DNA of 64,000 bases from Glutinoglossum americanum (Eukaryota; Ascomycota; Geoglossomycetes; Geoglossales; Geoglossaceae), in NCBI GenBank assembly GCA_020080175.1, contig JAGHQL010000018.1, positions 1 through 64,000 on the forward strand, read 5' to 3'. The position numbers were made by a program, and so were the translations under genes. Below, one piece after another: positions 1 to 64,000 of the stretch (position 1 is the first letter of the stretch; each line of letters begins with the position of its first letter). The notes under the pieces were generated by a model. It was not told where the DNA came from. It saw only the letters and a list, made by a program, of their open reading frames with translations, and ran no database searches.

Positions 1-146
1 CACTGTATACGTTGACCGCTACCATTCCGCCAATTCGAGCATAACCAACAACAAAACTTGCCCAACACTGACAATTTCCCTTTAAATTATTCCGTCTCAA
101 TGCAATAACGTAACGACGGCTTTAACTCCCTTCCGTTCCCTCCGCA

Positions 147-755
147 ATGATGGCTGCCCGCCAGAAGCGACGAAATCGTCTCACTTCCTATGGCACTCCA
201 GCCCCCGTCTCAACATCGCAGACTGGGTCCGTAGGCTTAGTACTCCCTCCGGCTCGATCGACCCAGTTGCATCTCCCACACTGCCCCCAAAACGGCGCCG
301 TGTTCTGCGCAAAGTAGACAGCAACCCCCAATCCCGAAATTACCAAATACGCAGATGTACACATGGTGAGCAGGTCGCCGAGAAAGCAGAAGGTGCAGAA
401 GACACCCGCGATTGGAGATGACGATAATCGCCGGACCCGGAGCAGGACACGCAAAAGTGGGGGGGGGAGCAGAGCTGTCGTATTCGTGGGGGAGCGGATG
501 GTCGTTGTGCCAGAGGAGCCTGCCTCTGCATCTGCGGCGTCGGAATACGATGCCGTTTCGGAAGCGCCGAGCCTCCCCCCACCTACCGTCACGAGCTCAA
601 AGGGAAGGTCGCCTACAAGATCATCGTCGCCAAAGAAGAGGACAGTGGCCAAGCGTGAAGATCTCGCTCTTCTAAGCCCGACAATCGAGTCCAGAGCTTT
701 CAGGGAGATGGAAAATTGGAGGATTGAGCTGCTACAATCGGTCAAAGAGCTGTGA
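147..755 (+). CDS. Hypothetical protein, exon structure unresolved
   Basis: A plausible start (ATGATGGCTGCC) lies at 147. The frame from 147 closes near 315. A second frame from about 149 stays open to about 421 and reads like protein (it includes ADWVRRLSTPSG and PPKRRRVLRKVD) but has no ATG of its own. A third stretch, 363-755, is serine- and basic-rich and ends REMENWRIELLQSVKEL before a TGA. The parts could be joined by one or two small introns, but I could not fix the junctions. The KRRR-type basic clusters suggest a nuclear protein. The N-terminal ADWVRR...PPKRRR pattern faintly resembles the starts of fungal PD-(D/E)XK nuclease-like proteins; that is only a resemblance, because no nuclease core follows. 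I do not recognise a family. Confidence 0.35.
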
Positions 756-1484
756 TATCGTTGCGATGCACGTATCCTTTTAATCTTTGATAGCCGTAAA
801 TGGTGATTGCCAGCGCTTTGGTTCTATGCAGGCTTGTCGTAGTGCTCCCCTTGGCACGAACCCGCCTATCCCACTCACATCAAAAACTTGATGCATTCGA
901 AATGGCTCAGATATGGAAGTCAGCAGCCACAGAACCGCTTTGGATGTCCGTCATGCATTCCGCGAGGAGTGGCTGGCGAGTTGAAAATAAGCGATCCTGT
1001 TGCGCGGCTTTGCCAAAAGCATCTAAAAACAGCGGCCGAAGCGTCGAGATCCGGATGCTTTTCCACCAGCATTCACATTGATAATAACAATAATAACAAG
1101 ATGGAGAAGCCGGGTTTTTTTCTTTTTTTTCCTCTTAGAAAAAAAAAATAACTAGCCCTCCGATCGGGGGGATGAACGAGTTGAATAAATAAAATAAATT
1201 CCTGTTGGAGAGCCCAGAATGGAAACTCCGGATGCGCATTTCTAGGGCTGAAAAATGGGGCGTGACTAACAGAGACAATCTCCTGAGTTTCCCGGTGCGC
1301 TCAGGGAACAGGAGGGAACACATGAAACAGACAGTGTCCTTACAGCAGTGTACCCGGGGCTTGTTCCTGTTAGCTTAAAGCTGGGCAGTGCTCGGTGCGA
1401 GATCCACGGGGGTTAGCATTGGCTTGCCCTTTTTCTTTTTTCTTTTTTTAGTTCTTTATCCTTTACTTTTCCTTTAATCGAGTT

Positions 1485-1512
1485 ATTTATTATTATTATT
1501 ATTATTATTATC
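1485..1512. repeat. TTA trinucleotide microsatellite
   Basis: About nine consecutive TTA/ATT units in a non-coding T-rich stretch. Confidence 0.85.
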
Positions 1513-2313
1513 GATGTAGATGCTAGTGAAAAGGCATCCAAATCTTGACGCTTCGGCCGCTGTTTTTGGATTCTCCAGCACTGTTTTTGGGCGCTTCTCC
1601 ACCTCATGCTCTCGCCGCCCAAAGCCGCGCAACATTGTCGCGTATTTTTAACAAGTGTTGCACCCTTGAAAGTAGGAATCGGCCTAGTCGAAGTTAGTGC
1701 CCTTTCGACTGATCGGTTTCGCTCCTGCCGAATCACTAACGCTGGGGGGCAGAGGTGCTGCAGGACTACCATGGGCAGCTATAAGTACTTTCGGTTCTCT
1801 TTCCGTTGTCAAGGCGTGCGACACTGCAGCGACTCCAGATTGGTTTCGTGAGATGTTGGGCGTGAGGAATACCCAAACTGACTCGGCTATTGGGTTGAGT
1901 TTGGATCTGGCTCCAAAGTTCGCGGCCAGGAGAAATCTCTTGGAAGCTGTGGGGATAACGTGCGAGAGGACATCAGTATGCAAGACTTCGTACTGATCTA
2001 GTCCCTGGTGCTTTGCCATTTGTAATTCAACTATATAGGTCTTTGTACCTAACATTGTCACAGACAAGAATTTGTAAATGCAACTTTCAGAGGAATGAGT
2101 TTTATATCGGCGGGCGTGATGTTTATGCTTTCGACTGATATACCTTTAGCCCGATACGCGGCTTACCTCCATGTAGGCCAGAAGAGGGCCTCGAAATCTA
2201 CATCTTTATTAAATACCCTACCTACAGAGATCACAATATTAGACTTGACTAGGTAGGTCTGACCGGATTGTTGGTTAAGTTGGTTAAAGTCGGTATACTG
2301 CTTAGAGCTCATG

Positions 2314-2840
2314 TGTAAGAACCCTCGATATCAAGGCGACACGAAGGCGCTGTGACGTTGGGGACTCTCTAGTGTCATGACTCGCGGTTGGTTACCCGGC
2401 GAGGCCATTTGAGCCTCCGCAGCCAGGTTACTAGGTTATGTTACGCAAGTGACGTCTCGTCTATATGGTGATATGAATTCCGGAAGCGTACATTCTTGTT
2501 GCAATATGACGTCTCATCCGTTTCTGAATGCTTATCGTGTATATAAGCGGCCCGCTGGCCTCTCGCTTGGAGGCCAGCGATCAGTCTTCTATATCTTCCG
2601 ACTGCTGGAATCAAGTTTATTTCTGCATACTTTATATTCTAAATCAGGCCGACGTCTAGTCGCCCTCCGAACCATTAAAACCAACCCATAATCCTCGTAC
2701 ACTCAAGTCTTACCTAGACGTAGACCAGGCAGCTAGCCATCGCGGTCGTTGCGAGGTGTGACGTCATACTGTCATCGAACCCCTTAGAGTCCTCAACGTC
2801 GGAGTGCCTTTGTGTCGCCTTGACATCGAGGGTTCTTACA
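2314..2840. mobile_element. Solo-LTR-like or MITE-like element with 55-nt imperfect inverted ends
   Basis: The interval begins TGTAAGAACCCTCG and ends with its reverse complement, CGAGGGTTCTTACA. The inverted match runs about 55 nt inward, with roughly six mismatches that are mostly transitions. The ends are TG...CA, as in LTRs. A TATA-like TATATAAG lies near 2540. Just after it comes a perfect 9-bp stem (GCTGGCCTC, 2554-2562, with 2570-2578) and a possible transcription start region. These fit a solo LTR of about 527 bp left by recombination. The long inverted ends would also fit a non-autonomous DNA transposon. No clear target-site duplication is visible (TCATG before, GAAAT after), and there is no internal coding region. 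It looks like an old relic; age cannot be measured from one copy. Confidence 0.5.
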
Positions 2841-3423
2841 GAAATCTTCCACTATGGCAGATCGGCGACCCCCAGGTCCAGTACTCGTCTTGATGCAACA
2901 TACAAAAATCGAGTTTGAATATGTAGTGGCTAGAAAGACTGCGATACTATCCCGCGTAGCCTTCAAATCCTTTTGGGCCTGGAAGTTGGATTGGGCTTGT
3001 CAATCCTACTCACCAGAAGTGTTTGACTTTCAGCGTACTCTTCCTATCTGGAACGGAAGAAAAGTTTGCGAATATGAGAAAGCAAATGCGAAGCAACTGT
3101 GTAGCTAATTGGCTACACTCCAATAAGTCAACTAGGTGACTTGGGAGACATGAGAGCACCATAAGTATAATATCTGAAGCAATTGTGGTAAACCAGAAAC
3201 CACAATAAGGATGCCAATGGAATACTCAAAGTCATGAACATTTGAGCGACGATATTAGAGGGGTAAATTTTAGTTATTGAACCCAAAGCAGTGATGCCCT
3301 AGAGGAAATGGGATTCGCGAAGCAGGAATGAAAGCGGTAAAGGTGGTATAGATAGGGGACAACGGCTAATAACAAGAACGACGACAGCTACGGGCATCTT
3401 CTAGGATAACTCCGTCAATGAAC

Positions 3424-4887
3424 TCAAATAGTACCGACTGCCTGCGCCGAGGCGATCATGTCTAGAACAGGATTGCTCATACTATCCGCTATAATCTTCT
3501 TCTCGAGTTTCAGCTGCTTCTCCTCCGAAAGCTGCCCAACTGGGTTAGGGTCCAATCTCGAGTTCAAGTCCTTGGCTGCGAATAACTGATTGAGAGAACT
3601 AGGATTGTACATTTCCGGCTGGCCAAGTTGAGCCTTGCCGATGAAGGTCCGCAGACCGCCCACAGTAGCAGGATATTGTAGAAGGTTGGCAACTGATGTT
3701 GGAGCTGTCAAAGAGGCCTGGACAAAAGATGTTGCGAGTTCGACCCACATAAACACGTCAGTAACAGAAGTGCTTACTGCGCCACGACGGAACTCGATCG
3801 TCTGGTACGTTTTTATGGACAAGAAATTCCAGCCGAAGTATTTTGATTGATTCGGGTTCATGAGGTCGATTAGCTCGTCAACCGTGGTAAGATTTTCGAT
3901 CCGGTTAAGAGATTGTGCTCGGGACAAATTTTGATACGCCAATGCAGGGTTGTCAATCCAGTTGCTTCTCGCATATTCGTTGCCTCGGCGTGATGCGGGT
4001 AAAAGGGCCTCGAAAGCAGGTTCAAAATAGATGACTGCTTGAGCAACTCTCTTCAAATCCTCAAGGGAATAACCCTCTGCTTGTGAGATGTGGACGTGAG
4101 TGCTACAGTTGTTATTACCGGTCACCATGTAATTTTCGTTGAGGAAGCGCCAGGTAGCTCTAATATGCTGTCGCCATTCTGAGCCGGGGTAAATACGAAA
4201 TAAGGGTGATATCAGTTCAATCCCCCCTGAGAGGTTGTCAGATTATAGTTAGTTCCACAGGATAATAGACTCACAAGGAGCTGATCGAGTTTCGCAAGTC
4301 GGGTCATAGTGTAAACACCACTGTGTGTGAGGCTGGCCTTGCCATAGGGCTTGAACTAAGCTATGCATTCGAGGATGTTGTTGGTCAACTTGTTCGTTAT
4401 ATTGAATGGCACAACGCCTCGCAAAGCGGAACAACGAAACGTCCTCCGAGTTGGGTTCACGACTCTGGAGCAGAAACTCGGTTTCTATACCGATGCCGAT
4501 GCCGATCTTGGGCGGTGTCGGCTGTTTTTGGATTGTAGGTCTGTTCGAGATACCTCGAGGTTTGTATGGAGGGAGAGGTGGCGGCGGGGGCGGTGGTTGT
4601 GGTAGTGGTGAGATTGGGGAGAAGGAGGAGTCTTGTTGGGGGGGTTCGCGATCTATCTCTGGGTATTTGGCGATGATATACCAAGCGTGTAGCAAGCCGG
4701 GGAGATAGCCAAGGCAGCAGAGAGCCATGTTGATGAGGGAGTCTGTAGAGCAGACACCGCGCTCTACCCAGACTATCGCGCGTGTCAGTGACATGGGCGC
4801 CGGAACTGAAAGAACACTTTGGAACTTACTGGCAAGAGGTGGGAACAGGATGGCGATAACGAACAAAAAGACGTTGGGGCAGCGCAT
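3424..4887 (-). CDS. Pmp3 membrane anchor fused to fungal amidoligase
   Basis: Three exons (4887-4830, 4772-4275, 4226-3424) give 452 aa. Splice sites are GTAAGT and GTGAGT donors with TAG and CAG acceptors, and phases agree. Residues 1-56 are a Pmp3/RCI-type proteolipid: ILFPPLAIWVERGVC, then two hydrophobic segments ending HAWYIIAKYPE. A proline-rich linker follows (about 57-110, with a PPPPPPP run). From about 112 comes an amidoligase (Amidoligase_2) domain: GIETEF (114-119), then WGIELISPLF after the second intron, then CSTHVHIS (226-233), RRGNEYARSNW and TIEFRRG. Amidoligases are ATP-dependent COOH-NH2 ligases related to glutamine synthetase and gamma-glutamylcysteine ligase; the substrate is unknown here. 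No Met occurs between residue 35 and the amidoligase core, so the fusion is not easily split into two genes. The neighbour, 242 bp upstream and divergent, is an AIG2-like cyclotransferase. Pmp3 proteins sit in the plasma or endosomal membrane, so the enzyme is probably membrane-tethered. Confidence 0.83.
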
Positions 4888-5019
4888 TATGGTTTTTCCG
4901 GCCGAATTGGATAGGGAGACACTTGTAAACGAGAAGTGTAAAGAAGCACGCTGATCCTTCGGTCGAATTGGATAGACAACTTTAAGTTTTGATGATGATG
5001 TTGGAGTTTTGCTTAACCG

Positions 5020-5027
5020 CACGTGAC
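5020..5027. promoter_or_regulatory. CACGTGAC E-box in the divergent promoter
   Basis: A CACGTGAC motif, the core bound by fungal bHLH factors of the Cbf1/Pho4 kind, lies in the 242-bp gap between the amidoligase and AIG2-like start codons. A second ACGTG half-site follows about 10 bp later. The placement suggests shared control, but binding is inferred from the motif alone. Confidence 0.35.
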
Positions 5028-5129
5028 ATTACGTGTTAGCTACATGTACATAATTAGGACATCTCTGCCGACGGTACAAAGACTGCTCAAGTCAAGTCAT
5101 CCAAAATACTACTACTACTTCCTCCTACA

Positions 5130-5795
5130 ATGTCTTCTCCCAGTAAGACAATAGATACACTGTACGTCACTACGGTGCCGCCCTCAGACCCTCTTCAATC
5201 GCCTCCTCCCCCGCCTCCTCTCCCGCCTCCTCTCCCGACTCCTCCCCCGCCTATGCGTCACCGTCCGTCACATTTCCTAGCACAGCTGCAGTCCGCTCCA
5301 AAAGACTACCTTTCAACTATCCCCAAAATCCAGCGTCAGGCCCCAGTCTACGAACCCGTCTATTACTTCTTCTACGGCACCCTGACACAGCCGGAAACCC
5401 TAAAAAGAATTCTTGACCTCAAAGAAGAGCCTGTACTTCGACAAGCGCAGATTGTTGGGTATTCTCTTGCCAAATGGGGCGATTATCTTACTCTCCTCGA
5501 CGGCCCTCCTGGCAATGTCGTCTCTGGGCACGCGTACATGGTGCGGTCGAGCGATGACGAGTGGAAGCTTGCCTACTATGAAACCCTTGCATACAAGCCG
5601 GCCCCTTGCCGAATCACTTTCACCGGTGATGCCCAGCCAGCACGAGTATCCGGGAGAACATTCATGTATGCCGGAGATGCAGCGGCTCTGAGGGAGAAGA
5701 GGTTTGATCATACGTTGTGGATGCGGCAGATGAGCCACAGGCCGACATCCAACTCTGTCGAGGAGATAAAATCGACTTGGCCGTGTGATCTGTGA
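5130..5795 (+). CDS. AIG2/gamma-glutamylcyclotransferase-like protein
   Basis: A single exon of 221 aa. An N-terminal disordered segment has a proline run (about residues 25-41). The GGCT-like (AIG2, PF06094 type) fold starts at about 78 with FFYGTL (80-85), the substrate-binding YGTL loop. It continues with LDGPPGNVVSGHAY and AYYETLAYKPAPCRI, where Glu151 is at the position of the catalytic acid, and ends near FDHTLWMRQM. Family members cleave gamma-glutamyl amides and release 5-oxoproline, though many fungal AIG2 proteins have no proven substrate. The gene is divergent from the Pmp3-amidoligase gene, and both carry proline runs. A short open frame continues past the stop to 5967, so an alternative 3' exon is possible; the fold is complete without it. 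Confidence 0.85.
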   Translation: MSSPSKTIDTLYVTTVPPSDPLQSPPPPPPLPPPLPTPPPPMRHRPSHFLAQLQSAPKDYLSTIPKIQRQAPVYEPVYYFFYGTLTQPETLKRILDLKEEPVLRQAQIVGYSLAKWGDYLTLLDGPPGNVVSGHAYMVRSSDDEWKLAYYETLAYKPAPCRITFTGDAQPARVSGRTFMYAGDAAALREKRFDHTLWMRQMSHRPTSNSVEEIKSTWPCDL

Positions 5796-6637
5796 AAAGA
5801 TGGGTGGAGGATCAACTCAGCAGCTTGCTCCAATCGCTGAGTATGGCACCTCCACACCCACTCCCTCTGCTTCAGCTAATTCTGGAACAGACATTCAAGC
5901 TTTGATGGCGCTGTGGACTCGGACTGAAACGAAGATATTTATGATAGAATGGCCGGAAGTAGACTAACACCCCGAGTCACTGAGTCTCGCGGCTCGGTCA
6001 GTTAGAATCAATCAATCCACATGCGCAATCCAAGATCCCCCAAACATCGTCAGGGAGCATACAGCACAGCGTGTCACTTCGCTCTTGGTGTGTGACAGTC
6101 CCTTTGAAGTGCTTGATATCATAGTGGTTTATCTCACCACCATTCTGGATCAACAGCGATTAATTCGTTGATTAGAAAAAGTACGAATCATTTCCTTCCC
6201 CTCTGTGGAATGGCCCAGGTTCTTCCGTGAGCAGTGCAACTTCTGATGCACGGTATCATGAAGTCATAGCGATCGGTCCCTGCATTGTACTGTGCGATAG
6301 TCAGTCCAGTCAAGGGATAGACCGAAATCAGTCAGCAGATCAGTCTCAGCTCCAGCGAAAACAACTAGCAATATGGTTGATATGCTCTCAGAATCATGTG
6401 TATTTGGTGAATATATTTCTCTAGCGGGCTTTACGATATTACGGCTGCGAACGAAAGAGCTAATCTCATACCTGGTAAAGGTGTTCTATCTTTCTGAGGT
6501 CTCCCAGAAGCTAACGTAATATGAAGAAGCTTCTGCTGTCACCAGACGAACGAGAGATGCTTGACAGGACCAGACAACTACAAGAAGCGATAGGGACTGA
6601 CCTGCCAGCAAAGGGATTCTAGGAGGATTTGAAATAT

Positions 6638-6830
6638 GCGGGAAACTAGGATGAAGTGAGACCCCTTCGTCTCTCAGGCAATAAATGAACATGCAGAAAA
6701 CACTGGCACCCGGAAAGAAAACTACGATGAAGTGAGATATTTCTGTCAGGCAATAAATCGACATGTACAAAAATTTGATAGGAAACTATGATAAGGTAAG
6801 GTCTCTCTATCTCCCGTAAATAGATAACGG
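6638..6830. repeat. Degenerate ~70-bp tandem repeat, about 2.7 copies
   Basis: Three successive units begin near 6640, 6711 and 6781. Each starts with a GGAAA(C)TA-like motif followed by GATGAAGTGAG (GATAAGGTAAG in the third). The first two then share CAGGCAATAAAT and ACATG at matching offsets. Divergence between copies is substantial. Confidence 0.55.
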
Positions 6831-7589
6831 AGGACAAACTGATTCCCTCAGGCGATGGGGCTCTACAGGAGCAAAATTGTACAGGCTACCAAAAGAGAGC
6901 AAAGAGCCGACACGCACAAAGAGCCTAGTACCACAGGGACAGCTGGACTTGAGGGCTAATTCTTAGTAGGGTGATCTACCATAGTATATTCACAGCCGCC
7001 AGTAAAGAGACAGGCTCCAGCGCACGGTAGCCTTGAGCGTGCTTCTGGGGGAAAACCCCCGAGTCCAAAATAAAATAAAAAGCTCCCACCTCTCAATAGA
7101 GAAGCCTTGGATCAGTGGAGGGGCTACGGAAAGGTAATACTTTCGTCTCCTGAAGGGGGTTTAAAAGCGAAGGGGTTGCAGGAAAGATTAGATTGGATTT
7201 CGCTCAGACCGTTCACATTTTCATACATGTTACAACGAGGCGATTATATCTACAATTTTTTTATAGGCAAAAGCGAGAATAATAATTGATAATTATATCT
7301 TATTTCTCAATAGGAGAGAGAGATGTCACGGGTGTGTGCGTGCTGGAGCTTACGGAGGGTACGCGTAGAGAGTATCATGCTTACGAGAGAAGCCGATTGC
7401 TGGGCCGAGACCCGTATTGGGAGTTTTTGTTCGATTAACCCTCTTTCTTTCTTTTTCCCGCAATCTTTGATTAACAAATCTTTTTTTTGGTTGTCCCCCC
7501 CGTACCTTGTTTCGCTGTCATCATCATCGTATCAACCAGATCAATCAATAACGTCAAACTCGACAACCTTCCCCGCCGGACAAACGATA

Positions 7590-7626
7590 TTTTCCCTTTC
7601 TTCCTTCCCTCCTTCCTTCCTTCCAT
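7590..7626. repeat. CCTT-type pyrimidine microsatellite
   Basis: Repeated TTCC/CTTC units upstream of the Mdm38/LETM1 gene, within its probable promoter or leader. Confidence 0.7.
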
Positions 7627-7833
7627 ATTACATGTCCTCCATCCGCACTTACCACCTTTTTTTAGAGAGTAAAAACAAAAATTATAACGCTTGAGAGATT
7701 CCGCACTTATCCGTCGAAAGGTTTCATCTGGAACGGGTTTGGTTTTCCTTTTCCTGCTCGCTTGTGCTTTGCTGGTTCGCCCGCTCCCCTGATCTTTGTT
7801 CACATCACAACTTTTTTTTTTCCTCCTGCGATC

Positions 7834-9756
7834 ATGAGCGCTTCTTCGCGGATGGTTCGCACCGCCACGGCGCATCGCTCGTTGCTGGGTACGGGTCAGT
7901 GGTTTTTTTCCCCTCTGGGTATCTATGCTTTGCGTGGTGGCCTTGTGCATCCCGACTGACAGTGTGGAAATTATTGCAGCCCGCGGTCGTCCTCGTAGCT
8001 CCTTCGGTCACTCGTCGGCATACACTGCGTTCCTCAGACGCAACGCTAGGGATCTCCCATCGCAGCTGCCGGCCTTGGCCATACTCATCCCGTATCGTGG
8101 ATATGCGACGGAAGTGTCGGATACGCCCAGCGGCGGACCTGCCATCCCTCCCCCCGGCTTCAACATCAAGGAGGCGAAGAAACCCTTGCCGAAGGAAAGA
8201 GAGATGACCCAGTCTGCTAAGCCCTCTGACGTGAGCGGTGCGACCGGGCTCTCCACTGACGCTACCAGAACCGCATCCAAAGAAGCCACCACCACGACCG
8301 CGACGGCCAAAGGGGAGACTAAGGATGAGAAGACGTTGACGCAGTTGGCGGGGGCGAAGGCGACGACGAAGGCGGAGGACAAGAAGGCGGTTGGGGAAGC
8401 GAAGAAAGCGCAGCAGAAACTAACCATCATGCAGAAGGTCAAGAGGGAGTTAAATCACTATTGGGATGGGACGAAGTTGTTGGGAGCGGAGGTAAAGATA
8501 AGCACAAAATTGGCTCTGAAGATGGCTGCTGGGTACGAGCTTAGTCGGAGAGAAAATAGACAGGTTGGCTCTTTTTTTCTTCGGTTTGATCATGATTACT
8601 GGGAAAAGCTGACGTTATGGCGTCGTGCAGCTTCAAAGAACCGTCCAGGACCTGGCACGGCTAGTCCCGTTTTCGGTCTTCATCATAGTTCCCTTTGCGG
8701 AATTACTACTTCCTTTCGCCTTGAAGCTCTTCCCGAACATGCTGCCAAGTACGTATGAAGGTCAGAAGGCGAAGGATGCCAAGACCGCAAGTCTCCGGGC
8801 TGCCAGGAAGGAGGTTAGCAACCTGCTTAGGGAAACTCTGAGAGAGACGGGATTGCCATTGAGCACGTCTAATGCGCAGAAAGAAGAATTCACGGAGTTT
8901 TTCCGAAAGGTAGCATTCTACTTTTTCTTTTTTTTTTTATTTCATCTCCATTCGACCGAACAAAATTTCTAACGTCGAACGCTAGGTTCGCGCAACGGGC
9001 GAGTCACCTACCCATGACGACGTCATCAAGGTTTGCAAGATCTTCAAGGATGACCTCACGCTGGACAATCTCTCTCGGCCACAGCTGGTCGGCATGTGTC
9101 GCTACATGAACCTCAACACCTTCGGCACGGACATGATGCTCCGCTACCAAATCCGCCACCGTATGCGCCAGATCAAACGCGACGACCGCGCCATCAGCTT
9201 CGAAGGCATCGACAGTCTCAGCGTCCCCGAACTCCAAACGGCTGCCGCCAGCCGCGGCCTCCGCACCCACGGCGTGTCTCCGGCTCGCCTGCGCGCAGAC
9301 CTCCAAGTGTGGCTCGACCTCCGCCTCAAATACAACATCCCCTCCACCCTCCTAGTCCTCAGCAACGCCTTCATGTACACCTCCGGCAAGGAATCCGAAT
9401 TCTCGTCGCAGATCGACGCGCTGCAAGCCGTGCTGAGCAGCATACCGGAGGAGCTCTTCCACGAGATCGAGCTGGAGGTGCATAATGCGGAGGGAGCGGC
9501 GACGAACAAGCAGCGGCTGGAGGTGCTGAAGGAGCAGCAGGAGCTGATCGAGGAGGAGAATGAGCAGCATGGGGAGAGGGGCGGTGTGAGTGGTTTGAGG
9601 GATATGGAAAATATCGACGAGAAGGAGACGGACGTTAGGCAGGCTGGGGGGGTTGAGGTTGAGGGGGAACAGGTGGGTGAGCCTGTGAATGCGGAGACGG
9701 ATGCCGTTGCCGAGGATGGGGAACTGAGAAGCAAGAAGGTAGAGGAGTCGAAATAA
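7834..9756 (+). CDS. mdm38: Mitochondrial LETM1/Mdm38 family inner-membrane protein
   Basis: Four exons (7834-7888, 7980-8563, 8631-8909, 8986-9756) give 562 aa. All junctions are GT-AG and in phase. The N-terminus is arginine/serine-rich without acids ([15 protein letters not shown]), fitting a mitochondrial presequence, and is followed by a low-complexity Lys/Ala/Thr segment. The LETM1 core begins near [20 protein letters not shown]. It continues with a hydrophobic segment ([19 protein letters not shown]), then LPSTYE and the ribosome-binding-like half with [18 protein letters not shown]. The acidic C-terminal tail is poorly conserved. Family members support K+/H+ exchange and help membrane insertion of mitochondrially encoded subunits. 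The last exon is much more GC-rich at third positions than the earlier ones. Confidence 0.95.
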
Positions 9757-10070
9757 GGGGGGGGTTGGGGATATTTTCGGCGAATATGTAATCTCTTTCT
9801 CTCTCCTCTGACCGAGAAGTCTCATGGCCAAACCTGCATTTTCTTTTATCGGGGGGTTTCGCTTTTTCCTTTTTTCAGTATGTACATATATTTGAGCAAT
9901 TAGGAAAATCCGATGGAGTTGTCGTATCTCATTGGTCGTCACGGAGTTTGTTGGGAGAAAGTGGGGGGGGGTTCTAGGTTCTTGTCTACATATATATATA
10001 TATATATATATCTTGCGGGGAATCGCCATCATAGGAAGCATAGGATCTATAAACGAATACGGTACTCAAG
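9757..10070. other. Convergent 3' intergenic region with TA microsatellite
   Basis: The 314 bp between two convergent genes hold a TA run of about 22 nt near 9988-10011, and T-rich stretches that may serve as 3' processing signals. Confidence 0.6.
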
Positions 10071-11198
10071 TCAGATCTTTGCCCCCGCACTACTTCTATG
10101 TTCCTCCTCATCCTCCCCCTCTTTCACTTCCGCATCACCACCCAAAGAACTTCTAACCATCTCCCCCATCTTCCCCTCCCTAACCAACTTCTCCATAAGA
10201 GTCTCATCCCCGAACTTCTGCGAGTGTTCGAACTCCGGTTCCCTCGCGTAGGCAACCCTCGCAGCATCCACCAAGATCCTCGCCGTCATGCCCCAGACCT
10301 TATAATAACCCCCGCCACCCTTCCCGTCCACCCCATCGCCATTGCCAGCGGCCGGGACGTAGAAATGATGCATGCGCCACTCTTCGCCGTACCACTGGAT
10401 CCAGGAACCCTCGTACCATTTCCACGGCGGAGTGTCGGGGGTATCCGGCAGGGGACTCTTGGAGAGGAAGGCGCGGAGCGGCCAGGAGAAGATTGAGGAC
10501 ACCTCCTGCGGGTTCGGGGTGTAGGCGGCGGGGGGCGAAGGGAGGAAGGCGAGGCAGGGGAGGACGCAGAGGTAGGAGCGGGAGAGGTGGCCGGGGAAGT
10601 GGCAGAGGGGTTCGGGGGGGGAGGGGGAGAGGGGGAGTCCGATCTCCTCGTGGGCCTCGCGGAGGGCGGTCGTGGAGGCGGACTCGGCGGCCGAGGTAGG
10701 CTTCCCGCCCGGCAGAGCGACTTGTCCTGGGACTTTTTTTTTCTCTTCCCAACCATACCCCGGGAACGAGGAAGGCGGGGAGGGGGATCCGTCAGCAGGA
10801 GGTCCAGTCTCATATTTATTTTAAAAAACAAAAACAGAGCAAGAAACATAAAACACCCTCTCTTTCTCCCCAGAGCAGCGGTAGCAGTAGCAGTAGCAGC
10901 AGTAGTAAGGGAGGATATAACACACAAGAACTCAGCGTATCAGCCCTCAGCGTAAGCACGACGCGGAGGTCGCCCGCCTGGTCCGCGAACAGGAGGATCA
11001 GGACCGCGGCGCGGCGCGACACGGGGAGGGAGGAGTAGAGGGCAATCGACCCTGGGGATGCGTAGGCGCGGAGGCGGGAGAGCGCTTGCTGTTGGTTACA
11101 TATACGTATACACATCTAGTCAAGAGAGGCAAAAGGATTTTTGTTTTTTTTCAGGGCACCGCACGTACTATGGATGAGGGGGAGAGGGGAGGAGCCAT
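10071..11198 (-). CDS. Nudix hydrolase of the CoA diphosphatase (Pcd1/NUDT7-8) type
   Basis: The start ATG at 11198 begins a 30-nt exon (MAPPLSPSSI) closed by a perfect GTACGT donor. Exon 2 starts at 11088 (QALSRLRAYASPGS) and includes PVSRRAAVLILLF and DLRVVLTLRADTLSS. The main exon, 10726-10071, opens with QVALPGGK and carries the Nudix box: GGK, then AAESASTTALREAHEEIGL, with REAHEE as the metal-binding core. One residue more than the textbook spacing between GG and E fits the CoA-type subfamily. The C-terminus has WGMTARILVDAARVAY. Such enzymes hydrolyse CoA and its derivatives, usually in peroxisomes; the C-terminal end here (SSAGAKI) is not an evident PTS1. The join between exon 2 and the Nudix exon is unresolved. 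Eaf6 starts divergently 291 bp away. Confidence 0.85.
10870..10905. repeat. GCAGTA microsatellite
   Basis: Several AGCAGTAGCAGT units. They lie where an intron of the Nudix gene is expected. Confidence 0.7.
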
Positions 11199-11489
11199 GG
11201 CTTTTGCGCGCCGGTGGTTGTGGTTGTGGGATGTGGTGGAAGGTTGGCGTGGTGTGGTTGTTTTTCCCTTCCTTGAGTAAAGAGCAAAGGTGATGGAGGC
11301 TCGAGAAAGCTTTAGAGGAGGGAGTTATGGTGGAGGAGAAAGAAGAGAAGAGGGAGCGATAAGATTAGATCCATAGCCATGTCAGATAAGATAAGATCCC
11401 TTGGCATCAATCGATCCCAGCCCAAACAACAAAAACCCTCTCCCGACGACGACAACACCAAACAAAGGGGAAGAAAGAAGAAAAAAAGG

Positions 11490-12321
11490 ATGTCCGAAAA
11501 CACCACAACCGCCGCTCACCCCCCCCTCATCCCCCCCCCTCAAACAACCACAACCGCCGCCGCCCCCCCGGCCACAACCACCCCCCCTCGCACCACACCC
11601 CCCTACTACGAAGAACTCCGCCGCAAACTCCGCGAATCCCTCTCCAAGAAGCGCCTCCTCGACAAAACCCTCTCCACGCTCGAAGACCAGATCTACCGCT
11701 TCGAGAACTCCTACCTAGAGGAAACAACAGCCGGAAACATAATCCGAGGCTTCGACACGTACATCAAAGGATCGTCCGCCTCCGCCGCCGCCGCCGCCGC
11801 CTCCGCCACCGGGGGCCCGGCGGCCGCACCAGCAACAAGCTCATCCAGCCGACGCCGGCCCGCCGTCATCGACGCGGACCGGGTATTCTCGCGCAGCTCC
11901 GCGACCTACCTGCGCGTACGCGCCCCTCCCCCCCTCCGCGCGCAGACCCAAGCTAACCACCCCCCCACAGGACTCCCCGGCCCCCACGCTCGCGTCCTCC
12001 ACGCACACCACGCCGTCGCACCACACGACGCCGTCGGCGGGCTTCCAGCCGCACGGCCACGGCTACGGCGGCAACGGGAACGGCGGCAACAATGGCGCGG
12101 GCACGCCGACGCCGACGGGCGCGTCGGCGGGGTTTTCTGGCGCGGGGGGGGCGGGCGCGGTGGTGAAGGGCCAGAAGAAGAAGCGCGTCGTTGTGCCGGT
12201 GGCCGGGGGTGGTGGTGGTGGGGTGGAGGTGGGCGCGGGGGATGCGGGGAGTCCTGGGGAGGATGGGAAGGGGCCGAAGAGGGTGAGGATTAGTTTTGGT
12301 GGGGGAGGGGGGGGGAATTGA
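11490..12321 (+). CDS. eaf6: Eaf6, subunit of NuA4-type histone acetyltransferase complexes
   Basis: Two exons (11490-11915, 11971-12321; GTACGC donor, ACAG acceptor) give 258 aa. A low-complexity Thr/Pro start is followed by the conserved coiled-coil core YYEELRRKLRESLSKKRLLD and LEDQIYRFENSYLEETTAG. NIIRGFDTYIKG and DADRVFSRSSATYLR come next. The tail is Gly-rich and ends with the family-typical basic pieces QKKKRVV and PKRVRISFG. Eaf6 bridges subunits in NuA4 and NuA3 acetyltransferase complexes in the nucleus. An in-frame ATG at 11379 exists, but the family core and a better context favour 11490. Codon use is strongly C/G-ending, and the tail is nearly all Gly/Ala/Val. Confidence 0.93.
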
Positions 12322-12740
12322 GAGGTGCGGTGGTGGTGGCGGTGGAATTTCTCTTCACTTCTGGCGGAAGACGGGAGGGGGCTTACTTCCCCCTAATTAC
12401 GGAGTTCTAAAAGGAGTGTTTTTATGGGTGGAATCCAATCCGGAGTTTTTTTTTTTTTTTTTTTCCTACTGAGCGGGCTGTTTAAAAAAAAAAAAAAAAA
12501 AGGGAGCAAAAGGAAAACACAAAAGCCTCTTTATTTAAAAATTCATAACTGCAGAAATACTCTGCCCACAAAAAAACCCTCTACGGTTAACTGGCAAGTC
12601 CTCCCTCTATAATGGGGTACTAAGGTAAATTTTATATTCTTGCGTGGGGGACGGCGAGGATCCACCACTACATCATATTCGAGATAAGCGGGACCCGAAG
12701 CAAAGCATATCTATATCCCGGCGGAAAGCCCCAAACCCCC
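12322..12740. other. Convergent intergenic region with paired T and A runs
   Basis: The region between Eaf6 and Ams1 3' ends contains about 20 T at 12446-12466 followed by about 18 A near 12483-12501. These could form a long A:U stem or simply act as 3' processing signals for both genes. Confidence 0.6.
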
Positions 12741-15700
12741 TTACAGCTGCAACCTAAACGTGGCGACCTCAAACGGTCTCAATTCGATCTTGACCTCACC
12801 CTTGTTCACCTTGACCTCCTCGAGATCGTCTTCTAGGACATTAGTCTTCCATACCCTTTTGACGGGCAAACTTGTCTTGATAACGCCACGGCTCTTGCCG
12901 CCCATGCTGTCGTAGATCCTCAAGATGACGCTCCTGCCTCTCCTCTTTGCAAACTCGCCGCGCGAGACGTCTTCGTCGTCTTCACCGCGCTTGACCGTGT
13001 CAAGGATGAGAGAAGGCGAGCCGGTTAGGCTGATCGAATTTAGGAGCGAGGGGTATGGGGATCGAGAAGGGCGATAGCAGAATCTCATGGGATTGTTGAA
13101 GTTGATCGCCGTGCGGATAACGGTGGAGTCCAGTGGACGTGCGTGCGGAAGGATAGCATAGCGAATATGATGACGTCCTGGTAGGCAGGCAATCGCATTA
13201 GTACACCATGGCGGGCTTTCTAGACACCTAGGGTCTGAGATTTTGACTAACCCATATCTGCATCCGCATCTGGAGCCTTGGGAGCGCGGAGGAGACTCAA
13301 TCGCATGACGTTTCCGACGGTGGCAAAGCCGTACTTCGACTCGTTAAGGATGGATACGCCAAAGTCATGTTCGGAAAGGTCTGCCCATTTGTGACAGCAG
13401 ACCTCAAACTTGGCCATGTCCCAGCTATAGAAAGAGCAGTTAGCTTCCTCTGCAATGCGTAAAAGGGATAGGATATCAAACCTCGTATTGTAATGCGTCG
13501 GCCTCCTAACGATGCCGAATTGGGTCTCATAGGAAGCCTCCGTGTTCATGACGTCCACCGGAAATTCAACCTTCAGGAATTTCATGGTTTCCCTCCACTC
13601 GACCTCGCTATGTACTTCTACATAGGAAGGGTCATTCGAACCACTCGCCATGAGGCTGATGGTGGTCTTTATCCAACTCTTTTCACTGATCTTCGTTTCC
13701 GTGACCACGCTAACCTTGTGAGGCCCTTTTTCGACCAACTTAGTTTCGCCAGACTGTAGCTCTTTGCGGGTCTCAAGATGGTATACTTCGACATCCCAGG
13801 CTTGCCAGTAGAGGGGCTTGTCGTCAAATATGACAAACTGGTTCGCCTTTCCACCGCTCGCCACGACCTCGCGATCAATTGACAGGTCGACAAGAGACGT
13901 GATGCAGCCATTCTTGACTTCTACCTTGTAGTGAGAATTCTGGAGATGGAAAACGCCTTTCTGGACTTCCCTGGCAGTCGCGGTGGGCGCCGGCGCAGGG
14001 GGTTTTGACTTATTGACGACAGTCGGTTGGTTTCCTTCTACCAGGCTATATATTCCAGTCTTTGCCGCAGATGGAAGTTCTAGAATTTCAGAGCGGTGCC
14101 ATGGGAGAGTATTGACCCCCCACAAGTCAGACCCCTCGGACCCTTTGTGGTGGAACCCAAGTGTGGACAGAGCATCTCTTATGAGCTTTTCGCCGCGGCT
14201 CTCAACTTCCGCATATACCTGTAGCCATCGTTAAAAGGTCACAGCTGATTCAGGGGGCAAAATAGATCCTACCTTGTCAGAATCGTCATAGCACATCCTG
14301 ATAGAGCTTCCCGGCAAGCAGTCGTGAAACTGGCATAGGAGTATCATTTCCCACAAATCGTCGATGTCTGATTTGGGATATACATAGCGTTTCTTCTCCG
14401 CCTCTTGGTCGCCACTCAAGCTAGCTAGCGTCGCTAAGAATTCGACGTCGTGCATGAGCACCTCCGACTTGCGATTGCCCCGCTTGTTGTTTGATTGTGT
14501 CGTATAAGTTCCTCGGTGGAGTTCAAAGTAGAGCTCCCCATACCAAGTTACGAATTTGGTGCCGGATTCGGCTTTCTTCTCCAGTCTTGCAAAGAAATCG
14601 TCCACGGAATCACCCATCTTCACCCTCGGCAACATGCCTATCTTGTCGCTCAACCCTCTACACCTCCTAAGTTTATCGATATGTTGGAAAGTTGGCCCGC
14701 CACCACCATCGCCTTTTCCAAATACCAGGAGCGAAGTGGAGTCTTGGTCCATTGATTTGTGTTGTTCCACACTTCGCTTGACATCTCCAAAGTGGGCTTC
14801 CGCCGTGTACGTTTCCGAGGGAGGCATGTGGCAAATCACTTGGGTTCCATCAAGGGCAACCCAGTTGAACGTTGTGTGGGGGAATTTGTTTATGTTGTTC
14901 CAACTGAGTTTTTGTGTCAAGAACCGGCTCATCCCCGCGAGCCGGCAGATTTGAGGCAGCTGACTAGAGTAGCCAAACGTGTCTGGAAGCCAGAAAGTCG
15001 TGCATCGCTCGCCAAAGTGGCTTTCAAAGAAGCGCTGGCCATATATGAACTGTCGGACTAAAGACTCTCCACTCGGCATATTGGTGTCATGTTCCACCCA
15101 GCTACCACCAATTGGATAGAAGGTGCCCTTTTTCACATGTGCTTTCACTCGGTTGAAAAGCGAGGGGTAGTGCTGTTCGAGCCACTTGTATTGCTGGGCC
15201 TGGGATGCAACGAACCGGTGCTCAGGGTAGCGATCCAGGAGGTTACATTGATTTGCCCACGATCGGGCAACTTTCCGTTTCGTTTCGGCCCAAGGCCATA
15301 ACCAGCAGGTATCTACGGTATACGTGGTTAGTAGTGTCCTGTTCAGTGTGTGCTCTTTTTCGTCACGGGAGGGAACTACAGACCGATGTGACAGTGTCCG
15401 ATACCGTACACGAGGGGCTCGTTGTCGTTTTGATAGACCTTTTCCGAATCAACGTGTTTGCCCAGGTACCTTTCCGCAATCTCTCGGCCCTTGCGAACAG
15501 AGGATATGTCGCCCTGAACGAATGCATCGACGATGGCATTCGCAACTTTAAGGGCCTCATGTGCTTGCCACGAATTATCGGGGAACTCTCGTGCGGCATC
15601 TGTTTGACAGGTCAGGAGCACGTCGGCCAACCACTCACTCCCTTATCCCGCAATGACCGATGCAGATGACCGACCTTTAATGATCCAGAAATCGATATTC

Positions 15701-16421
15701 AACTGCCGAGCGTCCAGGTTTATGGCTACAATGTCTGCCTTGGTGAGCTGAAACCAGTTGTTTGGGTTCGGTGGCTGAATTCCGTCGCCCCCAGGCGCAT
15801 TTCCGAACATCTTATTGCATGCCATCTCAATGTAGAAGACATGCTTTTTCCCATCTCTCCAAGAGTGTGGAAGTATCCACTCGATCCTGTCTCCACCGGT
15901 AAGGCCTTGCAAAGGCTCCCCATCTTCGGACCAAACCATCCCCTCGTTGCCCGCATCCCAGTGAAATTCCAAGTGTTCCTTTTTTTGAAAGTGAGAAGGG
16001 ACGGTTAGAGTAATTCGAAACCAATGCGTTGACCAACTAGGCCCGAAAGATTCTCCTCTCTTGGTGTGCTTGTATTCTTTGTCCTTGGACGTTGCTTCTT
16101 TGAAACTCGGGCGTCCATGATCGGGAACGCTATACACCATGAGTTTCGCAAACTCGTCGCCCCACAAACGACCATCCTCGTACATCCTATAATGGCGTAG
16201 AACCACAAGTTAGCAGAGCCGGCCGCGAGCAATCTGTATAGAATTGGTTTGATTGCGCGACGTTTGTCTACTTACGATACCAAATTATTTCCTTCATATT
16301 GCCCTCCAGTAGTGAACTGGTCCAGTCGATCCTTGTAGATGTTCCGGATCTGTTGACCCACGGGGCCAGCCGAGAGCTTTGGATATTGGCTCGTAGATTT
16401 TGTTTGAGTCTCACCACCCAT
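12741..16421 (-). CDS. ams1: Vacuolar alpha-mannosidase Ams1 (GH38)
   Basis: Seven exons: 16421-16276, 16186-15675, 15599-15384, 15312-14273, 14218-13482, 13424-13252 and 13177-12741. They give 1086 aa, matching the family length. The N-terminus ([20 protein letters not shown]) is Ams1-like. The GH38 catalytic domain has DTCWLWPW at about 292, where His-Ile-Gly-Asp crosses an intron, and PDTFGY with Asp402 as the likely nucleophile. [12 protein letters not shown] and [12 protein letters not shown] are also typical. The C-terminal beta domains include [15 protein letters not shown] and end [10 protein letters not shown]. The enzyme trims free oligosaccharides in the vacuole and in yeast arrives by the Cvt/autophagy route. 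An in-frame upstream extension to 16559 exists but is low complexity, so I treat it as leader. Confidence 0.95.
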
Positions 16422-16775
16422 AATTGCTTGATCAGAGTCCGATTTGGAGTGGGAAGGAAGCTGCGACGGGGAGGATATGCTATTTGTACTTGAAGCTCCA
16501 GCTATGGCGGGGTATGCAGGGGTCAATCTGAGCTTTGGGGTCATGGGGAAAAAAAACAACTTACTGAGACATCAAGTCGGATGACCTTTGTAGCCTTCGA
16601 TTGGCCTGAAAAGGAATAATGAGAACACGGGTCTTTGGCAGAGCTCGTAAGCATGTGCTATCTTGATTGTTGTTGCTTCAAGTTACTTCAGCTTCATTAT
16701 ATTAATCAACTAGCGTTTAGAGAATATGGTACTTTGGGGAAGTGCACAACATGGTGCAAACCCGGCACACTAGAC
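16422..16775. other. Ams1 promoter region
   Basis: About 350 bp between the Ams1 start and the 3' end of the BTB gene. No other gene or clear motif was seen. Confidence 0.5.
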
Positions 16776-17408
16776 TTAGTGGCAATTGGTTGCATGCATC
16801 ACCGTCCCAAGGCAAATCTGCTGATCGAAGATGGTGTGTTTCTGGATCACCAACACCCTCAGGACCTCCTCATCTTCGTACTCGTCCTCTTCATCGCCCT
16901 GTACCTTCCTACACAGTTTCCCACAAGCACTTGGATCTCCTCTATGTTTATATATGCCCCGTGGGCAAACGTAGACCTTTTTGGTCCTCCAGACTGGATG
17001 GTATTCAACCTCTATATCCGCCCCTGTCGTTTCATCAATCCTGCCCTCACCCTGCTCCCACTCTACCGCTTTGCGGTCGACCTTCACCGCTTGAAGATAT
17101 GCCTTACTCTCTATCCACTGCGCCAACCGGGGGATCTGGAAGTAATTGGCTTCCTCCAGGAGCGCAAGATACAAGGCGTGGTTGTGTCCGCTTGAGTTCT
17201 CGTAAAACACGGGAAGCACGCCGCGTCGAAGGTAACGCAGAATATGTTCGAACAAGTTCGCATCGGCGTCGATGAAGTATGAACCGTCCGGCTGCAAATT
17301 GTCGTGCCAACGCTCGGACAGCAGTGAAGAGAAGAATTCGCTTTCATGTGTTAGGGTTTGCTTTGTCGTCACAAAGTGACGTTCGCCTACTTGAAGGGTA
17401 ATCTTCAT
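16776..17408 (-). CDS. BTB/POZ T1-type (KCTD-like) domain protein
   Basis: A single exon of 210 aa. The N-terminal BTB/T1 domain spans about residues 1-105. It starts ITLQVGERHFVTTKQTLTHE and then has FFSSLLSERW, then SYFIDADANLFEHILRYLRRG and LLEEANYFQIPRL. These are the hallmark positions of K+-channel tetramerisation/KCTD domains. The remainder has short aromatic and acidic stretches (GDEEDEYEDEE). KCTD-like proteins often serve as oligomeric adaptors, for example for cullin-3 ligases, but no partner can be named here. There are no membrane segments, so it is not a channel. Confidence 0.85.
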   Translation of the reverse strand: MKITLQVGERHFVTTKQTLTHESEFFSSLLSERWHDNLQPDGSYFIDADANLFEHILRYLRRGVLPVFYENSSGHNHALYLALLEEANYFQIPRLAQWIESKAYLQAVKVDRKAVEWEQGEGRIDETTGADIEVEYHPVWRTKKVYVCPRGIYKHRGDPSACGKLCRKVQGDEEDEYEDEEVLRVLVIQKHTIFDQQICLGTVMHATNCH

Positions 17409-17811
17409 ATCTAGTGGAGGAGGCCCGCGCGCTTTGATGTAGAAAAGCTCAGTGGGCCAAAGAGGTATGTCGACCTTTATATGTGGCGTAGAAATTGGAC
17501 CCTAGAGTCAGAACCGGACAAGCAAACGAAGAGGAAACGCGTCCCGTAAAAGAGTGTGGAGCCGTGTTTAGTTACTTCATCCACATGGATTTCGATCCGC
17601 GGGATGAAGCGTTAGCTCTGCAGAGATACCCCAAGAGTGATTGTTCCATACACTGACAATAGCCTCGAACCACCAACGAATTGCCATCTTTTTTTTTGCC
17701 GGATACATTAGCAGTTTAGCTCACTAGATTGGCCAGCTCTATGTCGACACATATGAGCTATGCTGTGCCTATCAGAGAACAATAGCAACACAAGTGAACC
17801 GGCATAACCGG
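17409..17811. other. Intergenic region
   Basis: About 400 bp. Nothing recognised apart from the probable BTB gene promoter. Confidence 0.5.
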
Positions 17812-18339
17812 CTATTTTTCCTCCCCGACAGCAATCCATGCGCTCAGTGGATCAGCCCAAATCTCCCAATGGCCAATCCTCCCTTCAAGGTCAAACCCAC
17901 TTAGTCTATATATAAACAGTTCCCTCCAAGTCTTCCCTGTCTTCACACTCCTGAACGACGCGTGTGCAACCACACTCACTGCCCCTCCACGATCACCGGT
18001 ATCAACGACCTCACTTACTAACCTAGTAGAAGGATCCACAATAAACCCCTCAGCTGCGGGAAATGTGTCTTTGCTAGGCTCAAACACCAGCGTGTCGCCC
18101 AATAACGAAAAATAGTCGTCGCATGTTGACGATGAGGAGGGTTGCCCCTTTCGGCGTCCGGTGAAGGTCTTGCCTAAAAAGGGCAGTCTGTCGCCCGCCC
18201 ACTCAGGACCATGTTCAGTGATCCTTGGAGATTCCCTGAAGAATTGATCTAGAATTTGCGTGGGGGACATTGACTCCAAGAACGCATGGCAGAATGCATG
18301 TGCACGGGAGCGTAGAAGCTCAGAGCGGGTGCCAGACAT
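17812..18339 (-). CDS. Small conserved hypothetical, NTF2/SnoaL-like pattern
   Basis: A single exon of 175 aa starting MSGTRSELLRSRAHAF. The order is an N-terminal helix (FCHAFLESMSPTQILDQFF), a central LPFLGKTFTGRRKGQ piece, then alternating beta-like strands (VSVVAHASFRSVKTGKTWRELFIYRL) and a closing GRIGHWEIWADPLSAW. This pattern fits the cone-like NTF2/SnoaL fold seen in many small fungal proteins. No catalytic residue can be assigned, so no function is proposed. The coding frame is clean with a good start, and codon use resembles that of neighbouring genes. Confidence 0.7.
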   Translation of the reverse strand: MSGTRSELLRSRAHAFCHAFLESMSPTQILDQFFRESPRITEHGPEWAGDRLPFLGKTFTGRRKGQPSSSSTCDDYFSLLGDTLVFEPSKDTFPAAEGFIVDPSTRLVSEVVDTGDRGGAVSVVAHASFRSVKTGKTWRELFIYRLSGFDLEGRIGHWEIWADPLSAWIAVGEEK

Positions 18340-18773
18340 TATTCGCTATCTGCTGGTATCCTCATGGACAACAAAGCCGCTTTCTTAGTGGCTGATTGTG
18401 GAGATGTGGAGTAGGTCGCAAACACCCAACAGGAATTGTCTGATAGAACCGGAGTTAACTCGAGATTTCCGATCTGACTACAAACACCAGCGATTCCAGA
18501 CGGGGCCTGGGAATGGAGTTATTGAAAGTGACTCTGGGTTAAACTCCGACTTGGAGGTAAGAGCGGGGGACGGAGGTAACGACAATGGGCCGTTGTGGGG
18601 TTTCCCATATATCCATCAGAAGGATCCCACATCTGAGTCCACAGGACATCACCACCACATACTCAATTCCTCGTGGTTATCATATCTTAATCCCCTTATT
18701 TAAAACTACCTTTTGGGGAAAAAAAAAAAAAGCCGCCATTTCCTCAACAACCCAAGAAAAAAAGAGCGGAAAA
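18340..18773. other. Divergent promoter between the NTF2-like and SDR genes
   Basis: A 434-bp gap. An A-run of 13 precedes the SDR start, and the frame is open upstream of 18774 to 18585. That extension (MGRCGVSHIS...) has no family similarity and is treated as leader. Confidence 0.5.
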
Positions 18774-19754
18774 ATGGTCAAAATCCTCATCCTCGGCGCA
18801 ACAGGCTATATCGGCCTCCCCCTTTCCCAATCCCTCCTCCGCGCCTCCCACATCGTCTACGGCCTCTCCCGTACCCCTCAGAAAGCCCACCAGCTCGCCC
18901 TCCAAGAAATCCACCCCATCCTCGGCTCCACCACAGACTCCGCCTCATACGCAAAACTCATCCGGGAGGAACGCATCGATGTCGTCGTCGACTGCACCAG
19001 CGGGGATGCTGAGGGCAGCATCCGCACCCTCGAAGTCATGACCAGGCTTGGCCAAGAACGCATCGAAGCCGGGAAGGCTCACGGGTGGCCCACCGTGAAG
19101 CTGGGGTATATCTATGTGAGCGGGATGTGGGTTCACGGCTCGTCCCCGGAACCCGTCAGCGACCTCTCTCCCATCGGTGTCCCAGGTGCCCCTGCGCAGC
19201 CAGTCGGCATCGTCGCCTGGCGACCCGCTGTAGAACGCAAGGTCCTAGCTGCCCGAGACACGCTCGACGTGATGATAGTACGCCCGGCGGTTCTCTACGG
19301 CCGCAACAACCCGCTATGGAGTTTCTTATTCAATCCGCTCCTCGAAGCTGCGAGGGACAACCGGTCTGCCGATGTTAGCGTGAAAGCTGACCCAGAGGCT
19401 ATGATCCCGCTTGTGCATCTTGACGACACGGTATTGGGACTCCACCAGGCGGTTGAGAAGCTCCCGCTCATTAGTGGTTTGGGTGCTTGGCCTGTGTTCG
19501 ATCTGGTGACTAGTAGGGAGAGCTTGCGGATCGTGGTTGAGGCTGCGGGGTGCGCGCTAGGGTTTCGTGGCAAGGTGTTGTGTGTGGGAGCGAGGGGTGA
19601 TGCTCAAGCAGAAGCTATGAGCTGTAGTGTCAGGGGAGACTCGAGTCGGGCGAGAGATCTGCTGGGCTGGAACCCGAAGATCTTGGGGATGGTAGATGGG
19701 GTCGAAAAGTATGTCTTGTCCTTCAGGGCGATGAGTGAGGAGAGAGTGATGTAG
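18774..19754 (+). CDS. NAD(P)-dependent epimerase/dehydratase-like extended SDR
   Basis: A single exon of 326 aa. It starts MVKILILGATGYIGLPLSQS, placing the Rossmann glycine motif GATGYIG at residues 8-14. The cofactor half continues with VVDCTSG. The central GYIYVSGMWVHG segment sits where extended SDRs carry the active-site Tyr, but no clear YxxxK is present. Substrate-side motifs include VIRPAVLYGR-like VRPAVLYGRNN and PLVHLDDTVLGLHQAV, typical of NAD-dependent epimerase/dehydratases of fungi. The substrate is unknown. The first half of the gene is much more C-ending in codon use than the second half. Confidence 0.85.
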   Translation: MVKILILGATGYIGLPLSQSLLRASHIVYGLSRTPQKAHQLALQEIHPILGSTTDSASYAKLIREERIDVVVDCTSGDAEGSIRTLEVMTRLGQERIEAGKAHGWPTVKLGYIYVSGMWVHGSSPEPVSDLSPIGVPGAPAQPVGIVAWRPAVERKVLAARDTLDVMIVRPAVLYGRNNPLWSFLFNPLLEAARDNRSADVSVKADPEAMIPLVHLDDTVLGLHQAVEKLPLISGLGAWPVFDLVTSRESLRIVVEAAGCALGFRGKVLCVGARGDAQAEAMSCSVRGDSSRARDLLGWNPKILGMVDGVEKYVLSFRAMSEERVM

Positions 19755-20022
19755 GGACATGAAGAAGAGAAATGTGCATATTCTATCACTTCGAGCATTG
19801 CCAACTACATACTCCATCCCTCAAATGCTTTACCATTATGCGTGATCACTGGAAGCTATATAACAAGCCTAGGCCTTCCCTCTGATGCTGCTAATTCCCC
19901 CGCCCTAAACCCCTAAAAATGATGAACACATTGAGGGGTCTCCTAGCTACCGGAGACTGTATAGCTCGTTCTGCGCCCCCGGTGTGGTGGTGTGCACCGC
20001 TCGCTAATGATGGGTTTCGCAA

Positions 20023-22173
20023 TCATTTTAAGCTAATTCGCTTGACCCTCTTAGCAAGGCTCCGGCTATGAGCATCGGAATGCGCCTCGCCAGGGGACGA
20101 TGGCTCTGAGGATCGCTTTGGGGGGCGCTCACCGCTCTCCTGTAATATAGCCAACAAAGTCGCCCATCCAGGCGTCTGCAGCAACTGAAACCCGTCACTG
20201 AGGTCATATGTGGTTGCAACACGACATAGGAGCGCTTCCTCTTCCTGTGGCAAAAACGCGTTAGCGCTGTCAAAACACCCCAACCTAGAGCGTAGAATTT
20301 ACCTTGCTAAGAATACTCAATTCATGCAGGAAGCATAGTAAATGAAAGTCCGAAACCGCCAAAATTCCATCATCCTGTTGCAAAAGACCACTGCTCCCGC
20401 CACTGGCGGACAACTGTTTGGCAACAGTCTTGACCTCTTGGCTCTCTCCAACCACATATCTGTTTTCAATTGGGAACCCTGACCCCTTAACTCGGAATGT
20501 CGGATTCGGGTCACTTGGGAAGCCGTGCGTGAGTGTAGCTAGCAGGTATTCGACGGGGAAACTGGGCTTCGCGTTTTCTTGAACGCTCACACCGTATTCG
20601 TTAATCCGTCTGTAGAACACCTCAGGTATGTACCTGGTCTTGCTGGGAGATCCATCGTCTTCTTCCTCTCCACGCACAAGCATGACCGAAGGATCGGCAG
20701 AGGGCTCGACGATGTCTGCTTTGATCATCTCAACGGCAGAATTCGAGGCCTGGAAGGCGGATATAGCGATGCGGCCATCCTCATCCCCACTGACGACACA
20801 AGTTACAAAATTTGAGCCAAACCGTCCAGTATCGCTCCATTTGGTCGGCTTTGGATTCTGGGCTTGCAGACGAGCGGCGAAGGCGACTTCTAGGGAGGAG
20901 AGGAAATAAGAATCAATATGACGTTTGCAGATTACTGACCCATCTTCCTGGCCCGCATCAATAAGGTCGGTGAAGATGACCCCGAGCTTTCGCATGTCGC
21001 ACAAACGGGCTACTTCATCTATCTCCTTCTCATTCTCCCACTCATGTAGAGTGACGCCGTCGGGCTCGTCAGCCTGTGGAGGCTCGTAAATAGCCTCCAC
21101 TACAGCTTTGATGCCGAGTGGAACTTCCTTGTACTCCTCAAGCCTCCCGTAGAGAAAACCAATACGTTGTGAGCCAGACCGTCGCCAGAAATTAAGGAGA
21201 GAGTCAATAATTGTTGGCGATGCGAACTCCACATGATCCACCATTCGAAATGGTTGCGGCTGGAGGGTGATAGCGCTGGGTTGGCATTTCGTACATATTC
21301 CATCCGGCCACGGTGGGTGCCCTGATGGGCAGTCATGCTTTACGCCGTAAAACGGCTCACTGAGAGGAGGCATATACGAGCTCTTGAGCTCCGGTTTGTT
21401 TGTTGCAGAGTTTATTTTGCGGAGGTAGGAGTGAAAGGAAAGATGTTTAATCTTCTTCTCAGCCAGATACTCCGGAGCGAACGGCTCAAGGGGCATGCAA
21501 TAATCACACATCCCCCGAGGGCCGTGTCTGCACATTTTCTGATCTCTCGGACGCTCAATCTTTCCATCTTGTAAATCGAGTTTATCGTCAAGTGGCAACT
21601 GCTGTACAACCTCCCAAGGATTCTTGATGACTTGTATAGGCGAAGATTGAGGGGGTGGGTTTATAGGAAGGTTATCTGTAGGTAGGATGGGAGCACCGTT
21701 AAGTCGGTTAGAAGATGAAAGGGGGTGAGACGATGGCGGGGACGAAGAGTCTTTCCCCCGCCCATTCGACAACGAGGGCTGTTCTTTATAGCCAATGAAT
21801 AGAATGTCACCGTGGCTGAACCAAGCATCAGTATCTCGATATTAAGATACGAATTGGTTTGCATCGTCGGATCAGCCATACCTCAGTCCCACTTGCTGTA
21901 TCGTGATATGTTTCAAGTCTTTCAAGTATCTGATGTCGCCGTTCGCCGGCTGATTTGAGACCGTTATGGATAGTGGGTCTACTTTCACCGGAAGCACATT
22001 TTGAAGCTAATTATGGTTGTTACTTTAGCCTTACAACTTTTAGAAGCATTAAAGATATGAAAACCAGACACTACACATTACACACTTACCTTGGGCAGCA
22101 AAGAATAGAACTGATCGGTAGGGTCGACAGCGATTCGGTAAGTGCCATCTGGGCCACGGAATCTGAGGATCAT
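20023..22173 (-). CDS. npl4: Npl4, ubiquitin-binding cofactor of Cdc48/p97
   Basis: Four exons (22173-22090, 22006-21882, 21815-20303, 20244-20023) give 647 aa. All junctions are GT-AG and phases agree. Residues 1-80 form the ubiquitin-like domain ([14 protein letters not shown], then [12 protein letters not shown]). A zf-NPL4 region follows ([28 protein letters not shown]) and then the inactive MPN-like NPL4 domain ([42 protein letters not shown]). The C-terminus has the family-typical [17 protein letters not shown] followed by [17 protein letters not shown]. With Ufd1 it recruits ubiquitylated substrates to Cdc48 in ER-associated degradation and chromatin extraction. It is divergent from Sec66 across 544 bp; both act at the ER, though co-regulation is not shown. 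Confidence 0.96.
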
Positions 22174-22717
22174 GGCGCGGGAGCCCTAATGCGGTGGGGT
22201 GCCTTAGAACGATAGTTTGGGAGGCTTCGGAGCAAGGTTAACAACGGATAGAAACAAACGATGGAAAATACGGGCTGAGGGTTTTAAGATGGAAAGCGAC
22301 AAACAAAGTGGAGGTTCTTGAGGCTCTCCGTGGCGAGCAACCTCACTACGCTGCCTGCTGCTCGAACACGGTAGAACTTAGAAGACCTTGGAGAGCCCGA
22401 CGTCAGTCCATCAGTCAGCAAGTTATGCAAGTAGAGATCCGGGTAAGTGGACATAAGCCATGTTGTGCGGCGCCGAGCCGCGTAAAGCAGCGTATAACCC
22501 AAGAGCCGCACTAATCCCAAAATAAATTTCTATTTCGAAACAATACCTGTCCTTTAGGATAACAAGTCACAGCCACCGTCCGACAGCTTTTCTTCGTGCG
22601 CTGACCACACTCTTTCTTTGAAGCTTTCAACTGATTTTCGTGATATTCCGGTCATCAGCTCTACTTGTTCAATTCTCATTGCTACAAAGTAGACGCACAC
22701 AAGTTTTCTTTTTCACA
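22174..22717. promoter_or_regulatory. Shared divergent promoter, npl4 / sec66
   Basis: A 544-bp non-coding gap between two divergent start codons. No specific operator was recognised. Confidence 0.5.
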
Positions 22718-23602
22718 ATGTTCAACTGGATCGGTCTGCTGATGCCCATCACCTACATTGGTGTACTCGTGGGCTCCCTAGCAACATTCTCTTCGCTTTA
22801 CAGAAAGCGAAAAGCTGGTGCGTCTTTATCTTGCTTGGATCTTCAACAACAACTAAACTGACCGTTTCCATAGCAAAAGCCGCATCTTTAGCCCCATGGT
22901 TCGGCCCTCATGTCCCAAGAAACGTTTACCTTTCGCTCCTCCACCTTGAGCCAGCGCCTGGCCAAAAATCACCGGCAGTACCGGATAGCGTTCTAAGAGC
23001 AGCCCTTCTACGGAGAGCGACGGAGGATATCCACCGAGTGCTAGCGATTCGTAGCGCAAAGGGCGCTTTGGGCGTGCTTGTACAAAGGGGTAGCGTGGGT
23101 GACGATTTATGGCAACGGTTTCAAAGAGCAGAACAAGAAATAGAAGATGAATTGCGGGATGTTGTAATTGAGGTATGTCCAAAAATATATAATCCTCAAT
23201 GTCCTTGCGCCAACACTCCAACCCTAACCTCCCACACCACAGGCAAACGCCTTCTCTCCCGGCTGGGGCGCCACAATCTTCCAAACCGCCAACGAAATAG
23301 CCTCCAACGCCATAATCCGCAAGCGAGTCGACGACATCCAAGCCCAAGCCAAATCCGAGACCGAATGGTGGGAGAAGAAACGCGCGACCATCCAATCTGA
23401 ATTTATGAAGGAGCTTAACAGTGAAGGCTCCTCCGAGGGTCCTGCTCCTTCTCCTGCACCTCAGAAAACACCCGTGGCTGCACCGATTGCTACGACCACG
23501 GTGCAAGGGGGGAGTGACGAGGATACGGTGTTCGTTGAAGGTGGAGGTCCCGCGGCTGCTGGAGCTAAAGGGAGCGCAAAGAAGAAGAAAGGGAAGAAGT
23601 GA
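22718..23602 (+). CDS. sec66: Sec66/Sec71, ER post-translational translocation subunit
   Basis: Three exons (22718-22817, 22874-23172, 23243-23602) give 252 aa. The N-terminus is a single membrane span (MFNWIGLLMPITYIGVLVGS) followed by a basic RKRKA stop. The cytosolic domain begins AASLAPWFGPHVPRNVYLSL, the conserved Sec66 opening. LLRRATEDIHRVLAIR, LWQRFQRAEQEIEDELRDVV and ANAFSPGWGATIFQTANEI follow. The tail is Pro/Ala-rich and ends in a lysine run. Sec66 anchors Sec72 in the Sec62/63 complex, which drives post-translational import through Sec61 in the ER membrane. Confidence 0.94.
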
Positions 23603-23788
23603 AAAAAAGATTTTTTATTTTTTTGTAGACTGTTTTTGCAAAGATTGTATCTGTATGCATGTGCTCTGGTCGCACGTGGTGCAAGCGCAGGATCGATAAG
23701 GGAGCATGCGCTTTTATGATTAATCCACATAGTGTATGTCTCGGCGTAATGAATCCAGGGATATTCTCATTCTAATTTTCTAAAACCG

Positions 23789-26715
23789 TCACCGCTTCCC
23801 CCTCCTTAACCTCTTCTCCCTCTCATACTCCTTCCTCTCATGTCCCTCCTCCCCTTGAATCTCTGCTACCAACCTCTTATACTTCTTCTCATACTCTTGA
23901 TCCTTCTCCTTCTTCTCCCTCAGCAACTCCCTCGCAATGAAATTTGCGTCCTTCCGCAACTCTCGCAAGGCGCCCTTGCGTTCACGCTTATACTCCGCTC
24001 GGAGCCTACCAACCTCGGCGCGTTCGCGGTCTGGATCGTAGTGCTTGTCTGGGTTATACGAGTCTTCGAATTTAGGGATTGATGTTCGGATTGCTAGGGG
24101 GCGGTGGTAATGCAGGGCTAGGGGTCGGCGGGAGAGGCGTGCTTGTTTCAGGAGGCGTTGGAGTTTTTCGGAGGTCATGCCAATTTTTTCCTTTTTTATG
24201 TTAAGAGCGGTCTCGAACAATGCTCTTTCCTCTAGAACTTACCTTAGTACCTGACGGGAGCCATTTCCTACATTCTTTGCCCGCGAGAAATTGGAGGACT
24301 TTGAACGCAGGCTCAAATACCTCATAAAAGGCAGACTTCCCAGCCCATAATTCAGCTGCGGAATCTATTAAAGTGACGTGTGTTTCGATTAGAGCAGCCT
24401 TAAGCCGCGATTTTTCGCCATCAGGTAGTTCTTGAGGCAGGATGTCCCAAAACCGAAGACAGTGGACATGACCCGCAACAGCGTTCTGAAGGCGTAGCGG
24501 TGAGGCTGGCTCATGATAAGGGAAATTTCCGGGTACGACCCTCAGTCTCGCTGGTGCAAGAATGCAGAGGGCGTTGAGAACATAGTTCATAACTTCGGGC
24601 ACATAGCGCTTTGAGAGTCTTTGGTACTGCAGATAATCTGTTAACATCAGGCGCGCACAAGATACGTCAGGGAAACAGCCAAAGCATACCTGCAAGCACA
24701 TCGTTCCTAAATATGCACCAACAGCCAAATCACTGAGCGAGGTTGGTGGACTCTGCCCCAAATACCTCGCCATGCTTAGAATAGCTGGTGTAACAACCTT
24801 ATGAAAGTGGTCAGATGTTGGAAATATAGAACCAATTGCTGTCAGAATAACCAAATCAGCAGCCGTTGGTGCCAGCGGCCGGTTTTCATGAATTGACTTT
24901 AGGTGAGAACGAAAAGCCCTCGAGATATTTTCTGGATACGTTTTCGCTAGCGAATGGACATGGCGAATAAGGCTTTCTAAGATGAGGAAAGGTGGGTGAT
25001 CCGGTTGGTCTGCGAGGTAGGCCAAGTGCTCTACCAGGGCCGTAGAAAACTGTTCTAGCTTCTCCTTATTACCATTATGCAACTTTGGATGGTACAACGT
25101 CCTTATGCGTCTGACGACTGTTGGCAAATCCTTAAATGCAACGCCTTTAACAGTTTCGAGGAGTTCTTTATGAGTCTGAGGACACGGGAAAGTATAGGCA
25201 AGCGTTGGGTTTGGGCCATCCTCGGAACCCGTCCTCTTTGCTGAGGATATCGCCGACCTGGACCCACCTCCATTTGCTTCATGGTCGAGGGCCAAACCTT
25301 CCAGAAATTCTCTATCCTCGTCGTCTTCAGAGAGTACGCTCATCTCAGACTCGGTCTCTACTGAGCCATCCGAGTCGTTTGCAACGAGATCATCGTCTAT
25401 AACGAACTCGTCTTCATCTTCGATATCCAGCCCTTTTTGCTGCTTCCATCCGGAAATACCTGGGCCCAACCCAAAGTTCTCTACATCTGCCTCCTCGTCA
25501 TCTCCACCAATCCCGTTACCCTCTGTAGCGTCTAGCTCTTCCTCGCCATCGCTCACCTCACCTCTCATTCTACGGAGCCTTTCTTCCTCTAGCTCCTGTA
25601 GTCTTCTAGCTTCCTCCTCGGCTTTCTCTTCTTCCGTCTTCGTCCGCTCCGTGGGTTTCGAGCGCCTGTCAAGCGCCATCTCTCTAAGTCTCATATCGTA
25701 CTGTTTGTCTGCTTGAGCCTTGTCCGTACTAATCATCATAGCAGCCCTTGCTGGGTTCATGCCACTGCCGTCCACTTTGGCGGACATCAGATCCGGTATG
25801 GAAGGTGGCGGCAAGTTTCCTCCCCTCAATAGCCCTAGCAAATTTGGGAGCTCCTTATCCAAGTCTTCCCTCAGCTCTTCGTCGGCATCTCTAGCCTGCT
25901 GGCGTTCAAATTTATGGAATTTTGATTTGGCAATAACCTCCTTCATGACCTCGGCTTTCGATTTTTTCCGTTCCGGAAGCTCGTTGCCGTCATCCCCATC
26001 ATTGCCATTCTCAAGACCTGGAGATTGCCCTCGCTTCCGCTTGTTAAGGCCACCGTCCGAGCTGCGATCATCCTCATCTAGCAACTCCAAATCACCTTCC
26101 TCAAAGTCATCAATAGCTTTCCCATTGTCAAAAGACAGGGTTTGTCCAAAGTGAGTGAGCTGATCCTCCTCCTCACCATCTTCTAGGTCAAACACTGCAC
26201 CATTCCTATATCGCTTCTGCTTTTCCTTCGTAAATCTTTCGAGCATCCTCTCTTCGGGCGTCATCGTAGGATCGTTCTCCCCAAACCGACGGTCGATAAT
26301 ACCACCAACCTTCTTACGGCGCTGCATCTCTAGAAGTAAAGTGTTTTTTCTCTATTAACTCCAGTACCGTTAGCCCTCTCTCAAAGCAAACAAAATAGAG
26401 CAGCGGGTAAGATCATTGAGACCCTACATTCTCTTCGCCCAAGCTTTTAGTAACCCCCGGCCTTCCTTTCAAACCCCTACCACTCAATGTTTTGTTTGTA
26501 GTGACCTGAAACTTCTCCCTTCCGCGACCCAATGCTGTGACTTCGAAAGGATTGAATTGCTCCCTAATATTCTGCAAGGCGGTAGTCCTCTGAACTCTTC
26601 GATCGTTGCCCGTGCCATTCCCGGCCTTCTTCCTGATCTTTTTCGACGGCTGTGCGCCTGTTATACCCTCTGCTCGCAGGGTTGCCTTAAGCCTTTTCAG
26701 CTGTGAGGGAGGCAT
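23789..26715 (-). CDS. nop14: Nop14, 40S/90S pre-ribosome assembly factor
   Basis: Four exons: 26715-26428, 26351-24690, 24626-24243 and 24190-23789. They give about 911 aa. The N-terminus is MPPSQLKRLKATLRAEGITG with NIREQFNPFEV. The exon 1/2 join restores GEENRKNTLLLEMQ, leading into VGGIIDRRFGENDPTMTPEE, the Nop14 signature. A long acidic and basic disordered middle follows, then a helical C-terminal half. The 63-nt stretch 24627-24689 reads through without a stop but has GTATGC and CTGCAG ends; removing it yields MCLQYQRLSKRYVPEV, the expected family sequence. The last exon ends in a basic coiled coil (REKRLRRGKR). Nop14 acts in the SSU processome in the nucleolus. It is divergent, 185 bp from the ARM-like gene. 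Confidence 0.94.
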
Positions 26716-26900
26716 TTTGACCTTGCTTGGAGATTTTTAGAAAATTCGGGGTTTTTGTGTATCTGAGATTTTGGTTGAGGTAATCAGTAGCTCTATGTTA
26801 AAGCGGCAACCCCCGCAAAATTCCTGACACTTATCACATCGCCTTCCACCGAATCTACTCCTTTACACATCCGACTTTTTGGAAGGACGAACATGAACCG

Positions 26901-28323
26901 ATGGCAACGACCCGTGAACGCTGGTGGTGGATAGGTGTAGGTATGATTCAACCCCAAATGGAAGACGGTTTTTCCTTTTCTGATTTGAACTCCCACCTCC
27001 AGGGCTCCTCACTGTTTTCGCCGTGCGCACCATATCTCGGCAGCTGCACGAAATCCGCAAACTCGTACGAGTAACCGAGGATGAAGCGCGCCCGAATGTC
27101 GTAGGCCAGGACACCGAAGATGGTGAGACTAAGTTTTGGATGACACAATTGTCGCGAATGTCTAACGTTGAAGCACAAGCCTTGAAGCTGGCAACGCTTG
27201 AGACGCTGTCAAAGGGTTTGAGTTATGAGTTGAGGGTTGCGTACGTTTATTTCTCACCCTAAACACCACTACCCTCGCACTACAAGAATACGTAGCTAAT
27301 TTATCCACAGAGCCTTAAAGATCATATTCGAGCGCGCGACGAGAGAATCTCTAGGCCCATTACTTCAGCGCGTGGGCAGCAATGACGCCCAAGCCCGCGC
27401 CTCCGCGCTCCAGGTCCTAAAACTCCTCTCCCAGAGTAGTAGGTCTCCTCCTATCTGTCGCTCACTCCCAGCATAACTATTGAGAAATATACAAAGATAT
27501 AGACGAAAGAGAAATTAGAGGAAAGAAAATCAGCTAACATTCTCACGTTCAATGCAAACCAGCACCACACCAGTCCTTCAACAACCTCAGCACCTTCCGC
27601 GCCCTTATACAAGCCCTTCATTACTACGTCCCCCCGCATACTACTAAAGCTGAACATCGAGCTGCTCACCTTCGCACGCCACCCGAGCGCAACGCCATGT
27701 ATGTGCTAGCGCGATTAATCCCATACAACGTGTCAGAAGCACTCAAAGCCGGGGTAGTCACGCGATGGCTAGCAAGATACCCATTTGGCGATACGGATCA
27801 CCAAAGACATGAGGCGATAAAAGCGCTAAAATCTTGGAATGCTCAGGACGTTCTGTTATCGGAGATTGTATGCGCGATCGAGGGCCACCCAGACGGCCGC
27901 AAGCAAATGCGCATGGCGGGTTTGACAGGGAGCGCGATAGGTGAACCGGACAGCGATGGCGATGAGCGGATGATCGGAGGGGTTGAGGACATCTCAGCAG
28001 CGGTGGGAGGGTTGGCTGGCCGACGGAGACTACGGGATGCGAGTTCCGAGGAGCAGACCCGGCGGCGGCAGAGGAGGGAGGCGATGGTCCTAAGTGACCG
28101 TGCAGAACCCATAGGCAGCGATGATATCATCCAGCAGCACTCAACGGACTTCCGCCGGGACGAAGAGGAGGAGGCGGTGATTAATCAGGAGATGGAGCGC
28201 CTGATGGACCAGGTCTTGAACAGTAATGCTGTGGGGCGGGCAGCAGTGGCGGGGCCGGAGCAGCCCCGGCGGGGCGCAGTGTGGAGTTGGATCCCGTGGC
28301 GGCCATCTGCAGGGACCGGTTGA
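26901..28323 (+). CDS. Uncharacterised ARM-like protein with N-terminal membrane anchor
   Basis: Four proposed exons (26901-26934, 27003-27240, 27311-27438, 27563-28323) give 386 aa. Exon 1 encodes MATTRERWWWI and splices into GLLTVFAVRTISRQLHEI, making one short hydrophobic span near the N-terminus. Helical repeats follow: VEAQALKLATLETLSKGLSY, VAALKIIFERATRESLG, NDAQARASALQVLKLLSQ, FNNLSTFRALIQALHYYV and ERNAMYVLARLIPYNVSEAL. They resemble Armadillo repeats. The C-terminal third is acidic/arginine-rich and disordered, ending WSWIPWRPSAGTG. The third splice junction is the least certain. I do not recognise a named family, so no function is proposed beyond a membrane-anchored helical scaffold. 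Confidence 0.75.
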
Positions 28324-28837
28324 AATTGTCATGGGGCTTCACGTGCTCACTAGGGGCACGCCCTGTCCATGCATTTATGCTGCAAGGCAAGATCTGCACG
28401 ATGGTTTGCGGGGAACCCCCGCTTTTCTGGGTAGAATAGATACGCGGAATCAAATTATCGGTATTGTAGAATCGGCCCCTTGCCATGCAAGAAACAAGAC
28501 AGGAAATAATATGACCGGAAACGGTCTAGCACAAATCATAACAAGAGCTTCCAGAAGATAGTTGTCATCCCCTATACATAGGAATCTCGCCCAAAGAAAA
28601 GGCAACGTCCGGTCAGATCTGGTCTGGTCCTCAATCACATGTAACTAACTAGTGACCAGGGCATCGATCCCGTATTGGATGAAAAACTCAAACTTCGCTC
28701 GCTTGATAGCATCACTATTGAGTTATAGGATATGATGCAAAGCAAACAAAAACAAAACCCAATTACCGGTACAGATTAGATTCGAATCTCATAGCCCATT
28801 TCACCGAACATGGAAGACTCGGAAAAGTGAGGCTTCA
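28324..28837. other. Convergent 3' intergenic region
   Basis: About 510 bp between the ARM-like gene and the chitinase 3' ends. No feature recognised. Confidence 0.5.
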
Positions 28838-30193
28838 TCAGCAATTGTGGAGTGTCTTAAATGCTGTTTCGACAAGGCTCCTAGGACCCGGTGCATCAGC
28901 CGTACCTGTCCAAAAGAACAGCCCACCCAGCTCATTTTGCGTTGCATATGTGGCTTTCATCACAACCGTCGTAGGGTTATCATAACTGACGAACCCACCG
29001 TCACCGCCAATACAGAATGCTGCGCCAGCCTCCCTATCCACATGCTCCTGCGCCTCGGGTCGCGGGAGATCTCTGTACTCAAAAGTACCCTCGTCGCCGC
29101 CATGGCCAGTGTATTTACGGGTGACTCTATCAACACCTAGAAAAGAGCGACCAAATGCGGGAATTCCCAGGACGATTTTCGACGGGGGTACGCCTACATT
29201 TCGCAAGTAGGTGACTGCAGAATCGCAGGAAAGCCGGGCGGCATCACTATGAGGAAGAGCGGGGGAATACAGCTGGGCGTGGTGACCACAGGTGTCAACC
29301 CAGGGCCCCGAGAAGTCGTACGTCATCAAATTGATATAGTCGAGGTAGTGATGCGCGACAGAGAGGTTGATGTTCTCTAGCGCCCATTCTCCCGCTGGCA
29401 GAGCAGAAGTAAGGATATAATGCGGGGCCGGGAGATACCTGCGAACCGCGTCTAGCAGAAATATGTAATTGACGCCTTGTTGCGAATCTGATGGATGTTC
29501 CCAGTCGACTTGAATTGTGCGCAGTCAGTGAGAGCTAGCTATATCAATGGGGCTCTAATGCTTACTGTCTAACCCGTCCAGTTGAAATCTTACAACTAGA
29601 TCTCTCGCTGTTCGGCTGAAAGTTTCTCTGGTCATTGGTTCTGCGGCGACTTCGGCGAAATGCTGGCTTCCTGTGCCGCCTCCACCAACAGACAGGATCA
29701 GCTTGAGATATCTATTCTGCTGTTTCAACAACGCCAACGACCGCAAACAGCCCTGTGTTCCATCGACGCCTATCTGCGTATCTGCCCATTCGTCGCTCAA
29801 CTACACATATTTTAACCAGTCAGCTTCAGCGCACCATGTCACAATCTAGCTCAGTCCACAGCCAAACTTACATATACAGTTCCATCCGGCTTAACCCTAT
29901 AAAGTTATCCAATCACTCACTGTCAGAAATCACAATCCCACCATAGCCGTGCTCATAAACAGGAGGCATTCGACTTACCATGCAAAGGCATAAAAGATAT
30001 GAGATATTAGCCCAGGTTTGAGGGATGACGGTGGGCGTTGTTTATAGATGTGCCAATTCGGATAATAAACGGCATTAACATAGAGCTTGATATTCGGTTC
30101 TGTGTTAGATATTTGCCGTCTATTCATCGGAGCTCTCGATTGAGTTAGCCAGTTGGTTGGAGGTGGCCTAGTGGGGCCGAAGAAATTGGACAT
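28838..30193 (-). CDS. GH18 chitinase-like protein without signal peptide
   Basis: Four exons (30193-29979, a 25-nt micro-exon 29896-29872, 29800-29566, 29508-28838) give 381 aa. The N-terminus (MSNFFGPTRPPPTNW) is not a signal peptide. The barrel starts at LYVNAVYYPNWHIY and LISHIFYAFAW. The micro-exon adds VKPDGTVY, then LKLILSVGGGG gives strand 3. The catalytic motif DGLDIDWE (155-162) is assembled across an intron, with Glu162 the acid/base. INLMTYDFSGPW, VLGIPAFGRSF and GGLFFWTG complete the family pattern. Group A/V-type fungal chitinases hydrolyse chitin in wall remodelling or feeding. Lack of a signal peptide suggests an intracellular or autolysis-linked enzyme, unless an upstream exon is missing. 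Confidence 0.92.
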
Positions 30194-32598
30194 GGCAACT
30201 GCGACGTCGATCGCGCGCTGCGCGATCGATGAATGTGAGCCAGCCGACCGCGGGTGCAGAAGGGTGATACCCAGTGTCCGTGATTCGCTGCAAAACAGGC
30301 CCTGCCGGTAACACCAGATTTGTGGGCTATCCTAAGGCGGTGAGTGCCGGCCGACAAAGGCGGTCAAAACGGTCTAGACTTAATGCCGAAAATTTAGTCT
30401 AGCACCCGGGAGGCTTCGGAGGGTCAACATGTCAGTGAGTTCTCAAACCTAGGTAAAGACCGAGGAGGCAGGGCTCACTCAAATACTCTTTCCCAAAATG
30501 ACTGAACGATGTGGTTTCTGTCTCATATCCTAGACAGGCCGATCAACCGATGAGGGAACTGAATGTCGGGAGTGGACAAAGTCGATAACAGGAGCTTTCA
30601 GAGGGGTCCAGCGAAGTATTAATGTGAGAATTCTTATGCACTCTAATCGCCGGGCGACGAGAGCATCTCCGCTCCGCCTGGGGTGTGCGCATGGCCAATC
30701 TCATACTCCCAGTATAATGCAGTTGCACACCACTGCGAGAAAAGTACGGACTGGTGCGCTCATGCATGCAGGTTGAGAGGCCGGGAAAGGTGTTATGGGC
30801 AATTGAGGCTGCGAACGCAAACTGAACCATCGAGTAAGGTTTAGTGCCAGGTATGTCTGATGAAGGGCAATCGAGCAAAGACGCTGTCGATCCCAAGGAA
30901 GATGGCCGGTCCAATGCCAAAAGTTCGAGCACACTAGCGCGATCCACCACTAGCCAGCCCACTTTCGCTCAGGCCCAGTGTAGCGGATAGTCTTTGAATA
31001 GGGGGGTGCAGTAGCGGCAAGTGCTTCTGAGACGGGGCATCAGTCCCAACTGATTCGTCTACATGTATGACGACATGATCTCGCCGAGTCATATACATAC
31101 ATATGTGGTGAAGGCTGTCGCTTCGGCAACCCGAGAAAGGCGAAGTTTCTGTAAGGATCGTGTCGGTATGATATGGGTATGATAGTTGAACAGGCTGTGC
31201 CATCGTGCAACCCGTAAGCGAGGACTCCGGCAAGGTGCGGCCAACCTACGAGAAGGCCCTCACAACGCAATTACAGCAATCTAAATGATCGAAATAAAAA
31301 GTAGGGTATCGTACGAGGCGTGTCGGCGTGACATCACATGTTGGCTTTCAGGTTGGCAATCTCGCTCAGTCTTGCATCAGTCCAGGAGGGATTGACTGAA
31401 CCGTTCACAATTCGTTCACACTCGGGGCGTCATGCTGTGTCTGGTGGGTCGGGCCGGTTGACCCACTCCAAAGCAGGAGGAAGGGAAGTGACGCCTGACC
31501 ACATATGGAGAAGGCGTCTGAGGGAAGCTTGAGTGGTTTTGTGTGTGAGGTTCACAGGCCTTTGGGGACTGATGAGACGACGAAAAGAGCGAGGTGAAGA
31601 CATATGGGCAGAACGGGGAAGAATAAGGGCGGGGGACAGGCGAGCCAATGTGTGTCGAGATGGGGCACATAGTTCGATGCATCGAAAAGAAGCGGTAGAA
31701 GCCAACTTCACTGCATGGCCTGCCCTACACCTGCACCCATACAAACTTTGTGGGTTACCGACCTGCGTCTGCGTCCACGGGTGGGCTTCCGGCTGGCTTT
31801 GGGACGTCCCAGCTCGCAACATGTATCCTTGTATATGTTTGATTATATTGCTGATTCATCTCATCTAGGTTCTGTATAGATGCCTTGAACCTCGGATGCC
31901 TACCGGATCTTATCGCGAATAACTGTTCGTGACAAGATCCAGAAATACCCTAGGGCAGGCACTCTCGAATGTACTACCAGGGAGAGAGAGAGAGGGAGAG
32001 AGAGAGAAAGGGACGAAGGGGCGCAAAAAGCAGAAAAATGATTTATCAACTTCTCTTAGATTCGCCCCCACAACAATAAAAAAAATATGAACATATGATC
32101 CTGTAACAGTCGATCGTCTGAACCGTGCATACCCCGTGAGCGGCGTGGCGCCTCGCCTCTTTGGGACTGAGCTCGCCTAACCATTTTAATCGTTTAACGA
32201 CCGATGCGAGAAAGCACTGCTTGTGTCCCGTCCATCCTTTGACTTTGACTTACAATCCACCCTTAGAAAACTCCCCGTCGGGGTTCTAGATCCTAAACTC
32301 CCGGACTCTAGAGCCATTTCCAACCGCCGTCGGTCTCGACCCTCTCGACTGGCCCTGTCATCCGCGTGCGTCTACGCGCTCCGCCTCTAATTCTTCTCTC
32401 GAGAGAAATCCTCCAGGACAATCCCCATTTTTTTTCCACAGATTTCACACATTAGGCAACTTCTCCGACTCACCAGGCCTCCGCCAAGAAAAGGCTCAGG
32501 ATTCGGACTTTAGGATCGGCGATCGGTGCCGCCAATGTTATAGAGAGGATTACTCGAGGTAATCACGATCGCGATCGAGATCGAGATCAACACGTTGC
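30194..32598. other. Long intergenic region
   Basis: About 2.4 kb upstream of both the chitinase and Yth1 starts. Several short frames exist on both strands but none resembles a protein family or has consistent splice structure. A GA microsatellite lies at 31982-32012. The last 400 bp are C/T-rich and probably form the Yth1 promoter and leader. A non-coding transcript cannot be excluded. Confidence 0.55.
31982..32012. repeat. GA microsatellite
   Basis: A run of GAGAGAGA units with two interruptions. Confidence 0.8.
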
Positions 32599-33640
32599 AT
32601 GACAGCAGCCATGTCCACTGACGTTTTTGGATCACCGGGCACTCTGTCCCGTCGGATTATCGACCCACCTCCGACAAATCCGTCATCCTTTGCCTTTGCA
32701 GAGTTCCTCAAACGGGAATATCGCTTCGGTGTCGACCCGAGTCGACCCGTCTGCAAAGCCTTCCTCCAAGGCCACTGTCCACTCGGGAATGAATGCCCAG
32801 ACCGACACACAGTGTCTTCTTCATTCAACAAGTGAGTTCGCTCTGTGGGGGTAGCACAGAATACGCCACAAAGGCATGCAGCAGCAGCGGACAGCAAGGA
32901 GGCAACAGCAGGGATACGAGACACTACTTCCAATGGTGCACGCCCTAGCATGCGCACCTTTGCTCCCAATATATCTCATTCTTCCCGTGCTGCACCTGCG
33001 TGTACCGACTACTGACAAATGCCTCACCAGTCTAGTATGCAAGCACTGGCTTCGTGGCCTTTGCAAGAAAGGCGAGGCGTGTGAATTCCTCCACGAATAC
33101 AACCTGTAAATCCGCCCCGACCCTTCCTGCAGGCTAGCGCACCTCATGACCCTTCCTCAGATGACAAGGAGCTAATCACATTACTCTTTTCTGCCCAGCC
33201 GTAAGATGCCAGAATGCAACTTCTTCGTCCGCAATGGCTACTGCTCCAACGGCGACGAATGTCTCTACCTGCACATCGACCCGGACAGCAAACTACCGCC
33301 CTGCCCCCACTATGACCGGGGATTCTGTCCTCTAGGGCCAAGTTGCTCGAAGAAGCACGTTCGAAAAACAATATGCAAGTACTACCTGGCGGGATTTTGT
33401 CCAAACGGCGCTCGGCACTGCAAGGAAGGCGCACATCCGAAGTGGCCTCTGCAGAAGCTAGCGCCACCGACAGTACGGGTTAAGAAGGATCCGGAAGAGG
33501 AAAGAGAACGAGTCAGAGAGCTGAGGGAAAGAGATGCGGAGAGAGAGGATGAGAGGGAGCGCTTAGGGGGTGGAAGGAGAGAGTGGGGCGGAAGAGGAAG
33601 GGGAAGGTTTTTCCGAGGAAGAAGGGCTGGTGATAGGTAG
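32599..33640 (+). CDS. yth1: Yth1/CPSF30, mRNA 3'-end processing zinc-finger protein
   Basis: Three exons (32599-32831, 33031-33105, 33199-33640) give 249 aa. Five CCCH zinc fingers appear in order: [77 protein letters not shown] and [21 protein letters not shown]. The second finger is exon 2. The N-terminus ([17 protein letters not shown]) is the usual lead-in to the first finger. The C-terminus is a charged coil followed by an RGG-type Arg/Gly tail. Yth1 binds the polyadenylation signal within the cleavage and polyadenylation factor in the nucleus. The first intron, 199 nt, is the longest in the window. Confidence 0.96.
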
Positions 33641-36386
33641 GATACAGAAAACGCTCTTGTGTTCTGGCATAGAGGCCACACGAACTGAGTGGCCGATCCT
33701 TGCAACTGTCCATATACTCCGAGTATTTTACTCCGGACGACGCACCCTCCATTCGCTTATCGCCCATTTTCTTTGTTTTCTTTTTGTCTGCACCCAATCA
33801 GGAACCCCAAAACTTCCCTAGGGTCACGGAAACTCTGTAAGACTGAAACAACCGGATGACTAACATCAGTAGAGTTGTCCTCTTGAAATCCGCTCGTTTG
33901 CTTTTCCAAGCCTCATCTGTGAAAGCTGAAGCCACCATTTTTTGGCCATTGAGGTATCCGCTCAGGAGTCAAAAGTGGCCATCCAACCCCCCCATCGAAC
34001 TAAAATAGATGACCAAGATCCCCATCCTTAGTCGATAGCCAGTCTAGACGCGGCCTGTTCTCCTGCGAACCGTGGGCGCGCGCGCACGCACGCACCAACC
34101 GGTTCTATCAAACAAGCTTTAAACCTCCCGCGGGACAGGAAAACGCCAGATCTCCTCCATCTTTCGGTCCAGTTTGCAACGGTTAGGATCCGTGCAAGGA
34201 TACAGGACCGGCACCGAACGGGCAGTACATAAAATACACCTCGTGTGTGCATGTAGCAGGACAATAACCGATCACTTCGCATCCACACTACTTTCAGCAA
34301 AACGTAGGCGAGAAGTTCAACCAGATGGCGACCGGGTGCGAGGAATTCCGGCCGAACTCCATGTGCTGGACCCAGATCCGTATACTCGAGTTTGCAGCCA
34401 GGGGGTTCCTTTTGTTGAGGCTCCAGGTTTCCAGTTTCCAGTCCTCTCTCCACGTTGTTTTCCGTTGGGAAGTCCAGCCGCCGTATCGTCCTCCGCCGTC
34501 CATCCAGTGGCTGGCTGGACATGCGCCGATCGGGTAATTCCCACCAGAATCCTCCGTGACCCGGTTTGCAGCCCACGCGGCGACGCCAAAAATACATTTA
34601 AACTTCCCCCCCCGTGCATCGCCCGGTGATGCGTGACTGGAACTCCGCGTCCTCTGCGGCGGGAAAAGTATAACCGTGCCATATCCGTGCCATGTCCCAG
34701 CGTCGAGATAGGCGCATCAGCGCAGCGTCCAGCCCGCGGGTGACCATGCGGGCAAGGCATCGCGCACACATGACACTGCGAACCTGCGGAGGTAGCCGAA
34801 CTACACGCCATTTAAACTTCACCCGCGCATCGCAAGACCCAGAGCACGGATCTCGCTGCGCACGTACGCGGCGTGGAATCAACAGCAAGTACCTACATGA
34901 TATGCAGCGCGCTGCTCTACACGGAGTGCATGATGTCAAGTGTCGTCGATCTCATTGCTTTTTCCTTCCCATCCTCTCATCCTCCCATCCTCCCATCCTC
35001 CCTTCTTCCCATCCCCCAACTTTCCCTATCCCCTCGCATATCCCACCGGCCCAGTCCAGACCCTCCGCCCTAGACCGCAGCCAGCATGCCGAGGGCATAA
35101 CCCCCCAAGATAAACTTTGGCTTGGGCAATCCCCTCCCTTTCCCCCCCCTCTCCCCCCCCTCACCCCGCCCCCCCCCCGGCCGTTACCCCCCGCTTCTNN
35201 NNNNNNNNCCCCCTCAAACCCCGGGCCCCCGCTTGGAAGTCGTCCCTCTAACGGCTTGTGAGGTGGACGCCTGTAAAAAAAAAAAAAAACCGCGGGGGAT
35301 GTGCCTCGCGAAAGGACGCCCTGGAGGAGCGCAGCAACAAACCAAACACCCAATTCTCTTTTTTTTTTTTTTCTTTCTAGGGAAACGAGACCAGGTCACA
35401 GCTAGTACGGGTTAAATGCCTGTCAAATTCTGTGGTTTCCGCGGCGGTGTGTTCGTGCGGTCCCACTTGTATTGTTTATGGCAGAGTATGGCTGATGGCC
35501 CACTGAAAAAAAAACAGTGCCCTTTTGTCGTAAGAACCTGGATCTGGGGAAGAAAAGTAGCTCACTCTCTTTTATCGTCTCGATGAGTGTACTACCCCCT
35601 ACGGTTGCCTTGCTACCTCCACAGCGGCTGTTCTCATTCTCTGAATCTTCGACTGGCTTTTCTTTGTGACTGTGCTCTCGCCAAAGGCCCTGGGAATCCC
35701 AGAGCCCGGGGCATGTCGCTCGCGTTTAATGGATTCTCTACTTGAATTCATCTGTTGAACTTGTTGTTGTGCCTAGTAGCAAAGAGTGGAAAGGGTCGGC
35801 TAACTCTCCATTTGTCGCTTAGGGAATCTAAACACCATTAATCTATCTTGGAAGGAATAGCTAACCCGCCTGGAACTGTGATATAAACAACTGCGTTATG
35901 CTCAGGGGCGGGATTAGAGAAAGACATGGTAAACATGCTAGGGGAGTGCCCCTCGTATGGAATTCACACGCTTACTAGCACTGGTGAACGTTTCCCTTTT
36001 CTTTATTTGTAATTCCTTTTTCTTTTAGAGTGAGGAGATTATATACCTAATACTAAGTGGTACAGGGCGAGAGTGGGGATGGGCTAACGCTAGTTCCTCA
36101 GGAGTATGGAAAAAAAAAAAGACGGTATATATACGGTCAAGGTTTGTAAAATGGGGTGACTGTGAGATAGGTGTCAAAAGGGGGTTGAGAGGTGGGTTGG
36201 CTATGGACAGAGCAGCGAGCAACATCGTATTTATGTAAGCTTTCTTGGAAAAAGCCTCTTTTCCACCTAAAATCGCCGATATCGAGAAGAGCGGGGAGGT
36301 GACAATGAGAATAGGGAAGAAAGGTTCAAGAGGGCATTTCAGGGCATTCTCAAATCCTAGACCAGAATCAAATCAATAACTAAACA
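33641..36386. other. Long intergenic region with assembly gap
   Basis: About 2.7 kb. The segment 34020-34940 is GC-rich with overlapping frames on both strands but no family similarity. Two short stretches starting ATTTAAACTTC (near 34598 and 34810) are similar over about 25 nt. C-rich low-complexity DNA surrounds the gap. Segment 35400-36380 shows no coding signal. Confidence 0.5.
35199..35208. other. Assembly gap (10 N)
   Basis: Ten Ns inside a poly-C/CCT tract, probably a placeholder for unknown length. Frames crossing it are meaningless. Confidence 0.98.
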
Positions 36387-37974
36387 TTAAACCTTTTCCC
36401 ACTCTGCACTTTGTGCAGTAACGCCAGAACCATTCCACCCATCCTCTCCCAGCATTGCATCGTCCCCTACCCCATTGACCCTCCGGATCCCCAACATCCA
36501 TCCGACGATTCCAGCGGGTGCCCATCGCCCTACAATATCATACACCAAGCTTCCGCTACCGACTCTCCATACGCGCTGGGGCTTCTTCACCGTTAGCGCG
36601 TCAAACACTGCATTGTGTAGTTCGCGTAGGGGGCTCCCCCGCGGCGCTCCCTCACCGCCGCCACTAAGGAGGCAACTGCGGCTCCCCGCACGCTGAGCTT
36701 GCGCGACGAAGTTCCGCGCATACGCCGCACGAGCAGTGGCTGACCAGGCGAGCACGTCCGCGCGCGTCGCGTTGCTTGGAGACTGCTGGAGATGGTGCCG
36801 CCCGCCAACAGCGCCGCAGTCGAAGGCTCCAAGCTTGAAATGCGCAACCGGGATGCCCATAGTGGCGAGTTCGCTGGCAAGGCAAGATGTGAATGCCGAG
36901 AGGGCGGCGACGATGGTAGACTCCGGGGCGTGAAATGGCGGAGAGAGCGCTGGAATGGCAGCCGGGGTGAGCATGAGGACACGTGCCTTGAACTCGCATA
37001 TTGTACGGAGAAAGGCTTGTGTTGTGGCAATGGTGCTGAGAATTCGGACGTTTAGTAGATCGGACCAAACGGCTGGTGAGGTAGTCTCAATAGGGCCCGA
37101 GGGGTAGGTGATGTCGGGAATGACGATCACGCCAGCGAGGTTGAGGTTGTGTGGAGGTGCGCCGGGAAAGGCGTGTTGCGGGCTTAGGAGGATTCGACTG
37201 AAGTGTTCGATGGCACTTGTGGGCTATATATCAAAAAGGAAGAAAAGGAGTGTGCGAATCAGCCCAGGTTCTTTATATTAGAGGGGCTGCATGGGGATTA
37301 CATCTGTAACGTCGACATTTAAGGGTCGAATGTCGACGCGTGACTCGTTATGTACGATCTGTTCCTCTTCGACGGTACCGACGACCACGTAGACAATGAA
37401 GCCCCGTCGCTCAAGGTCTAGGGAAAGTGTTCGAGTAATTGGATCGTTTGGAGACCCCGAGATTACTGTTGATTTGCTATTTAACTCGAAATGACCAGAA
37501 GACTTGTCGAGCATTCCAACGTACCAACAACTTCCCTTCTAGCTCCATTGCTAGCCCGTCGCGCCCTCCTCTTCCTACCATACGTCTTTCGGCGCCTGTA
37601 TATTAGGTAGCCCGTAGCCCCCAAAGATATTAGCGCAATTGCAGTTAGGCTTTTGTTCCTCAGCGCCCAATCCTGCACGCGTTCGTAGTACCCAAGGGGT
37701 GGTGAAGGTGGGGCGGGGACGCGAGGAGGTGGTAGTGGGCGAGCGGATTCTGGAAGCCAATCCGAGGATGAAAGAACTTCCCTGATCATAACAGCGACGG
37801 ATTCGAAGTGCCGGTCGATTGAATCGGCCAGTTGGAGGGAGGTTCTTTTCACATCGGTGGGGATTGTGGAGAGCTTTTCGGAAAGTGTAAGTTATAATGG
37901 TATTCTCTTAGCTATGGGCGAAGAGAATACCCGCAGCTTACCAGGTCTAGGAAATGCTGATCATCACTTGTCAT
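36387..37974 (-). CDS. DUF1776 family SDR-like membrane protein
   Basis: Four exons (37974-37942, 37873-37525, 37465-37302, 37223-36387) give 460 aa. It starts MTSDDQHFLDLLSTIPTDVK, then DSIDRHFESVAVMIREVLSS. A single hydrophobic span (LTAIALISLGATGYLIY) follows, and a basic RRRKTYGRKRRARR stretch. The Rossmann-like half opens VVVISGSPNDPITRTLSLDL with FIVYVVVGTVEEEQ and RPLNVDVTD, then HNLNLAGVIVIPD. This architecture, a membrane span plus degenerate short-chain dehydrogenase, is that of the fungal DUF1776 family. Its biochemical role is not established. The usual SDR glycine motif is replaced by SGSPNDP, and no YxxxK is seen, so catalysis is doubtful. Confidence 0.88.
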
Positions 37975-38460
37975 GATGGCGGCGTGGGTAGAGGAGCAAT
38001 GTTCATACGTTTCGATGTAATTGAGGGGATGATGTTGCTCTAGAAATTCGCTTGCCACCACACCTTATCTACACGTGACGATCAGCGGCATCTATTTGGA
38101 AAGGCATAGGACGCCATTTGCTGGTTCAATACCTGCGCCGAACAACATTCGCAATACATATATGGCGTTCGGGGCAGTTGGAATACCAGTGGCCCAGCTA
38201 CCTACATAGTGTGGCTGGTTGTATTGGAGCCTCGGGGAAACGTAACCATCGATCTTCACTTGGTGGGTGGCAATACTAATCTCGGAATACCTTTCGTCAG
38301 CCGGTTTCTATCGATTTCCATCGAACTCTCGATTTCTGTCTTTACTCTTTATTTCTATCTCGGAGTAAAAACATACTGTTTCAGACACTACTACGCTCTA
38401 CCAAGCAAACTCTCTTATCCTAAATTGCTACAGCGGTGGTAGCGACGACAGACCACAACA
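37975..38460. promoter_or_regulatory. Divergent promoter, DUF1776 gene / Wss1-like gene
   Basis: A 486-bp gap between divergent starts. No motif assigned. Confidence 0.5.
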
Positions 38461-39836
38461 ATGAAGAATAATGGGGCCTTGATCTCCGAATATGCGCATC
38501 TCAAGGGCTTTCCTCGTGAGGCTGAAGCACTCAAGATGCTCCAGAAGATTGCTTCTCTAGTTAGACCCATTATGAGGCAAAGGGGGTGGACGGTCGGGTT
38601 ACTCCAAGAATTTTACCCTCCTGTTGCCCCTGACGGCCACCACCTCCTTGGTAGGGACCTGGACACATCTGTAGATTTTGCAAACTATACTCCTAACAGA
38701 TCTATTCAATAGGCCTGAACGAGAATGCTGGGCAACGAATATCCCTTCGGCTCCGAGAGCCTTTTGACAAAACTCAATTCCTACCGAGGGAAACGATAAT
38801 CGAAACCATGCTGCACGAGTATGTCTACTTATCACGCACTTATTTGAGAGGATGTCTAATGTCCAATACTTCGAGGCATCGCTGAAATCAAGTCTGGAAT
38901 AGGTTAACTCATAACGTACACGGTCCCCATGATGCAAAGTTCCACGCGCTGCTCCAACACCTAAGAGATGAGCACGAAACGCTGATCCGCAGCGGCTACA
39001 CCGGGGAGGGCTTCCTTTCTGATGGCAAAGTGCTCGGTGGTAGGCGGATTCCTTTGGACGAAGCCCGACGTCGCGCTCGAGCGGCTGCTGAAAGACGCCG
39101 CGATTTGACGAAAGGCTCCGGGCAGAAGCTCGGCGGCGAACGGATTAACCCAGGTCGGGATATACGAGAGGTGATCCTCGATGCAATCGAACGGCGGGCG
39201 ACCGTGAATCAGGGTTGTGGCATGGGCCGTAATGACACCAAAGCCATCGGCGATCAAGCGACGGCAAACGGATTCAGGACGCAAGCGGAGGAGGACGAGG
39301 CTAACGAGCGTGCAATAGTGCAAGCCTATGCAGAGCTGTTGCGAGAAGAAGAGAAAAAGTGGGGTGATTCATACATACGGGAGAGCCCTGCAGGTAACGA
39401 AAGTAATGAACAATCTCCAGAGGCCCGTGCCCCTGCAGGTAATAAGCAATCTCAGGACCAGACAGGCCGTCCCATCTCGCGGCTAGTTGGTGGTGCATCG
39501 GGGACCAAAAGACCGCTAGATACGGGATTGGGTGCCGAAAAAATAGCCGCAACAGAGCCAAAAAAGTCATTTTGGGCCTGCCTCATCTGCACGCTCGAGA
39601 ATCCCCTAGAATACCTCACTTGCGATGCCTGTGCTACTGAACGGCCAGCAAGCATATCTCGGGATATACTATCATCGGAGGTTGTGGCAGATAAGGGGAA
39701 ACGAAGAGCAAAGCCTGGCGAGAATGCTATCACCCCGGCTAAAATCACAGAATGGATGTGCCATAAATGTGGCACGTCCATGGACGCGCAGTGGTGGACA
39801 TGTGCACTCTGCGGGACCATGAAGCTGTCTTCGTGA
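38461..39836 (+). CDS. wss1: Wss1-like WLM-domain DNA-protein crosslink metalloprotease
   Basis: Three exons (38461-38650, 38713-38818, 38903-39836) give 409 aa. The WLM domain spans about residues 1-200. It has RPIMRQRGWTVGLLQEFYP, GLNENAGQRISLRLR and the zinc site HELTHNVHGPHDAKF (His98, Glu99, His102); the second intron splits the Glu99 codon. GGRRIPLDEARRRARAAAE is the conserved post-catalytic helix. A variable linker follows, then two RanBP2-type zinc fingers near the C-terminus: WACLICTLENPLEYLTCDAC and WMCHKCGTSMDAQWWTCALC. Wss1 proteases cleave proteins crosslinked to DNA, guided by SUMO and Cdc48. The second finger lies where yeast Wss1 has SIM and VCP-binding elements. Confidence 0.93.
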
Positions 39837-40634
39837 GTTTGGTGTAGGTAATAAATGAATGCATGAATTACGAAAAGCTGCAGGAAGTGCGGCAAAGGAA
39901 AGCTTCCCCAGTCAGTCACCTAGGAGATGCGAGAACTTTTATTCGACGCGCAGTTACAGATCAGGTCCGTGGACATCCATCTTCCCGCCACATGACTGAC
40001 ACTATCCAATTATATACATGTCGCCACTGTCAACGAATCGCCTCACCCATATGATGTTTGTGCGAGACCCTTCCCGTTCGGATTTTGAAAGATAAGACGC
40101 CATTGGAAATCAAGATGGAAAGCAAAGTAGTGAGAAACGGAGAAGGACGAACCGATCGGAAGGGGGGATGTGCAACATCAAGCTCGTGAAGCATTTTCCG
40201 CGGAAATCGAACAAAGGCTCGAGCCAGTCAAGTCGTAGAATTAGCGTGAAGTGATGTCTTCAGAGCATTAGATATGGGCAGACATAAGCAGAGGGATGAA
40301 CAACTCCCGTGCTGTCTGCCTTGCCTATCCACGCTCATCGCGTGCTGCCCCCATTCCTCATCAGGTCGAATGTGCATGAATACACAGCGGTTTCACACGT
40401 AGCAAGGAAACATTTGGAATGGTGTGCAAAGAAGTATAGGAACCGAAGCCGAGGACGAAACAGCAAACTACCAATACATGAGATGAAGGCATTTCGGTGA
40501 TACTGAGGGCAAACATTTCCGACATGAAAGCATATTCATTGGAACTGAGCACTTCGAAGGCTTCAGTATTGTTTATTTTTCAGGCCAACCTCCCCTAGCT
40601 CACTGCTCTCCTTCAATGACATCGGCCTCTTGAT
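39837..40634. other. Convergent 3' intergenic region
   Basis: About 800 bp between Wss1-like and PWWP gene 3' ends. Only short unsupported frames. Confidence 0.5.
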
Positions 40635-42813
40635 CTAGGAAGCAATCTTCTCACCCTCTTGTACGGCGTCATTCTCAGGTTTGGCGGTGGAATTTTCAGC
40701 ATCCGATGCGCCTTCATCAGCATCAGCTACCCTCTCAGCCTGTTTCTCACCATCGGCTTCCTTTTCACCCTCACTAGCACTCTTGGCACCTTCTTCTTCA
40801 TCCTTTTCATCTGCCTTGACGTCCTTACCTACTCCGTTGGTTGCTGGTCCGTCTTTCTCGGTGCCAGAAGCTGCAGTAGGTGTTTCGGGATCGCTGGCCA
40901 GGGTCTTGTTCCAGGTAGCCAAGAGATCATGAGAGCGTTTCTTGAATTGAAATTCCTCATCTCGAGGGATAGAGGCTAGCTTGAGAATGGCTTTAAGAAC
41001 TTTATGGATCTTCGTTTTTCGGATAATCCAGCCTTCCAGGTCAGTGAAAGTTTCCAGCCTCGTAACCAAATCGCCCATTGAATCCATCTCCTATGAAGTT
41101 AGAGATGTCAGCTTCCTAGGCCAATATGAGACGAATAGCCATCGTGGGTTAGGGTGCATACTTCTTCCTTTGGCATTTGGTCTCTCGTTAGGAAGCCTTT
41201 CTGGAGCTTATGTCTGAAGTAAAGTATCTCCTTTTCCTTTTTCTTGCGCAGTTCTTCCATGGATAACGGCTTTTGTTCTACCCTTGGACTCTCGCTCGCA
41301 TCTTCCATATCCTCATCTTCGTCAACTTTGACCTTAGACTTCTTACTTGACGGAGTTTTCGGCTTTGTGGTCTTGGCCTTGGATACAGACTTCGATGCAG
41401 ATTTAGAGCCAACAATGCCGTTAGGAGTTTTCGGTGTGGTAAGCTTGAGTTTGGTTGTAGGAAGAGTAGCTTTCTTCGGCCGCTTGGGGGTCTTTATAGG
41501 CTATTATCGAAAGTCTGTCTTAGCTATTGATTTCCCCATGTAAAATAGGGGTAACATCGGTGGTTTTCGGTGGGCGAAAATCTTTTCCTCACCTTACTAA
41601 TTTCTTCATCGCTCTCCGCATCCTTCTTACGCTTCTTAGACTTGCTTTTTGCTTTGCCATCAGCTTCATCCTCATCGAATTCCATTTCGTCCGCGATCTC
41701 ATCCACCGGGGCCTCAGAGTCAGACCCGTCAGCTTCGGCATCCTTTGACTTCACCTTGCCCTTGCCCTTGCCCTTGACCTTGGCCTCTTTCCTCTCCTGA
41801 TCCTCGACTAATGCCCTCTTGTGCTCCTCAATAACAGTCTTGAAGTGCTGGAGATCGTTTTTCTCCGCCGCTACTTGATAAGCTTTGATAAGTGCCTTGC
41901 CCTTCCCCTTCTCAGGAGAAGCTCCAATCGTATCTATATCAAGGGGCTCAAGATCCTTGTTTTGCATCCAGGCACTATCGCTCGAGAAATGCCTGAATCA
42001 GCGCTACAGATTCCGGAAAGTGATGTTCCATATAGACCCCCTGAACCACCGGGAGTAGCGGGGCTTAACACTCACAATTCGTTGGTATGCAAGAACATGA
42101 TAGGGTAGCTTCGCTCGTGCGCTTTCGAACCCCCAGGGCCATATTCCTCCCTATAAGTGCCGTCGAGTCTCTTTGCCGTGACTGGCCGAGATCGAATCAT
42201 TAACTCTGGGAGCATTTCGTCGTCAGTGATGATGCACGGCCATTTAGGAAAGCCTTTCATGCGGGCGAAATAATATTCTCCCGGCTGGCAATCGTGATCC
42301 ACCATCGCAGGCATAGATTTTTTCTTGTTGAGCTTAGTCTTGTGCTCTGGCACCCCAACAGATTTCCGTTTGACCTTTTTATTAGATCCAGGCGCGCCGT
42401 TGGTACGAGGAGTGGCACCCTTCGCCTTCCCCGTATTTGTCTCAAGCTCCTTTTCAATTTTCTTTTCAGATTCATCAAGATTCACCGCATCGTTCATTTC
42501 GATATCCTCACTAGTAGCCTTGTCTAGATTGCTCTCAACGTGCTCGTTCGCGTTACCGTTTCGTTTTTTGGCTATGGAACGCGATGCGTATCAGTAAATA
42601 TCCAAGAGCGTAAGTCAGGTAGGTTTAATAGGGTTAACCTTTCGTTTCTCCTTTCTTCCCTGCCGCAGCTACATTATCGTCGCTGGCATCGTTCTGAGCA
42701 CCAACAGCCTTGTTGGAAGGCTTAGTATCATCTGCAGCACCAGAAGAGTGTGCCTGCGGCGAACTAGATTGCAAAGGAGGCGAAGAGGGTGACGCGCTCG
42801 AGTCTTCAGCCAT
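40635..42813 (-). CDS. PWWP and TFIIS-N/LEDGF-type domain chromatin protein
   Basis: Five exons (42813-42639, 42571-42076, 41992-41593, 41500-41162, 41090-40635) give 621 aa. An acidic/Ser-rich N-terminus precedes a PWWP domain at about residues 130-220: PGEYYFARMKGFPKWPCIITD, LPELMIRSRPV, SYPIMFLHTNELHFSSDSAW, then LEPLD. A long Lys/Asp/Glu linker with KGKGKGKVKSK and KSKKRKK patches follows. Near the C-terminus lies a helical bundle, with LSMEELRKKKEKEILYFRHK and LETFTDLEGWIIRKTKIHKV; KAILKLASI follows. It resembles the TFIIS N-terminal/LEDGF integrase-binding-domain fold. PWWP domains bind H3K36-methylated nucleosomes. This layout recalls LEDGF/HDGF and the fungal NuA3 subunit Pdp3 or Ioc4; the exact orthology is uncertain. 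Confidence 0.87.
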
Positions 42814-43685
42814 GACTATCTTGGACTGAGAATGAGGATGCGATTAAGGTAACGCGAACGTCAGAAAAACCGACGCGTAATGAAGTGAAAAGCGCAATGG
42901 AAGGGTTGACTAGACTTGAAGAACCTTGAATTGATGAATCCTCAGATCAGTGCGAAGTGAACGATGGTTCGTGAGGGAGTGCGATGGGCGAAGTGATTGC
43001 GGCGTATAGCAGAGGTGAATGAGATGGGCGGTGATCACTTACTGACTGAATAACAATGATATTCGCTTGTCTTGTTGCTTAGTCACCCAGCCTGTTGAAA
43101 AATCGGGGTTCTCAAGTCCAATCCTTTTTTTTTTGGGAAAAAAAAAGGCTTTTGCCGGAAACCTTCTTGGAATTCTGGGATGCCCGAGAGCTGGCTTCAA
43201 GAGAACCCTTGGGAGCGTATATTTGCGTGTTCTTCATCGTATTTCATGCATGTATTTGCCTTTGCCTAGGGGCTTCATTGTCTATTGTTCATTCGTTTGA
43301 CCCACCATTTGGAGGCTCTTTAGTTAGCGGCGGCTGGCTGGCCTAACGATATTACCAAGAGATTCTACACTTTATTAATACTAGATCCAGTATATTATGG
43401 TCCTCCTGGAGCTATTCAAACGAAAGCGATGGGATGAACAGCCTTGTGGACATGAGTAATGGACACCACACCATAAATTCTAAGCAGAATTGATACACCA
43501 CACACAACCCTGCCCAGTGTGACCAACTAAAATGGGGCTTTCCTTGTGGTCTCCCCATCGTCCTATGCTCTTGGCAAGCGCCTAAGGCAGAAGTGCCGCG
43601 GGCGAATTGTCACGTGAAACGCTTTCTCGGCTCCTTCCGTGGTTGGAAATCGTTCAAAATGTGAAAGGTTTCTTAAAACCCTGCT
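42814..43685. promoter_or_regulatory. Divergent promoter region, PWWP gene / rcl1
   Basis: An 870-bp gap with a T-run/A-run pair near 43122-43148. No gene recognised. Confidence 0.5.
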
Positions 43686-44891
43686 ATGGCTGAAAATTCA
43701 CCTCCGCCTTTGCGGTTTGAATCCCAAAGATCTCTCATACATCGCCTTACCCTTTCAACGCTTACTGGTAGGCCAGTCCATATATCCAAGATTCGCTCCT
43801 CATCCCCAACGAATCCTGGTCTCGCAGGTCATGAAATATCATTTTTGCGTCTGCTGGAGGCTATTACCAATGGATCTACAATTGAGATATCTTATACAGG
43901 TACGACACTACTGTACCGCCCAGGCCTCATAGTAGGTAGCACCGCCGGGTCTGGCACAAGCGGTGGAGTAGTGCGCCATGAGCTACCCTCAGGGTGCACG
44001 CGTGGCGTTAGCTATTTTCTTATACCACTATGCCTGCTTGCACCTTTCTCTAAGTCACCCGTCAACGTTCTCTTCACTGGCCCAGGAGTGATTACGTCTG
44101 CCACATCTACTGGAGATGTATCGGCCGACAGTGTGCGCACAGCGGTTCTGCCACTTTTTGAGCAGTTCGGGATCTCGAACAATATGGAGCTTCGTATATT
44201 ACGCCGGTCATGTGGGGGACCAGAAGGAAAGGGTGGTGCTGGAGAAGTCCAGCTGGTCTTTGGTCATCAAGTCCGGCTTCCGAAAACAATACACTTTATG
44301 AATCCGGGTAGAATAAAGCGAGTGAGGGGTGTCGCATATTGCACAGGGGTATCATCGTCGAATAATGTACGAATGATCGAAGCAGCTAAAGGAATTCTCA
44401 ATCCCTTGGTCAACGATATATATATCTTTTCTGACGCCTCGCCTGCTCCATTTCTTCCGACGACGTATGGATCGAGCGCGGGCGCAAAGAAAAAGATTGG
44501 GGTTGGATTTGGATTATCGCTCATTGCAGAGTCCTCGACATCAGTTATCTACCCTGCCGATGTTGCCTCTCCACCTTCAGGAGGACAGCTTCCAGAGGAA
44601 ATCGGCCAGCAATGCGCATATCAGCTCCTAGAGGTTGCCTCCCTGGGCGGATGCGTATCCCCGTTAGGAGCCCCTACTATGCTTACATTGATGGCCATGG
44701 GCTCTGAGGATGTCGGAAGACTGCAGATGGGGAAAGGAGTGTTTGGGGCGGAAGAGATAATTAGGCTGGGAAGAGATCTTAGGGTTTTTGGTGCGAGCGG
44801 TTGGGGCATCAGAGATGGCAATAATGATGGTAATGTCATAGTAAGCGTGGTCGGTAGGGGCGTTGGCAATGTTGGCCGTAAAATGGCCTAG
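43686..44891 (+). CDS. rcl1: Rcl1, RNA 3'-phosphate cyclase-like rRNA processing factor
   Basis: A single exon of 401 aa. Rcl1 hallmarks run the whole length: PGLAGHEISFLRLLEAITNG, RHELPSGCTRGVSYFL, VLFTGPGVITSATSTGDVSADS and LRILRRSCGGPEGKGGAGEV. HFMNPGRIKRVRGVAYC, DIYIFSDA, IGVGFGLSLIAESST, GGCVSPLGAPTMLTLMAMGS and IIRLGRDLRVFGA complete it. Rcl1 lacks cyclase activity; the RtcA catalytic His region is not conserved. It works with Bms1 at the A2 cleavage of 18S pre-rRNA in the nucleolus. Nop14, another SSU-processome factor, lies in the same window but is not adjacent. Confidence 0.95.
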   Translation: MAENSPPPLRFESQRSLIHRLTLSTLTGRPVHISKIRSSSPTNPGLAGHEISFLRLLEAITNGSTIEISYTGTTLLYRPGLIVGSTAGSGTSGGVVRHELPSGCTRGVSYFLIPLCLLAPFSKSPVNVLFTGPGVITSATSTGDVSADSVRTAVLPLFEQFGISNNMELRILRRSCGGPEGKGGAGEVQLVFGHQVRLPKTIHFMNPGRIKRVRGVAYCTGVSSSNNVRMIEAAKGILNPLVNDIYIFSDASPAPFLPTTYGSSAGAKKKIGVGFGLSLIAESSTSVIYPADVASPPSGGQLPEEIGQQCAYQLLEVASLGGCVSPLGAPTMLTLMAMGSEDVGRLQMGKGVFGAEEIIRLGRDLRVFGASGWGIRDGNNDGNVIVSVVGRGVGNVGRKMA

Positions 44892-44933
44892 ATTCAAAAC
44901 CGCCCCAACCTCTCTACTCCTGAGTAGATGATA

Positions 44934-45477
44934 TCAATGCAATAACCCGTACACTAAATCCCTTGCTTTGCTGTGTAGTAATGCTTGGAGTTGATCTGTT
45001 GGTGCAGCATCAGGTCCCTGCATATGGTGGCTCGGTTCGCGTATATAACAATCAAGGTATGAAGCGAACACACTATGGGTATGCACCAACTGCCTGTCCA
45101 ATGGTCGCCCTTGGTTGAGATGCGTTCGAAACAAAGGCGATGGGGCTGATATATTGGGAACTGGACTTTGATAGATGATGCCCCAGAGGACATGGTAACG
45201 ACTGTAATGCGTGTTTTCTTGGCTAGTAGGAACACTGTAACTCGTCGTACGGAACGAAGGCAATTTCGAAAATAGTTTCAAATCCAGAGTCGACAAGGTA
45301 ATTTCAGCAGTATCATTACGCGATCGTCGCCTTGGTCTCTTAGGCAGTGCCCCAACATCATACCAAAGCAGTCTTTCAATCGTATCCAAACAACCCCGGA
45401 CTCGAATGTCGCAGGTAGCTAGCCTTATCGATCCAGATTCACCGTAGTCCGATTCCTGGGCAAGACACTAGAGAATA
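44934..45477 (-). CDS. Possible small hypothetical protein, no certain start
   Basis: An open minus-strand frame from about 45460 to a stop at 44934. It reads AQESDYGESGSIRLATCDIR, with LSTLDLKLFSKLPSF further on, and ends ARDLVYGLLH. Amino-acid composition is protein-like, but no ATG lies in frame before HHMQG, so an upstream exon would be needed; one could start near 45507 (MRRPIFDQYS). It sits in the promoter region of the CLIP-170-like gene. I recognise no family. It may be a real divergent gene or chance. Confidence 0.3.
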
Positions 45478-45540
45478 TTGGTCAAATATTGGTCGCCTCA
45501 TGCGCCAGTACACAACGCTGATTAAAATTGTGCTCTCCCA

Positions 45541-48217
45541 ATGTCAACGCCAACGCCACGACGCTCTTTAGCCCGACCGCGACCTTCTTTAGGAAACCAA
45601 AATTTCTCGACTGCTTCAAGCCCCAACCTAGGCGCTTCTTATTCTACGCGTGTCCCTCCACTACCTACCCCAAGCCTCGGGGCACCGGTTGGTGCAGGAG
45701 GAACACTGAGCGCGAACGCTATACTTGCGAGAAAGGCTTCGCTGAACGCACTTACATCGAACTCGCTTTCGACGATCCCGGACGGTGCTGTTGGCTACAG
45801 CCTGAACCCATCAAGGGACGAGCTGCCAACGTCCAACGGCATGGCTCCTACGACGCCTGCGAAGAAGTCCGGTGGCGATGGAGACATTGAGGTTGGGGAT
45901 CTGGTCGATGTTCCCGGAGGGATGTATGGGACGGTAAAGTTTATAGGAGCTGTAAAGGGTAGAAAGGGTGTTTTTGCTGGAGTGGAATTAAGTCGAGAGT
46001 GGGCTCCAAGAGGTAAAAATGGTGGTGATGTTGACGGGTATGAAAATCTTATCCTCTACTTCTGGCGTTCGAGTTTGCCAGACGCTATGAAATAGGTTGC
46101 TGATGGGGATTTCTAGCGTTCGTTATTTTACCACATCCGTTCCGAATTCGGGCATTTTTCTTCCGCTCAGTCGTGCGTCAAAACGAGCGTCACCAACAAT
46201 ATCAATAGAGTCAACGCCACTGACGCCCACGACACCTTCACTGAGCTTTGGCGGCAATGCTACTCCACCTACCCCATCAATATCTGCGTTTAGTAAATCT
46301 CTCGGACCGGCTCGGTCACAGAGTCCACACTTTAAGCCTCACCCTAGGCCATCCCTCCCAAGACCGGAGTCTCCGCTCCGAAAGCAGCAAAACATGCTGT
46401 CAACACCTGGGCGTCCTTCGATCGGTGGAAGATTCGCTCCCAGCCCTACCCCTGGTAAGTTCAGTGCCAGCATGAGAGGCGGGGGTGATCCAGGAAAGAA
46501 GATTGGCTTCAACCCGAACACGCCGAAACCACGACTTGGAGGGCCCCCGTCTGCGCGAGCTGGCTCAGCATTGGGGGATCATGCCCAGTTCGATGAGGAC
46601 GGGGAAAACACACCCACTGGCTTGGCTAGGACTAGCGATGGGAGTCAAGGGTCAGCTGCAGGGCTTAATTCAACTATGCGAGGAGCCAGTGGGGCTGTGT
46701 CAGGTTACGCAGAACAGGAAGTGGAAAGACTGAGAAACAAGTTGGAGGAGCGAGATAAGCAGCTCAAGGAGCAAGCTGCGAGCTTAGCCGAGATGGAGAA
46801 TAGTCTCACGGAGTTGCAGTCATTACTTCCCGGTGGTGGAGGCGTGGACCGAGGAGGTGGCCTTGAAGATGTAGATGCTACACAATTGCGTGCTCTACTC
46901 AGAGAGAAGAACGAGAAGATCGCCATGTTGACTGCTGAGTTTGATGCACACAGAGCGGACTTTAGAAGCACTATCGATACTCTTGAACTTGCTAGCACTG
47001 AAACAGAGAGGGTCTATGAAAGGAGGGTCGAAGACCTTTTGCAAGAAATCAGAGAACTGCATGATAGAAGCGAGGATGTGGAAAGCGTTGCACAGCAACT
47101 CAAGCAGCTTGAGGAACTAGTACAGGAACTTGAAGAAGGACTCGAGGATGCTAGGAGGGGAGAGGCAGAGGCAAGGGGAGAGGTGGAATTTCTGCGGGGC
47201 GAAGTTGAACGAGGGCGTTCAGAGCTACGAAGAGAGCGAGAGAAGGCTGCCGCTGCGCTCAAAGGAGCGGGAGCAGCTGTTGTCGATGGAGGTGTTGGTG
47301 TGAGCGGATCGAAAGAGGTGGAGCAGAGGGACGACGAAATTAGAGGGCTGAAGGCCATTATACATTCTCTTAGTAGGGATGCTGTGCCTGACAATTCGAG
47401 TCCAATTAGCGATTCTAATCGAAGATCATCGATGCGAAGAAACGGCAGCCTCTCTAACAAAAACGGTGGAAACCACGCCTCGGATGATGCGCTTGAGAAG
47501 GAGAGACAGGAAAGAGAAAGGCTCGAGCGAGAAGTCAAAGAGCTACAAGGCCTTGTCGAAAGAAAATCGTTTAGAGAAGAGGAGTTGGAACGAGAAATGG
47601 ATCGTCTTCGCAAAGGTATTCCCATGGGTCAACGCGCAAGTGCTGGAACCCTTGGAAGTGGTAGTTTTTCTGAGAAAACAGTCATGCAGAGTAAGAGATC
47701 CTCAGGTCGTGATTCTAAAGGTACGGTCATTAGTTGGCGGGTACCTTCTCCAGAGGCTCATCGACATGGCGGCTTGGAGACGATGCACGAAGGCGACACC
47801 AATAGCTCTTCTGATGCCGATGGTAGCATTCTATGGTGTGAAATCTGCGAAACAGGTGGCCACGACATCCTGACATGCACGAATATGTTTGGAAATCAGC
47901 AATCGGCATCCAATGGTAATGGCATCACATCCTCAGGCTCACCGTCTAAGTCAAAACGTACTGGTAGGGACGCAGTTGTTGAAGGTCTGAAAGGACTCTC
48001 AGCATCTTCGCCGCACCCAGATGCCGTCGTTGCGCCATTGTCCCCCTCGAAAAGGGCGGCAGCCAGTAGCCCGCCGAGAACAGCAATGCCAAACCCAAAT
48101 GATATGGGGCCAGTACCCGGGAAATCTACTGGGGTTGTAGATGTTGACAAGTGGTGCGCACTTTGTGAGAGGGATGGGCACGAGAGCGTGGACTGCCCAT
48201 TTGAGGATGCCTTTTGA
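45541..48217 (+). CDS. CLIP-170-like microtubule plus-end protein (CAP-Gly, coiled coil, zinc knuckles)
   Basis: Two exons (45541-46037, 46117-48217) give 865 aa. The N-terminus is Ser/Pro-rich. The CAP-Gly domain spans about residues 118-185: IEVGDLVDVPGGMYGTVKFI, GRKGVFAGVELS, RGKNGGDVDGVRYF, with the intron between the last two codon groups. Ser/Thr/Pro-rich basic segments typical of tubulin-binding linkers follow. A long coiled coil runs from about EQEVERLRNKLEERDKQLKE to EELEREMDRLRKG. The C-terminus has two zinc knuckles, CEICETGGHDILTC and CALCERDGHESVDC. This is the layout of fission yeast Tip1, budding yeast Bik1 and animal CLIP-170, which track microtubule plus ends and bind dynein regulators. 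Confidence 0.94.
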
Positions 48218-48999
48218 TGTGAATGACTTAATGGTATAATCTTGATGACTCTTAGCGATCAAGATGACTTCCCGTATGGTTGCGGGGAAGGTGGCACATG
48301 GACTAAAAAGCTATATGCGACGGGACTGAGACACCGTCAATGAACACTAATGTATTTTTCCTTTCTTTCTCCCGAACATTCCCCTTTATAGAGATATCCA
48401 ACTTATTGTCTGTACGGATCCCACACTTGCCTTGTCCTTTCAGTTCCTAACTTGAACCCCTAAACATGCTATCTTAGCTAGTACATTATTCTCGTGCTCT
48501 CGTTTGTATATCAAGATTTACACACATGTGGATACTCAACGGCTCAATGTCGCATGGTTGAAGCACCTAGCTAGGTCTGTAACAACTTATTTTAACCCAG
48601 TTGCCTTGCCGCTGAACTAACAACGGCCGGTCCTTTCAACCAACTATCTGGTGAGTTCCTAACTTAGTTGAAGTCTCACAAAGTGGGGACAAACTGCATA
48701 TTCGTCGTTGCATTACGACTGGCTGCTGCCGCTGCTAGCGAGCTACATATGCATGCAAATGCACCGCCACAACCGTCCATGGGTGCATCATAAGGAGTAA
48801 GCCTCCTCACCATCAGCATCCATCAATTCCTCATCTAAATGGCTTAGGCATTCTGACTTCTTTTTAGTTATTACGACTGCAGAAGCGGTCTCTTCTGTGA
48901 TAGTGGCGCGTTCTCTAACGCTGAACTCAAGCTTTCCAAACCAATCATAATTTCTGGTACCTATTGTCGTTGAAGCAATAGCAGAATATACCTTTCACC
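48218..48999. other. Intergenic region upstream of the kinase gene
   Basis: About 780 bp. No gene recognised; it contains the 3' end of the CLIP-170-like gene and the kinase promoter. Confidence 0.5.
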
Positions 49000-50386
49000 A
49001 TGGCACAATACTTCCTCGACTTGGTCTATTCCTTGGCTAACTGCATGTGCTGCTTTCCGGGGTCTCCGCAGCTGAAGATTAATAGCAGGAGCTTTAAGAT
49101 CTTAAGATTACTGGGAGAGGTAAGCTCATTCCGTCCTGAAGGTTCTGGGCTCACGCCATCGAACATCATAACTTTTTCCGTGAGAAGTCGAGATTAATGT
49201 GGTACCAAATAGGGCGGCTTCTCCTATGTCTATCTCGTTCAAGATACCTCTAATGAGTCCCTCTACGCTCTAAAGAAGATACGCTGTCCTTTCGGCCAAG
49301 AATCGGTGTCACAAGCTATGAAGGAGGTGGAGGCCTACGCGCTCTTTGCACCACACCCAAATGTCATTCATTCAGTTGACTACTCTGTCCAGGCTGACAA
49401 GACAGACACTGGTGCGAAAACCGTGTATATTCTACTTCCATACTACAGGCGGGGTAACCTCCAGGATATCATCAATGCAAATCTCATCAACCACACTAGG
49501 TTCCCGGAACGTAGACTGATGCAACTATTCTTGGGTGTGTGCAACGCACTCAAGGCAATGCATCAGTATAGGGTAAGGGGCCCACCAGGCGGAACAGATA
49601 GTGCCAACCGAGCACACCGGGCCAGAGAGGACGCAGCGCAAGCGGATGGAGATGCCGCGAGTGAAATTGCGAATCGGAAGTGGAAGAATAAGAACACGGA
49701 TAGAGACATTGAGGACGTCGAGCAAGAGCCATTGATGGAAGGAGAGGTGATGAGATCGCAAGAAGGTGTGGGCCCCGGGGAGTTACGGGCGTACGCCCAT
49801 CGGGACATCAAACCTGGTGAGTAAAATCTCCACCTTCAAGGCCCTCGCTGATGTGGGAATCAAAGGGAATATCATGATTGCGGATGATGGCAACGAACCC
49901 ATACTCATGGATCTCGGTTCCATCGCTCCATCGCCAACACCTATCACCTCCCGCTCTCTCGCTCTGGCTGTCCAAGACACAGCCGCTGAGCATTCGACAA
50001 TGCCTTACCGCGCCCCAGAGCTATTTGATGTGAAGACCGGCTCTACTATCGATACAAAAGTCGATATCTGGTCACTCGGCTGCACGTTATACGCATGCCT
50101 CGTTGGAAAATCACCCTTCGAAATGCGCAGTGAGGAGACTGGGGGGAGTCTCAGCCTCTGTGTCTTGGGTGGCGACTGGAGATTTCCGGATGAGTCCGCA
50201 CAAGGAACCAAGGCTAAGCCGGTGGGCGACGGTCAGGGAATCAGTGAAGGTATCAGGGAGATTGTGAGGAGGTGTCTGAGGGTTGAGCCAGCAGAAAGAC
50301 CTGATGTAGATGAGCTGATTAAAATGGTAGGCGTGGCAATTTCCGGACTGGAGGGTGATGATGGAGGGCCGGAGAATAGCTCTTGA
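49000..50386 (+). CDS. env7: Env7/STK16-like serine/threonine kinase
   Basis: Three exons (49000-49119, 49213-49816, 49866-50386) give 414 aa. The N-terminus has a cysteine cluster, NCMCCFPGSP, matching the palmitoylation site that holds yeast Env7 on the vacuole membrane. Kinase motifs in order: LLGEGGFSYVYLV (P-loop across intron 1), ALKKIRCP (catalytic Lys), YRRGNLQDII, YAHRDIKPGNIMI (catalytic loop across intron 2), MDLGS in place of DFG, MPYRAPELFDV, TKVDIWSLGCTLY. A charged insert of about 80 residues separates ALKAMHQYRV from the catalytic loop. The MDLGS variant and insert are usual for NAK-family kinases of this type. It probably regulates vacuole or Golgi membrane dynamics. Confidence 0.92.
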
Positions 50387-50848
50387 GCGTGAAACTCGTT
50401 TCTTTCCGCTTCTTGACTTCTTTGTTCTTATTGTGGCGGGCTCCGGGAATTTGACTCCCCAGAAAGTAATGGATCTATGGCGTTTGACGAAAACTATCTA
50501 CTTAACTGCTTTTAGTCTCCAGGACTAACAGAATCCGCACTACCACCTGAAACCCGTGTAAAGGACCAGTTCAGATGGGGCTGGGACAATCTACTTTATA
50601 TATCATACAAAGACATCTTATTCTATTAGGAGGTCAAAAAAAAGCAACGAGCCTGGACAAAGACGGAGAAGCATGGCAAATCAAATAATGCCGTTGTATC
50701 AACGTCCTGTCAAAGAAGTTACACAGGAGCTAATACTTCATATAAAAACCATCGAGAGCCTGCTGTACCCCCCATCTCATCTCTCAGACCTCCCACCCCA
50801 ATACCTCCCAACCACAGGGGAAAAAAAAAAATAGAATCCCATGAGAAA
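50387..50848. other. Intergenic region
   Basis: About 460 bp, with an A-run just before the next start codon. Nothing else recognised. Confidence 0.5.
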
Positions 50849-51262
50849 ATGCCAAACCAGAACCCAGCAATAACCCATCACCAGGGGACATACGTCCTAA
50901 AAACTACCCACCACATCTCACCAGAATTCTCAAACCGGATCCAAGTCCTCCGCTCCCGACTCTCCGAACTAGTCAACATCCAAACCGGTGAAGTACATCC
51001 AGACTTCCCACCCACACTCCTCCACTTCTGGCTTCTGACGGAACCACAACTGAACGCTCTTGCAGAATTTTACCACCAGCGTTATCCGTCCGCGTACAAA
51101 GATTTGTATCCAGCGCCTATGAACTGGAGGGAGGGCGCGGATATAAATGTTAAACGGCGGAAGTTCGGGGGTTTCATTGGTTTCAGGAATTGTGGTTCTC
51201 CTGTTAGGGACGAGTTCCCTGAGCCGCTGGAGAATATGATCTGGCAGAGGAAGTGGGTTTGA
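50849..51262 (+). CDS. Small conserved fungal hypothetical
   Basis: A single exon of 137 aa beginning MPNQNPAITHHQGTYVLKTT. It contains ISPEFSNRIQVLRSRLSELV, then PTLLHFWLLTEPQLNALAEF. YHQRYPSAYKDLYPAPMNW and a C-terminal KRRKFGGFIGFRNC segment follow. There is no signal peptide or membrane span. The tight, non-repetitive composition, good start and stop, and preserved hydrophobic pattern suggest a real gene. I do not recognise a characterised family. Brr2 is convergent, 196 bp downstream. Confidence 0.72.
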   Translation: MPNQNPAITHHQGTYVLKTTHHISPEFSNRIQVLRSRLSELVNIQTGEVHPDFPPTLLHFWLLTEPQLNALAEFYHQRYPSAYKDLYPAPMNWREGADINVKRRKFGGFIGFRNCGSPVRDEFPEPLENMIWQRKWV

Positions 51263-51458
51263 GCTAGGCAGCGTTAGGATAAACTGCTGGTAGCAAACTA
51301 GCCTAGTAGGAATGCGATACTCTTTCCACTCGTTCTAAGATTCCCGCAGAAGTATGCACATACACAATGTGATATAGGAATTCCGGTCACCGTCACTAAT
51401 GTATGCCATTGCGACCCACACCCTATTATCTAAAATACCGTTATATATAATAGTCCAG

Positions 51459-54400
51459 TTACTCGTCTTCCTCCTCACCCTCATCTGAATCTTCATCCAT
51501 TCCCTCTGCAGCTGTGACTTTAAATTGCTGCTCTTGATCGACGCCGACATAACTGTCGCACATCAAATACAACGACAGTTCATGATCGCCAGGTGTTGGA
51601 ACTACAAACTCCAGCCTCATGTTAAGCTTCTTGCCGATAGTCACTCGCTTAATTGCCAGTAGGCTTTTTGACTTTTCCTCTCCAACCACCAACCACCAGT
51701 TCTCCATCTTCGTCTGAGGATAGAAAGGTGCATGGACTGTAGTATCTGGTTCCTCATCTTCCTCTACCTCCCGCTCTATCTTGACCCTGATGTAGGCAGG
51801 GCTGCCTGCTGTGATATTATCTTCATCTTCGAGCTCGTGTTCCAAGTCAATATTAGGATACTTGTTGTTTGTGAATACTGCCGCCTGTGCTAATTGCTGA
51901 TTGTTGAGCCCAAGCCGCTTGATAAGCGCCTGGTAGTTTGGGTTCTCGTTCGGGTCCATAGCTTCCATGAATTCAAAAATATCTTTGATCCTATAGAAAT
52001 GAAAGCGGTTAGCGTGGACTTGGGGGTGGAGATCTTCGGAGACAGACCCTGAATCATTTGTCGCCTTGACAACCTGTGGTGAAAAATGAGGGATCTGCTT
52101 GAGAGGGCTATCGCGGTCCCACATCGCCTGGACGGCCATTTGGGACATTTCCATAGCGTTCATTGCATTAATGTGACCGTCCGATGACAGAACATCGACA
52201 CAGGCGCTCAGTAGGTTGAGAATTCTTGTGAGGATGACCTCCTGATCTTTCGCAAGATCTACAGGTAACTGCATTCGAGAGAAATGGGCCTGGAGAAGCA
52301 CAAATGCCTTGAAGTGGGGCGATTCGTAGTTCGACTGGGACATCTTGACAGGCACCCGATCATAGATGCGACGAAGTACATGGTCTTCGTGACGTCGTAT
52401 TTGGATAGTCTCGAATTCAGTTGCAGATGTGACGATCTCTAAAATCCCTTTGAGCTTGGTGCGGCCACTTAAGGACAAAAGGAATGTCTGCATCGTGATG
52501 AACGAGATATTGTAATACGCCGCAATCATAGCCGCGTTTAAGGGGGTGACGGTATCATCCTCCTCATCCAGGTCGATGACCTTTGCCTCTGCGAGATCCT
52601 TAAGAGTGGTTTCAACTAATTCAGATAGGTGCGTGCTGAGACCTTCATGTGAGGTATCAGTAAGGCTGTAGTAGCTAGGGTTTGCTAAGAGCCGCCGGTA
52701 GAAATAAGTATATGTGGCCCAGTCGACCGCATCTTGTGTAGATGCGATCATCTTCGTGCTGATCTCAGAGACGAATGCGTCATGAAGATAGACCTGAAGG
52801 TGGCTTTCTATCGGCAGAGCCTCATTCAAAAACTTCTTGTAGTATTCTCGTTTCACCGCAGATACCATCAGGACGCCCTTGCCGGTCTTGTCCTCCAATG
52901 GACGGCTCGCCTTGCCGAACATCTGCAACACCTCGCTGATTGGATAGTCAATATAGCGGTGTTCTCTTCCCTCGAAGAACTGCGTCCCCATTACGATCAC
53001 TAGGTGAGCAGAGCAATTAAGCTCCCAACACACATCTCGAGAGGCTAGCATAACTTGGATGGCGCCATTAGTGAAAAGGTGCTCCACAATGCGCTTGTCG
53101 TTGCGGCTCAGAGCTTCATGGAAGTAACCGATCCCGTGAGAGGCAGATTCAGCTAATGCCTGCTCTTGAATTCGGTTCAAGAGTGGCGCGATTTCATCAA
53201 TATTCGCGTGAAGAAACCTGTCTTCGTCGTCACTCGCGGTGCAGGCCGCGAGTATGTCTAGCGCGGTAGAGCGCGCCTGCTTACGGCTTGGGACGAAGAC
53301 AATAACCGGTTTGCTAGGCGACATCTGCTGGATTGAAAGATATGTTGGCTTGGCCATTGCAAGCATGAGCGATGGGAAATGCGGTATTGAGAATGACTGA
53401 AGATGCAGCTCAAGCGGTACTGGGCGGGCGTGCGGACTGAAGTTGTAGATGGTGTGCTTGTTAGCCCCAACCCACTCACCAATGTCTCGAGCATTCGATA
53501 ATGAGACACTCAGACCAACAATCCTCATATCGTTTTCTGTCTGCAGAGCGATATAATGCATGCGTGATACTATTATCTCATAGATGTATCCCCCTTGGCC
53601 TCCAAGCATATGGAGGTCATCAGCTATGAAGAGCTGTACAGTTTGGACGTTCTTGCGCCGCTGCCATTGACGAGATAGGACATCCCATTGGACGGGAGTT
53701 GCAAGGACTAAGTCACCCTTCTCAAGGATCTTAAGGTCTGCCGTGGTTTCTCCTGTTAGCTTAACAATCTCCTTCCCACCAGCAACAACACCAAGGCGCT
53801 CCCTCCAGTCTGCCAGTCGCTGATCAACTAGCTCCTGAAAAGGAGCAATATAGACAGCTCTAGTAGCATCGGGTTTTGCCCAATGTCTAAGGATCGCGAA
53901 CTCCGCGCAAACCGTCTTGCCGCTTCCCGCTGGAGCGCCGACGAATACGTTATCATCAGTTGCAAATAGCGAGTTGTATACCTGCGTCTGGACCTTGTTG
54001 AACTTCTGCCATTCGGGGTAGAGAGCAACGTAGTCTTGCCTCTTGAGTGCAGAGACGGGCAAAGGCTGTAGGTCCAGAAGCGGAGTATGAGGGGGGAACT
54101 TCTCGGGAAGTAGGAGCTTCTGAAACGAAACAGCGAGTTTCGTCTCGGAGTGCATCCATCTATCCGACACGACGCTAATGAAATAATTTGGAGGCATTGG
54201 TTCTGTAATTGGTACAGTGAACTCGACGAGGTGCTCGTTTGCCTCAGACTCAGCATAGTTTTTTCGTAGTAGGAATTGGTCGTGGAACAAAATATCTTCT
54301 CCGTCGCAGTCCTCAACTATGATCCAAAAGCTCTCAGCGGCACCATGGATTGCGTCGTCCCACTCAAAATTTGGCACGATGGTAAGCTCTACCCTTAGCA

Positions 54401-57400
54401 TAGAGCGTGTCACAGGCTGCACCTGTGCTTGGACTTCTAATCGGGGAAAATTTTTGACCATCCCAACAACTGGCTTCCCAGCTTTCGGCATACCAAGCAA
54501 CTCCCCCATTCTAGGCGGGTCAAGGTCAAAGTAGCTCGACCAGGGAACGTCTATTCTCTCGGCTTTTTGAATGATATCACGAGGGCAAGCTGGGAACTGT
54601 CGGAGAGGTGTCATGGTCGGCCACATTCGTTTTTCCGCCATCTTACACAGATCAAGAGCAGTTTTCGCAACGGATGCCCATCCTTTCCGTAGCGTGATCT
54701 CAAAAACGGCTCTTAGAATACGACCTGCAGACTGGGTAACGTAAACCATGTCTGCCATCAGGGCTAAACCCTCAAGTCTGAGACGCGATATGTAAGCTTG
54801 GAGAAGGACGTTAATCTTAGCGTGAGGCTCCTCAATGCTTTCTTTGACGGGTATCGGGACGCGACCAAGAAGCTTCGCCAGCTCAAGTTTCTCGTCCTGC
54901 CGAACGGGTATATATTTGAATTCATCGCTTAGCGCAAACACCCTGAAAAGCTCAATCGGCGTAATTGACGGCTGGATATGGTGGTTGTACGTCAGCATCG
55001 AATTGTGAGTGATGTAGTAGTGTGAGGCGATTCGCCCAAGTTCCGTTGACTGGAGCTTGCCTGACCGTTTGTCATACTTGACAAGGTTGCACTTCTCTAG
55101 CACTGTTGCGGCAGAGTGTATAAGGTCGACTCGTTTCTGCTCCAGTGCCTCGTCGTCTTCATATTCAGCACCAACGCTATATAACCCAGGAGATCGAAGC
55201 ATTCGAACGAAAAGGTAAGTATATCCTAACCACTCCACACCTTCATCTCTACTTCTGACATTCCCTAGGACAATTTCGGCATTGAGGTTGTCGGATAACT
55301 TGCTGATGAACTGACTCTCAATCGGCAGCTGCTGATTCATTAAAGAGAGATAATACTGCATCTCGCTTTGGGTCGTGATGATGATGCCTTCACCGTAAGT
55401 GTCAAACTGAGGGCGGCCAGCGCGGCCGAGCATTTGAAGGACGTCCTGCGGACTGAGTTCGACCCAGCTACCCTTTTCAGGAGAGTAGATTTGAGTGCCC
55501 TTGATGATGACTGTATGAGCGGGGAGGTTGACTCCCCAAGCAAGCGTGGCCGTAGTGACGAGGACTTGGATATATCCATCATTAAAAAGATCTTCCACGG
55601 TTGTCCGATCGGCGCGATTCATTCCGGCATGGTGGATACCGAACCCATAAGGCAAGAGGTCCTTTAGTTCTCTGTCAATGACACTGTCAGCCTCTTGGGT
55701 TAGAATCTCTCTGCTGGCAGCGTCACTCCTGAGTATCTGCCCAATGGTTTCTAACTCCAAAGCCTTGTCTCGAATATACTTTGCAGTTTTTGAAGTTTCC
55801 TTTCTAGAATGAACGAAAATCAGCATTTGGTTTTTATTAGTCCCAACCTGCTCCATAACTTTTGTGTACGTGACATCGTTCATTGTCTTCAGCTGTTTAA
55901 TGGCTTTTTTGTCTGTGACTCCAATGAATTCTTGCCTTAACGGACACGGCCGATAAGAGCCATCAAAATGGAACAGCCCCTTCAAAGGGTCGACTCGGAG
56001 AAAGCTTGCAACGTCCCTGTAGTTAGGCAATGTCGCACTGAGACCAACTAGGCGCACAGTATCCCCTGTTTGTTCGATCTTGCGAATTGTTCTGCTAACA
56101 ATGCTCTCGAGGACAGGGCCACGCTCATCGTGGAGGAGATGAATTTCGTCAATAATGACTAGCCTAACAAGATTGGTGTAGCTCATATCTGTAGCCTTCC
56201 GCGTAATTACGTCCCATTTCTCAGGGGTGGTGACGATAATCTGCGTATCTACAATCTGTTGCTTTGTGAGTTGACGGTCGCCAGTAAGTTCCGAAACCTT
56301 CATGCCATATGGAGCAAGCCTTGCACCAAAATTGCCGACTTGTTCCTGGACTAATGCCTTCAGGGGAGCGACATAAATAATCTTGAAATCATCGAGGTTT
56401 ATTTCTCCTGTTTGGACATTGCGATGCTTTCCAATCTCTCGCAGGATAGTTAGCATAGCAACATTTGTTTTCCCAGAACCAGTGGGCGCACATATTAGCA
56501 TGTTGCCGTCATCCTCAAAAGCTGTTGGGAAACATCTTGTCTGTATGCGGTTAAGCTCCTTGGACGACTTGAAAGGCTCTTGAGCCCATCGTGGCAGTTC
56601 GCTAATAGGGATGTTTTTTGGTTCGCTCCCGTCGCTTTTCCGCTTGGGCGCAGGAACATGGATTTCTTCGTAGCCCTTGAAAGTTCGTTTCGTTGATCCC
56701 TGCGGAAGCTTCACATTTGGGTTTGTCATCAGGTGGTTCCCCTGGTCGAAGACGAGATTGTCGAGGTTGATAAGTCGTCGCGGCTGTAGGCCGCCGACAA
56801 GACCACTTTCTTTACCCTTCTGAGTTTCGTCCGCGGTAGCCTTCAGCGCTGAGGGAATATCGATGTCCATTAGGTCGACCTTCAGTTTCTTGCTGCCGGT
56901 TCCTGTTGTATCGCCAGCCTGGTCCTCCCTACCGCGGAGCTCATCCAGAATCGGCCGGTGCCCTTCAAGCACCATCTCACGTTCGATTGCTGCTCTCTTG
57001 TCCGTATCCTCAGCTCTTGCCAACCGGGTTAACCAAACGACCTTATCTTTGTTTGTGATGAGCTTGCGAACAAGCTCGTGCTGTTCATAGTCGAAAAGCT
57101 CCATCAGGTCATTCTCAATCTCCCGTAACGGCTTTTGCTCGGCCCCCCGGTCCTCCCCAACACTACCTGAAAGAATCTCCATGGCTTCTTGAGTCTTCTT
57201 CTGCTGTACATGGGGGTCGGAGTATATACCCCCGACTTGCCTCTGAAGCCAGAAGGCATCGATTTCATGCGCCGGAATAAAGTCCTTATTCTTTTTGTGG
57301 CTTTCTACACCGCCACCACCACCTGCAGCTGAATTTATAATCAGCTCTTCAGGCTCAGCACCGTCCATGTGTTGGCCTTCAGCAGTGCCAGCTGCGGCGG

Positions 57401-58208
57401 CAAGTTCCTCAACCCCTGGACGATCTTCGACATCTTCAAGCTCCTCATCAGATGTGTCATCTTCATCCCGGACCTCATAGGTTCGCTGGATTCCGTCTTC
57501 ATCTTCGTCCGATTCGTCAAATACAACCGCAACGCCCTGTCGTTCATCGAGTTCCGCACCAGCCTCGCCCGCTGTATCTTCGCCGCCTTCCATATTATCG
57601 TCTTCATCTTGGGCATTGTAGTCTGTGATTTTCTTTCCCAAATTTACCAGTTCATTGAACTCTTTAGAGCCCATGGTAGCACCAATCACATCATCAACTT
57701 CTTTTTTCTTATCAAAATCCTTTTTATCTTCATCCTTGAGCGTCTCTAAAATGACATCCGCCGCGCTTCGTACAACCTCATGAGGCACATCGCCAAGATT
57801 ATTTGCCACCGTGGTAAGAATAAGATCGTATGTTGCTCGGGTAGCAGGTGTCCGCGGTCGATACCGAATTCCTTCTATCAGGGCATCGGCTGCTGAGAGA
57901 ATGCCTGTGCCACGCAACTGTGCTGGCTCTCCCCTTCGTCTCTTCTTCTGCTCCCTCTCAAGCACATCCTCCCCCTCTCGAATCCCACCTCGCTCAACTA
58001 CTGGGCCCGATATCTTTTTTTTCTGTTTTGGGGCGTCGTCACGCGCAGTGCGCGATCCCATGTCTTTGATATTGATCCGTCCAGCGAGAGACTCAGGATC
58101 CCCAGTAACTTCATCGTTGCGGCGTGAAACAAATCGGCGGTCGGCCTGGAGCACCAGGTTCGACATCGCCGAGTACTTGTATTGCGAGACATCTCTAGGA
58201 TCAGCCAT
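51459..58208 (-). CDS. brr2: Brr2, U5 snRNP DExD/H RNA helicase
   Basis: One long frame of 2249 codons. A 57-nt in-frame segment at 51991-52047 has GTCTG and CTATAG ends and a GCTAAC branch site; its removal gives TNDSGIKDIFEFMEAM, the family form, and a 2230-aa protein. The N-terminal region has a plug and PWI-like helices. The first Ski2-type cassette has APTGSGKT near residue 573, DEIHLL near 687 and SATLPNY. It continues with HHAGMNRADR, LGRAGRP and a Sec63 unit. The second, inactive-type cassette has APAGSGKT near 1423, DDLHML near 1529 and a second Sec63 unit. The acidic C-terminal end is short. Brr2 unwinds U4/U6 during spliceosome activation. Confidence 0.97.
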   Translation of the reverse strand: MADPRDVSQYKYSAMSNLVLQADRRFVSRRNDEVTGDPESLAGRINIKDMGSRTARDDAPKQKKKISGPVVERGGIREGEDVLEREQKKRRRGEPAQLRGTGILSAADALIEGIRYRPRTPATRATYDLILTTVANNLGDVPHEVVRSAADVILETLKDEDKKDFDKKKEVDDVIGATMGSKEFNELVNLGKKITDYNAQDEDDNMEGGEDTAGEAGAELDERQGVAVVFDESDEDEDGIQRTYEVRDEDDTSDEELEDVEDRPGVEELAAAAGTAEGQHMDGAEPEELIINSAAGGGGGVESHKKNKDFIPAHEIDAFWLQRQVGGIYSDPHVQQKKTQEAMEILSGSVGEDRGAEQKPLREIENDLMELFDYEQHELVRKLITNKDKVVWLTRLARAEDTDKRAAIEREMVLEGHRPILDELRGREDQAGDTTGTGSKKLKVDLMDIDIPSALKATADETQKGKESGLVGGLQPRRLINLDNLVFDQGNHLMTNPNVKLPQGSTKRTFKGYEEIHVPAPKRKSDGSEPKNIPISELPRWAQEPFKSSKELNRIQTRCFPTAFEDDGNMLICAPTGSGKTNVAMLTILREIGKHRNVQTGEINLDDFKIIYVAPLKALVQEQVGNFGARLAPYGMKVSELTGDRQLTKQQIVDTQIIVTTPEKWDVITRKATDMSYTNLVRLVIIDEIHLLHDERGPVLESIVSRTIRKIEQTGDTVRLVGLSATLPNYRDVASFLRVDPLKGLFHFDGSYRPCPLRQEFIGVTDKKAIKQLKTMNDVTYTKVMEQVGTNKNQMLIFVHSRKETSKTAKYIRDKALELETIGQILRSDAASREILTQEADSVIDRELKDLLPYGFGIHHAGMNRADRTTVEDLFNDGYIQVLVTTATLAWGVNLPAHTVIIKGTQIYSPEKGSWVELSPQDVLQMLGRAGRPQFDTYGEGIIITTQSEMQYYLSLMNQQLPIESQFISKLSDNLNAEIVLGNVRSRDEGVEWLGYTYLFVRMLRSPGLYSVGAEYEDDEALEQKRVDLIHSAATVLEKCNLVKYDKRSGKLQSTELGRIASHYYITHNSMLTYNHHIQPSITPIELFRVFALSDEFKYIPVRQDEKLELAKLLGRVPIPVKESIEEPHAKINVLLQAYISRLRLEGLALMADMVYVTQSAGRILRAVFEITLRKGWASVAKTALDLCKMAEKRMWPTMTPLRQFPACPRDIIQKAERIDVPWSSYFDLDPPRMGELLGMPKAGKPVVGMVKNFPRLEVQAQVQPVTRSMLRVELTIVPNFEWDDAIHGAAESFWIIVEDCDGEDILFHDQFLLRKNYAESEANEHLVEFTVPITEPMPPNYFISVVSDRWMHSETKLAVSFQKLLLPEKFPPHTPLLDLQPLPVSALKRQDYVALYPEWQKFNKVQTQVYNSLFATDDNVFVGAPAGSGKTVCAEFAILRHWAKPDATRAVYIAPFQELVDQRLADWRERLGVVAGGKEIVKLTGETTADLKILEKGDLVLATPVQWDVLSRQWQRRKNVQTVQLFIADDLHMLGGQGGYIYEIIVSRMHYIALQTENDMRIVGLSVSLSNARDIGEWVGANKHTIYNFSPHARPVPLELHLQSFSIPHFPSLMLAMAKPTYLSIQQMSPSKPVIVFVPSRKQARSTALDILAACTASDDEDRFLHANIDEIAPLLNRIQEQALAESASHGIGYFHEALSRNDKRIVEHLFTNGAIQVMLASRDVCWELNCSAHLVIVMGTQFFEGREHRYIDYPISEVLQMFGKASRPLEDKTGKGVLMVSAVKREYYKKFLNEALPIESHLQVYLHDAFVSEISTKMIASTQDAVDWATYTYFYRRLLANPSYYSLTDTSHEGLSTHLSELVETTLKDLAEAKVIDLDEEDDTVTPLNAAMIAAYYNISFITMQTFLLSLSGRTKLKGILEIVTSATEFETIQIRRHEDHVLRRIYDRVPVKMSQSNYESPHFKAFVLLQAHFSRMQLPVDLAKDQEVILTRILNLLSACVDVLSSDGHINAMNAMEMSQMAVQAMWDRDSPLKQIPHFSPQVVKATNDSGSVSEDLHPQVHANRFHFYRIKDIFEFMEAMDPNENPNYQALIKRLGLNNQQLAQAAVFTNNKYPNIDLEHELEDEDNITAGSPAYIRVKIEREVEEDEEPDTTVHAPFYPQTKMENWWLVVGEEKSKSLLAIKRVTIGKKLNMRLEFVVPTPGDHELSLYLMCDSYVGVDQEQQFKVTAAEGMDEDSDEGEEEDE
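51991..52047 (-). other. Probable in-frame intron of brr2
   Basis: 57 nt (19 codons), open in the host frame. It starts GTCTGTC, has CGCTAAC upstream of the 3' end and ends TTTCTATAG. The 19 residues it would add (including SEDLHPQVHANRF) interrupt a conserved segment. Splicing keeps the frame, so gene finders would miss it. Confidence 0.8.
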
Positions 58209-58456
58209 GGTGACCGTAGCGAGAAAACACGTTAAACTATCGTGAAATAGGGCACTTGGATCATATGAGCTTCAATTTGAACACCTCCAATCCACGAAGC
58301 AAATCTCGATAGGTGGCGGAGGAGCTGGTGAGTGGTGTAGTTTTACTCATGGAAAACAGAAGCCGATATATGCGGCTTAAAATATATCACCTGCTTAGGC
58401 GATTGCCAAGACCAGCCCATCTCAAAAGCGCGAACGACCATTTACTGTAACAAATC
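58209..58456. promoter_or_regulatory. Divergent promoter, brr2 / coiled-coil gene
   Basis: A 248-bp gap between divergent start codons. No specific motif assigned. Confidence 0.5.
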
Positions 58457-60151
58457 ATGGAGAATCTACCCGTATTAGAATTCCCGCTCCCACAAGTCGC
58501 ATCTTCCCTGAGACCCTATATAAAGACCCGGCAAGAGGCATTAAGGGTCAGGAGGACGTTGACAATATATCTAGGTTCCACACTTGCGAGCTCCAAAGAC
58601 GAAAGCAAGCTACCTTATGCGCTAGCAGCACCTGATGCATCCCTATCTGTGAAACGAATACCTCCCGAAATCTCCGGATTACGCAGACAATATCTTAAAG
58701 CACTCCAGGCGAATGAGAAAGCCAGGGGAGAGTATCAGTTCCTTTCAGATTTAAGAGCTGCCTCCGATGAAACAAACACCCGTCAGACAACGAAAAAGGT
58801 CGACGAGGATGACGAAGACCATGAGGGGCTTCTCCATACCTATCTGGCGCTGTCACGACTCCGCCAGCGATTCGAAAAGCTGCGGATATTTCAGGATTAT
58901 CTCGATCTTCTATGCCGAAAGGCCCCAGCTAAATCGCAATTCTTGGATATGAATGAAATACTTAAGGATCTGCCAATGCCGCCAAAGCCGCCCGCTGAGG
59001 CACTCCGGTCCACTGGAGCAAATGTCTCCAACCCACCCGTGTCAAGTACCGACAAATTATCCCGTCAACTGGAGATGTCGGTGCTGCGGGCAAAGCATCT
59101 TCTGGAGAATGAACAGAGGTTGCTTGCGGAATGGAAAAACAAAAGAGATGGAGAAACCGCTGCGGAAGCCACGGATGGGAGTCGTAGATTGCAGGCGCTT
59201 GGGCAGGTGAGGAATGAGCTGATTCATTGGATAGAGAGCGAACTTTCAAAGACTGGACACCCGCTTGAAGGGGATGTAGAGCAGACAAGCGGACAAAGGA
59301 CATCAGATTCCGATTCGAGCGTCCCACAATCTGCTGAGGGCATAATGCGTCAATACCAAGAATATATTGAGGCGCGCAAATCACTCCTAATGGCATTATC
59401 TATGGCTACATCATCATTACCTACCCAAGAGAAATGCAACACCGCTACGGCCTACGCCGCTGACGAGAGCGGCCAGGTCACAGCAACAGACCAAATAGCT
59501 CCAGCGTACTCATTCCTCCCCTACTTCAGCCACCACTTGCTACCGTTATCTACATTCCAGAAATCAATTGTTCAACAAAAGTCATGTTTAACCACCGGCC
59601 TCGCCAAGCAACAGAGATTGATGATTCAAGCTATTGAACGACTAGGCGAGGAAAGCCATCTTCTCCCCTCCTATCCCCTCCTGGCCGGACAAGCCCGATT
59701 CAGAAATGCAGCAGCAGTTTTAGCGTCCAGAGCAGTCGACAATCGGCCAGTTTCTTCGGAAAGAGATATTACAGGGAGTGGAGGAGACGACTGCATCAAA
59801 AAGGCTCGGGCATGGGTGTTTGCATCAGATGCAGCAAGAGCCGCAACTGAAGATTCAGTTCGAGAAAAATTTGAGAGTGGAGAGGTTAGAATTCAAAATG
59901 CCCGGGAAACGCTAGCCAAGATTCTAGAGCTTCTCGGGCGAACTATAGCTTCGGACAGTGTAGACATGGGGTCTGCGAAAGGGGGCGGTGATGCAGATAT
60001 CTGGGCAACCATAGCCGTCCAAACTTCAAAGAAGGGAATGGACAAAAGCCTAAAGAAAGCCCAATGTCATAAGATAATAGACAAAGACGAAAGCAGTGGC
60101 TTATGGAGAGGACTTGACGGAGGACTGGGAGCTATCGGTACTGATGTATGA
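58457..60151 (+). CDS. Coiled-coil hypothetical protein
   Basis: A single exon of 564 aa starting MENLPVLEFPLPQVASSLRP. Long helical, charged stretches dominate: EISGLRRQYLKALQANEKAR, TYLALSRLRQRFEKLRIFQ, LEMSVLRAKHLLENEQRLLA, and RAATEDSVREKFESGEVRIQ further on. The C-terminus ends in a Gly-rich GLDGGLGAIGTDV. There is no signal peptide, membrane span or enzyme motif. The layout would fit a cytoskeletal or kinetochore/augmin-type structural subunit, but nothing in the sequence proves it. Codon use is like that of Brr2, its divergent neighbour. Confidence 0.75.
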   Translation: MENLPVLEFPLPQVASSLRPYIKTRQEALRVRRTLTIYLGSTLASSKDESKLPYALAAPDASLSVKRIPPEISGLRRQYLKALQANEKARGEYQFLSDLRAASDETNTRQTTKKVDEDDEDHEGLLHTYLALSRLRQRFEKLRIFQDYLDLLCRKAPAKSQFLDMNEILKDLPMPPKPPAEALRSTGANVSNPPVSSTDKLSRQLEMSVLRAKHLLENEQRLLAEWKNKRDGETAAEATDGSRRLQALGQVRNELIHWIESELSKTGHPLEGDVEQTSGQRTSDSDSSVPQSAEGIMRQYQEYIEARKSLLMALSMATSSLPTQEKCNTATAYAADESGQVTATDQIAPAYSFLPYFSHHLLPLSTFQKSIVQQKSCLTTGLAKQQRLMIQAIERLGEESHLLPSYPLLAGQARFRNAAAVLASRAVDNRPVSSERDITGSGGDDCIKKARAWVFASDAARAATEDSVREKFESGEVRIQNARETLAKILELLGRTIASDSVDMGSAKGGGDADIWATIAVQTSKKGMDKSLKKAQCHKIIDKDESSGLWRGLDGGLGAIGTDV

Positions 60152-60821
60152 AGACTTATCTTAGCATGTTTTGGACGATTTCCATTAGGTCGGGGTTGGC
60201 ATTGGTCAATTTTCATTGGAGAGCACTCCATATCCAACTACCCACATACGTCAAGTCAGGTTCCTCACAAAATTTTCCTGGTATCCCTGCCAGCACGTCA
60301 GCTTCGTGCGGGGATCGATCTCCGCATTTCACCTTGTAGGTCCCGTACAGCAAACTTTGCAGATGAATGTACTTTGCTGAGCTTAAAATTTTTCCTCCCC
60401 ACGCGCATCAATCTACAGAAAGCTGCCTAGTTCAAGACGACAGACGGCCTTGCCACAAAGGAAAACAAGGGAGTCACATGCTAGAAAGTGAAGAAAGCAT
60501 CCATTGTCTGAATGTCACTCAATTTTTTTGATGATGTTTAAACTCTTCTATTCAAAGCATCTCAAAAGGCAACGGGTCGTGACCTAAGGATTTTATCGGG
60601 TCCTCGACCTTATCGTCGCTAGAGTACTAGCGTGCTCGGCTCATCACACAATCAATATTCGCAACCCCAGATATTTTGAAGGTCCTACAAATCAATACCG
60701 AGCTCCACCAAGAGTTTTACCTCCACGATATCGAGAACCCGATATCCGTCCGAGAGCCACACGGCGCAATTGGCCTGCATTGAGAGATTTCGGTCGTTTC
60801 CTGAGGCCCTATTATCAAACA
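60152..60821. promoter_or_regulatory. Promoter and leader of the arginine CPS gene
   Basis: About 670 bp. No canonical TGACTCA site was noticed. Some frames continue upstream of the chosen start at 60822, but the presequence features begin there. Confidence 0.45.
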
Positions 60822-63800
60822 ATGGCTCTGTCCGGCCGCCTAGCAGGCCGAACATCCTTTCTGCTTCGCCAAAATTTGCAAGCATCAACTACCTCTTTCC
60901 GCTGTTTTACAACCCAATCTTCGACCAATTTGCCCCTTGCACGATCCAAGACATATACAAACACTCCATGGAGGTTCCGGTCCTTTTCCAGGACAGCGGC
61001 TCTCAAGGCGAAAAGCCAGGAAGCCCCGAGTGCACAAGCTTACTTGGCGAGCGGGGCAATTGCTGGTGGGAGAAATTTAGTCGATGTCACTAAGGTTCTA
61101 GTAATTGGAAGCGGTGGCCTAAGCATTGGGCAAGCTGGAGAATTCGATTATTCCGGTAAGTTTGGCCTCCGTGATATTCAGACCGGATTTTGCGGCGTCC
61201 AAACTTCCATAAACCACAATAAATTGCGTACACATGGGTCTCTGCAAAATACTAACTACGCACCAATTGCAGGCTCTCAGGCACTCAAAGCTTTGAAAGA
61301 AGCGAATGTAGCCTCCGTTCTCGTAAACCCAAACATTGCGACCATTCAGACGTCTCATGTACTTGCGGATGAAGTCTACTATCTCCCTGTTACTCCCGAA
61401 TACGTCACATATGTGATAGAACGAGAAAGGCCAGATGGCATCCTTCTTAGCTTTGGGGGGCAAACAGCCTTGAACTTGGGAGTTAAGATGGAGAAGATGG
61501 GAATATTTGAACGTCACGGAGTGAAAGTGCTGGGCACGAGCATCAAGACTCTCGAGACCAGCGAGGACCGAGACTTGTTTGCGAAGGCATTAAACGGTAA
61601 GTTTCTTAGACGAACTTCTCCCATCTTTATTGGGGATGCAGCTACGCGGCAAGCCCCCTTACTGAATGTGACCACTTAGAGATCAACATCCCCATTGCCG
61701 AATCCATAGCTGTTGCCACGGTTGATGAAGCTCTTGCCGCTGCGGAGAAGATTGGTTATCCAATTATTGTCCGCTCCGCTTATGCATTAGGAGGTCTGGG
61801 CTCTGGATTTGCTAACAACGAAGAGGAGCTTAAGAACTTGTCTTCCCGATCACTCACCCTCTCTCCACAAATTCTTGTAGAGAAATCGCTAAAAGGCTGG
61901 AAGGAGGTAGAGTATGAAGTTGTTCGAGACTCAAGTAACAACTGTATTACGGTCTGCAATATGGAGAACTTTGATCCTCTCGGGATCCATACAGGAGACA
62001 GTATTGTGGTGGCTCCAAGCCAAACCTTGAGCGATGAGGAATACCACATGCTTCGATCAGCGGCTATCAAGATTGTCAGGCATTTGGAAGTAGTAGGAGA
62101 ATGCAACGTACAGTACGCACTTCAGCCGGACGGGCTCGACTACAGGGTCATCGAAGTCAATGCTCGGCTTTCCCGTTCATCAGCATTAGCTTCAAAAGCT
62201 ACTGGCTACCCCCTAGCTTATACCGCTGCCAAAATTGGATTGGGTCATACTCTTCCGGAGTTACCAAATGCTGTCACCAAGACCACAACCGCAAATTTTG
62301 AGCCAAGTCTTGACTATATTGTCACTAAAATACCAAGATGGGATCTTAGCAAATTTCAGCACGTCAAACGTGATATCGGGAGCTCGATGAAGTCTGTTGG
62401 AGAGGTGATGGCGATCGGTCGGACTTTCGAAGAATCTTTCCAAAAGGCCATTAGACAGGTTGATCCTAAATTTCTTGGTTTCCAAGGCGGTAAATTCGAT
62501 AATCTGGACGAAGAGTTGAAAAATCCGACAGATAGGCGGTGGCTTGCAGTCGGGCAGGCGATGCTCCACGAAAATTACTCGGTCGAGAGAATTCATGAAT
62601 TGACCAAGATCGACCTGTGGTTCCTGCACAAGCTACAGAATATAGTTGATGTCCATAATCAGCTTGTGCAGGTAGGCAGCCTTTTTGGCCTTAAGAAGGA
62701 GCTCGTCAGCAGAGCGAAGAAGCTAGGTTTCTCCGACAGGCAGATTGCAGTCTGCGTTGGAAGCACCGAGGATGAGGTCCGGGCGAGGAGGAAAGGATAT
62801 GGTATCAAGCCATGGGTCAAGAAGATTGACACTCTTGCTGCAGAATTCCCAGCGAGCACTAACTACTTGTACACAACGTACAACGCCACTTCACACGATG
62901 TCACTTTTGACGACCATGGCACTATTATTTTGGGTAGCGGGGTCTACCGAATCGGAAGCTCCGTAGAGTTCGACTGGTGCGCAGTGAGTTGCACCCTTTC
63001 TCTACGGGATATGGGCAGGAAAACAGTGATGATCAACTACAACCCGGAAACATACTCGACCGATTTTGATACAGCTGATAAGCTCTACTTCGAAGAACTC
63101 AGCTACGAGAGGGTAATGGATATATATGAACTGGAAGCAGCGAGTGGCGTCGTCGTCTCCGTCGGAGGACAATTGCCACAAAACATCGCTCTGAGGCTCC
63201 AGGAAACCGGTCAAGCAAAGGTTCTCGGTACAGACCCGAAGGATATCGATAAGGCGGAAGACCGACACAAGTTCTCTCAAATACTTGATGACATTGGTGT
63301 TGACCAGCCCGCATGGGAGGAATTAACGTCCTTTTCCGAAGCCGAGAAATTCGCTGAAGAAGTGGGCTACCCCGTCTTAGTCAGACCAAGCTATGTACTC
63401 TCTGGCGCCGCCATGAGCGTCATCCATAGCAAAGGAGAACTAAAAGAGAAGCTTCTTTCTGCCAGCGAGGTATCTCCAGATCACCCAGTTGTCATTACCA
63501 AATTCATCGAAGGGGCTATGGAGCTCGATGTTGACGCGGTCGGCTCAAATGGAAAATTGATTGTCCATGCAGTCAGCGAGCACATCGAAGCGGCCGGTGT
63601 ACACTCTGGAGATGCAACGCTTGTCCTGCCGCCCGTGACTCTTGATGAGTCGGTCATGGCAAGAGTGAAAGAGATCGCCGAAAAGGTGGCGAAAGCATGG
63701 AGCATCACCGGGCCTTTCAACATGCAGATCATCAAAGCTCCATCGCCGGATGGAGGAGAACCAGCTTTAAAAGTCATTGAATGCAACCTTCGAGCTTCCC

Positions 63801-64000
63801 GGTCCTTCCCTTTCGTCAGCAAGGTCCTAGGCGCGAATTTCATTGATATTGCCACCAAGGCCCTTGTCGGTCATAACGTTCCAGACCCTCAGGACCCCAT
63901 GAAGGTGAAGAGAGATTATGTTGCCACAAAGGTGCCACAGTTCTCCTGGACTCGCCTGGCCGGCGCAGATCCGTTCTTGGGCGTCGAAATGGCGAGCACT
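60822..64000 (+). CDS. cpa2: Arginine-specific carbamoyl-phosphate synthase large subunit, mitochondrial (partial)
   Basis: Three exons so far (60822-61155, 61273-61596, 61680 to the window end) encode the first 993 residues of an expected 1150-1200. The N-terminal 75 residues are Arg/Ser/Thr-rich without acids ([12 protein letters not shown]), a mitochondrial presequence. The first ATP-grasp half begins [20 protein letters not shown] and has [38 protein letters not shown] and [19 protein letters not shown]. The oligomerisation region is [11 protein letters not shown]. The second half opens [20 protein letters not shown] and has [12 protein letters not shown] and [12 protein letters not shown]. 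The window ends before the allosteric domain. It makes carbamoyl phosphate for citrulline with a separate small subunit; as no aspartate transcarbamylase is fused, it is not the pyrimidine enzyme. Confidence 0.96.

Follow-up and report, generated by a model that had tools for sequence, protein, structure and literature searches.

A Predicted Pmp3–Amidoligase Fusion Gene beside a Divergent, Putative γ-Glutamyl Cyclotransferase Gene in Glutinoglossum americanum

Introduction

Which reaction would an amidoligase carry out, and where in the cell, if it were made as one polypeptide with a Pmp3-type membrane proteolipid? This question is raised by positions 3424 to 4887 of a 64,000-nucleotide stretch of the Glutinoglossum americanum contig JAGHQL010000018.1 (positions 1 to 64,000, forward strand), hereafter called the window. 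An initial annotation, made from the DNA letters, had proposed a single gene joining the two domains and a product that works at a membrane, perhaps on a membrane or wall peptide.

Amidoligase_2 proteins were reportedly paired with AIG2/GGCT cyclotransferases in fungi by Iyer et al. in 2009, and the Pfam text for PF12224 likewise describes an AIG2-type pairing in fungi. Published reports mention a putative amidoligase of Epichloe, og_5118, that is missing from 4 of 12 asexual strains (PMC8982410) and an enrichment of the amidoligase domain in Sclerotinia and Botrytis (PMC3158057). Among the matches listed of the literature searched, no passage gives a fungal Amidoligase_2 protein a function established by experiment. 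Members of the Pmp3 family in C. elegans are described without a known molecular function in one study (PMC12136403).

Results

Gene structure and splicing

On the minus strand, a single gene running from 4887 to 3424 comprises three exons and two consensus introns and is predicted to encode a protein of 452 amino acids; its coding coordinates are exact.

4830..4887, minus strand: exon 1, with the ATG at 4887 and the opening part of Pmp3
4773..4829, minus strand: intron 1, 57 nt, GTAAGT...CTGAC...TAG
4275..4772, minus strand: exon 2, with the remainder of Pmp3, the proline-rich linker, and the N-terminal part of the amidoligase, all within a single open frame
4227..4274, minus strand: intron 2, 48 nt, GTGAGT...CTAAC/CTGAC...CAG
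3424..4226, minus strand: exon 3, with the remainder of the amidoligase and a C-terminal tail, stop TGA
4672..4872, minus strand: Pmp3 domain (PF01679), residues 6–53, split by intron 1
4507..4656, minus strand: proline-rich linker, residues 59–108, 38% Pro, containing PPLP and LPPY (LPxY)
3724..4491, minus strand: Amidoligase_2 domain (PF12224), residues 114–353, split by intron 2

We scanned the minus strand of 3300–5000 for introns of 44–90 nt with a GTRAGT donor, CTRAC, and a CAG/TAG acceptor. Just these two donors fit the consensus, no third being present in that interval, and two such donors occurred in none of 500 first-order Markov sequences (mean 0.03), which bears out the two canonical introns initially proposed. 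The donor at 4829 also pairs with a second acceptor 9 nt further on to give an in-frame intron of 66 nt; this version was rejected for its poorer Pmp3 score (60 bits versus 68.9 bits with the 57-nt intron; retention of intron 1 gives 56 bits). The length of intron 1 is a multiple of three and the intron is free of stops, so its retention keeps the frame, and, given the additional in-frame acceptor, splice variants at this site would stay in frame and alter the Pmp3 part alone. Retention of intron 2 leads to a stop, and the resulting product of 193 residues would break off within the first part of the ligase, beyond Pmp3 and the linker.

Met codons fall at residues 1, 35, 155, 219, and beyond, with Met35 inside Pmp3. 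The predicted protein has no further Met from residue 35 up to residue 155, and its conserved amidoligase core begins at 114, in line with the earlier remark that no Met separates residue 35 from a core then placed at about 112. A separate amidoligase would therefore need a start that is not visible here, and it would be hard to make, since only two introns fit the consensus used. Codon log-odds support the given frame in four of the five parts of the gene, the exception being the proline-rich linker (−0.11 in frame versus −0.25 and −0.10 in the other frames), and synonymous codon choice by itself shows no clear signal in any of the five. The GC content is 0.503 for the coding sequence and 0.506 for the window.

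Pmp3 and Amidoligase_2 are the only families above the Pfam cut-off in the 452-residue protein. The Pmp3 match spans profile positions 2–48 of 49 (E = 3.8e-19, 68.9 bits against a cut-off of 22.9), and the Amidoligase_2 match spans positions 6–244 of 245 (E = 2.1e-13, 51.1 bits against a cut-off of 22). A PHROGs search matched amidoligase families, the best at 1.8e-8; for the Pmp3 part it gave a single weak hit, to a membrane family, at 3e-4. An NCBIfam search gave no match, and among PDB sequences no relative of use turned up for Pmp3, for the amidoligase, or for the neighboring GGACT protein described below. With both Pfam profiles covered nearly in full within one frame, the proposal of one gene that holds a complete Pmp3, a proline-rich linker, and a full amidoligase domain stands, and at the level of sequence the fusion is confirmed as a gene model.

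Elsewhere in the window, positions 36387–37223 encode a DUF1776 protein (E = 1.6e-57), which Pfam lists as a fungal family of unknown function and which is in keeping with fungal DNA. The single run of N in the window (35199–35208, 10 bases) lies within a proline-rich open frame far from the fusion gene. A bacterial-code scan of the window found no tRNA gene.

The membrane anchor and linker

On the Kyte–Doolittle scale (19-residue windows, cut-off 1.6), the two hydrophobic segments attributed to the Pmp3 part fare differently: segment 1 is clearly hydrophobic at 2.12, and segment 2, at 1.55, falls slightly under the cut-off. Yeast Pmp3 gives 2.07 and 2.06. The value of 1.55 fits either a monotopic hairpin or two spans, and one study allows for the hairpin in Pmp3-type proteins (PMC12136403). 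Placement of the ligase at a membrane, as initially suggested, is plausible; the fusion protein would probably owe both its membrane location and its topology to the Pmp3 domain.

The LPPY of the linker is related to the PY motif. In Sna3, a yeast relative of Pmp3, the C-terminal part is reported to be cytoplasmic and to carry a PY motif that binds Rsp5 (PMC2171029).

The amidoligase domain

All of the main motifs of the family are present: GxExE (residues 114–118), ExxSP (E189), HxH (H229/H231), R (R265), and EFR (E330/R332). We scored the exon-3 range in a large alignment of 81 of 99 dereplicated prokaryotic and viral relatives. Seven columns in this range are invariant in the 81 relatives, a conservation that is partly by construction because the loci were in part fetched with EFR and HVH patterns, and the fungal protein has six of them (E189, H229, H231, R265, E330, and R332). 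The one it misses is G227S, at which 81 of 81 relatives carry Gly. The GxExE motif encoded by exon 2 is conserved too (G114, E116, and E118). Among the 33 exon-3-range columns conserved to at least 85%, 21 are kept and 12 are changed, including G227S, R314K, K317G, Q333R, H334G, G336V, and K342D; with this many well-conserved columns altered, the substrate or activity may differ.

A small alignment drew on five of 35 phage/plasmid records found by tblastn, two of them from one isolate. These five relatives are identical at 55 columns, and the fungal protein agrees with them at 25: G114, E116, E118, H156, W171, D176, E189, L190, S192, P193, L214, C226, H229, V230, H231, E254, P262, R265, Y270, Y315, N319, E330, F331, R332, and W346. 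By comparison, the other four relatives have 123 invariant columns without the Bacillus phage protein, which matches 55 of them.

Because the spliced 452-residue protein is not contiguous in the DNA, we folded exon 3 and a relative, L057, instead; a further alignment placed 68 relatives together with the fungal exon 3 alongside L057. The AlphaFold2 model of exon 3 alone has a mean pLDDT of 80, and its best Foldseek match in the PDB is YbdK at a weak E of 0.14, none falling below 0.001. The model of L057, which covers the whole domain, has a mean pLDDT of 92. Its top PDB match is again YbdK (Foldseek E = 9.5e-6, probability 1.00), but at a TM-score of 0.42 and an rmsd of 9.9 Å; the best three matches have TM-scores of 0.42–0.44, rmsd values of 8–10 Å, and 12–15% identity. 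Other matches of L057 are a Salmonella "predicted glutathione synthase", Dop, glutamate–cysteine ligase, glutamine synthetase, and γ-glutamylmethylamide synthetase, and PafA is also among its nearest folds. These are mostly ATP-dependent enzymes that work on glutamate carboxyls, and Dop and PafA act on protein- or Pup-bound Glu/Gln side chains. The predicted fungal ligase would likewise use ATP, with glutamate as the probable donor.

The divergent cyclotransferase gene

Upstream of the fusion gene, and divergent from it, lies an adjacent gene for an AIG2-type protein.

5130..5795, plus strand: partner gene, 221 aa, with a proline-rich N-terminus and an AIG2-type γ-glutamyl cyclotransferase
4888..5129, no strand: intergenic region of 242 bp separating the two divergent start codons, a putative shared promoter
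4899..4914, minus strand: 16-nt repeat, copy 1, CCAAT-bearing, CTATCCAATTCGRCCG on the minus strand
4960..4975, minus strand: 16-nt repeat, copy 2, CCAAT-bearing, a direct repeat of copy 1

The GGACT domain (PF06094) occupies residues 79–195, corresponding to 5364–5714 (E = 3.8e-9, 37.6 bits against a cut-off of 22.8, profile positions 1–116 of 120). A Glu at the presumed catalytic position is invariant in nine aligned proteins, and we take it to be the catalytic Glu. The fungal protein shares just 17–23% identity with eight aligned prokaryotic partners, and a profile model made from phage partners does not detect it; the putative GGACT assignment rests on the Pfam match and the conserved Glu.

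The two 16-nt repeats between the genes lie 12 and 73 bp upstream of the ATG of the amidoligase fusion. Allowing up to two mismatches, exactly two copies occur in the whole window, where shuffled sequences would be expected to hold 0.06. The proline tracts of the two proteins (4507–4656 and 5130–5354) have PPPPPPLPP and PPLP in common. The shared PPPPPPLPP may be mere chance in low-complexity proline tracts; we take the shared tracts to be possible ligands of one common WW or SH3 protein.

Partner genes of related amidoligases

We assembled 136 related loci (1.29 Mb), of which 80 are viral (the best 80 of 248 confirmed), 51 come from genomes, and 5 from phages or plasmids, near-duplicates included. 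A GGCT-like ORF is found at 61 of the 136 loci: 58 of the 80 viral loci, 2 of the 51 from genomes, and 1 of the 5 from phages or plasmids. All 64 such ORFs share the strand of the amidoligase. The 61 loci do not amount to 61 events, since near-duplicates are present and the viral loci are the best 80 out of 248. When five of the partner proteins were run against Pfam, four scored above the PF06094 cut-off and one slightly under it; eight records, all picked for having a match, also matched PF06094. Published descriptions include neighboring amidoligase and cyclotransferase genes in Tn6164 (orf22–23; PMC3485107), the same pair in Arthrobacter phages (genes 97–98; PMC5513430), neighbors of the two types in C. 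clostridioforme prophages (PMC11318856), and amidoligase and cyclotransferase genes six ORFs apart in phage UFV-P2 (PMC3890496).

Distant Bacteroidota cousins carry another neighbor, with a C26-like ORF adjoining the amidoligase in five of six loci; the three checked with Pfam are Peptidase_C26. This family includes γ-glutamyl hydrolases such as PuuD. The C26-type gene is a putative second partner type for the Amidoligase_2 family, and the association of two unrelated partner families with γ-glutamyl bonds suggests a γ-glutamyl amide product. The Bacteroidota branch scores 198–227 bits against PF12224 in 26 of 28 amidoligase-bearing genomes. Examples in which the C26-type gene comes directly after the amidoligase of this branch are L137 (3731–5525), L138 (4180–6025), and L139 (3977–5852).

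Occurrence of the fusion

A phmmer search with the Pmp3 of the window found no Pmp3-like ORF at E ≤ 1 in the 136 loci (1.29 Mb; viral part the best 80 of 248). Four of 137 stop-to-stop amidoligase ORFs (viral part again the best 80 of 248) pass the hydropathy cut-off. In L077 and L089 the hydrophobic segment is inside the ligase region, and in L038 it precedes the likely start; by our reading, L068, with a Met before the segment, is the sole case of the four in which an N-terminal anchor is possible. Going by the places listed for 296 Bacteroidota genomes, 135 of them have Pmp3, 28 an amidoligase, and 18 both. In 14 of these 18 the two lie on separate contigs, and in the other 4 a distance of 240 kb or more divides them. 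Pmp3 open frames in the 296 genomes reach 224 aa at most. Pmp3 and amidoligase as bacterial neighbors were rejected, none of the 18 co-bearing genomes having them within 240 kb.

As single queries, exons 3 and 2 had no confirmed relative in viral contigs, a non-fungal collection; exon 3 had none in genome contigs and exon 2 none in plasmids, collections that are likewise non-fungal and silent on fungi. The fusion may be private to Glutinoglossum americanum or widespread in fungi. Among the matches listed of the literature searched, amidoligase and Pmp3-family names occur together in no paper; the initial annotation likewise knew of no described protein with both domains.

Discussion

The DNA itself shows how the gene is built, its two domains, its main motifs, and the partner gene. 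We lean slightly toward the interpretation that this one gene encodes a membrane-tethered amide-bond ligase and that the γ-glutamyl group of its product is removed by the divergent neighbor, so that ligase and cyclotransferase would function jointly. In such a scheme, the N-terminal Pmp3 hairpin would anchor the protein in the plasma membrane or the endosome/vacuole with both ends cytosolic, and the proline-rich linker would space, and may also dock, a C-terminal amidoligase of glutamine synthetase fold. The cytosolic position would give the ligase access to ATP, which it would spend in joining a carboxyl, most likely the γ-carboxyl of glutamate, to an amine near the membrane, whether on a small molecule, on a lipid head group, or on a protein. 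The AIG2-type cyclotransferase would then free the γ-glutamyl group as pyroglutamate. The pair could thus be the writer and remover of a γ-glutamyl amide, or could supply protection and deprotection steps in one pathway.

The membrane or wall peptide first proposed as substrate finds less favor, since the divergent AIG2-type gene at 5130–5795 indicates a γ-glutamyl amide product instead. Wall peptides would also not be directly reachable by a ligase that presumably sits on a cytosolic tail. A bolder proposal, possible yet doubtful, is a reversible, membrane-bound γ-glutamyl conjugation in a eukaryote, in which the Pmp3-anchored ligase would add glutamate to a lipid, polyamine, or membrane-protein amine at the cytosolic face and a divergently co-expressed cyclotransferase would take it off again, in a manner that could be switched, for example, by ionic or membrane stress.

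Other explanations of the locus have to be weighed against the tethered ligase–cyclotransferase pair. The fusion could be genuine and its ligase directed at a peptide or protein carboxyl, such as that of a membrane- or wall-related protein, the cyclotransferase being an unrelated neighbor. The presence of Dop and PafA among the nearest folds of L057 and the change of 12 of the 33 positions conserved in prokaryotic relatives would suit such a target, but the GGCT-like ORF at 61 of 136 loci (viral part the best 80 of 248) and the C26-type ORF at five of six others make it rather unlikely. The same 12 changes, G227S among them (Gly in 81 of 81), could also mean that the ligase domain is inactive or decaying, with the gene kept for its Pmp3 part or already a pseudogene. 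This is hardly likely for a gene model free of stops and frameshifts with a full-length domain and six of seven invariant residues retained, every charged one included; the altered positions, moreover, may be typical of the fungal branch.

It is distinctly unlikely that the locus yields separate products, namely a short protein of Pmp3 type ending in a proline tail and an amidoligase from another start, the fusion being minor or absent. Early termination or intron 2 retention could give rise to the former, as in the 193-residue form that breaks off early in the ligase; Pmp3 proteins are as a rule short (in the 135 Pmp3-bearing genomes among 296 of Bacteroidota, the longest open frame is 224 aa), and codon usage fails to single out the linker frame. 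Against this stand the lack of a Met from 35 to 155 when the conserved core begins at 114, a stop-free linker frame with no third consensus donor in 3300–5000, and a neighboring gene that starts 242 bp upstream, which would leave the ligase no obvious space for a promoter of its own. That the junction is an assembly chimera seems far-fetched: the gene is known from a single genome, yet exon 2 reads in frame from the last part of Pmp3 through the linker into the amidoligase, far from any N, and the coding GC of 0.503 is close to the 0.506 of the window.

The tethered pair can be compared with known systems. Pairs of Amidoligase_2 and AIG2/GGCT proteins have, as here, a ligase with the same main motifs and an adjacent γ-glutamyl cyclotransferase; in the 136 related loci (viral part the best 80 of 248) no Pmp3-like ORF was found and the two genes share one strand, whereas here the ligase carries an N-terminal Pmp3 and the genes are divergent. 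YbdK/GCS2-type ligases and γ-glutamylmethylamide synthetase are among the nearest folds of L057, and no PDB sequence match is convincing. In PuuA/PuuD and BtrJ/BtrG, which belong to soluble bacterial pathways, one enzyme adds a γ-glutamyl group and the other removes it; by analogy, the fungal pair would work in the same way, by addition and then removal. The Pmp3/RCI2/Sna family, notably yeast Sna3, offers a Pmp3 domain followed by a proline-bearing tail, as here, but Sna3 is described as a small protein (PMC2171029), whereas the tail at this locus runs on into a 340-residue enzyme. The Pmp3 anchor is the unusual element of an otherwise known ligase–cyclotransferase pair, and the locus encodes a predicted membrane-anchored form of that enzyme pair, a new architecture and not a new kind of system.

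Conclusions

The fusion to an anchor tells where the reaction should occur, and the adjacent cyclotransferase tells which bond should be made; together, they make it possible to assay the enzyme. Should the fusion recur in other fungi, the Pmp3 family would be tied to a specific chemistry.
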